A DNA stretch of 32,435 nucleotides from Actinomycetota bacterium (GTDB lineage Bacteria > Actinomycetota > AC-67). The translations under genes were made by a program, and so were the position numbers. Shown here in pieces: positions 1 through 32,435 of this stretch. Positions within the stretch are counted from its first letter, which is position 1; each line of letters starts with the position of its first letter. The stretch lies in contig JBBDRM010000080.1 of assembly GCA_040905475.1 (NCBI GenBank), positions 1-32,435 on the forward strand, given 5' to 3'. The notes below the pieces were generated by a model. That model saw only the letters and a program-made list of their open reading frames with translations. It was not told the origin of the DNA and did no database searches.

Positions 1-161
1 TACGCGCCGGATCCACCGCCGACCCCGCGGAGATCCAGCGCTTCTGCGCCGAGCAGCTCGCCAAGTTCAAGGTGCCCGCCTCGGTGGTGTTCGCCGACAC
101 GCTCCCCCGCAACCCGACCGGCAAGCTGTTGAAACCCCAGCTCCGGGAGCGATACGGATGA
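1..161 (+). CDS. AMP-dependent acyl-CoA synthetase/ligase, C-terminal end (partial)
   Basis: Only the last 52 codons lie in the window, read in the frame that starts at base 3 and stops with TGA at 159-161. The peptide has the end of an ANL-superfamily ligase C-terminal domain: LAKFKVPASV, then LPRNPTGKLLK, where the Lys after PTG is the family's adenylation lysine. These enzymes join a carboxylic acid to CoA through an acyl-AMP intermediate. The stop overlaps the ATG of the KAS III-like gene (ATGA), so the two are translationally coupled. The acyl substrate cannot be told from this fragment. Confidence 0.9.
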   Translation, partial: RAGSTADPAEIQRFCAEQLAKFKVPASVVFADTLPRNPTGKLLKPQLRERYG

Positions 162-1165
162 GCGCCCGCGTGTTCATCGCCGACCTCGGGATGTACGTGC
201 CCGAGCGGTTCGAGTCGGCCGCCGAGATCTCGGGTGCCAGCGGCATCCCCGAGCAGGTGCTCATCGAGAAGTTCGGGCTCGCCGGCAAGCACCGCGCACG
301 CCCCGACGAGCACGTCTCCGAGATGTGCGTCTCGGCCGCCCGCGCGGTCGTCGAGCGCAACGGCGCCGACTCGATCGACGCGGTGATGTACTTCGGGTCG
401 CACTGGAAGGACCACATGGTCTGGCAGGTCGCGCCTGCGGTCCAGGAGGCGCTCGGGATCGACGGGTTCGCGTTCGAGGCGATCAACTCCAGCGCCGGCG
501 CGCCGGTCGCGCTGAAGATCGCGCGGGACATGCTCGTAGCCGATGAATCGCTTCGGTCGATCCTGATGGTCGCCGCCTCGCGCGAGTCGGGGATCATCGA
601 CTACACCAACCCGCGTTCGCGCTTCGCGTACAACTTCGGGGATGGAGCCGTGGCCGCACTGCTGCGCCGCGATCACGGCAACGGCGAGATCCTGGCCTCG
701 TCGCTCATGTCCGACGGGTCGTTCGCCTACCACGTCCACGTCCCGGCAGGCGGCAGCGCCCACCCCGCCGGCCACGAGACCGTGGACGCTGGGATGCACT
801 TCCTCGACGTGATCGACGGCGTGGAGATGAAGCGCCGCCTCGACCCGATCACGATCAAGCGTTTCGTCGAGGTCGCGCGCGACGCCGTCGAGCGCAGCGG
901 GCACGATCTCGCCGACCTGGACTGGTTCCTCCCGATCCACATGAAGCGCTCGATCCACGACGCGCTCTGCGCCGAGCTCGGCGTCGCCTTCGAGCGGTCG
1001 GTCTACCTCGACCATCACGGGCACATGAGCGCGGTCGACCCGCTGCTGTCGCTGTGCATGCTGCGCGACCAGGGCCGGCTCGCGGACGGCGACCTGATCT
1101 TGCTCCTCGCCGCCGGGACCGGGTACACGTGGGGAGCGACGATGGTCCGCTGGGGACGCTCGTAG
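158..1165 (+). CDS. KAS III (FabH)-like protein with Ser in place of the catalytic Cys
   Basis: A 335-residue protein with the thiolase fold of 3-oxoacyl-ACP synthase III, of normal family length. Visible landmarks are the nucleophile loop EAINSSAGAP (107-116), the FGDGA signature (160-164), a catalytic-type His261 in LPIHMKR and the C-terminal HGHMSA loop (287-292). Two of the three FabH catalytic residues differ: the Cys position is Ser112 and the usual Asn of HGNTS is His289. From knowledge of the family, KAS III homologues with a Ser nucleophile (for example DpsC of daunorubicin synthesis) act as acyltransferases or starter-unit loaders. A classic Cys-type condensation is therefore unlikely. 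The gene is flanked by two acyl-CoA ligases that could supply its acyl donor. The start is fixed by the 4-base overlap with the upstream gene. Its substrate is unknown. Confidence 0.85.
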   Translation: MSARVFIADLGMYVPERFESAAEISGASGIPEQVLIEKFGLAGKHRARPDEHVSEMCVSAARAVVERNGADSIDAVMYFGSHWKDHMVWQVAPAVQEALGIDGFAFEAINSSAGAPVALKIARDMLVADESLRSILMVAASRESGIIDYTNPRSRFAYNFGDGAVAALLRRDHGNGEILASSLMSDGSFAYHVHVPAGGSAHPAGHETVDAGMHFLDVIDGVEMKRRLDPITIKRFVEVARDAVERSGHDLADLDWFLPIHMKRSIHDALCAELGVAFERSVYLDHHGHMSAVDPLLSLCMLRDQGRLADGDLILLLAAGTGYTWGATMVRWGRS

Positions 1166-1178
1166 AGGGGGTTCCACG

Positions 1179-2783
1179 ATGGCGATGATGGAGACACCGC
1201 TCAACGCTTGGATGATGTTCGCGCATGCGCCGACCCACTACGCCGACACCGAGGTCGTGACCAAGACCGGCCCCGACGAGCTCCACCGCTACACCTACGC
1301 CGATTTCGCGAAACGCGCGCAGCAGCTGATGCACGCGCTCGACAAGCTCGACATCGGAGAAGGCGAGCGGGTCGCGACGCTGGCCTGGAACACCTACCGC
1401 CACCTCGAGTGCTACTTCGCGGTCCCGTGCACGGCGCGCGTGCTGCACACGCTGAACCTGCGCCTGCACGTCGAGGACCTCGCGTACATCATCGGCCACG
1501 CCGACGACCGCGTGATCTTCGCCGACCCCGACATGCTTCCGATCCTCGAGAAGATCGGAGACGGACTCGCGAAGGTCAAGCACATCATCGTGCTCGACGG
1601 AACCGTGCCGGAGACGACGCTCCCCGATGTGATCGCCTACGAGGACCTGATCGCCGACGAGTCCGACTCGTACGCGCCGAAGGACATCCCGGAATCGACG
1701 CCGCTCGGAATCTGCTACACGTCGGGCACGACCGGGCGGCCGAAGGGCGCCGTGTACACACACCGCTCGACGGTGCTGCACTCCTTCGCGGCCGCGTCGA
1801 CGGGCGGGGTCGGGATCGGCCCACAGGAGTGCGTGCTCCCGATCGTCCCGATGTTCCACGCGAACGCCTGGGGGATGCCGCACGCCTCGACCATGGCCGG
1901 CGCGAAGCAGGTCTTCACCGGGCGGCACCTCGACGCCGCCTCGATCGTCGATCTGCTCGCCGGCGAGCGCGTCACGATCGCCGGCGGTGTTCCGACGATC
2001 TGGCTCGCGGTCGGCGACGAGCTCTCCAAGCGCGGCGTCACAGAGATGCCGGGCCTGAAGCACGTGGTGTGCGGTGGATCGCAGCCGCCGCGCGCGCTGA
2101 TCGAACGGTACGAGCGCGAGTTCGGGATCAACATCATCCAGGCGTGGGGGATGACCGAGACGAACCCGCTCGCGTCGGTCTCGTGGCCGAAGGAGAAGAT
2201 GCGCGACTGGCCCGCGGGAAGGCTCACCGACGCGGTCCGCACGCAGGCGGGGATCCCGGTCCCCGGGATCGACATCTCGATCCGCGACGACGAGGGGAAC
2301 GAGGTCCCGGCCGACGGCGAGGCGATGGGCGAGCTGCTCGTGCGCGGGCCGTGGGTGATCGACTCCTACCTCTACAACGAGGACCCCGATCGGTTCACCG
2401 AGGACGGATGGTTCCGGACCGGCGACGTCGCGGTGCGCTCGGCGGAGGGCTACTTCGTGATCGCCGACCGCACCAAGGACCTGATCAAGTCGGGCGGCGA
2501 GTGGATCTCCTCGGTGGACATGGAAGGCCACATCATGGCGATGCCGGGGATACTGGAGGCGGCCGTGATCGCGATCCCCGACGAGAAGTGGCAGGAACGC
2601 CCGCTGGCCTGCGTCGTGCCGCGTCCCGGTGAGACGATCTCGCTCGAGGAGGTGCGCGACCACCTTGCCGGCCGGGGCTGGGCGAAGTGGCAGCTGCCCG
2701 ACCGCATCGAGGTCATCGAGGCCGTCCCGAAGACGAGCGTCGGAAAGTTCGACAAGAAGGTCCTGCGCGTTCGGTTCGGCTGA
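1179..2783 (+). CDS. Fatty-acid/medium-chain acyl-CoA synthetase (AMP-dependent ligase)
   Basis: A complete 534-residue ANL ligase. Core motifs are the P-loop-like TSGTTGRPKG (about residues 180-189), MFHANAWG, GMTETNP, the GWFRTGDVA hinge region, DRTKDLIKSGGEW, and the C-terminal adenylation lysine in PKTSVGKFDKK. It should activate a carboxylic acid to acyl-CoA using ATP in the cytoplasm. A GAGGGGG ribosome site lies 6-12 bases before the ATG. It follows the KAS III-like gene by 13 bases in the same orientation, so the three genes are probably one transcript that makes or modifies an acyl chain. The closest recognisable type is the FadD/medium-chain group; the exact chain length cannot be read from sequence. 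Confidence 0.92.
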   Translation: MAMMETPLNAWMMFAHAPTHYADTEVVTKTGPDELHRYTYADFAKRAQQLMHALDKLDIGEGERVATLAWNTYRHLECYFAVPCTARVLHTLNLRLHVEDLAYIIGHADDRVIFADPDMLPILEKIGDGLAKVKHIIVLDGTVPETTLPDVIAYEDLIADESDSYAPKDIPESTPLGICYTSGTTGRPKGAVYTHRSTVLHSFAAASTGGVGIGPQECVLPIVPMFHANAWGMPHASTMAGAKQVFTGRHLDAASIVDLLAGERVTIAGGVPTIWLAVGDELSKRGVTEMPGLKHVVCGGSQPPRALIERYEREFGINIIQAWGMTETNPLASVSWPKEKMRDWPAGRLTDAVRTQAGIPVPGIDISIRDDEGNEVPADGEAMGELLVRGPWVIDSYLYNEDPDRFTEDGWFRTGDVAVRSAEGYFVIADRTKDLIKSGGEWISSVDMEGHIMAMPGILEAAVIAIPDEKWQERPLACVVPRPGETISLEEVRDHLAGRGWAKWQLPDRIEVIEAVPKTSVGKFDKKVLRVRFG

Positions 2784-2810
2784 GCGGAATACGGGTAACG
2801 GCCAGGACGT

Positions 2811-2816
2811 TAGGCT
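2811..2816 (+). promoter_or_regulatory. Possible -10 element (TAGGCT) for the VOC gene
   Basis: TAGGCT lies in the 66-base gap between the ligase stop and the VOC start and matches the TAnnnT form seen before several other genes here. No convincing -35 is visible. Initiation here would give a leader of roughly 25-30 bases that carries the GGGAGG ribosome site at about 2839-2844. Confidence 0.35.
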
Positions 2817-2849
2817 TGGTTCAGGCAGCACCCGTCCGGGAGGTTCGTC

Positions 2850-3296
2850 GTGGAAGTCAATGAGCTCGGCCACATCGTTCTCTACGTCCGCGACCTCGAG
2901 CGGTCACGCCACTTCTACCGCGACGTGCTCGGCTGGAACGAGGTCACCGAGCTGGGCGGGTTCGGCGCGATGTTCTCCTCGGGACGGACGCATCACGAAC
3001 TGTTGCTGATCGAGGTCGGGCCCGACGCGACGCCGATCCCGTCGGGTCGGCGCGTGGGCATGTACCACTTCGGGCTGAAGGTCGGCACCACCGACGACGA
3101 ACTCCGCGAGGCGTACGCGACCTTGCAGCGTGAAGGCGTCCCGGTGCTCGGCAGTGCGGACCACCACGTGACGCACAGCCTCTACATCGCCGACCCCGAC
3201 GGCAACGAGATCGAGCTGTACATCGACGTCCAGCCCGAACGCTGGCGCGAAGACCCGACGGTCATCGCCGGAGCCCCGAAGCCGTTGCGCTTGTAG
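2850..3296 (+). CDS. VOC-family protein (glyoxalase / extradiol dioxygenase-like)
   Basis: A 148-residue protein of one vicinal-oxygen-chelate unit (two beta-alpha-beta-beta-beta modules). The N-terminal module begins LGHIVLYVRDLERSRHFYRD and the C-terminal module ends with the metal-site segment DPDGNEIELY. Likely metal ligands are His8, His73 and Glu122, the usual pattern for this fold. Such proteins include glyoxalases, ring-cleaving dioxygenases and epimerases; this one most resembles catechol 2,3-dioxygenase-like single-module proteins, but the substrate is not determinable. Translation starts at GTG 2850, with a GGGAGG site 5 bases upstream. Neighbouring ligase and SRPBCC genes hint at catabolism or a small-molecule pathway. 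Confidence 0.85.
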   Translation: MEVNELGHIVLYVRDLERSRHFYRDVLGWNEVTELGGFGAMFSSGRTHHELLLIEVGPDATPIPSGRRVGMYHFGLKVGTTDDELREAYATLQREGVPVLGSADHHVTHSLYIADPDGNEIELYIDVQPERWREDPTVIAGAPKPLRL

Positions 3297-3305
3297 CTCT
3301 CGACC

Positions 3306-3356
3306 CTGCGATATGTTCTTGCTGCAGAGATCGACACTCATTGTCATCTATCGCAG
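3306..3356. promoter_or_regulatory. Spaced inverted repeat before the SRPBCC gene
   Basis: CTGCGATA (3306-3313) and TATCGCAG (3349-3356) are perfect 8-base inverted copies 35 bases apart, with a smaller GACA/TGTC pair (3333-3336, 3342-3345) between them. The element fills the intergenic gap upstream of the SRPBCC gene and includes TATGTT (3312-3317), a possible -10. It may be an operator for a looped or dimeric regulator, or a hairpin. Only the symmetry is seen; the role is inferred. Confidence 0.35.
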
Positions 3357-3401
3357 CGAGAACTGGATAGGAGCCTCGCCCCGAAGGCAAGGAGATCTGA
3401 A

Positions 3402-3839
3402 TTGGTCGACGTAATCGTCCACATCGACATCGCCCGGCCGCCCGGCGTGGTGGCGGCCTTCGCGATGGAGGCGGAGAACGACCCGCGGTGGATCGGCGGT
3501 ATCTCCAGCGCCCGGCGCCTCACTCCCCCGCCCACCGGCGTGGGCACCCGCGTGGAGCGGATCGCCTCGTTCCGCGGCAAGCGCATCGAGTACGTGATGG
3601 ACGTCGTCGAGCACGTCCCCGGCAAGCGCATCGTGCTCAAGACGGTCAAAGGCCCGTTCCCGATGGAGGTCACCTACGGGTTCGAGGACCGCGACAACGG
3701 CACGCGCGCCTACACCCGCGTCGCCGGCAACCCCCGCGGTTTCTACTGGCTTGCCGGCCCGCTCCTCGCCAGAGGCGTGAAGCGCAACGTCGGCCGCGAC
3801 CTCAAGAATCTGAAGAAGCTACTCGAATCTCAGATCTAG
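3402..3839 (+). CDS. SRPBCC-family protein (polyketide cyclase/START-like fold)
   Basis: A 145-residue single-domain protein. It begins with the strand-helix pattern typical of the SRPBCC hydrophobic-cavity fold (VDVIVHIDIARPPGVVAAFA), has a central region FRGKRIEYVMDVVEHVPGKR, and ends with a long C-terminal helix (RNVGRDLKNLKKLLES). These proteins bind hydrophobic ligands such as polyketides, lipids or steroids; catalysis is not certain. The start is a TTG at 3402, chosen because AAGGAGAT lies 4-5 bases upstream. Its stop shares a CTAG tetranucleotide with the stop of the convergent aldehyde dehydrogenase gene. Confidence 0.8.
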   Translation: MVDVIVHIDIARPPGVVAAFAMEAENDPRWIGGISSARRLTPPPTGVGTRVERIASFRGKRIEYVMDVVEHVPGKRIVLKTVKGPFPMEVTYGFEDRDNGTRAYTRVAGNPRGFYWLAGPLLARGVKRNVGRDLKNLKKLLESQI

Positions 3840-5278
3840 AACGCCGGAATGATCGACTTCGCTTCGGTGTACTCCTCGAGGCCCTCGCGGCCGAACTCGC
3901 GGCCCATCCCCGAGTTCTTGAACCCGCCGAACGGCGCGATGAAGTCCATCAGGTAGCGGTTCACCGCGAGCGTGCCGGTCCGGATCCGCCGCGCGATGTC
4001 GATGGCGTGGTCGGAGTCCTTCGTCCACACGGACCCGGCCAGCCCGTAGTCGCTGTCGTTGGCGATCCGGATCGCGTCCTCTTCGTCCTCGTAGGGGATC
4101 ACGACCAGCACCGGCCCGAAGATCTCTTCCTGCGCGATCCGCATGTCGTTCGAGACCCCGGCGAACAGCGTCGGCTGGACGTACCAGCCCTTGTCGAGCC
4201 CGCTCGGACGGCCGTTGCCGCCGACGACGACGCGCGCGCCCTCTTCCTGGCCGAGCGCGATGTACTTCTCAACCCGCTCCTGCTGGCGCTTCGCGACGAG
4301 CGGCCCGATGTCGGTCGCACGGTCGGCCGGGTCGCCGGTGTTGAGCGCGGACATCATCCCACCGACCGCGTCGACGACTTCGTCGTAGCGGCTCTTCGAG
4401 GCGAGCAGCCGCGTCTGCGCGATGCATGCCTGCCCGTTGTTCATCAGCGACGCGAACTTGAGGTCCTCCATCATCGCGCCGAGGTCGGCGTCGTCGAGGA
4501 TGATCGCCGCCGACTTCCCGCCGAGCTCCAGCGAGAACCGCTTCAGCTGCTCGCCGCAGATCGCGCCGATCTTGCGACCGACCGCCGTCGAGCCGGTGAA
4601 CGAGATCTTGTCGACGCCGGCGTGACGAACCAGGTACTCCCCCACCGCCGGGCCGCCGGGTACGATCGAGACGACGCCCTCGGGGACGCCGGCCTCGACG
4701 AGCCAATCGGCGACGACGTTCATGTCGATCGGCGTCTCGGGCGCCGGCTTGATCACGATCGTGCAGCCGGTGACGAGCGCCGGCGCGAGCTTGTTCATGA
4801 CGTTGAACTGCGGCACGTTCCACGGCGCGACGGCGCCGACGACGCCGACCGGCTCACGCCGGACGATCACCGGCTCGCCGAGCATCCCGACGCGCGTCTC
4901 TTCCCAGTCGAACGTCTCCGCGATGCGGAGGAACGTGGTCAGCATCATCCACGGCGACGGCGCCTGCGCGAGCTCGGAGAAGGTGATCGGCGAGCCCATC
5001 TCCTCGGTGATCAGCGCGGCCAGCTCGCCCATCTTCGAGGCGTAGATCTCGGTGAAGCGCTGGACGATCGCACACCGCTCTTGCGGCGTCATGCGCGGCC
5101 AAGGTCCGTGGTCGAAGGCCTCGCGCGCGGCGGCGACTGCCCGGTCGATGTCCGCCTCGGTCCCGTCGGGAACGCGGGCCATGACCTCCTCGGTGTGGGG
5201 CGAGATCACGTCGATGGTTCCGGTGCCGGCCGGGTCGACCCACTTGCCGCCGATGAAGAGCTTGTCGAAGGTGCGCAC
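3836..5278 (-). CDS. NAD(P)-dependent aldehyde dehydrogenase
   Basis: A 480-residue aldehyde dehydrogenase, the usual family length, oxidising an aldehyde to its carboxylic acid. Visible motifs are the cofactor-binding APWNVPQFNV segment, IKPAPETP, FTGSTAVGRKI, the general-base motif LELGGKS and the catalytic Cys in NNGQACIAQTR, followed by EEIFGPVLVV. The open frame extends a further 45 codons upstream, but the start is placed at GTG 5278 because GAGGAGG sits 6 bases before it and the protein then begins with the family-like MRTFDKLFIGGKWVDP. It follows the ferredoxin gene by 59 bases and is probably the third gene of the regulator-ferredoxin operon. The substrate is unknown. Confidence 0.93.
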   Translation of the reverse strand: MRTFDKLFIGGKWVDPAGTGTIDVISPHTEEVMARVPDGTEADIDRAVAAAREAFDHGPWPRMTPQERCAIVQRFTEIYASKMGELAALITEEMGSPITFSELAQAPSPWMMLTTFLRIAETFDWEETRVGMLGEPVIVRREPVGVVGAVAPWNVPQFNVMNKLAPALVTGCTIVIKPAPETPIDMNVVADWLVEAGVPEGVVSIVPGGPAVGEYLVRHAGVDKISFTGSTAVGRKIGAICGEQLKRFSLELGGKSAAIILDDADLGAMMEDLKFASLMNNGQACIAQTRLLASKSRYDEVVDAVGGMMSALNTGDPADRATDIGPLVAKRQQERVEKYIALGQEEGARVVVGGNGRPSGLDKGWYVQPTLFAGVSNDMRIAQEEIFGPVLVVIPYEDEEDAIRIANDSDYGLAGSVWTKDSDHAIDIARRIRTGTLAVNRYLMDFIAPFGGFKNSGMGREFGREGLEEYTEAKSIIPAF

Positions 5279-5337
5279 GATGGTCCTCCTCGCCGAGGTT
5301 CGTCTCAGGACAGGGTACCGACCGGGGGGCCTCGCTG

Positions 5338-5577
5338 TCAGCGGCGCCTGGGGTTGATCGCCCAGGGGGCCGGGTCGCCCGAATCCTCGACGATGATCGC
5401 TCCGGTCGGACACGACGCGGCCGCGTGACGGAGGATCTCTTCCTCAACGGTCTCGGGATCGAGCACGTCGGCCTTCAGGAACTCGCGTTCGCGCCACCGG
5501 AAGGCCGTCGGGGCGAGGAAGATGCAGGTCCCGGCGCCGATGCATCGCTGGCGGTCGACCACGACCCGCAGCGTCAC
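5338..5577 (-). CDS. Three-cysteine ferredoxin, probably [3Fe-4S], P450-partner type
   Basis: A 79-residue ferredoxin. Cluster ligands are Cys12, Cys18 and Cys56 in CIGAGTC and SCPTGAI. The second Cys of a normal four-ligand motif is missing, which is the pattern of the small [3Fe-4S] ferredoxins that feed electrons to cytochromes P450 in actinobacteria. No P450 gene is in this window. The start is GTG 5577, whose GTGA overlaps the stop of the giant regulator, so translation is coupled. The open frame that runs further upstream is read from the other gene and was not used. An aldehyde dehydrogenase follows, suggesting an oxidation pathway. Confidence 0.88.
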   Translation of the reverse strand: MTLRVVVDRQRCIGAGTCIFLAPTAFRWREREFLKADVLDPETVEEEILRHAAASCPTGAIIVEDSGDPAPWAINPRRR

Positions 5578-8500
5578 ACGATCCCCTCTCGCAGAGCGGC
5601 GGTCGCGGCTTGGCCGCGGGTCGTCGCGCCGATCGCCTCGAAGATGCGCGCGACCTCCTCGGCGACCTCCTGCTCGTCCCTGCCTTCCGCCTGAGCGATC
5701 TCTTTGTTCGTCTGCCCCGCCATGACGCGGCGCAGCATCTCGACCTCGTCGAGGCTCAGCCCGGCGGGAACCGCCGCGCCGGAGGGCAGCATCCGAACCG
5801 CTTCGTCGCCACCGACCAGCGTCATCAGCTCGCTCATCAACGGGGTGCTGAGCCAGCGGGCACGGATCGAGTCGTCGGACGTCTGGAACAGCGCCATGAC
5901 CACGTCGCCGCGCATCTGCATCCGGAACTCGGCGACGTGTGGGTCCTCGACATCGCTGGTTGCTCGCGCGACGAGCAGGCGCGGATCGGTGTGCAGGAAG
6001 GCGAAGAACTGCCGGATCCGCCGGAACTCCGCGATCGAAGCCAGCGCTTGCTCGAGGGCGGCCACGGCATCTCCGCGAGCGAGGGCGATCTGAGCGAGGG
6101 CGGCGTAGCCCTCCGCTTCGAACCACGCGTCCGAAGTGGGGAGCGCCTTCGCCATGCGCAGGGTTTCCTGTGCCCAGCCCTCGGCGCGCGCGAGCAGATC
6201 GGGATCTCCTTGATCGGCGCCCAGCCGCGCTCCATGGACCGCGAGCGACGCCAGTACCTCGGTTCGTCCCGCCGGCGAGCCGCGTTCGGTCGCCAACGAC
6301 AACGCCCGCTCGAGATGCCGCTGCATGCCCGCCGCGTCGCCGTCCGCAGCGCGCACCATGCCGCGCCATGTGTCGAGCTGGCGGTCGGGCAGGGCGTCCA
6401 GCCTCGAAAGGGCCGCCGCTCCGGCCTTGTCGAGCCACGCGTCCGCCTCCGGTATCTGGTCCAGCATCGTGTAGGTGAGGGCGACGCCGCCCGCCGCGTA
6501 GAGCTCCAAAGCGCTGTTCCCCAGCGCGCGAGCGGCTTCGTACGCCTCCGTCCCGCGGATGAGCGCCAGGTCGAGCGGACCGTGCGAGCGCGCGTACACC
6601 TGGATCGAGAAGAGCATGTAGGCGTCGCTCTCAGCGCGTTCGCTCTCGCTCGTGAGCCGCTTCAGATTTCGCCGCAACAGGCGGATCTGCTCGATGCGGC
6701 CGGCGTGGCCGTGCCGGGTCTCTTCCAGGATGTTGGCGTACGCCAGCGCGATCAGGCTCGACATCAACCCCCGCTGGTCGCCCAGCCGCTCATACGCCTC
6801 GACCGCCTCGGTCAAGATCGCCCGGGTTTCTTCGAATCCTTCGCGGATCTCGGGGATCTCACGAGGATCCCCCGTGGGGTCGGCGAAGAGATCGGGGTTG
6901 TGCTCGAGCATCTCGAGCACGAACTTGCGGCCCTGTCCGAACCGGATCACGCCCTGCTCCCGCCGCACCGCAGCCCACATCGGCTCGTCGCCGAGCTGCG
7001 TGGCGAGCTCGAGCGCCCGGTCGTATGCCTCGCCGGCGGCGTCGACGTCCACCAAGCTCGTTTCGGGACTGAACGACTCGCCCATCGCGCGCTGCAGCTG
7101 CGCCTGCCCGAGCTCAAGGCACGCGCGCAGCTCGGCCCGCAGGTCCCCGCGCTCGACCGCCGTCGCCCTCGCGGCCAGCGCGATCTCGGCGGCGCGCTCG
7201 TAGTCCTCCGTCTGGCGCGTCGCGCTCGCGCGGCGGAGCGTCGCCTCGAGCTCGAGCGCGTCGTCGCCGAGCGCGCGGGCGAGCGCAGACATCTCGGCGA
7301 GCGTTGCGATCCGCTCCTCGGCCCGCCCGAGCGCCTCCAGCGCCTCATCCCGGAGCCGGAGCAACTCGGCGCGATCCTCCGGAGACTGGGCCGCGCCGCG
7401 CGCGAGGTCTGCGGCGCGAAGAGCCTCTTCGGGCGCGAAGGTCTTCAACGAGTCGCGCGCGGTCTGGATCGAGTAGCGGACGCCCTGATCCTGCTCGCCC
7501 GCCTCGAGGAAGTGGAACGCCAGGGTGGCGATGCAGATCGCGCCTTCGTCGAGCCCGGTCTCCAGCTTGCGCGCCAGCGCACCGTGGATCTTGCGCCGGC
7601 GCTGGCGCGGCACCTGGGCGATCAAGGCGGATCGGATCTCGTCGTGCGTGAAGGCGTAGTCGTTGGCCGAGCCTTCGGGCAGCTCGATGATCAGGTTGGC
7701 CTCGATCGCAGGCTCGAGAGCGTCGGCGAGCTGCATCACGCTCGGGCGCTCCTCGGCGTTGAAGGCCGCGAGGACGTCGCGAAGCTGGGAGAGCGGGAAC
7801 CGGCGACCGATCACGGCCGCGTCCGAGACGATCTGCCGGGCCTCGGGTGCGAGCTGAGCGAGACGCCGCTCGATCAGGATCTGGACGTTCGGCGCCACCG
7901 TGGATCGCGCGGCCTGTGACAGCTCCAGTTGCCCGCCGACGACCTGCATCAACCCCGCGTCGCGGAACGAGCGCGCGAACTCGACGATGAAGAACGGCAC
8001 GCCCTCGCCGCGGGCGTGCAGCGCGGCGGCAGCCTCCTGACTGACCGGCGTGCCGAGCAAGTGCCCGAGAAGCTCGGCGGTTTCGGCACGCGTCAGTCGC
8101 TCGAGCTTGGTCCGGCGGGCGAGCCCCATCCGTTCGAGGTCGGCGACGAGCGTCGTCGCCGCACCCACGCCGGGCCCGGAGTCGGGACGTTGCGCCAGCA
8201 TGATGAAGATCGGGCTGCTCGACGAAGTACGGACGATGTAGCGGATGAGTTTCAGGCTGTCCTCGTCGGCCCATTGGAGGTCGTCGAAGAAGAGCGCGAT
8301 CGGTTGCGACTCGGCGATCGTTCGGATCGCGACCGTGGCCACGTCGTACACGCGGAGCATCTGCTCGGCCGGCTGAAGTCCGGTCTCCACCTGTCCGCGT
8401 CCCGACACGACGTCGCGCGCGCGCTCGAGCACCTCTCTGGCCATCGCCCGGTCGGCGAGGGTCTGGATCGAAACCGAGGTGAGCAGCGTGCGCAAGATGA

Positions 8501-9362
8501 AGAACGGTCCGCGGAGTTCCTCGTCGCCGCCGACGATCACGGTTCCGAAGCCCCGCGCGAGCGCGCCCTCGAGGGCATCCTCGATGAGCCGCGTCTTCCC
8601 GATGCCGGCTTCGCCCTCGACGGCGAAGACCCGGATCTGTCCTTGGGTCACCGCTTCGAGGTCCTGCTCGATCGTGAGGCGCTCCGACGATCGCCCGACG
8701 ATCGGAGCGTGGTCGGGGCGCACGTACGTCTCTTCCAGGACGCCGCGTGGTGCATCACGATCGGCTTCCGCGGTCGGCGCCGGAGCGACGGCCGGTGAGG
8801 CCGTCGCGGTTTCGGCACGCCACCCCACTTCGAACACACGCCATTGCGTCGGGAAGCCCTTGAGGCTGAACAGGCCGCGGTCCACGAAGCTGAAATCGCG
8901 CACCCCGGAGGTGAGGTCTTTGGTCACTTGCGAGACGAGGATCTGCCCGCCCTTCGCCTTCGCCGAGATGCGCGCCGCCGCGTTGACCGCGGTGCCGTAC
9001 AACGTGCCCGACTCGCGGAGCACCTCACCGGTGTTCAGGCCGATACGGACCTTGATCATGTGGTTGGGCCCGGCCGAGTTGTGGACCTCGAAACATCGCT
9101 GGATCCCGATCGCGCACTCGATCGCCTTGCGCGCCGAGCCGAACGCGACCATGAACCCGTCGCCCATGAAAACGACCTCGCGCCCGCCGAAGAGGTCGAT
9201 CTGCTCCCGAAGCATCTTCTCGTGGGTGCGCATGACCTCTTGCGCGACGTCGTCGCCTTCGCGCGTGCGGAGATCGGTCGAGCCCTCGACGTCGGAGAAA
9301 AGGACCGTGACGGTCCCTTCTGGGAGCTCCGACGGGGTGGGGTTGATGATGGGTTCGTTCAC
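5574..9362 (-). CDS. Giant regulator: class III cyclase domain + AAA/STAND ATPase + LuxR-type HTH
   Basis: About 1262 residues. Residues about 15-155 form a class III nucleotidyl cyclase domain (FSDVEGST with Asp24, MGDGF with Asp68 as metal ligands, and Asn127/Arg131 in VNAAARI). A predicted ATPase follows (Walker A GEAGIGKT at about 250-257, Walker B LFFDDLQWAD), then a long helical TPR-like region, and a C-terminal LuxR-like helix-turn-helix (about the last 55 residues, with NKEIAQAEGRDEQEV). The cyclase lacks the usual base-selecting residues: the Lys position is Val64 and the Asp position is Thr120, so it may bind a nucleotide without making cAMP. Start choice: GTG 9368 is possible, but TAACCT lies 8 bases before GTG 9362, fitting a leaderless start. 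It is translationally coupled to the ferredoxin. Confidence 0.9.
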   Translation of the reverse strand: MNEPIINPTPSELPEGTVTVLFSDVEGSTDLRTREGDDVAQEVMRTHEKMLREQIDLFGGREVVFMGDGFMVAFGSARKAIECAIGIQRCFEVHNSAGPNHMIKVRIGLNTGEVLRESGTLYGTAVNAAARISAKAKGGQILVSQVTKDLTSGVRDFSFVDRGLFSLKGFPTQWRVFEVGWRAETATASPAVAPAPTAEADRDAPRGVLEETYVRPDHAPIVGRSSERLTIEQDLEAVTQGQIRVFAVEGEAGIGKTRLIEDALEGALARGFGTVIVGGDEELRGPFFILRTLLTSVSIQTLADRAMAREVLERARDVVSGRGQVETGLQPAEQMLRVYDVATVAIRTIAESQPIALFFDDLQWADEDSLKLIRYIVRTSSSSPIFIMLAQRPDSGPGVGAATTLVADLERMGLARRTKLERLTRAETAELLGHLLGTPVSQEAAAALHARGEGVPFFIVEFARSFRDAGLMQVVGGQLELSQAARSTVAPNVQILIERRLAQLAPEARQIVSDAAVIGRRFPLSQLRDVLAAFNAEERPSVMQLADALEPAIEANLIIELPEGSANDYAFTHDEIRSALIAQVPRQRRRKIHGALARKLETGLDEGAICIATLAFHFLEAGEQDQGVRYSIQTARDSLKTFAPEEALRAADLARGAAQSPEDRAELLRLRDEALEALGRAEERIATLAEMSALARALGDDALELEATLRRASATRQTEDYERAAEIALAARATAVERGDLRAELRACLELGQAQLQRAMGESFSPETSLVDVDAAGEAYDRALELATQLGDEPMWAAVRREQGVIRFGQGRKFVLEMLEHNPDLFADPTGDPREIPEIREGFEETRAILTEAVEAYERLGDQRGLMSSLIALAYANILEETRHGHAGRIEQIRLLRRNLKRLTSESERAESDAYMLFSIQVYARSHGPLDLALIRGTEAYEAARALGNSALELYAAGGVALTYTMLDQIPEADAWLDKAGAAALSRLDALPDRQLDTWRGMVRAADGDAAGMQRHLERALSLATERGSPAGRTEVLASLAVHGARLGADQGDPDLLARAEGWAQETLRMAKALPTSDAWFEAEGYAALAQIALARGDAVAALEQALASIAEFRRIRQFFAFLHTDPRLLVARATSDVEDPHVAEFRMQMRGDVVMALFQTSDDSIRARWLSTPLMSELMTLVGGDEAVRMLPSGAAVPAGLSLDEVEMLRRVMAGQTNKEIAQAEGRDEQEVAEEVARIFEAIGATTRGQAATAALREGIV

Positions 9363-9370
9363 GGACACGA

Positions 9371-9376
9371 AGGTTA
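9371..9376 (-). promoter_or_regulatory. Possible leaderless -10 (TAACCT) for the giant regulator
   Basis: On the minus strand TAACCT is followed by 8 bases and then GTG (9362-9360). No ribosome-binding site is visible in front of either GTG candidate, consistent with a leaderless mRNA. No clear -35 was found. Confidence 0.45.
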
Positions 9377-9407
9377 CCGTCGCCGGGATACCTGGGCTAC
9401 GGATGCC

Positions 9408-9421
9408 TCCATCCGGATGGA
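9408..9421. promoter_or_regulatory. 14-base perfect palindrome in the divergent promoter region
   Basis: TCCATCCGGATGGA is a perfect 14-base palindrome about midway between the divergent starts of the giant regulator (9362) and the cupredoxin membrane protein (9467). Position and symmetry suit an operator for a dimeric regulator controlling both directions. Binding by the adjacent LuxR-type regulator is only an inference. Confidence 0.45.
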
Positions 9422-9466
9422 CCGGCAGGCCACCTACGTGGGCTCGGAACGCTCGCGTACGGCATT

Positions 9467-10273
9467 ATGGCCGCCGTGGCGTACCAGTGGTGGGTATTCC
9501 TTCATCTCGCGGGCGTGTTCGGGCTGCTCACGGCGCACGGCGTTTCGGTCGCCGTCGCGCTGCGTCTGCGGACCGAGCGGGATCCCGCTCGGGTCGCCGC
9601 GTTGCTCGAGCTCTCGGCCAGAACGGTTCCGGCGTTCTACATCTCGCTGGCCGTGCTGCTCGTCGGCGGGGTCGTTGCGACGTTCGTGGGCGACTTGTGG
9701 TCGTTCGGGTGGATATGGGCGGCCATCGGGACGCTTTTGGTCGTGACGCTGGCGATGATCTTCATGGCGCGCCCCTACTACCAGCGGGTCCGGTTCATCT
9801 CACGTGCCATGGCCGAAGGCTCGCAGGCCGTGAGCGCCGAGCAGTACGACGAGGTCCTGTCGGACCGGCGCCCGTTGACGGTGACCTGGATCGGGGTCGT
9901 CGGGCTCGTGTTGCTCCTGTATCTGATGGTCGTGAAGCCGACGCTCGGCATGGCGCCCGGCGCCGAGCCGGCGCCGAGCGGGACCGGGCCGGTCGTCACG
10001 CTTTCATCCGTGAGCAGCCGCTTCTCGCCGGCGACGCTCTCGGCTCCGGCCGGCACACCGTTCTCGCTCCGCTTCGAGAACGAGGACTCGGGGATCCCGC
10101 ACAACGTCGCGATCTTCAGCGACTCTTCGGCGTCGCGGTCGCTGTTCGTCGGGGCGACGTTCGCCGGGCCGGCAACCCGCAACTACGCGGTGCCGACGCT
10201 CGAAGCCGGTACCTACTTCTTCCGCTGCGACGTGCATGCGACGACGATGACCGGATCGCTCGAGGTGGGATGA
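9467..10273 (+). CDS. Membrane protein with C-terminal cupredoxin (type 1 copper) domain
   Basis: A 268-residue fusion. The N-terminal half has about four hydrophobic membrane segments (roughly 7-25, 52-76, 82-103 and 140-160). A short Pro/Gly-rich linker leads to a cupredoxin domain (about 177-268) with probable copper ligands His212 (IPHN), Cys254 and His257 (CDVH) and Met261 (TTMTG). The copper domain should lie outside the membrane and pass electrons or bind copper. No ribosome site of note precedes the ATG. The next gene, a Usp-Usp-Rieske fusion, begins 3 bases after the stop, so the two are almost certainly cotranscribed and may form one redox module. The membrane domain family was not identified with confidence. 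Confidence 0.85.
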   Translation: MAAVAYQWWVFLHLAGVFGLLTAHGVSVAVALRLRTERDPARVAALLELSARTVPAFYISLAVLLVGGVVATFVGDLWSFGWIWAAIGTLLVVTLAMIFMARPYYQRVRFISRAMAEGSQAVSAEQYDEVLSDRRPLTVTWIGVVGLVLLLYLMVVKPTLGMAPGAEPAPSGTGPVVTLSSVSSRFSPATLSAPAGTPFSLRFENEDSGIPHNVAIFSDSSASRSLFVGATFAGPATRNYAVPTLEAGTYFFRCDVHATTMTGSLEVG

Positions 10274-10276
10274 GCC

Positions 10277-11314
10277 ATGGGATACCGCACGATCGTCGTA
10301 GGCACGGACGGCTCCGAAACGTCCATGCTCGCCATGGAGAAGGCCGCGCGGCTCGCGAAGCAGGTGGAGGGCAAGCTGCTCGTCGTGTGCGCGACGGCGC
10401 CGGTCGGCCTGCACGACTACCGCGCGAAGGAGATCCTGACCGACGCTGCGTACGCGCTCGAGGCGTGGGGCGTCCAGGGCGAGACGATGTTCCGTGAGGG
10501 CCACCCCGACAAGGTCCTGCTCGACATCGCCGCGGAGCGGGACGCCGATCTCATCGTGATCGGCAACATCGGCGTCGGCAAAGCGAAGCGGTTCCGGATC
10601 GGGCCGATCCCCGAGCGTGTGGCGAGTGCGGCGCCGTGCGACGTGCTCATCGTGTACACGACCGACCTGAAATCGGAAGAAGGGCAGCAGCTCTACCATC
10701 GCATCCTCGTCGGCACCGACGGCTCCGCGACGGCGACCGAGGCCATCCGGAAGGCGTTCGATCTCGGCATGACCTTCATGCTCGGAGTGACCCTGTTGTA
10801 CGCGGCCGGCGACCGGATCATCGGCGCGATCGTTCTCGAGCAAGCGGCGAAAGCGAAGCATCGGACGCTGAAGGTCGATACACAGCTCGTCGACGGCGAT
10901 CCGGCCGACGCGATCCGCGAGACCGCCGAGAAGGAAGGCTGCGACCTGATCGTGGTCGGCAACCGCGGCATGACCGGAGTGCGCCGCCACCTGCTGGGCT
11001 CCGTGCCGACGAAGGTGATCCATTCCGCACCGACCGACGTCTTGATCGCCAAGACCGTCGACCGCACCGTGGAAGACCTCGCGCCGGGGACGGGCGGGCT
11101 CGTCGACGTCGACGGGCGCAAGCTCGCCGTCTACAAGGGCGAGGACGGGAACACCGTCGCGCTGTCTCCGCGCTGCACCCATCTCGGGTGCACGGTCGAC
11201 TGGAACGCAACGGCAGTCACCTGGGATTGCCCCTGCCACGGGTCGCGCTTCTCGAAAGAGGGCGACGTGGTGCAGGGCCCGGCGAAGACGCCCCTGGAAC
11301 GCGAAGCGCTCTAG
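10277..11314 (+). CDS. Tandem universal stress protein fused to a Rieske [2Fe-2S] domain
   Basis: A 345-residue three-domain protein. Domain 1 (about 1-125) and domain 2 (about 140-260) are UspA folds, each opening with the ATP-site strand (IVVGTDGSE and ILVGTDGSA). Domain 2 has a full G-x2-G-x9-GS nucleotide motif (GNRGMTGVRRHLLGS); domain 1 has the same spacing but GP instead of GS. The C-terminal part (about 265-345) is a Rieske domain with ligands Cys300, His302, Cys318 and His321 and the disulfide pair Cys305/Cys320 of the cytochrome bc1-type, high-potential class. No signal peptide is seen, so it is probably cytoplasmic. It is coupled to the membrane cupredoxin gene. The domain combination links ATP binding to a redox centre; its role is unknown. 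Its stop shares a CTAG with the convergent response regulator. Confidence 0.92.
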   Translation: MGYRTIVVGTDGSETSMLAMEKAARLAKQVEGKLLVVCATAPVGLHDYRAKEILTDAAYALEAWGVQGETMFREGHPDKVLLDIAAERDADLIVIGNIGVGKAKRFRIGPIPERVASAAPCDVLIVYTTDLKSEEGQQLYHRILVGTDGSATATEAIRKAFDLGMTFMLGVTLLYAAGDRIIGAIVLEQAAKAKHRTLKVDTQLVDGDPADAIRETAEKEGCDLIVVGNRGMTGVRRHLLGSVPTKVIHSAPTDVLIAKTVDRTVEDLAPGTGGLVDVDGRKLAVYKGEDGNTVALSPRCTHLGCTVDWNATAVTWDCPCHGSRFSKEGDVVQGPAKTPLEREAL

Positions 11315-11778
11315 GCGTTCGCCGCCTCGGACGGTTGCTCCGCTGGACGCCGTCCGGCCGCGAGATCGCGCAGCTTCGTGTGGAGCAGCCTCGTCTCGAG
11401 CAGGTTGCGGATCCGGAGCACGACCTCGTCGTGATCGAACGGCTTCTCGAGGAAGTCCTTGGCGCCGAGCTCGAGCGCGCGGTGCCGGTGCTCGGGGTTG
11501 ACGTCGGCGGTGAGGAAAACGATCGGCACCACGTCGTCTTCTTCCATCATGTCGTGCATCTTCCGCATCACGGTGAACCCGTCGATCGGGAACATCATGA
11601 GGTCGAGCAGGACGATGTCCGGCGACACCCGCTCGAAGGCCGCGAGCGCCTCGCGCGGGTCGGTGTAGCCGGTGATGTTCGTGAACCCGGCGTCGGTGAG
11701 GATGTAGCGGAGGAGCCGGATATGGATCTCCTGATCGTCGACGATCAGGATGCGCGCCCCCGACGGGTTGATGGCCAC
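11311..11778 (-). CDS. Single-domain response regulator (receiver protein)
   Basis: A 155-residue CheY-like receiver with acidic pocket Asp14-Asp15, phospho-acceptor Asp59 (IVLLDLMM), Thr90 and the conserved Lys112 (LEKPF). A roughly 30-residue basic tail follows with no DNA-binding or enzymatic output domain, so it probably works by protein contact or as a phosphorelay intermediate. No histidine kinase is in the window. The start is GTG 11778, chosen because GGAGGGGAG lies 5 bases upstream; the longer reading would add 28 residues unlike a receiver. It is convergent with the Usp-Rieske gene, overlapping by the 4-base CTAG that encodes both stops. Confidence 0.88.
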   Translation of the reverse strand: MAINPSGARILIVDDQEIHIRLLRYILTDAGFTNITGYTDPREALAAFERVSPDIVLLDLMMFPIDGFTVMRKMHDMMEEDDVVPIVFLTADVNPEHRHRALELGAKDFLEKPFDHDEVVLRIRNLLETRLLHTKLRDLAAGRRPAEQPSEAANA

Positions 11779-11889
11779 AGCAACTCCCCTCCACGGTCGG
11801 CTCGGGTACGGCCGCACACATGGCGGAGGACCGGCGCTCCGGCCGGGCGCTGATCGCGCCACTCATCACCGGACGACGCTCATCGTACG

Positions 11890-11901
11890 GTGGCGCGCCA
11901 C
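11890..11901. promoter_or_regulatory. 12-base palindrome in a divergent intergenic region
   Basis: GTGGCGCGCCAC is a perfect palindrome in the 194-base gap between the divergent response regulator and O-methyltransferase genes. It could be an operator; GC-rich palindromes also arise by chance in such DNA, so the call is tentative. Confidence 0.25.
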
Positions 11902-11957
11902 GCTTTGGAAGTCCCAGCCCGGAACATCCCTTTCGCGGTGATGGGGCGCGACGTGCG

Positions 11958-11963
11958 TAGACT
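11958..11963 (+). promoter_or_regulatory. Possible -10 (TAGACT) just before the methyltransferase start
   Basis: TAGACT is followed by 9 bases and then ATG 11973, which would give a leaderless or near-leaderless mRNA. There is no ribosome-binding site in front of the ATG. Confidence 0.4.
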
Positions 11964-11972
11964 TCCGCGGCG

Positions 11973-13094
11973 ATGCCTCCCCGCGCGAAGCGGCTCTGGA
12001 TCCCCCCGGTCTGGCTCGTCCGGCCGGCGGTGAGGTTCCGGAACGCGCTGGGACGGCTGCACGGCCGCATGGTTCCGCCGCCGCTACTGGTCATGGAACG
12101 CATGAACGGGATGGTCGAAGCGAAGATGATCTCGCTCATCGCCGAGCTCGCGATCCCCGATCGCCTCGCCGGCGGGCCGCGCACGGCCGGGGACCTCGCC
12201 GGTGAGGCCGGTGTCGACGCCGACGCGCTCGACAGGGCCCTGGCATTCATGGTTTCGCGCGGGCTCCTCGGCCGGAAACGCGACGGTCGGTTCACGAACA
12301 ACCCGTTCTCCGACACGCTTCGCTCGGACCATCCGCAGTCGATGCGTGGATGGGCCCGCTTCTTCGCGAGCGAATGGCATTGGGAGATGTGGAACCACGC
12401 CGGCCACTCGCTCGAGACCGGCGGAAGCGCCGCCGTGCCGGCGTTCGGCGCCGGCTTCTGGGAGTACCTGGGCTCGAAGAATCCGGAGGCCGGCGCGACG
12501 TTCAACCGTGCGCTGGCCGGCACCTCGCGGATCGCCGGGCCGATCCTCGCGAAGGGCTACGCCTTCTCGGGGGTGCGACGCTTGTGCGACGTCGGCGGCG
12601 GGACCGGCGGCATGCTCGCGGAGGTGCTGGAACGCCACCCGTCGATGCGCGGCGTGCTGTTCGATCTTCCCGAGGTCGTCGAGCAGGCGCGGCCGGCGCT
12701 CGCGGAGCAAGGCCTGCTCGATCGAGCGGAGATCGTCGCCGGAAGCTTCTTCGACTCGGTTCCCGAAGGATGCGACGCATACATGCTGCAAGCCATCATC
12801 CACGACTGGGACGACGAGTCCTGCGTGACGATCCTGTCGAACTGCCGGAAGGCGATGGCTCCCGGGGCGCGGATCCTGGTCATCGAGAACGTGCTGGGCC
12901 CGGCGCCGTCCTCGGCGGATCAGTTCGCGAGGTCGTTCGACCTGGTGATGCTGGTGACGTCGGGCCTCGGCCGGGAACGGTCGAAAGCGCAGTTCGAGTC
13001 GCTGTTCGCGCGGGCCGGGCTCCGTATCCGCCGGGATGTGACGCTACCGTCGTTGTTCCACGTCCTCGAGCTGCAAGCCGATCACTCGACGTAG
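11973..13094 (+). CDS. SAM-dependent O-methyltransferase (plant-type/polyketide OMT family)
   Basis: A 373-residue protein with the two-domain layout of the Methyltransf_2 family. An N-terminal winged-helix dimerisation domain (about 45-120, with AELAIPDRLAGGPRTAGDLA) precedes a Rossmann domain with SAM motif I LCDVGGGTGG (about 205-214), the acidic LFDLPEVV and the catalytic-type His in IIHDWDDE. Members methylate hydroxyl groups of small aromatic, polyketide or carotenoid compounds. A proline- and arginine-rich 30-residue N-terminal extension precedes the family start, so internal ATGs at 12069, 12093 or 12102 are alternatives. ATG 11973 is preferred for its upstream -10 element. It overlaps the convergent Rieske gene by 13 bases. 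Substrate unknown. Confidence 0.88.
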   Translation: MPPRAKRLWIPPVWLVRPAVRFRNALGRLHGRMVPPPLLVMERMNGMVEAKMISLIAELAIPDRLAGGPRTAGDLAGEAGVDADALDRALAFMVSRGLLGRKRDGRFTNNPFSDTLRSDHPQSMRGWARFFASEWHWEMWNHAGHSLETGGSAAVPAFGAGFWEYLGSKNPEAGATFNRALAGTSRIAGPILAKGYAFSGVRRLCDVGGGTGGMLAEVLERHPSMRGVLFDLPEVVEQARPALAEQGLLDRAEIVAGSFFDSVPEGCDAYMLQAIIHDWDDESCVTILSNCRKAMAPGARILVIENVLGPAPSSADQFARSFDLVMLVTSGLGRERSKAQFESLFARAGLRIRRDVTLPSLFHVLELQADHST

Positions 13095-13429
13095 AGCGTT
13101 CCGCCTTTGTCGGCGACCTTGCCGCGCCCCAGCGGCAGCACTTTCGTCAACGCCATGAAAGCCCGGCCCAAGCCGGGGATCTTCGCGAAGACACCCTGCG
13201 GCCCCCGCACCATCCGTCCGGACTTCACGTCGTAACGCGAGCCGTGCCACGGGCAAACGAGGCAGCCCTGCGCATCGATCGAGCCCTTCGCGAGATCCGC
13301 GTAGAGGTGGCGACAGCGGCGCGTCACCGCGAACACGTCGCCCTTCGCGTTTCCGACCGCCCACTTTCCGGCGCCGGTCACCGCGCCGGGTTTCAGATCG
13401 GACGCGGGCCCTACCTTCGTCGCCCCCAT
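13082..13429 (-). CDS. Small Rieske-type [2Fe-2S] ferredoxin
   Basis: A 115-residue protein with a single Rieske domain. Cluster ligands are Cys39 and His41 (CRH) and Cys59 and His62 (CPWH). It lacks the disulfide pair of bc1-type Rieske proteins, so it is of the low-potential, dioxygenase-ferredoxin-like type, used as an electron carrier in the cytoplasm. The longer open frame upstream is discarded because GGGAGG lies 6 bases before ATG 13429 and the protein then begins [15 protein letters not shown], a normal Rieske ferredoxin start. No partner oxygenase is adjacent; a P450 or oxygenase elsewhere may use it. It is divergent from the MoaD-like gene across 55 bases. Confidence 0.9.
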
Positions 13430-13471
13430 GGAAGCCTCCCAGCTGCCTTCGTGCCGAACGAGCGCGCAGCA

Positions 13472-13477
13472 TACACT
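13472..13477 (+). promoter_or_regulatory. Leaderless -10 (TACACT) for the MoaD-like gene
   Basis: TACACT lies exactly 7 bases before GTG 13485, the same spacing as in front of the GH15, adnA and ferredoxin (28422) genes. It sits in the 55-base gap shared with the divergent Rieske gene. No good -35 is seen. Confidence 0.5.
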
Positions 13478-13484
13478 TTGCGGT

Positions 13485-13754
13485 GTGGCGGTGGTCGTGT
13501 TGCGGTCCCCTTTGAAGGAGATGGCGGACGGGAACGGATCCGTTCCCGTCGAAGGGGCGACCGTGCTGGACTCGATCCGTTCGCTCGAGACCGCGTATCC
13601 GCGGATCGCCGGCTGGGTGCTCGACGAGACCGGCGCGTTGCGCCGGCACGTGAACATCTTCGTCGGCGGCGAGCGCGTCGAGCTCGATGCGGCGATCGAG
13701 GGCGATACCGAGATCACCGTCCTCCACGCGATCTCGGGAGGGGCGTATGGCTGA
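13485..13754 (+). CDS. MoaD/ThiS-like ubiquitin-fold sulfur carrier with masked C-terminal Gly-Gly
   Basis: An 89-residue beta-grasp protein: an N-terminal strand, a helix with [14 protein letters not shown], then [15 protein letters not shown] and [10 protein letters not shown], the usual MoaD/ThiS C-terminal pattern. In active carriers the Gly-Gly is the last pair and is adenylated and thiocarboxylated. Here Ala-Tyr-Gly follows, so a protease would be needed, as for QbsE in Pseudomonas, or the protein does not act as a carrier. The start is GTG 13485, 7 bases after TACACT; GTG 13491 and 13497 are alternatives. The upstream open frame is ignored. The gene overlaps the next one by 8 bases, so translation is coupled. 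Confidence 0.82.
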
Positions 13755-14823
13755 GCAGGCGGAGGTTCTCGTCGGTACCAGCAAGGGCTTGTTCGTGCTG
13801 CGCGGAAAGCGCGGCGGCCCGATGGAGGTTGCTGCGCGCCAGTTCCCCGGCGTCACCGTCGAGTACGCGGCGAGGGATCCGCGCGCGGGCGTCTACTACG
13901 CGTCGGTGACGGACGCGCACTTCGGTCCGCGCGTGTGGATGACGAAGGACGTCGAAGGCGAATGGGAGCAGACCGGCGGTCCCGCGTTCCCTGCCGACAC
14001 CGGTGAGGCGGTCGAACGGATCTGGGTGATCGTGCCCGGCGAAGGCGAAGGCGTCGTCTGGGCGGGCGTCGCGCCGGCGGCCCTGTTCCGCAGCGGCGAC
14101 GGCGGACGGACCTGGGAGCTGAACCGGGCGCTGTGGGATCATCCGAGCCGCAAGGACTGGCAGCCCGGCGCCGGCGGGATGTGCCTGCACTCGATCTGCC
14201 CTTGGCCCGGCGAGCCCGACAAGGTCGCGATCGGGATCTCGGCGGCCGGGGTCTGGCTGACGGATGACGGCGGGAGCAGCTGGCGTCGCGGCGTTCAAGG
14301 GATCGTCGCTCGATACCTTCCCGAGGACGCGCCTCAAGACGCGGCGGACCTGTGCGTGCACAACATGTACCGGGCGCCGCTACAGCCCGAGCGGCTGTGG
14401 ATGCAGTTCCACGGCGGCGTGTACCGATCCGACGACGCCGGCGAGTCGTGGAACGACGTGGGGTCGGAGGGCGGGCTCCCATCCGACTTCGGGTTCCCGA
14501 TGGTGATCGACCCGGCGGATCCGGCGCGCGCGTTCGTGATCCCGCTCACCGCCGACGTCGACCGAGTCACGCCCGACGGCAAGCTCCGCGTGTTCGAGAC
14601 CCGCGACGAGGGCTCGACCTGGAAGGCGCGGACGAAGGGGCTGCCGCAGAAGAACACCTACCTCACGATCCTCCGGCAGGCGTTCTGTCACGACGGCCGG
14701 GATCCGCTCGGCCTGTACTTCGGCGACAAGGCAGGGACCGTGTACGGGTCGGCCGACGCCGGAGCATCGTGGAAAGCGGTCGCCCAGCGACTGCCGTCGA
14801 TCGCGAGCGTCCGCGCGTCCTAG
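13747..14823 (+). CDS. BNR/Asp-box repeat beta-propeller protein
   Basis: A 358-residue beta-propeller protein with at least five Asp-box repeats of the S/T-x-D-x-G-x-T/S-W type: [32 protein letters not shown] and SADAGASW. There is no signal peptide, so it is probably cytoplasmic. Such propellers are seen in sialidases and photosystem II assembly factors, but catalytic sialidase residues cannot be claimed here. The ATG at 13747 lies 8 bases inside the MoaD-like gene, with GGGAGGGG as its ribosome site (which also encodes the Gly-Gly of that gene). The tight coupling argues that the two proteins work together; the activity is unknown. Confidence 0.82.
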
Positions 14824-14946
14824 CTCGCCGTGGCCTGGACTACGCCGGTGAGCATCGTGAAGCGCGACGGATCCCGATGGCTGGTGGCGCCTACGGGATC
14901 GTGGGATGGGTCCACAACGCACGCGCGGCCGGTCGGGTCACGCTCA

Positions 14947-14962
14947 GCCGAGGCGGCTCGGC
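14947..14962 (+). terminator. Possible stem-loop between the BNR and GH15 genes
   Basis: GCCGAG-GCGG-CTCGGC forms a 6-base-pair stem with a 4-base loop, in the 262-base gap after the BNR gene. No run of T follows, so if it terminates transcription it would not be a classic intrinsic terminator. The rest of the gap holds the repeats, palindrome and promoter described separately. Confidence 0.3.
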
Positions 14963-15000
14963 ATCCGGTGTTCCGGGTGGAGCCCTCGCTCCCGGAGGGA

Positions 15001-15018
15001 CAGACATGACAGACATGA
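15001..15018 (+). repeat. Two tandem 9-base repeats upstream of the GH15 promoter
   Basis: CAGACATGA is repeated twice in tandem and followed by a partial CAG. The array lies 32-49 bases upstream of the -35 element and ends 20 bases before the 16-base palindrome. It may be an activator or repressor site, or part of a repetitive extragenic element together with the palindrome. Confidence 0.5.
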
Positions 15019-15038
15019 CAGTCACTCCCCGGAGGAGC

Positions 15039-15054
15039 GTCAGACGCGTCTGAC
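15039..15054. promoter_or_regulatory. 16-base palindrome overlapping the -35 of the GH15 promoter
   Basis: GTCAGACGCGTCTGAC is a perfect 16-base palindrome whose right arm covers five of six bases of the -35 (CTGACA, 15050-15055). A bound dimer there would block RNA polymerase, so a repressor operator is the natural reading. The GTCTGACA core also occurs twice at 31095-31126, which raises an alternative: a repetitive extragenic palindrome. Confidence 0.5.
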
Positions 15055-15078
15055 ACCCCTGGACGCGAGCCGTATCCT
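15050..15078 (+). promoter_or_regulatory. Promoter of the GH15 gene, leaderless
   Basis: CTGACA (15050-15055) and TATCCT (15073-15078) are separated by 17 bases, the ideal spacer for a SigA-type promoter. GTG 15086 follows the -10 by 7 bases, so the transcript should begin at or next to the start codon. This is the clearest promoter in the window. Confidence 0.65.
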
Positions 15079-15085
15079 TGGCCTC

Positions 15086-16960
15086 GTGAATCGCATCGGG
15101 GACTACGCGCTCATCGGTGACTGTCACTCGGCCGCGCTGGTCGGCCGCGACGGATCGATCGACTGGGCGTGCTTCCCGCGGTTTGACTCCCCCGCCGCGT
15201 TCTCGAAGATCCTCGACGCCGCCCAAGGCGGATCGTTCGCGATCACGCCCGAGGGCGTCCGCGAGGTCCGTCGCGCCTACATCGACGGCACCAACGTGCT
15301 CGTGACGACCTTCGTGTGCGAGGGCGGCGTGTTCGAGCTGACGGACTGCATGCCGGTCGAGCGCACCGACGACGAGCACCCGGTCGGGATGATCCCCCAC
15401 CACGCGATCATGCGCCGAGCGCGTTGCGTCGCGGGTTCGGTCGACGTCGCAGTGCGGATCGACCCACGTTTCGAGTACGCCTCGTGCTGCCCACGCTTCC
15501 GCCAAGCCGGCGATCACGCGGTCGAGATCGTCGGCGGCGCCGATGCGCTCTACGTCCAGTCGACGCACCCCATCGAAGCCACCAAGGACGCCGTCGAAGC
15601 GACGTGGCCGCTCCGCGCCGGCGAGGAAGCCTGGATCGACGCGGTATGGCGCGTCTCGTATCAGCCGAAGCGCCAGCACGGCAACGCGCTCCGTTACCGG
15701 GTCGAGGGCGCGCGGCGGCTCGCCGCGACCGAAGACTTCTGGCGCAGCTGGCTGGCCGGATGCACCTACGAAGGCATCCACGAGGCGGCCGTGCACCGCA
15801 GCGCGCTCGCGCTGAAGGCGCTGACCTACGCGCCGAGCGGCGCGATCGTCGCCGCGCCGACCACCTCGCTGCCGGAGTCGATCGGCGGCGGACGGAACTG
15901 GGACTACCGCTACACCTGGATACGCGACGCCACGCTGACACTCACGTCCCTGTTCGCGCTGGGCTTCACGCGCGAGGCCGACCAGTTCAAGGCGTGGCTC
16001 GAGCGCACCGGCGCCGGCCGGCCCGAGGACCTCCAGATCATGTACGGCGTCGGCGGCGAGCGCTCGCTCCCCGAGCGTGAGCTCGAGCATCTCGCCGGCC
16101 ACCGCGACTCGGCGCCGGTTCGGGTCGGCAACGGCGCCGTGAAGCAGCTGCAGCTCGACGCGTACGGGCAGATCCTCGAGGCCGCATATCTGTACGGGAA
16201 GGCCGGCGGGGAGCTGACCGAGAGCAACTGGACGTTCCTTGCCGGGCTCGCAGACATCGCGTGCGAGCGATGGCAACACCCCGATCAGGGCATCTGGGAG
16301 ATCCGCGACCCGCCGCGCCACTTCGTCCACTCGAAGCTCAACTGCTGGATAGCCCTGGATCGTGCGGTGCGGATCGCACGGGCGTTCAACCTGCCGGGCG
16401 CGGTGGACGAATGGGAGGCGCAGCGCGACGCGATCAAGGACTACCTCCTCGAGCAGGCCGCGCCCGACGGCTGGTTCCATCAGGCGGTCGGCAATCCCGT
16501 CCCCGACGCCTCCACGCTGCTCGTCCCGTCGAGCGGGCTGATCGCATCAAGCGACCCGCTCTCGATCGGCACGATCGACGCAGTGATGCGGTCGATCTCG
16601 CGCGACGGGTTCGTGTACCGGTACCTGTCGCCCGACGGCCTCACCGGCGACGAGGGGGCGTTCCTCCTGTGCAGCTTCTGGCTGGTCGATTGCCTCACGC
16701 ACGCCGGCCGGATCGAGGAAGCGGAGGAGCTCCTCGACAAGCTCGTCGGACTGGCGAACGACGTCGGACTGCTGGCAGAGGAGGCCGACCCGGCGACCGG
16801 CGAGCCGCTCGGCAACTTCCCGCAAGCCTTCTCGCACATGGCGTTGGTTCTCTCCTGCACGTACCTGTCCGCAGCGAAGCGCGGAGAGATACCCGACGAA
16901 CCACTGGACTATGCGGAGGCAGCGCTCGAACGGCTGAGGGCCGGCACCCGCGAGAGCTAG
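15086..16960 (+). CDS. Glycoside hydrolase family 15 protein (trehalase/glucoamylase-like)
   Basis: A 624-residue enzyme. The N-terminal segment IGDYALIGDCHSAALVG followed by GSIDWACFPRFDSPA is typical of bacterial GH15 proteins of the actinobacterial trehalase group. The (alpha/alpha)6 catalytic domain carries GGRNWDYRYTWIRDA (about 267-281), the acid-region motif GIWEIRDPPRHFVHSK (about 400-415) and the base-region DEGAFLLCSFWLVD (about 522-535). It should hydrolyse an alpha-linked glucoside such as trehalose or a malto-oligosaccharide; sequence alone does not decide which. No signal peptide is present, so it is probably cytoplasmic. GTG 15086 is chosen over the longer open frame because it gives the family N-terminus and sits 7 bases after a good -10. 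Its stop is shared with the convergent adnB. Confidence 0.9.
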   Translation: MNRIGDYALIGDCHSAALVGRDGSIDWACFPRFDSPAAFSKILDAAQGGSFAITPEGVREVRRAYIDGTNVLVTTFVCEGGVFELTDCMPVERTDDEHPVGMIPHHAIMRRARCVAGSVDVAVRIDPRFEYASCCPRFRQAGDHAVEIVGGADALYVQSTHPIEATKDAVEATWPLRAGEEAWIDAVWRVSYQPKRQHGNALRYRVEGARRLAATEDFWRSWLAGCTYEGIHEAAVHRSALALKALTYAPSGAIVAAPTTSLPESIGGGRNWDYRYTWIRDATLTLTSLFALGFTREADQFKAWLERTGAGRPEDLQIMYGVGGERSLPERELEHLAGHRDSAPVRVGNGAVKQLQLDAYGQILEAAYLYGKAGGELTESNWTFLAGLADIACERWQHPDQGIWEIRDPPRHFVHSKLNCWIALDRAVRIARAFNLPGAVDEWEAQRDAIKDYLLEQAAPDGWFHQAVGNPVPDASTLLVPSSGLIASSDPLSIGTIDAVMRSISRDGFVYRYLSPDGLTGDEGAFLLCSFWLVDCLTHAGRIEEAEELLDKLVGLANDVGLLAEEADPATGEPLGNFPQAFSHMALVLSCTYLSAAKRGEIPDEPLDYAEAALERLRAGTRES

Positions 16961-16965
16961 CTCTC
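16952..16965. terminator. 14-base palindrome at the shared stop of GH15 and adnB
   Basis: GAGAGCTAGCTCTC is a perfect palindrome whose central CTAG contains the stop codons of both convergent genes. A hairpin here could serve both strands as a terminator or RNA 3' end, although no T-run follows on either strand. Confidence 0.35.
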
Positions 16966-19900
16966 CTCGGCGGCGACGAACCCGCGGCCAGGCTCGCAGA
17001 ACGGCAGGAACGCGCACCAGTGGCATGCGGCGCTCGGCTCAGGCTCGTACTCACTTTCAGCGATCGCTCGGAAGGATGCGAGTATGCGGGCCCGGATCGC
17101 GTCCATGTCCCCGGCGGCGCGCGACACTTCTTTCCCTTCCGAGACGTAATAGTAGGTCAGCGTCAGATCCTCGGGCTTCTTGCCCCACACCTCGTGCGCG
17201 GCGAGCGCGTACACGTCCAGCTGTAGCCCGGCCACCTGATCCCCTTCCGCCGGAACGCGGCCGGTCTTGTAGTCGACGATCTCCCACGCGCCGTCGCGCT
17301 CCCCGAAGATCGCGTCGATCCGTCCGCCGATAACGAAGCCGTCCACCGCGAGCAGGAACGGCCGCTCGGTCGCCCACGGAGTCACGCCCGCGAAGCGGCT
17401 GGCGCTCCACGCGTCCCGGAGGCGCGCCAACGTCCCAGGCTCCTCCCCACGCTCCTCGGGTGCGAGGTCCGGCAGATCCTCCGGATCGAAGAGGGCGGCC
17501 TGCCCCTGACTCTGCTGCTCGATCCAGCGATGGATCTCGGTGCCGATGCGCGCGGCTCCGCTCGGCCGGCGGGGCAGCGGCCGGACGTACTCCCAATAAA
17601 AGAGCTTCGGGCAGCGCTCGTACTCCAATAGCGCCGAGACCGAGAGCGTTGTCGGCGGGGACGGTCGCGGGTCGGTGGAGGCCCGGCTCGAGATCAGGTC
17701 GATCCGCTCCAGGTGCGATCCGAGGTGCGAGTCGAACAGAGCCCGCTCTTCGTCCGACAACCAGCCCGGCGCGGCCGGCTCCTCCATCGCCGCGACCGCG
17801 GCCGCGTGCCACCCCTCCGGGAACGGGCCGCCGGCGTCGTCGGCTCGCGCTTCCGGGGGCCAGACCTTGGCGCGCTCTGCCCGGAACTCGATCAGGGGGT
17901 TGGGCTCGGGGCATTCCGGTCGCGGGCCGAGCTCCTCGCAGGCTTCGTGCGAGACGATCTCGTTGAAGAACACGCTCGGCACGAAGGGGTCCTGCGGGCC
18001 TTCGTACCAGTAGGCCGCCGAGCACACGAGCACCTCGCGCGCGCGCGTCAGCGCGACGTAGCAGAGGCGCCGCTCCTCCTCGAGCCCGCGCTCCTTCAGC
18101 GTCTCGCGGAACTTCTTGATGTTCCCGTCGTACTGCGGCAGCACCTCGCGATCGCCGCGGAAGTCGAACGGCAGCGTCTCCGGTCGGGTGACCGGGTTGG
18201 GCTGGCGCGACACATCGGGGAAGATCGCGGAGCGTCTGCCCTCCGCCAGGCCCGGCACGAACACGACGTCCCATTCGAGGCCCTTCGCCTTGTGGATCGT
18301 CAGCAGCTTCACGGTCTCGGCGTCGGAGAGCTGCACCTGCTCGAAGTCCTCTTCGGCTGCGGCGGCGGCGTCCAGGTAGGACATCAGCGTCGAGAGCGTC
18401 GCGTCGCCCTCGACCGGCGCGAACGACGAGACCGAGCCGACGAAGTTCAGGAGGTTGCGCCGCGCCCCAACCGCGACCGGCGACGACGACGCCTCGAGCT
18501 CGCGCATCAGGCCGGTTCGCTCGATCACGACGGCGACCAGCTCGTCCAGCGGGCTCCCGGCGGCGGCGTCCCGCAACGATCCGAAGAACAGGTTGAACTC
18601 GCGCAGGCGCACGCGCGCTTCGTCCGACAGGCCGGTCATCTCTTCGTCGTCGAGGTTGTCGAGCGCCTCGGCGAGCGCGAACGCGACGTCGCCCGGGTGC
18701 TCGGCCTCTTTGAGGTCCTCCTTCAGCAGGCGGTTGCGCCGGGCGCTCCACCGCGCGAGCGCCACCAGGTCGCGGTAGCCGATCCGCCACTGAGGCCCCT
18801 GCAGCACGCGGGCAAGCGCGATGTTGCGGCCCGGATCCTCGAGCAGGCGCAGCCAGGAGACAACGTCAACGACCTCCGGGAGCTGCAGCAGCCCGCCGAG
18901 GTCGACGACCTCGACCGGGATGCCTTCTTCCCGCAACACCTCGGCGATCGGTCCGAACAGCCGCTTCTTGCGGCACAGCACCGCGATCTCACCGTACGAA
19001 CGGCCGGCGGCGCGCTCTTCTTTGATGATCCCGGCGATCTTCCGCCCCTCATGCCGCTCGTCGAGCCCGACGAACGCGAGCACGCGCCCCTCGCCGCGCG
19101 AGGGATGCGGCCGGAGCTGCTTGTCCTTGGCGCGGCGTTCCTCGGGAACCTCGGAGATCACGCGGTTCGCGACCTCGAGGATCCGCGAGCCGGAGCGGAA
19201 GTTGACGTACAGCGGCCGCGAGTCGCCGGTGAACTCGTCGGCGAACCGCAGGATGTTGCGGAGCGAAGCGCCGCGCCAGGCGTAGATGTTCTGGTCGGGA
19301 TCCCCGACGCACATCATCGGATAGCCGGCGCCGAACAGCTCCGAGATCAACACCGCCTGCGCGAAGTTGGTGTCCTGGTACTCGTCGAGCAGCACGACCG
19401 GATAGCGGGCGCGGAAGTCGGCGACCACGGCGGGGTAGTTGCGGATCAACTCGACGGCCTTCGCGATCTGATCGCCGTAGTCGATGACGCCGAGCTCGGC
19501 TTTGCGCTTGGAGTACGCGTCGACGAGTCGCGCCAGCTCGGCCCGCCGGAACCCGCATTCGCGCGCGTCGCGGTCCCAGGCTTTCTTGATCTCTTGCCGT
19601 CCGGCCCACTCCTCGCTCGCGGCGGCGAGCTCCAGCGGGTCGACGAGGTGGTTCGCGCAGTGGTCGGCGAGCTGCAGCATCAGGCGCACGGTGTACGGGA
19701 CGGTGCGCACCTCGAGGTGATCGAATGTCCGGTCGGTGAACAAGGTCGACGCGAGCTGCCACTTGTGCGCGGCGGTCAGCAGCATCGGCCCGGCCTCGAC
19801 GCCCATCCGCAGCCCGTAGTCGTCGAGCAGACGCGCGGCGAACGCGTGGTAGGTCATCACGGTGGCTTCCTCGCCCTCGGGGAGCCCGAGCGGCGCGGTC

Positions 19901-20196
19901 GCCTCGCGTACGCGATCGGCGAGTTCCTCGGCGGCTTTATTCGTGAACGTCAGGCACAGGATCTCCGACGGGCGCGCCATCTTGTTCAGCGTCAGATAGA
20001 CGACACGCGCGGCCATGACCGCGGTCTTGCCCGAGCCGGCACCGGCGACCACCGCGCACGGCGTGAGGTCGTGCGAGATCGCGCTCCATTGCTGGACGGT
20101 CGGCGGGCGACCGTCCTTGCCCATCGCGGCGAGGATCTCGGACGGCGCGCCCTCGTACGGAAGCTCGTCCGGACGGACCGGCTCGGCGGGGGTCAT
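16957..20196 (-). CDS. adnB: AdnB-type UvrD-like helicase with RecB-family nuclease and Fe-S cluster
   Basis: A 1079-residue protein matching the actinobacterial AdnB subunit, which with AdnA resects double-strand breaks. The superfamily 1 motor is intact: Walker A AGAGSGKT (51-58), motif Ia TFTNKAAEE, motif II DEYQD (271-275), motif III GDPDQNIYAWRGA, motif V TIHKAKGLEWD and motif VI YVALTRARE. The C-terminal PD-(D/E)xK nuclease has GRIDAIF and IVDYKTGR. Cysteines in YERCPKLF and in CHWCAFLPFC (1058, 1061, 1067) should hold a [4Fe-4S] cluster. The long open frame extends upstream into adnA's region in another frame; the true start is ATG 20196, overlapping the adnA stop as ATGA. The intact DEYQD makes this the likely active motor. 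Confidence 0.92.
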   Translation of the reverse strand: MTPAEPVRPDELPYEGAPSEILAAMGKDGRPPTVQQWSAISHDLTPCAVVAGAGSGKTAVMAARVVYLTLNKMARPSEILCLTFTNKAAEELADRVREATAPLGLPEGEEATVMTYHAFAARLLDDYGLRMGVEAGPMLLTAAHKWQLASTLFTDRTFDHLEVRTVPYTVRLMLQLADHCANHLVDPLELAAASEEWAGRQEIKKAWDRDARECGFRRAELARLVDAYSKRKAELGVIDYGDQIAKAVELIRNYPAVVADFRARYPVVLLDEYQDTNFAQAVLISELFGAGYPMMCVGDPDQNIYAWRGASLRNILRFADEFTGDSRPLYVNFRSGSRILEVANRVISEVPEERRAKDKQLRPHPSRGEGRVLAFVGLDERHEGRKIAGIIKEERAAGRSYGEIAVLCRKKRLFGPIAEVLREEGIPVEVVDLGGLLQLPEVVDVVSWLRLLEDPGRNIALARVLQGPQWRIGYRDLVALARWSARRNRLLKEDLKEAEHPGDVAFALAEALDNLDDEEMTGLSDEARVRLREFNLFFGSLRDAAAGSPLDELVAVVIERTGLMRELEASSSPVAVGARRNLLNFVGSVSSFAPVEGDATLSTLMSYLDAAAAAEEDFEQVQLSDAETVKLLTIHKAKGLEWDVVFVPGLAEGRRSAIFPDVSRQPNPVTRPETLPFDFRGDREVLPQYDGNIKKFRETLKERGLEEERRLCYVALTRAREVLVCSAAYWYEGPQDPFVPSVFFNEIVSHEACEELGPRPECPEPNPLIEFRAERAKVWPPEARADDAGGPFPEGWHAAAVAAMEEPAAPGWLSDEERALFDSHLGSHLERIDLISSRASTDPRPSPPTTLSVSALLEYERCPKLFYWEYVRPLPRRPSGAARIGTEIHRWIEQQSQGQAALFDPEDLPDLAPEERGEEPGTLARLRDAWSASRFAGVTPWATERPFLLAVDGFVIGGRIDAIFGERDGAWEIVDYKTGRVPAEGDQVAGLQLDVYALAAHEVWGKKPEDLTLTYYYVSEGKEVSRAAGDMDAIRARILASFRAIAESEYEPEPSAACHWCAFLPFCEPGRGFVAAEES

Positions 20197-23096
20197 CGCA
20201 CCGCCTCGCGGCCCTCGGGCCACAGTGGGCAGATCGGCTTGAAGTCGCACCACCGACAATCGGCCGCCGGGTTCGGCGCGAACGACTCGGCGCGGATCCG
20301 TCCGACGAGCTCGGTGATGGTCTGTTCGGCCCACTGTTCGTATCCCTCGCCCGGGGTGAACACGACGCGGGCGAAACCGTCGTCGCCGCGCATCGCGCCG
20401 AGGTACGAAAGCTGCAGGAAGCCCGTCCTGCCGAGCTTCGCCAGCTCGGGGTCGCGCAGCATCGCCAGGAAGTAGGCGCCGAGTTGCAGGTTCGTTTCGG
20501 TCTCTTCCTTGGTGGGCGCCCAGCGGCCGGTCTTGTAATCGACGAGCCGGAGCTTGCGGTTCTGGTTGCGGAAGATGGCGTCGATCTTTCCGCGGATGAC
20601 CGCGTCTCCGAGCGGATATTCGAACGACACTTCTGAGTGCTCGACCGTCGCCTGCTCGCCGGTCATCCAGCGGCGGAGCATCTCCTCGGCGTCGAGACGA
20701 CGGCGGTGCTCGACGGCGGCGTTCGGGAACCGATCCGGGTCCCACATCTCCGCGAGAAGCGCGAGCACCGGCTCCTTCTCGCGCGGAACCTCGCTGCGCT
20801 GAACCTTGTCGATGATCTCGTGGATCACCGAGCCCAGCCACATCTGGTAGGACTGCTCGGGATCGAGGCCCATCTCGACCTCGTAAAGGTACTTCAGCGC
20901 GCAGTCCTCCATGTTGGACAGCCGCGAGTACGAGGTGCGGATCGCCTCTCCGTAGAGCGCGACGCCGGGGTCGGTCCAGTCGCGGCTCCCCCACCAGACC
21001 CGCGGATCGGCGCCGGTCCGCGGCACCGCCGCGAGCGCGGCGAGCCGCTCGGCCGGCGGCGCTTCGGCCGACGCGACGGTTCGACGCAGATCGGCCTCGA
21101 GCGAACGGAGCGACGACGAATGCCGGGTGGGGTCCCCGTCGCGATCCCACTCGAGCGACAGCCGCTTCGCGTACCGGCTCGGCGTGCGAGGGTTCGTCCC
21201 GCTCGGCGACTCGCTCGCGAACAGGATCGTGCGTCCGCGCGAACGGCTCACCGCCAGGCGGAAGAGGCGCCGCTCCTCGGCCAGCGAGTCGGTCAACCGC
21301 TCGCCCGGCGCACGCGGCGTCAGGATCTGATCGAGGTCCAGCAGCGCGGCGGCCCGGCGCGGCGCCGGGAACTCGCCTTCGACACATCCCGCGACGCAGA
21401 CGAGATCGAACTCCAGGCCGTGCGCGCGGTGCGCCGACACGACCTGCACCGCGTGCGGGTTCCGCTCCTCAGGCAACACCCACGGATCCGGCCCGAACTC
21501 CGCGGCCTCGAGCGTCTCGAGGTAGTCGGCGATGCTCGCGCCCTCACCGCGCCGTTCGGTGAACCGGGAGATGATGTCGCCGAGCGCGGCGAGCGCGTCG
21601 AGATCGCGATGGGAGCCGCTCTCCACGAGCGCGTGCGTGTACGGAAGGTTGGACCAGAGCCAGAAGAAGACATCGTCCGGCGGGTGGGTCGCGCGTTCCT
21701 CGACACCTTCGACGAGTGCACGGAAGCGCTCGACTACCACGCGAAGGTCTTCCGGCAGCGAGCCGAGGTCGGGGTCTCCGTGAACCAATCCTTTCAAGGA
21801 GGTCTCGCGGCGGCGCGCCTCCCTTCGGAGGCGGCGGAGCCCGTGCGGGTCGAGGCCGCCGGCCGCCGAGGACAGCACCGGCTCGAGCAGATCCTCGCGC
21901 CGTTCCGGCCGGAGCGCGTACCGGAGGAGCGTGATGACCGGTCGGTTGGCCGGTTCGGCGGCGACGGCCGACGCTTCGCCGAGGACGACGTGCGGGACCC
22001 CGTGCCGCGACAGCGCATGCCGGAGCGCGGTCAGATACTCGCCGTAGCGCCTCACCACGACGGCCATGCGCTCCCAGGCGACGTCGTCGTCGACCCGTGC
22101 GCGGAGCAGTTCGTGCGCGATCGCGTCGGCCTCTTCGCCGGGGTGGACGTAACACCGCGCCTCGATCCCGGCGACCGTGGCCGGCGCGGCGGCGGCGTCG
22201 GGATCGTCGAGAACGGCGAGCCCCGCGGCGTGCAGCCGGCCGTTCGACGGATCGAGGGCGACGAGCTTCGGCGCGAGCAGCTCGTCGATGCGGCGTAGCG
22301 GCTCGAGCGAGCCGCCCCGATACGCGAACACGTGACCGCCGCCGTCGGCCGCGATCACGGTGGAGCGAGCGCCTTGCGCCAGCGCATGGATGATGGCCTC
22401 GGCGGCCGGCGTGACGTCCTGGTAGTCGTCGACGAGGAGGTGGTCGACCGCCTCCTCCTCACCGAGCCCGCGTTGCAGCAGGGCGACCGACTGGTGCAGC
22501 AGCCCCGCGAAGTCCACGCGGTTCGACGCGGTCATCACGTCGAGATACCGCGTGAAGAACCCGACGACCTCCCGCACCTCCCGGCGTCCGGCTCGGCCGA
22601 GCTCCTCCCCAAGCGAGGCCGGGTCGTGCAGTCGCTCCTGAGCGCGAAGTACGAAGTCGGCGACCTCGCGTGCGAAGCCGCGCACGGTGAGCAGATGCTC
22701 GAAGGTCGGCCAGTCCTCGAGGCGCTCGTGCAGGAGCAGCTCTCGGACCGTCGCGTATTGCTCGGCGGCGGAGAGCACCTGCGGCGGCTCGGGGTAGCCG
22801 AGCTCCGCGAAACGGCGCCCGAGGACGCTGTAGGCGAACGAGTGGGCGGTGTGGACGTGCAGCGTCGGCAGCGAGCGGCGCAAGCGCCGGAGCAGATGCT
22901 CACGCGCCTCCCGCGCGGCCCGGCGATTGAGCACCAGGAGCAGGACGCGCTCGGGATCGGCACCGCCCTCGATCAGCCGAGCGAAGCGCTCGACCAGAGC
23001 GCGCGTCTTGCCCGTGCCCGGCGGGCCGGACAGCAGAAGCCGTCCGTCGTCGCGCTCGAGCACGTCGCTCATCGCCCTAGTAAACCTCTTCTCCAC
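20193..23096 (-). CDS. adnA: AdnA-type helicase-nuclease subunit
   Basis: A 967-residue partner of AdnB with the same plan: an N-terminal UvrD-like motor (Walker A GPPGTGKT, 24-31) and a C-terminal RecB-family nuclease (GKIDAIF, LVDYKTGR) with Fe-S cysteines in MEDCALKY and CRWCDFKPIC. Motif II reads DDYQD (223-227), with Asp in place of the catalytic Glu, and motif III is poorly kept (ADGGGHVFAYRG), which suggests a weakened ATPase. In mycobacteria AdnB is the leading motor, which fits. The start is GTG 23096 because TATCCT lies exactly 7 bases upstream, giving a leaderless mRNA; ATG 23072 is the alternative. The gene is followed directly by adnB with a 4-base overlap, so subunits should be made in equal amounts. 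Confidence 0.9.
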   Translation of the reverse strand: MEKRFTRAMSDVLERDDGRLLLSGPPGTGKTRALVERFARLIEGGADPERVLLLVLNRRAAREAREHLLRRLRRSLPTLHVHTAHSFAYSVLGRRFAELGYPEPPQVLSAAEQYATVRELLLHERLEDWPTFEHLLTVRGFAREVADFVLRAQERLHDPASLGEELGRAGRREVREVVGFFTRYLDVMTASNRVDFAGLLHQSVALLQRGLGEEEAVDHLLVDDYQDVTPAAEAIIHALAQGARSTVIAADGGGHVFAYRGGSLEPLRRIDELLAPKLVALDPSNGRLHAAGLAVLDDPDAAAAPATVAGIEARCYVHPGEEADAIAHELLRARVDDDVAWERMAVVVRRYGEYLTALRHALSRHGVPHVVLGEASAVAAEPANRPVITLLRYALRPERREDLLEPVLSSAAGGLDPHGLRRLRREARRRETSLKGLVHGDPDLGSLPEDLRVVVERFRALVEGVEERATHPPDDVFFWLWSNLPYTHALVESGSHRDLDALAALGDIISRFTERRGEGASIADYLETLEAAEFGPDPWVLPEERNPHAVQVVSAHRAHGLEFDLVCVAGCVEGEFPAPRRAAALLDLDQILTPRAPGERLTDSLAEERRLFRLAVSRSRGRTILFASESPSGTNPRTPSRYAKRLSLEWDRDGDPTRHSSSLRSLEADLRRTVASAEAPPAERLAALAAVPRTGADPRVWWGSRDWTDPGVALYGEAIRTSYSRLSNMEDCALKYLYEVEMGLDPEQSYQMWLGSVIHEIIDKVQRSEVPREKEPVLALLAEMWDPDRFPNAAVEHRRRLDAEEMLRRWMTGEQATVEHSEVSFEYPLGDAVIRGKIDAIFRNQNRKLRLVDYKTGRWAPTKEETETNLQLGAYFLAMLRDPELAKLGRTGFLQLSYLGAMRGDDGFARVVFTPGEGYEQWAEQTITELVGRIRAESFAPNPAADCRWCDFKPICPLWPEGREAVR

Positions 23097-23103
23097 GCCC
23101 GGA

Positions 23104-23109
23104 AGGATA
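23104..23109 (-). promoter_or_regulatory. Leaderless -10 (TATCCT) for adnA-adnB
   Basis: On the minus strand TATCCT is followed by 7 bases and GTG 23096, identical in hexamer and spacing to the GH15 promoter. The -35 position is weak. It lies in the 80-base gap between adnA and the vapC 3' end. Confidence 0.55.
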
Positions 23110-23176
23110 CGAGGGGGGTGAGACGATTACATCGGCGTGATTCGGCCTAACGATCCGGTCGAGGGATCAGCGCCGC

Positions 23177-23581
23177 TCAGGACGGGTCGATCAGGTCCAG
23201 GCTCGGGTAGTAGGTTCGGTAGCGTGAGGCGTCCCGGGTCAGGAGGCGGTATCCGGCGACGGCCGCGTGGGCGCCGATGTAGAAGTCGGGAAGCGGACTG
23301 GACCGACGCCCGCCGCGCCGGCGGTAGGCCAGGAATGCCTTTCCGGCGAGAAAGCCGGCCTCGTAGGGCAGGGCCTCGCGGCGGAACGCCTCCGCAGGGA
23401 GGACCTCTTCCAGCTCTTCGATCGTCTCGTAGCGGATCGAAACCTCGGCATAGATGAGGGGGTTGATGGCCAGAGGCTCCGTGTCCGCCACGTTCGCAAG
23501 GGCGCTCGACGACCACTCGCCCCATCTCGCGTCCTCCGTTGCGACGTCGAGAAGGACGTTGCTGTCGACCAGAACGGTCAC
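23177..23581 (-). CDS. vapC: PIN-domain ribonuclease toxin (VapC-like)
   Basis: A 134-residue PIN domain. The four acidic residues of the magnesium site are present: Asp6 (VDSNVLLD), Glu46 (IYAEVS), Asp99 (LPDFYIGAHA) and Asp117 (TRDASRY). VapC toxins cut specific RNAs (often tRNA) unless bound by antitoxin. It is downstream of an AbrB-type antitoxin gene, with a GTGA overlap between the antitoxin stop and the toxin GTG, the usual coupled order. The RNA target cannot be predicted. Confidence 0.92.
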   Translation of the reverse strand: MTVLVDSNVLLDVATEDARWGEWSSSALANVADTEPLAINPLIYAEVSIRYETIEELEEVLPAEAFRREALPYEAGFLAGKAFLAYRRRGGRRSSPLPDFYIGAHAAVAGYRLLTRDASRYRTYYPSLDLIDPS

Positions 23582-23811
23582 GGTTTTCGGGTCAGCGCCA
23601 GGATCTCATCGGTTCGCATGCGAACGGATCCCGTTCCTCGGAGCCGCCCTACGATCTTCGCTCCGCGGCCCCGGCCGGGTTCACCGTCGCGACGGGCGAT
23701 CCGGACCGTCCTGCCTTCGACGATGAACTCGATCTCGGTGTCCGGCAGCAAGCCGAACTTCTCCCGGATCTCGAGTGGGATCGTCACCTGGCCCTTGGAC
23801 GTCACGCGCAT
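23578..23811 (-). CDS. vapB: AbrB/SpoVT-family antitoxin (VapB-like)
   Basis: A 77-residue protein with an N-terminal swapped-hairpin AbrB domain (MRVTSKGQVTIPLEIREKFG) that binds operator DNA as a dimer, and a short basic C-terminal tail that should wrap the PIN toxin. The start is ATG 23811, with GAGGAG 7 bases upstream; the longer open frame starts inside the promoter region and is not used. It should repress its own operon at the repeated half-sites just upstream. Confidence 0.92.
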   Translation of the reverse strand: MRVTSKGQVTIPLEIREKFGLLPDTEIEFIVEGRTVRIARRDGEPGRGRGAKIVGRLRGTGSVRMRTDEILALTRKP

Positions 23812-23839
23812 GATCGTTCTCCTCACTTCTTCTTCCTCG

Positions 23840-23860
23840 GTAAGAGTCTTACAAGTAAGA
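23840..23860. promoter_or_regulatory. Three-half-site operator of the toxin-antitoxin operon
   Basis: GTAAGA-g-TCTTAC-aa-GTAAGA: three 6-base half-sites in alternating orientation, giving two overlapping inverted repeats (23840-23852 and 23847-23860). They lie 29 bases upstream of the antitoxin start, over the expected promoter, in an AT-richer pocket. This is the classic arrangement for cooperative binding by an antitoxin-toxin complex. Confidence 0.7.
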
Positions 23861-23911
23861 CTACTACACGACAAGCGTCCGTCAACTCCCGCGATGGAGA
23901 CGATCCAGCCG

Positions 23912-24544
23912 TCAGCCGCTGAGCCAGGCCCGATTCCCGTAGCGGTCGACGCTTGTGACCTCCTCGACCGGGCGACGCGTGGTCGGACCGTACCGACCGA
24001 GCGGCCAGCCGAGCGGGATCACCGCGATCGGCTCGACGCTGAGCGGCAGTCCGAGGATCCGCCGAGCCGCGATGCGGTTCCACAGCGGCAGCGTCGTCAG
24101 CGCGGCTCCGATCCCCTCGGCGCGGGCGGCGAGCAGGAGGTTCTGCACCGCCGGGTATATGGAACCGTACCGCGACGACCGGTAGATCCACGGCGCCTTC
24201 GGGATGAGCGCTCCACGGAGGCAAGCGACGACGACCACGGGGATCTCCGCGAAATGATCGACCTGCCACTGGACCGCGTCGATGATGCGGATCGTCTTGG
24301 CGTCGTCGCGCTTCACGCGCCGGCCGAGCGAGCTGTACGGGCGCCAGGCCGCGCGGTACTGCTTGCCAAGCGCGCGCTTCACCTTCGGGTCGCGAACGAC
24401 GATCCACTCCCAGCCCTGCTGGTTACTCCCGCTCGGCGCCTTGATCGCGAGTCCCAAGATCTTCTTCAGCACGTCGTCATCCACCGGGTCCGTTTTCACC
24501 CGGCGAACGGCGCGCTGTGTCATCATCGCTTCGGCTAGCTCCAC
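23912..24544 (-). CDS. Nitroreductase-family flavoprotein
   Basis: A 210-residue protein of the nitroreductase-like FMN family, which uses NAD(P)H to reduce nitro groups, quinones or related substrates. Seen are the N-terminal FMN-binding segment MMTQRAVRRVKTDPV, the KAPSGSNQQGWEW phosphate/FMN loop, and the C-terminal ARAEGIGAALTTLP and IPLGWPLGRYGPT motifs. The start is GTG 24544: AAGGGA lies 6 bases upstream, and the TTG at 24562 would lie before that site. It is divergent from the SDR gene. The physiological substrate is not evident. Confidence 0.9.
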   Translation of the reverse strand: MELAEAMMTQRAVRRVKTDPVDDDVLKKILGLAIKAPSGSNQQGWEWIVVRDPKVKRALGKQYRAAWRPYSSLGRRVKRDDAKTIRIIDAVQWQVDHFAEIPVVVVACLRGALIPKAPWIYRSSRYGSIYPAVQNLLLAARAEGIGAALTTLPLWNRIAARRILGLPLSVEPIAVIPLGWPLGRYGPTTRRPVEEVTSVDRYGNRAWLSG

Positions 24545-24636
24545 GGGGGCTCCCTTAGTCAAAATTGCCTCGAACCGGGAAGCTCGACTCTAGTACGGGC
24601 GACACATCGCACGCGCAGCTCCGGGAGGAGATGTCG

Positions 24637-25446
24637 ATGAAGCTCAAAGACCGACGGGCACTCGTCACCGGCTCCGGCTCGGGGATCGGACGCGCCATCG
24701 CGAAACGGTTCGCCGAAGAGGGCGCCCGGGTCGCGGTCAACGACGTCGACGCGAAATCGGCGCACGCGACGGCCGACGAGATCGACGGTTTGGTCGTCCG
24801 GGCCGACGTCTCGGATCCCGACGCCGTTCGCGCGATGTTCGAGGTGATCCGCACCAACCTCGGCGGCCTCGACATCCTGGTGAACAACGCCGGCATCGCA
24901 GAGACGGCCGGCCAGGACCGCGAAGAGCTCAACGCGCGGTTCGAGGCGCGCGTCTCCGAGATCATGAGCGGCAAGCCGATCCAGACCCAGCTCGAGGTCA
25001 TCGAGAACATGAGCGACGACGACTGGGATCGGATGCTCCGCGTCCACCTGTTCGGCACGTTCCACTGCACGCGCGAAGCCGTGAAGCTCATGGGCGAAGG
25101 GTCCACCATCGTGAACATGTCGAGCATCCTCGGGCTCGTCGGAAGCTCGGCCGTCCCGCATTACGCCGCGGCGAAGGGCGGGATCCTCGCGTTGACGAAG
25201 TCGCTGGCGCAAGAGCTCGGGTCGCGCGGCATCCGCGTGAACGCGATCTGTCCGGGATGGATCGACACGCCGATGACACAGCTGCTTTCGCCGTTCGTCC
25301 AGCAGATGGCCATCGGCCAGACGCCGCTCGGCCGTATCGGGACCGCCGAAGAGGTTGCGTCGGTGGCGCTGTTCCTCGCGAGCGACGACTCTTCGTTCGT
25401 GACCGGGCAGTGGGTGTCGCCCAACGGCGGCCTCGTGATCGTCTAG
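24637..25446 (+). CDS. Short-chain dehydrogenase/reductase (FabG-like)
   Basis: A 269-residue classical SDR. The coenzyme motif is TGSGSGIG (11-18), NNAG is at 83-86, catalytic Ser163, Tyr176 and Lys180 are in NMSSILG and YAAAKGG, and the C-terminal ICPGWIDTPM motif is present. It carries an extra segment of about 30 residues (roughly 92-124) between NNAG and the following helix that most SDRs lack. It reduces a ketone or oxidises an alcohol with NAD(P). Two ATGs compete; 24637 is preferred because GGGAGGAG ends 6 bases before it, whereas it directly abuts ATG 24631. Its stop is shared with the convergent nuclease gene. Confidence 0.92.
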   Translation: MKLKDRRALVTGSGSGIGRAIAKRFAEEGARVAVNDVDAKSAHATADEIDGLVVRADVSDPDAVRAMFEVIRTNLGGLDILVNNAGIAETAGQDREELNARFEARVSEIMSGKPIQTQLEVIENMSDDDWDRMLRVHLFGTFHCTREAVKLMGEGSTIVNMSSILGLVGSSAVPHYAAAKGGILALTKSLAQELGSRGIRVNAICPGWIDTPMTQLLSPFVQQMAIGQTPLGRIGTAEEVASVALFLASDDSSFVTGQWVSPNGGLVIV

Positions 25447-25985
25447 GACCCGACCGCCCAGAGTCCGCGCGCCGCGTTCCGCGCTTCGAGCTGGAGCGCC
25501 ACGAACAGGTCGACGTAGGCGATATTCGGCGGGATCGTGAGGACCATCGCGTAGCCCTGCTCGACCAGCATCGCGTTGAGCATCTTCGCGCGAGCCTCGG
25601 CCGCGTCGCCGGTCGCCGGCGGTGAGATCCACACGTAGGCGAGCAGCCGCCCGTAACGGTCCCGCTCGTCCAGGTCGATCTCGAGATCCACGCCCCGGCC
25701 GACGGTCAGGATCGATGCGGTGTACCCGGCCGCTTCCTTGCCGAACGGCTCGTGCTGGGTGGTGCTCTCGGGCGTGTCCACGCCGATGAACCGCACCTTC
25801 TCCCGCGAGCCGTCGGTGAGCGTGAACCAGGCGGTGTCGCCGTCGACGTTCCGCTCGCCGACGGCTGGCAGGGTGCGCATCCCGGGCGCGTCGACGATCT
25901 CCGGCACCAAGCGGCTCCCGGCGCAGCCGGTCGCCGTCAGCAGTACCGCGAACGCGAAAGCCTTCGCACGAGACATCGAAGGCAT
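25443..25985 (-). CDS. Secreted thermonuclease-like (SNase) lipoprotein
   Basis: A 180-residue protein. A short hydrophobic leader ends in a lipobox-like LLTATGC, so it should be anchored to the outer face of the membrane. The SNase OB-fold carries DGDTAWF, VRFIGVDTPES and DRYGRLLAYVW, keeping the Arg-Glu-Arg catalytic set of staphylococcal nuclease. It should degrade DNA or RNA with calcium. ATG 25985 and ATG 25976 are both possible; neither has a clear ribosome site. It is divergent from the Rid gene across 40 bases. Confidence 0.85.
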   Translation of the reverse strand: MPSMSRAKAFAFAVLLTATGCAGSRLVPEIVDAPGMRTLPAVGERNVDGDTAWFTLTDGSREKVRFIGVDTPESTTQHEPFGKEAAGYTASILTVGRGVDLEIDLDERDRYGRLLAYVWISPPATGDAAEARAKMLNAMLVEQGYAMVLTIPPNIAYVDLFVALQLEARNAARGLWAVGS

Positions 25986-26025
25986 GCTAAGGGTGGGCGA
26001 CGACGGCAACGGGAGGGAGGGCGTG

Positions 26026-26424
26026 ATGGAGCGGCGAAACGTCGGAGCGAACCGGCCGTGGGAAGCGATCGTCGGCTACTCCCGAGCGGTCCGCATCGGC
26101 AACCACATCGAAGTCAGCGGCACCGCGGCAGCCGGACCGGATGGGGCGATCCTCGCGCCCGGCGACGTCTACGGACAGACCCGAGAAGCGCTCCGCATCA
26201 TCGGCGACGCGCTGGACGCGCTGGGCGGCTCGTACGCCGACGTCGTTCGCACCCGGATCCTGCTGGCCGATGCCTCGCGGTGGGAAGAGGCGGGCCGCGC
26301 GCACGGCGAGGTCTTCTCCGAGATCAGACCGGCGAACACGACGTGCTCCGTGAGCGGTTTCCTCGACCCGGCGATCCTCGTCGAGATCGAGGTCACCGCG
26401 ATCCTCGCCGCCTCGAGCCGCTGA
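26026..26424 (+). CDS. Rid (YjgF/YER057c)-family protein lacking the catalytic Arg
   Basis: A 132-residue Rid-fold protein: VGANRPWEAIVGYSRAVRIGN at the start (quoted in part), a central GGSYADVVRTRILLAD, and the C-terminal VEIEVTAIL strand. RidA proper uses an Arg in PARS to hydrolyse reactive imines; here the matching segment is PANTTCSVSG, with Thr/Asn instead, as in Rid subfamilies not shown to be imine deaminases. GGGAGGGAGG lies 5 bases before ATG 26026. Function unknown beyond the family. Confidence 0.85.
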   Translation: MERRNVGANRPWEAIVGYSRAVRIGNHIEVSGTAAAGPDGAILAPGDVYGQTREALRIIGDALDALGGSYADVVRTRILLADASRWEEAGRAHGEVFSEIRPANTTCSVSGFLDPAILVEIEVTAILAASSR

Positions 26425-26493
26425 GCACGCCCTTGAGTTGCTGCTGAGCCCACGCCAACCGGCGGGTCGCCGCGGCGCGGCCGCTTCGGGATC

Positions 26494-26543
26494 GGGGGGC
26501 GGAACGGAGGTTCGCCACTTTCGCGCTCACCGTTCCGCCCCCT
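26494..26543. repeat. Long perfect hairpin in a non-coding gap
   Basis: GGGGGCGGAACGG (26495-26507) and CCGTTCCGCCCCC (26530-26542) are exact inverted copies, 13 pairs plus one G-U closing pair, around a 22-base loop. It lies in the 251-base gap between the convergent Rid and aldo/keto reductase genes. It could act as a strong two-way terminator, a small RNA, or a mobile palindromic element. No gene or tRNA could be supported in this gap; besides this and the hairpin at 26565 it holds a 12-base palindrome (CGGACTAGTCCG, 26632-26643). Confidence 0.6.
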
Positions 26544-26564
26544 CCCCAGTCGATCCGTCCGTTG

Positions 26565-26580
26565 AGGCACAAGAGTGCCT
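26565..26580. terminator. Short stem-loop after the Rid gene
   Basis: AGGCAC-AAGA-GTGCCT forms a 6-pair stem with a 4-base loop, downstream of the long hairpin in the convergent gap. No T-run follows on the plus strand, so the terminator call is tentative. Confidence 0.35.
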
Positions 26581-26675
26581 TCACGGGCTCAAGCGGACAA
26601 TGACGACGAAGGATGGTTTTCGTAGTCGCGACGGACTAGTCCGAGCACAAGGAGCGGATCGAAGAACGCGGAGCG

Positions 26676-27716
26676 TTAACGCCTGCGCGCCTCGGGAGCC
26701 ATCCAGGGAGGGTCCCACCCGCGGTCGGATCCTTCGAGAACGGTCCCAGGCGGAACGATCTGATCGATCGCGTCGAGGGTTTCGTCATCCAGCCGAAGAT
26801 CCGCGCCGGCGAGCGAATCCTCGAGTTGCTCCATCGTCCGCGGCCCGATGATGGCGCTCGTCACCGCCGGATGGGCGACGGCGAACGCGATCGCCATATG
26901 CGCCAGCGAGGCGCCGGCCTTCTCGGCCACGACCGCGAGCTCCTCGACCAGCTCGAGCTTGCGGAGATTCCCCGGACGGTCGAAGTCGAAGCGATCGGCG
27001 ACGCGCGGGTTGAAGTTCCGGATGCGCTTCACGCGCGAGTCCTCGGGCGGCTCCTCCCCGCGGCGGTACTTGCCGGTGAGCCAGCCACCGGCCAGCGGGC
27101 TCCACACGATCGCGCCCATGCCGTGCCGCTGCGTGACCGGGAACACCTGTTCCTCGGCGTGGCGGGCGAAGATCGAGTACGGCGGCTGCTCGCAGGCGAA
27201 CCGCTCCAGGTTCCGGCGATCCGAGACCCACTGCGACTCGACGATCTGCCAGCCGGCGAACGTCGAGGAGCCGATGTAGCGCACCTTCCCCTGCCGGATG
27301 AGGTCGGTGAGCGCTCCGAGCGTCTCGGTGATGTCCGTGGCGGGATCGGGCCGGTGGATCTGGTAGAGGTCGATGCGGTCGGTATCCAAGCGGCGCAGGC
27401 TGTTCTCGACCTCGCGCATGATCCACAGCCGCGAGTTGCCGCCCTCGTTCGGACGGGTTCCCATCGGGAAGTGGACCTTCGTCGCCAGGACGACCTCGTC
27501 GCGACGGCTCTTGATGGCTTTGCCGACGATCTCTTCCGACTCTCCAGCCGAGTAGGCGTCGGCGGTGTCGATGAAGTTGATGCCGCCCTCGAGCGCGCGG
27601 TCGATCATGCGGAGGCAGTCGTCGTGGTCGGGATTCCCCCAGGGGCCGAACATCATCGCGCCGAGGCATTGGACGCTGACCTTGACGCCGGTGCGGCCGA
27701 GCGGACGGTATTCCAT
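26676..27716 (-). CDS. Aldo/keto reductase
   Basis: A 346-residue TIM-barrel oxidoreductase of the AKR superfamily. The catalytic tetrad is present: Asp50 and Tyr55 (FIDTADAY), Lys80 (LATKV) and His121 (YQIHRPD). The NADPH-site IIGPRTMEQLEDSL is near the C-terminus. It is of the YajO/voltage-channel-beta-like group of longer bacterial AKRs that reduce aldehydes or ketones. ATG 27716 begins 2 bases after the bacterioferritin stop, so it is probably the third gene of that operon. Confidence 0.93.
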   Translation of the reverse strand: MEYRPLGRTGVKVSVQCLGAMMFGPWGNPDHDDCLRMIDRALEGGINFIDTADAYSAGESEEIVGKAIKSRRDEVVLATKVHFPMGTRPNEGGNSRLWIMREVENSLRRLDTDRIDLYQIHRPDPATDITETLGALTDLIRQGKVRYIGSSTFAGWQIVESQWVSDRRNLERFACEQPPYSIFARHAEEQVFPVTQRHGMGAIVWSPLAGGWLTGKYRRGEEPPEDSRVKRIRNFNPRVADRFDFDRPGNLRKLELVEELAVVAEKAGASLAHMAIAFAVAHPAVTSAIIGPRTMEQLEDSLAGADLRLDDETLDAIDQIVPPGTVLEGSDRGWDPPWMAPEARRR

Positions 27717-27718
27717 CG

Positions 27719-28189
27719 TTACTCCCGTATCTGAGCAGCCAGGTAGTTCTGCTCGCCGACCTGGGCGATGAGGGAGAGCTGCGTTTCGATCCAGTCGATG
27801 TGCGCCTCCTCCTCGGGCAGGTGCGGCGCGAGGAACTCACGAGTGGGTTCGTCGCCGGCGGCGTCCGCCGCCTTGATCGCGTTCGTCAGGAGCTGCACGG
27901 CGTTCCGCTCCGCGTCGAGCGCGAGCCGCAGCTGTTCTTCGACCGTCTCACCCAGAGCCACGGCGTCGAGCCGTTGCACGTTTGGAACGCCGTCGAAGAA
28001 CAAGACGCGCTCGATGATCTCTTCGACGTCCTTCATCTCGTCCATCGCATCCTTGCGGAACTTGTCGGCCAGCCGCTTGTAGCCCCAGTTCTCGCACATC
28101 TTGGCGTGGACGAAGTATTGATTGACCACGGTGAGCTCGAGCGTGAGAAGGTCGTTCAGCGCTTCGACGACCCGCGGGTCCCCTTGCAT
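27719..28189 (-). CDS. bfr: Bacterioferritin with an altered ferroxidase centre
   Basis: A 156-residue four-helix ferritin that should form a 24-subunit iron-storage shell. Numbering matches the E. coli protein: Glu18, Glu51, Glu94, Glu127 and His130 of the diiron site are present, as is heme ligand Met52 (DEMKD). The usual His54 is Asp54. Iron oxidation may therefore be altered, but a carboxylate can still bind iron. ATG 28189 is chosen because GGGAG lies 6 bases upstream; it overlaps the ferredoxin stop as TGATG. Downstream is an aldo/keto reductase. Confidence 0.92.
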   Translation of the reverse strand: MQGDPRVVEALNDLLTLELTVVNQYFVHAKMCENWGYKRLADKFRKDAMDEMKDVEEIIERVLFFDGVPNVQRLDAVALGETVEEQLRLALDAERNAVQLLTNAIKAADAAGDEPTREFLAPHLPEEEAHIDWIETQLSLIAQVGEQNYLAAQIRE

Positions 28190-28422
28190 CAACGTCTCCC
28201 TTCGTCCGAGCCCTTGGGCCCCTTGGGACGGCCGGCGGCCATCTGTGCCGGACGATCCGGATCCCGGGCCTCACGGAGCAGTTCGTTGATCCCCGGATGA
28301 CACGTTCCGCACTCGATCCCGGCTTGGGTTCGCTCGCCTACGGCAACGAGGTCTGTCGCGCCGCCGGCGATCGCCGCGCGGATCTTGCGGTCGGTCACCC
28401 CTCGGCAGAGGCACACATACAC
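28189..28422 (-). CDS. bfd: Bacterioferritin-associated ferredoxin (Bfd-like, [2Fe-2S])
   Basis: A 77-residue BFD-domain protein with ligands Cys4 and Cys6 (CLC) and Cys38 and Cys41 (CGTC). In other bacteria Bfd docks on bacterioferritin and reduces its iron core to release Fe2+. The first gene of the bfd-bfr operon here, it fits that role. A Gly/Lys/Pro-rich C-terminal tail of about 20 residues is longer than in E. coli Bfd. GTG 28422 is the only start before the cysteines and has no ribosome site, but TAGGCT lies 7 bases upstream. Confidence 0.9.
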   Translation of the reverse strand: MYVCLCRGVTDRKIRAAIAGGATDLVAVGERTQAGIECGTCHPGINELLREARDPDRPAQMAAGRPKGPKGSDEGRR

Positions 28423-28429
28423 GTTCGTG

Positions 28430-28435
28430 AGCCTA
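28430..28435 (-). promoter_or_regulatory. Leaderless -10 (TAGGCT) for bfd-bfr
   Basis: On the minus strand TAGGCT is followed by 7 bases and GTG 28422, the recurring spacing of this genome's leaderless starts. The complementary region also holds TATATG, so both directions may fire from here. No iron-box was recognised. Confidence 0.5.
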
Positions 28436-28487
28436 TATGAATCGTCGCCCGGCAGGCCCCGGCACGCCCGGCCCCGAATCAGACAGG

Positions 28488-30059
28488 ATGAGGTCGATGT
28501 CCCGTCGCACCCCGGCGCAGGTGGTCTTCGTCGCGATCTTCGCGGTCACCGCCGCCGCCATGGCCGCCGGCATGCCGGACAGCCACACGCAGCCACTCCT
28601 CGACGGATGCCAGCGAAGTCAGTCGCTGATCCTCGCCGGATCAACCCCCGAGTGGGTGTACGTCCACTCGAACGACGTCCGCACCGCCCGGCTCGCCGGG
28701 GACAACACCGCGGGCCGGCGAACGATCGAAGGGACGGCGGGCACGGTTCGCCCTGCCGGCGAGGACATCTACCTGTCGCACGACTTCCACGACTTCAATC
28801 TCATGATCGACCCGGACCCGGCCTACGAGGACGTGCTCGGCTCGGGGAATCTCTGGCCGGGCGCCGAGGCCGGCGTCATCGAAGGCGAGTGGGAGGTCGG
28901 CGACATCCCACTGTGGGCGTGGCCTTCGAACGGCGACCGGGTTCGCGCGAGCGGCGACTGGACCTGGGACTGTGGCCACTGGGGCAACTCCGCCGCCGAC
29001 CCGACGGGTCTGTCGCAACTGCTCGTGCTCGACCCGGTCGAGACGCTGCAAGACTTGATCGCGCCCGGAGCGATCCGCGGCGAGACGACCGAGCTGCATC
29101 CGCTGTACGAGGTGTCGACGTTCCATGCGAACGCCGCCGGGTTCCTTGCCGGCCAGCGGAACGCGACTCGTCTCTCGCGACTCGACGTATGGATCAACGG
29201 CTACGGCGGCGCCTCACATTCGATCGTGGAGTGCGCGCTGAAAGGGATCACCAACTGGGTCCTCGCTCGAGCGCTTTGCTCGCCGGTGCGCGACGTCGGC
29301 GGCCCCTACTCCTTCACCATCCCACCAACGCCGAAACCGTCCCCCGCTTCGCGTCTGGTAGTGAACCCGGTGATCGTGCACGACGAGACGGACTCCGCCC
29401 TGCGAACCGTCCCGGTGACCGCCGTCCCCGACCCGGCGACCGGTGCGGTGACGGTGTCGTTCGAGCTGCCGCACGCTCCCGCGCCGCAGCGCTTCGGGAT
29501 CACCGTCGAGGCGGGTTGGACGAAGGACGTCGCCGCCGTTCGTCACCGCATCTCGTTGGACAGCATCCACATCGAACGCTCTCTCGACGGCGCCAGCGAG
29601 CCGAACCTGAACCCGGCCGGCGCGGCCGGCGAGCAGACGCCCGAGCCCGGGGACTGGGTCCTCTACGCGAGCGCCGGCGGCAGCTGGATCCGGCTCCCCC
29701 TCTACGAGGTCACCGACGATCAGACGATCCCGCTGGGTATCACGTTCGATCTGTGGCTCCCGCCGGGCGTCACACCGAAGCTCTACGTCAGCGGGCACGA
29801 GTGCGACGAGCCGCTCATGGACTGCCGCAGAGAGGCGTACGGCGCCGTCGCGCAGCCGCTCGAGTTCCTCGAGCTCGGGTTCAACGATCGCCCCGGACGC
29901 ATCGAGCATCTCGGCGCCGGGGTCCCGCTCGTCGCGGGAACGAACTCGTATCACCCGGTAGCCAATCCCGATCCGGGCTCGGGATTCGAGGACTTCTCCG
30001 ACGCGGTCTGCGGGCCCGACGCCTGCTACCAGCTCACCGCGACGTGGACGAGCGGCTGA
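28488..30059 (+). CDS. Secreted protein of unknown function
   Basis: About 523 residues, unrecognised. A basic start and a hydrophobic stretch (about 11-28, VVFVAIFAVTAAAMAAG) form a signal peptide. The mature part has eight cysteines, an even number consistent with disulfides (in WDCGHWGN, GHECDEPLMDC, VCGPDAC and others), many Trp and Asp residues, and a conserved-looking DFHDFNLMIDPDP block. There is a Pro-rich linker near the middle (TIPPTPKPSP), so two domains are likely. It is divergent from the bfd operon. Starts at 28437, 28488 and 28497 are possible; the first would place a 27-residue charged tail before the signal peptide. It overlaps the convergent glycosylase by 26 bases. Confidence 0.7.
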   Translation: MRSMSRRTPAQVVFVAIFAVTAAAMAAGMPDSHTQPLLDGCQRSQSLILAGSTPEWVYVHSNDVRTARLAGDNTAGRRTIEGTAGTVRPAGEDIYLSHDFHDFNLMIDPDPAYEDVLGSGNLWPGAEAGVIEGEWEVGDIPLWAWPSNGDRVRASGDWTWDCGHWGNSAADPTGLSQLLVLDPVETLQDLIAPGAIRGETTELHPLYEVSTFHANAAGFLAGQRNATRLSRLDVWINGYGGASHSIVECALKGITNWVLARALCSPVRDVGGPYSFTIPPTPKPSPASRLVVNPVIVHDETDSALRTVPVTAVPDPATGAVTVSFELPHAPAPQRFGITVEAGWTKDVAAVRHRISLDSIHIERSLDGASEPNLNPAGAAGEQTPEPGDWVLYASAGGSWIRLPLYEVTDDQTIPLGITFDLWLPPGVTPKLYVSGHECDEPLMDCRREAYGAVAQPLEFLELGFNDRPGRIEHLGAGVPLVAGTNSYHPVANPDPGSGFEDFSDAVCGPDACYQLTATWTSG

Positions 30060-30726
30060 GCCGCCGGGCATCCGAGAAGATCGCGTCGAGCATCGGCTCC
30101 GTCAGCTTCCCCGTGAACGTGTTCTGCTGGCTCGGGTGATACGAGCCGACAAGCATCCAGGGCCCGACCTCTGCGCGGACGCCGTGACCGAAGCGCGGCT
30201 TCGGCCTGAGCTTGTGCTCGAGCGAGCCCGCCGCGCGCAGGAAGCCGTCCCACGCGAACGAGCCGAGCGCGACGACGACGCGGACCTGATCGAGGAGGCG
30301 GATCTCGCGCACAAGGTACTCGAGGCAGTTGTCCCGCTCTTGGGGGATCGGCTTATTGCCGGGCGGCGCGCAGCGCACCACCGCAGCGATGTACGCGCCG
30401 CGCAGGCGGAGCCCGTCGTCCGCGGAGGTGCTCGCCGGCTGGTTGGCGAACCCGGCTCGGTGGAGCGCGCGGTACAGCCACTCGCCGGAGCGGTCGCCGG
30501 TGAAGGCGCGGCCGGTGCGGTTTCCCCCGTGCGCCGCCGGCGCGAGCCCAACGATGAGCAGCCGCGCGTCGGGATCGCCGAAACCGGGCACCGGACGCGC
30601 CCAGTAGCGCTCACCGCGATACCGGGCCGGTGCCTCGCGGGCGGCCTGCTCACGCCAGGCCACGAGCCGCGGACAGCGAAGGCATCCGACGACCTCGGCG
30701 GAGACGCGCTGGAGCGAATCGGACAT
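30034..30726 (-). CDS. Family 5 uracil-DNA glycosylase (UDGb)
   Basis: A 230-residue UDGb enzyme that removes uracil and other deaminated bases from DNA. Diagnostic is GLAPAAHGGNRTGR (60-73), with the second motif VGSYHPSQQNTFTGK near the C-terminus. Cysteines 15, 18, 119 and 134 (CLRC, VRCAPPGNKP, NCLEYL) should hold the [4Fe-4S] cluster. ATG 30726 is used instead of the longer frame because TACCCT lies 6 bases upstream and the protein then begins in the family manner. Confidence 0.92.
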   Translation of the reverse strand: MSDSLQRVSAEVVGCLRCPRLVAWREQAAREAPARYRGERYWARPVPGFGDPDARLLIVGLAPAAHGGNRTGRAFTGDRSGEWLYRALHRAGFANQPASTSADDGLRLRGAYIAAVVRCAPPGNKPIPQERDNCLEYLVREIRLLDQVRVVVALGSFAWDGFLRAAGSLEHKLRPKPRFGHGVRAEVGPWMLVGSYHPSQQNTFTGKLTEPMLDAIFSDARRLSRSSTSR

Positions 30727-30732
30727 CGCCCC

Positions 30733-30738
30733 AGGGTA
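30733..30738 (-). promoter_or_regulatory. Possible leaderless -10 (TACCCT) for the glycosylase gene
   Basis: On the minus strand TACCCT is followed by 6 bases and ATG 30726. No ribosome site is present before the ATG and no good -35 is seen. Confidence 0.4.
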
Positions 30739-30798
30739 GGGCACGTCGCCGATTGAGCGTCCGTCACGCGGGGAAGGAAGCGTACGGAGGTGATCGAG

Positions 30799-31050
30799 AT
30801 GCGACTCAGGCTGGGACTAGCAGTGGGCTTCGCAGCGGGATACGTCCTGGGTGCGAAGGCCGGGCATCAGCGCTACGAGCAGATCGAGCAGATGACCCGA
30901 AAGATCTGGGAATCGCAGCAGGCGGAGAAGCTCCGGGCGGAGATCGGGCAGAAGCTCCCGGATGCCGTCACTGCCGCAGCGCACAAGGTCGGCGAGCTCC
31001 GTCACCGCAACGGCGAGGACGTCGTCATGCCGGCGGCGTTCCCGGCGTAA
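30799..31050 (+). CDS. Small membrane-anchored protein (YtxH-like)
   Basis: An 83-residue protein with one Gly/Ala-rich membrane segment (about 4-20, LGLAVGFAAGYVLGAKAG), followed by a charged amphipathic helix with HQRYEQIEQMTRKIW. This matches a common small actinobacterial protein of unknown role. GGAGGTGATC, a ten-base perfect match to the 16S rRNA anti-Shine-Dalgarno end, lies just before ATG 30799; GTG 30790 overlaps that site and is unlikely. The strong ribosome site suggests high expression. Confidence 0.75.
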   Translation: MRLRLGLAVGFAAGYVLGAKAGHQRYEQIEQMTRKIWESQQAEKLRAEIGQKLPDAVTAAAHKVGELRHRNGEDVVMPAAFPA

Positions 31051-31094
31051 GCGCGCCGCCGCCGCCGGCGAGGGCCAAGGATGCTCTTCAAGTG

Positions 31095-31126
31095 TGTCTG
31101 ACAAGACGACGTCAACTTGTCTGACA
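31095..31126. repeat. Direct repeats of TGTCTGACA in a convergent intergenic region
   Basis: TGTCTGACA occurs at 31095-31103 and 31118-31126, 23 bases apart. Each copy is itself a TGTC/GACA inverted repeat around one base. The same GTCTGACA core occurs at the GTCAGACGCGTCTGAC palindrome before the GH15 gene. The gap 31051-31162 also contains GCTCCGGAGC (31129-31138). These may be repetitive extragenic palindromes or sites for one regulator. Confidence 0.45.
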
Positions 31127-31147
31127 TCGCTCCGGAGCACTTTCGGG

Positions 31148-31164
31148 GAACGGCTTAGCCGTTC
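31148..31164 (-). terminator. Stem-loop at the end of the Kelch gene
   Basis: GAACGGC-TTA-GCCGTTC makes a 7-pair stem with a 3-base loop directly at the stop of the Kelch gene (minus strand), in the gap before the convergent small membrane protein gene. No T-run follows. Confidence 0.45.
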
Positions 31165-32101
31165 ATCCGATCGCGAGCACTTGGCACACACGCGTCGGCG
31201 CGAGCCCGACCTTGTCGCCACCAACGAACGCGTACACGTCGGCGCCCACCGTCGCGAGCCCCACGCCGTGGACCGGCACCGCGAGGTCTGGTAGCCGGGT
31301 CCACCTTCGGGCTGCCGGGTCGTAGGCCTCCACCTCGGGGAAGATCCTCGGTCCTTCACCGCCTGCCGAGATCACACGACCCGCAGCGAAAGCAGCACCG
31401 TTGCCGCTCCGCGCCGTCGGCATGTCCGGGTGTTTCGACCAGCGGTCGGCCGCCGGGTCGTACACCTCGGACGTGCCGAAGTGCGCACCGCCTCGACGTC
31501 CGCCCACCGCGAAGAGCAGCGAGCCTTGCGTCGCCGCCCCCAAGTGATCCCGGAGGGTCGGAATGGGCGTGCCGTCGTGCCAGGCGCCTTCGTCAAGTAT
31601 CTCGACGGGTCCCACGTGCCGATCGCCGTCGATACCACCCACCACGACGATGCGTCCCCCGACACTTGCCGCGGCTCCCGCTCCTCGAGGCCGGCGGAGC
31701 GGCGGCCCTTCACGCCACCGTCCATCCTCCAGGATGAACACGTCCCGGATGGCGGACCCGCCCCGCGATATGGCGAATCCGCCCATCACGAACAGCCTGC
31801 CACCTTGCTCCGCGGCCATCGCGTGGTGGACGGCCAGTGGAAGCGGCGGACCGGTCGTCCACGAGTCCGAGGCCGGATCGTAGATCTCGACGGCTGCGGT
31901 TGCTCCATTCGATACGAGCCCTCCGATCACGTAGATCTTCTCGCCGACCACCGCCGCTGCTACCTCCTGGCGCTCGGTGGGCGCGTCCGCGATCCGCCCC
32001 CATGCGGGCGGCGTCTGCGTCCCGCCGTCGTCCGTACACGCCCCGAACACCAGCACGGCCGCCCCGAAGGCGGCCGCCAGGCGAACGATCCGCCCGTTCA
32101 T
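31163..32101 (-). CDS. Kelch-repeat lipoprotein
   Basis: A 312-residue protein. A hydrophobic signal ends in a lipobox-like VFGAC, so it is probably a lipoprotein facing outward. The rest is a beta-propeller of about six Kelch repeats with double Gly motifs: VIGGLVS, VMGGFAI, VVGGIDG, AVGGRRG, SAGGEGP and FVGGDKV, most followed by YDPA-type segments with Trp. Kelch propellers bind proteins or sugars; no catalytic residues are evident. ATG 32101 overlaps the stop of the sigma factor gene (ATGA), so it is coupled to sigA. Confidence 0.85.
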
Positions 32102-32435
32102 TCCAGGTAGTCTCTCAGCTTCTGCGACCGGCTCGGGTGACGCAGCTTCGACAGCGTCTTCGATTCGATCTGTCGGATCCGCTCGCGGGTCACGCCGAAC
32201 TCCTGCCCGACCTCCTCGAGCGTTCGCTGGTGGCCGTCGATCAGCCCGAACCGCAGCTCGATGACTTTCTTCTCTCGGTTCGACAACGAGTGCAGAACGG
32301 ACTCGAGCTGTTCCTGCAGCAGGATGAACGAGGCCGCGTCGACGGGAACGATCGCGTCGGCGTCCTCGATGAAGTCTCCGAGGTGCGAGTCCTCTTCCTC
32401 GCCGATCGGCGTCTCGAGCGACACCGGCTCCTGCG
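32098..32435 (-). CDS. rpoD: Primary sigma factor (RpoD/SigA), C-terminal part (partial)
   Basis: The last 112 residues of a primary sigma-70 factor; the gene continues past the right edge. Seen are the end of region 3 ([20 protein letters not shown]), and region 4 with [12 protein letters not shown] and the -35-binding helix-turn-helix [20 protein letters not shown], ending [16 protein letters not shown]. It directs RNA polymerase to housekeeping promoters such as that of the GH15 gene. The Kelch lipoprotein gene overlaps its stop. Confidence 0.95.

What the first reader, a model, noticed from the sequence alone, without database searches (positions are those of the whole stretch)
13485..14823. 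MoaD-like protein with masked Gly-Gly, locked to a BNR propeller gene
The beta-grasp protein ends ISGG-AYG instead of at Gly-Gly. The extra codons overlap the start of a five-repeat Asp-box propeller gene, and the Gly-Gly codons double as its ribosome site. Masked carriers such as QbsE need a JAMM protease to expose Gly-Gly; none is in the window. The coupled pair may be a protein-modification or sulfur-transfer system of unknown purpose, with a divergent Rieske ferredoxin next to it.
Basis: partly seen in the sequence, partly recalled or inferred. Interest (0 to 1): 0.55.

Follow-up and report, generated by a model that had tools for sequence, protein, structure and literature searches.

The report
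Ubiquitin-like sulfur carrier coupled to propeller
A small ubiquitin-like protein and a propeller-shaped protein of unknown job are encoded as a tightly linked pair, and in some relatives as one fused chain, in bacteria of several phyla; the odd tail on the small protein here is not conserved, but the pair looks like an uncharacterised sulfur-transfer system.

Summary
In detail: the ThiS/MoaD-like ORF (13485-13754) ends ISGG-AYG, overlaps by 8 nt an ATG-started, five-Asp-box propeller ORF (13747-14823), and its Gly-Gly codons (GGAGGG) look like that gene's ribosome site. The tail is not a conserved mask. Of the 80 best named propeller loci (of 147 found) 75 have a carrier gene next upstream; all 75 keep [I/V][S/T]GG. 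Of these, 35 stop at GG, 20 add 1-4 unconserved residues, and 20 are in-frame carrier-propeller fusions with GG kept inside. GGAGG occurs at these codons in 47/55 split pairs but 3/20 fusions, which supports a working ribosome site. The pair also occurs in Acidobacteriota, Gemmatimonadota (one record) and Pseudomonadota, and in reverse order in other Actinomycetota. JAMM and MoeZ-type E1 genes exist elsewhere in this genome. The neighbouring Rieske gene was not found beside the relatives. The propeller resembles 3B7F (function unknown) and has invariant His/Gln/Arg and a near-invariant Cys. Best reading: a sulfur carrier with its dedicated partner subunit, analogous to MoaD-MoaE, whose fused or tailed forms are cut after GG, probably by JAMM. 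Cleavage, sulfur transfer and substrate are inferred.

The parts
13485..13754 (+). ThiS/MoaD-like sulfur-carrier ORF, 89 aa, GTG start, ends ISGG-AYG
   Evidence: PF02597 above cut-off; nearest solved chains by sequence 4n6e (ThiS/MoaD family protein) and small archaeal modifier protein 1
13737..13742 (+). Gly-Gly codons GGA GGG, also the likely Shine-Dalgarno core of the propeller gene
   Evidence: sequence; GGAGG kept in 47/55 split pairs against 3/20 fusions
13743..13751 (+). three-codon tail Ala-Tyr-Gly after Gly-Gly; not conserved
13747..13754 (+). 8-nt overlap: propeller ATG inside the end of the carrier ORF
13747..14823 (+). Asp-box (BNR) beta-propeller ORF, 358 aa, five Asp-boxes; H148, H205, Q220, H222, R227 and R310 invariant in 74 of 74 aligned relatives
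   Evidence: model of the window protein pLDDT 93.1 (not searched by fold); the homologous propeller domain of fusion L113 matches 3B7F at Z 49.5, 34% identity

Best explanation
The two ORFs are one functional module: a ubiquitin-like sulfur carrier and its dedicated partner, an Asp-box propeller. Supported by sequence comparison: coupling through Gly-Gly codons that double as ribosome site; tight and wide gene pairing; Gly-Gly kept in nearly every carrier seen, even inside fused chains. Inferred: MoeZ (E1 plus rhodanese), encoded elsewhere in the genome, adenylates and thiocarboxylates the carrier's terminal glycine; where the glycines are not terminal (AYG tail here, fused chain in relatives) the JAMM protease encoded elsewhere first cuts after them; the thiocarboxylate is then used on the propeller, which has an invariant His/Gln/Arg and near-invariant Cys set and plays the part that MoaE plays for MoaD and ThiG for ThiS. 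The acceptor is unknown. The AYG tail itself is most simply an outcome of placing the next start codon inside the end of this gene.
For: Of the 80 best named propeller loci (147 found) 75 have the carrier next upstream and 75 of 75 keep [IV][ST]GG. 20 of the 75 are fusions; G84 and G85 are invariant in 20 of 20 (two of nine invariant carrier columns) although the carrier domains share a median of 48% identity, and what follows GG varies in kind and length. GGAGG codons: 47/55 split, 3/20 fused, Fisher p 2.7e-8; GGA is 7.9% of Gly codons in the propeller genes. In 20 chosen mostly distant loci of the phylum sample the carrier is beside the propeller in 15, downstream in 14 of those. Plasmid records: beside it in 10 of 14 read, GG in 9 of those 10. 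Own genome has JAMM and MoeZ. JAMM in 37 of 37 pair-bearing genomes put to (two weak); E1 in 28 of 28. Precedents: MoaX, a MoaD-MoaE fusion, is cut after Gly-Gly by an unidentified protease and needs the cut (PMC4326299, abstract and passages); DRJAMM cuts a MoaD-MoaE fusion (PMC8832034, passages); capped carriers ending MV or C, with a JAMM gene, in Streptomyces platensis (PMC6006322, passages); ThiS-ThiG and MoaD-MoaE fusions (PMC1779556, passages).
Against: No biochemistry. JAMM and E1 are common and serve other carriers, so co-occurrence is weak: in the phylum sample JAMM (E 0.001) is in 72 of 75 propeller genomes against 133 of 221 others, kinship not controlled. G244, whose carrier has a GG-S tail, shows no JAMM (84% complete; it was not among the 37). 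Five of 80 named loci, five of 20 chosen loci (one of them, L137, on a contig of the same length as named L071) and four of 14 plasmid loci have the propeller without a carrier found beside it, and the Nonomuraea carrier L142 ends VLPALA without GG, so the propeller may work alone in some bacteria. Tails also occur where the carrier is the downstream gene (4 of 13 whose GG end was seen), so overlap is not their only cause. GG might be kept for flexibility or fold alone. The gene for JAMM was not found beside the pair.
Confidence: 0.58

Rival explanations
1. Simple overlap drift around an ordinary free-standing carrier: the tail means nothing, the carrier serves general sulfur transfer (Moco, cysteine), and the propeller is only a co-transcribed neighbour.
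For: Tails are short as a rule and unconserved; 35 of 75 have clean GG. The genome has a MoaE.
Against: The pairing is seen in four phyla, in both gene orders and as fusions, which a mere neighbour would hardly do. The genome has at least two other ThiS-family ORFs beside other genes (a CysO-like one by a cysteine-synthase-like ORF, L001; one by a threonine-synthase-like ORF, L117).
Confidence: 0.2
2. The carrier domain is a structural or regulatory domain of the propeller, and Gly-Gly is just a flexible hinge; no activation or cleavage takes place.
For: In the model of fusion L113 the only stretch of three or more residues with pLDDT under 50 is 82-85 (I-S-G-G), between two confident domains.
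Against: A hinge would not need two invariant glycines while the linker after them varies freely in length and sequence; split pairs keep GG at or near the C-terminus.
Confidence: 0.15
3. The carrier is a protein modifier (SAMP-like) and the propeller is its target, adaptor or binding protein.
For: The best NCBIfam model is SAMP1 (41.2 bits, cut-off 60, not reached); propellers are common peptide-binding platforms (general knowledge).
Against: Searches of the 80 loci with the own JAMM found none beside the pair, and with MoeZ one weak match, in L067; other conjugation genes were not sought. Not excluded.
Confidence: 0.12
4. Sequencing or assembly error split a fused gene in the window.
For: The window lies inside a fusion-rich clade (24 rows, 17 fused, SH-aLRT 97) and the two frames differ by one.
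Against: GGAGG goes with split members (47/55) and not with fusions (3/20); L039, L042 and L043 in the same clade are split with GGAGG and an overlapping start.
Confidence: 0.06

Closest known systems
MoaX / DR2607, fused MoaD-MoaE molybdopterin synthases (PMC4326299, PMC8832034)
   Same: ThiS/MoaD-fold carrier fused in front of its partner with Gly-Gly inside the chain; MoaX is cut directly after GG, DR2607 is cut by a JAMM to leave a C-terminal Gly
   Different: partner here is an Asp-box propeller, not MoaE; acceptor unknown; cleavage not shown; in the window itself the two are separate ORFs
Capped sulfur carriers PtmS2/PtmS3 with JAMM protease PtmS1 and MoeZ-type PtmS4 (PMC6006322); QbsE with QbsD (QbsE recalled)
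   Same: one or two extra residues after Gly-Gly, with JAMM and E1 genes in the genome
   Different: the tail here overlaps the next gene and is unconserved; no JAMM gene was found beside the pair
CysO / CysM / Mec+ cysteine pathway
   Same: same fold family (chain 3dwg_C, which I recall as CysO, E 3.3e-4); this genome has its own CysO-like, CysM-like, JAMM cluster (L001)
   Different: a separate carrier; its partner is a propeller, not a cysteine synthase
3B7F, Reut_B4987 / YP_299179.1, Asp-box propeller of Ralstonia eutropha
   Same: same propeller family: Z 49.5, 34% identity to the fusion model, profile E 2.1e-77; seven blades and five Asp-boxes (PMC2716378, passages)
   Different: that paper lists its function as not known; its gene neighbourhood was not read here, but a Cupriavidus metallidurans locus has the pair

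Membership tests
ThiS/MoaD sulfur-carrier family (PF02597) | profile match above cut-off | tested here: met
   27.9 bits against 22.5
ThiS/MoaD sulfur-carrier family (PF02597) | Gly-Gly at the mature C-terminus | tested here: inconclusive
   encoded three residues short of the end here; terminal in 35 of 75 named orthologues; the mature end cannot be seen
ThiS/MoaD sulfur-carrier family (PF02597) | activation by E1 and thiocarboxylate formation | not testable with these tools
   a MoeZ-type gene is present; no chemistry
SAMP1 (NF041918) | score above the curated cut-off | tested here: not met
   41.2 against 60 bits
Masked carrier of the QbsE/PtmS2 kind | tail after Gly-Gly | tested here: met
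   AYG
Masked carrier of the QbsE/PtmS2 kind | JAMM protease gene beside the carrier | tested here: not met
   no PF14464 match on the window's contig; none in 80 related loci by phmmer with the own JAMM at E 1e-5, flanks incomplete; one elsewhere in the genome
Molybdopterin synthase | MoaE partner beside or fused | tested here: not met
   partner is a propeller; the only MoaE match is on another contig
Exo-alpha-sialidase (name given in some plasmid annotations) | sialidase catalytic residues and activity | not tested
   only Asp-boxes and propeller fold seen; catalytic set not compared

The most novel reading that the evidence does not exclude
A new branch of sulfur-carrier chemistry: a ubiquitin-like carrier whose acceptor subunit is an Asp-box propeller with an invariant His/Gln/Arg and near-invariant Cys site, made in some bacteria as a polyprotein that JAMM cuts after Gly-Gly in the manner of ubiquitin precursors, and yielding a thio-product not yet described.
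Probability: 0.35. Interest if true: 0.75.

Novelty: new variant of a known kind. Interest (0 to 1): 0.52.

Why it matters
A protein family with a solved structure (3B7F, released 2007) that a 2009 study lists as function not known gains a frequent partner and a testable biochemical setting. Natural carrier-propeller fusions with invariant internal Gly-Gly give a direct test of JAMM processing outside molybdopterin synthase. Codons for the functional glycines that double as the next gene's ribosome site, with the fusions as a natural control, are a neat case of one constraint serving two ends.

Tried and rejected
A conserved mask: rejected. Rieske ferredoxin as third member: no homologue found in the 80 loci. 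A local JAMM or E1 gene: none by phmmer with the own JAMM and one weak MoeZ match in L067. Fourteen stop-to-stop window frames starting between 8 and 22 kb match the 80 loci by blastp: two are the pair, eleven overlap it on one strand or the other (shadow frames), and one is the response-regulator ORF at 11311-11862 (minus), whose nine matches lie in other ORFs (three read: receiver-LpxC fusions). Promoter and terminator scan of 13380-15150 gave one weak promoter-like site at 15050-15078 and no terminator. Placing the invariant residues in space was wanted, but model coordinates are not in the Python box, so a shared active site is not shown. SAMP1 membership: below cut-off. Paper searches for the pair: searches gave none, five, one, twelve papers; by titles and abstract starts none is about the pair; of these I saw passages of PMC1779556, PMC1949818 and PMC2716378 only. 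Dropped rows: of 30 loci (the best matches; 175 of 296 genomes matched) four (L031, L032, L034, L035) have no propeller found beside them and are not in the 26 counted; of 147 propeller stretches the best 80 were kept; hit H13 was not read; 6 of 14 plasmid propellers were cut to one profile domain and are not counted for residues; fusions L040, L041 and L044 were left out of A3, but not of A4; four weak propeller genomes (G011, G247, G263, G289) were left out of the 75.

Full report
WHAT IS THERE. The window encodes an 89-residue ThiS/MoaD-like protein from GTG 13485 to the stop at 13752-13754 and a 358-residue Asp-box propeller from ATG 13747 to 14823. The first ends ISGG-AYG; the last 8 nt of its ORF overlap the start of the second, in another frame. 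The Gly-Gly codons are GGA GGG and end 4 nt before the ATG, as a Shine-Dalgarno core would. Pfam gives ThiS for the first and Sortilin-Vps10 plus just sub-threshold BNR for the second.

IS THE MASK CONSERVED? No. A carrier search in 296 genomes of the phylum matched in 175; the 30 best places became loci, and 26 of these (the window's own among them) have the propeller next door: 3 stop at GG, 12 carry 1 to 25 further residues, 11 run on in frame into the propeller. One tail (L029) is 25 residues, most of them read from another frame of the propeller gene. A propeller scan of the named genome collection found 147 stretches and kept the best 80; 75 have a carrier next upstream: 35 stop at GG (33 binned so, plus L097 and L100, whose alignments ended early), 20 have 1-4 extra residues without common sequence, 20 are in-frame fusions, and all 75 keep [IV][ST]GG. 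Nine of the 11 fusions lie on contigs of the same length as contigs of the named set, so distinct fusions number about 22.

DUAL USE OF THE GLY-GLY CODONS. GGAGG is present at these codons in 47 of 55 split pairs and 3 of 20 fusions (Fisher p 2.7e-8); the first Gly codon is GGA in 47 of 55, while GGA makes up 7.9% of 3674 Gly codons in the propeller genes. Related sequences are not independent, so the p-value is a guide. Fusions, which need no second start, mostly lack the motif. This supports a functional ribosome site in the window and speaks against a sequencing error.

FUSIONS. In the 20 fusions (Actinomycetota, Acidobacteriota, one Gemmatimonadota record, two records without a named phylum) the carrier domains share a median of 48% identity, yet both glycines are invariant; the stretch from GG to the propeller's first strand varies from about 4 to about 80 residues. 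Seven other carrier columns do not vary: L5, L9, G42, W43, R52, H54, F58 (gaps set aside). A tree of the propellers puts the window inside a set of 24 rows of which 17 are fused (SH-aLRT 97), with the split L042 as nearest neighbour (83); fused against split needs at least 4 changes. Fission from a fused ancestor is thus possible for the window, but the direction is not settled.

BREADTH. That the unnamed phylum is Actinomycetota is inferred from contigs of equal length in the named set. In the phylum sample the propeller profile matches 79 of 296 genomes at E 1e-20; I used the 75 with E 1e-60 or better. I read 20 loci of these, mostly distant ones: 15 have the carrier beside the propeller, 14 of them downstream, that is in reverse order; GG ends were seen in 14, ten clean and four with 1-5 more residues, and one hit (L129) stopped before its end. 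The other five have none in the stretch read; three are from one unnamed genus (L124-L126), and L137 lies on a contig as long as that of L071. Of 15 plasmid-collection hits I read 14: carrier beside it in 10 (eight Pseudomonadota upstream, two Actinomycetota downstream), GG in 9 of 10; none found in three Rhodobacterales records and one Streptomyces record. The four sampled members of the window's own family have no propeller match.

PROPELLER. AlphaFold2 gives mean pLDDT 93.8 for the fusion L113 and 93.1 for the window protein. The nearest solved chain to the fusion model is 3B7F (Z 49.5, rmsd 1.9, 351 aligned, 34%); the next rows stand at Z 27. A 2009 study lists 3B7F as seven-bladed with five Asp-boxes and function not known (PMC2716378, passages). 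In 74 aligned propellers H148, H205, Q220, H222, R227 and R310 are in 74, C203 in 73, R273 in 72; in the eight plasmid rows that aligned fully all hold except C203, which is in 5. In the 3B7F alignment H148, C203, Q220, H222, R227, R273 and R310 have counterparts and H205 faces a gap (my reading).

MACHINERY. Own genome: JAMM (PF14464, 83.7 bits) in a cluster that reads SelD-like, JAMM, CysO-like ending AGGR, CysM-like; a MoeZ-like E1 with rhodanese; a MoaE; and a further ThiS-family ORF beside a threonine-synthase-like ORF (names other than the Pfam ones are my reading). JAMM matches in 37 of 37 pair genomes put, in G266 and G296 only weakly; E1 in 28 of 28. Across the phylum sample JAMM (E 0.001) occurs in 72 of 75 propeller genomes and 133 of 221 others (from the lists); kinship is uncontrolled. 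The three exceptions are G008 and G084, whose carriers end in clean GG (L130, L131), and G244, 84% complete, with a GG-S tail (L012), which stands against the need for JAMM unless its gene is in the missing part.

MECHANISM. By analogy with MoaD-MoaE and ThiS-ThiG, the fusions and the close pairing suggest that the propeller is the carrier's acceptor-side partner. MoaX is cut between Gly82 and Ser83 and needs this for activity, Gly81 being needed for the cut by a protease not yet identified (PMC4326299); a JAMM protein cuts the Deinococcus MoaD-MoaE fusion (PMC8832034). Capped carriers with a JAMM gene are described in Streptomyces (PMC6006322). Shown here by comparison: coupling, pairing, GG retention, presence of machinery. 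Inferred: cleavage, thiocarboxylation, transfer, active site.

NOVELTY. Two comparative studies of prokaryotic ubiquitin-like domains were searched for the partner: PMC1779556 has no occurrence of propeller, sialidase or BNR; PMC1949818 has one of propeller, not shown to me, and none of sialidase, BNR or neuraminidase. In the listings no paper is about the pair by title or abstract start. I call it a new variant of a known kind.

Noticed in passing
window 10277-11314 (+): A 345-aa ORF joins universal-stress-protein domains (PF00582, 172 bits, three stretches) to a C-terminal Rieske domain (PF00355, 57 bits), an unusual fusion.
   Followed up: partly
L064:3351-4835 (-), L051:3320-4801 (-), L043:3369-4868 (-): In these Acidobacteriota loci the divergent gene just upstream of the pair is a response-regulator receiver fused to LpxC (PF00072 plus PF03331); four further Acidobacteriota loci (L041, L045, L049, L063) have a receiver-type match at a similar place.
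   Followed up: partly
window 13082-13429 (-): Stand-alone Rieske protein next to the pair, the second Rieske domain within 2 kb; not found beside the relatives.
   Followed up: partly
L001:1163-1441 (-): This genome's CysO-like carrier also runs one residue past Gly-Gly (AGGR), beside a JAMM and a cysteine-synthase-like gene.
   Followed up: partly
L117:2141-2587 (-): A further ThiS-family ORF ending AVAGG beside a threonine-synthase-like ORF.
   Followed up: no
L142 (Nonomuraea), downstream of the propeller: Carrier-like ORF ends VLPALA without Gly-Gly, the one clear absence of it seen.
   Followed up: no
L029: Carrier tail after Gly-Gly is 25 residues, mostly read from another frame of the propeller gene.
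   Followed up: no
L040:4521-6068 (Gemmatimonadota record): Fusion with a long, strongly basic linker between Gly-Gly and the propeller.
   Followed up: no
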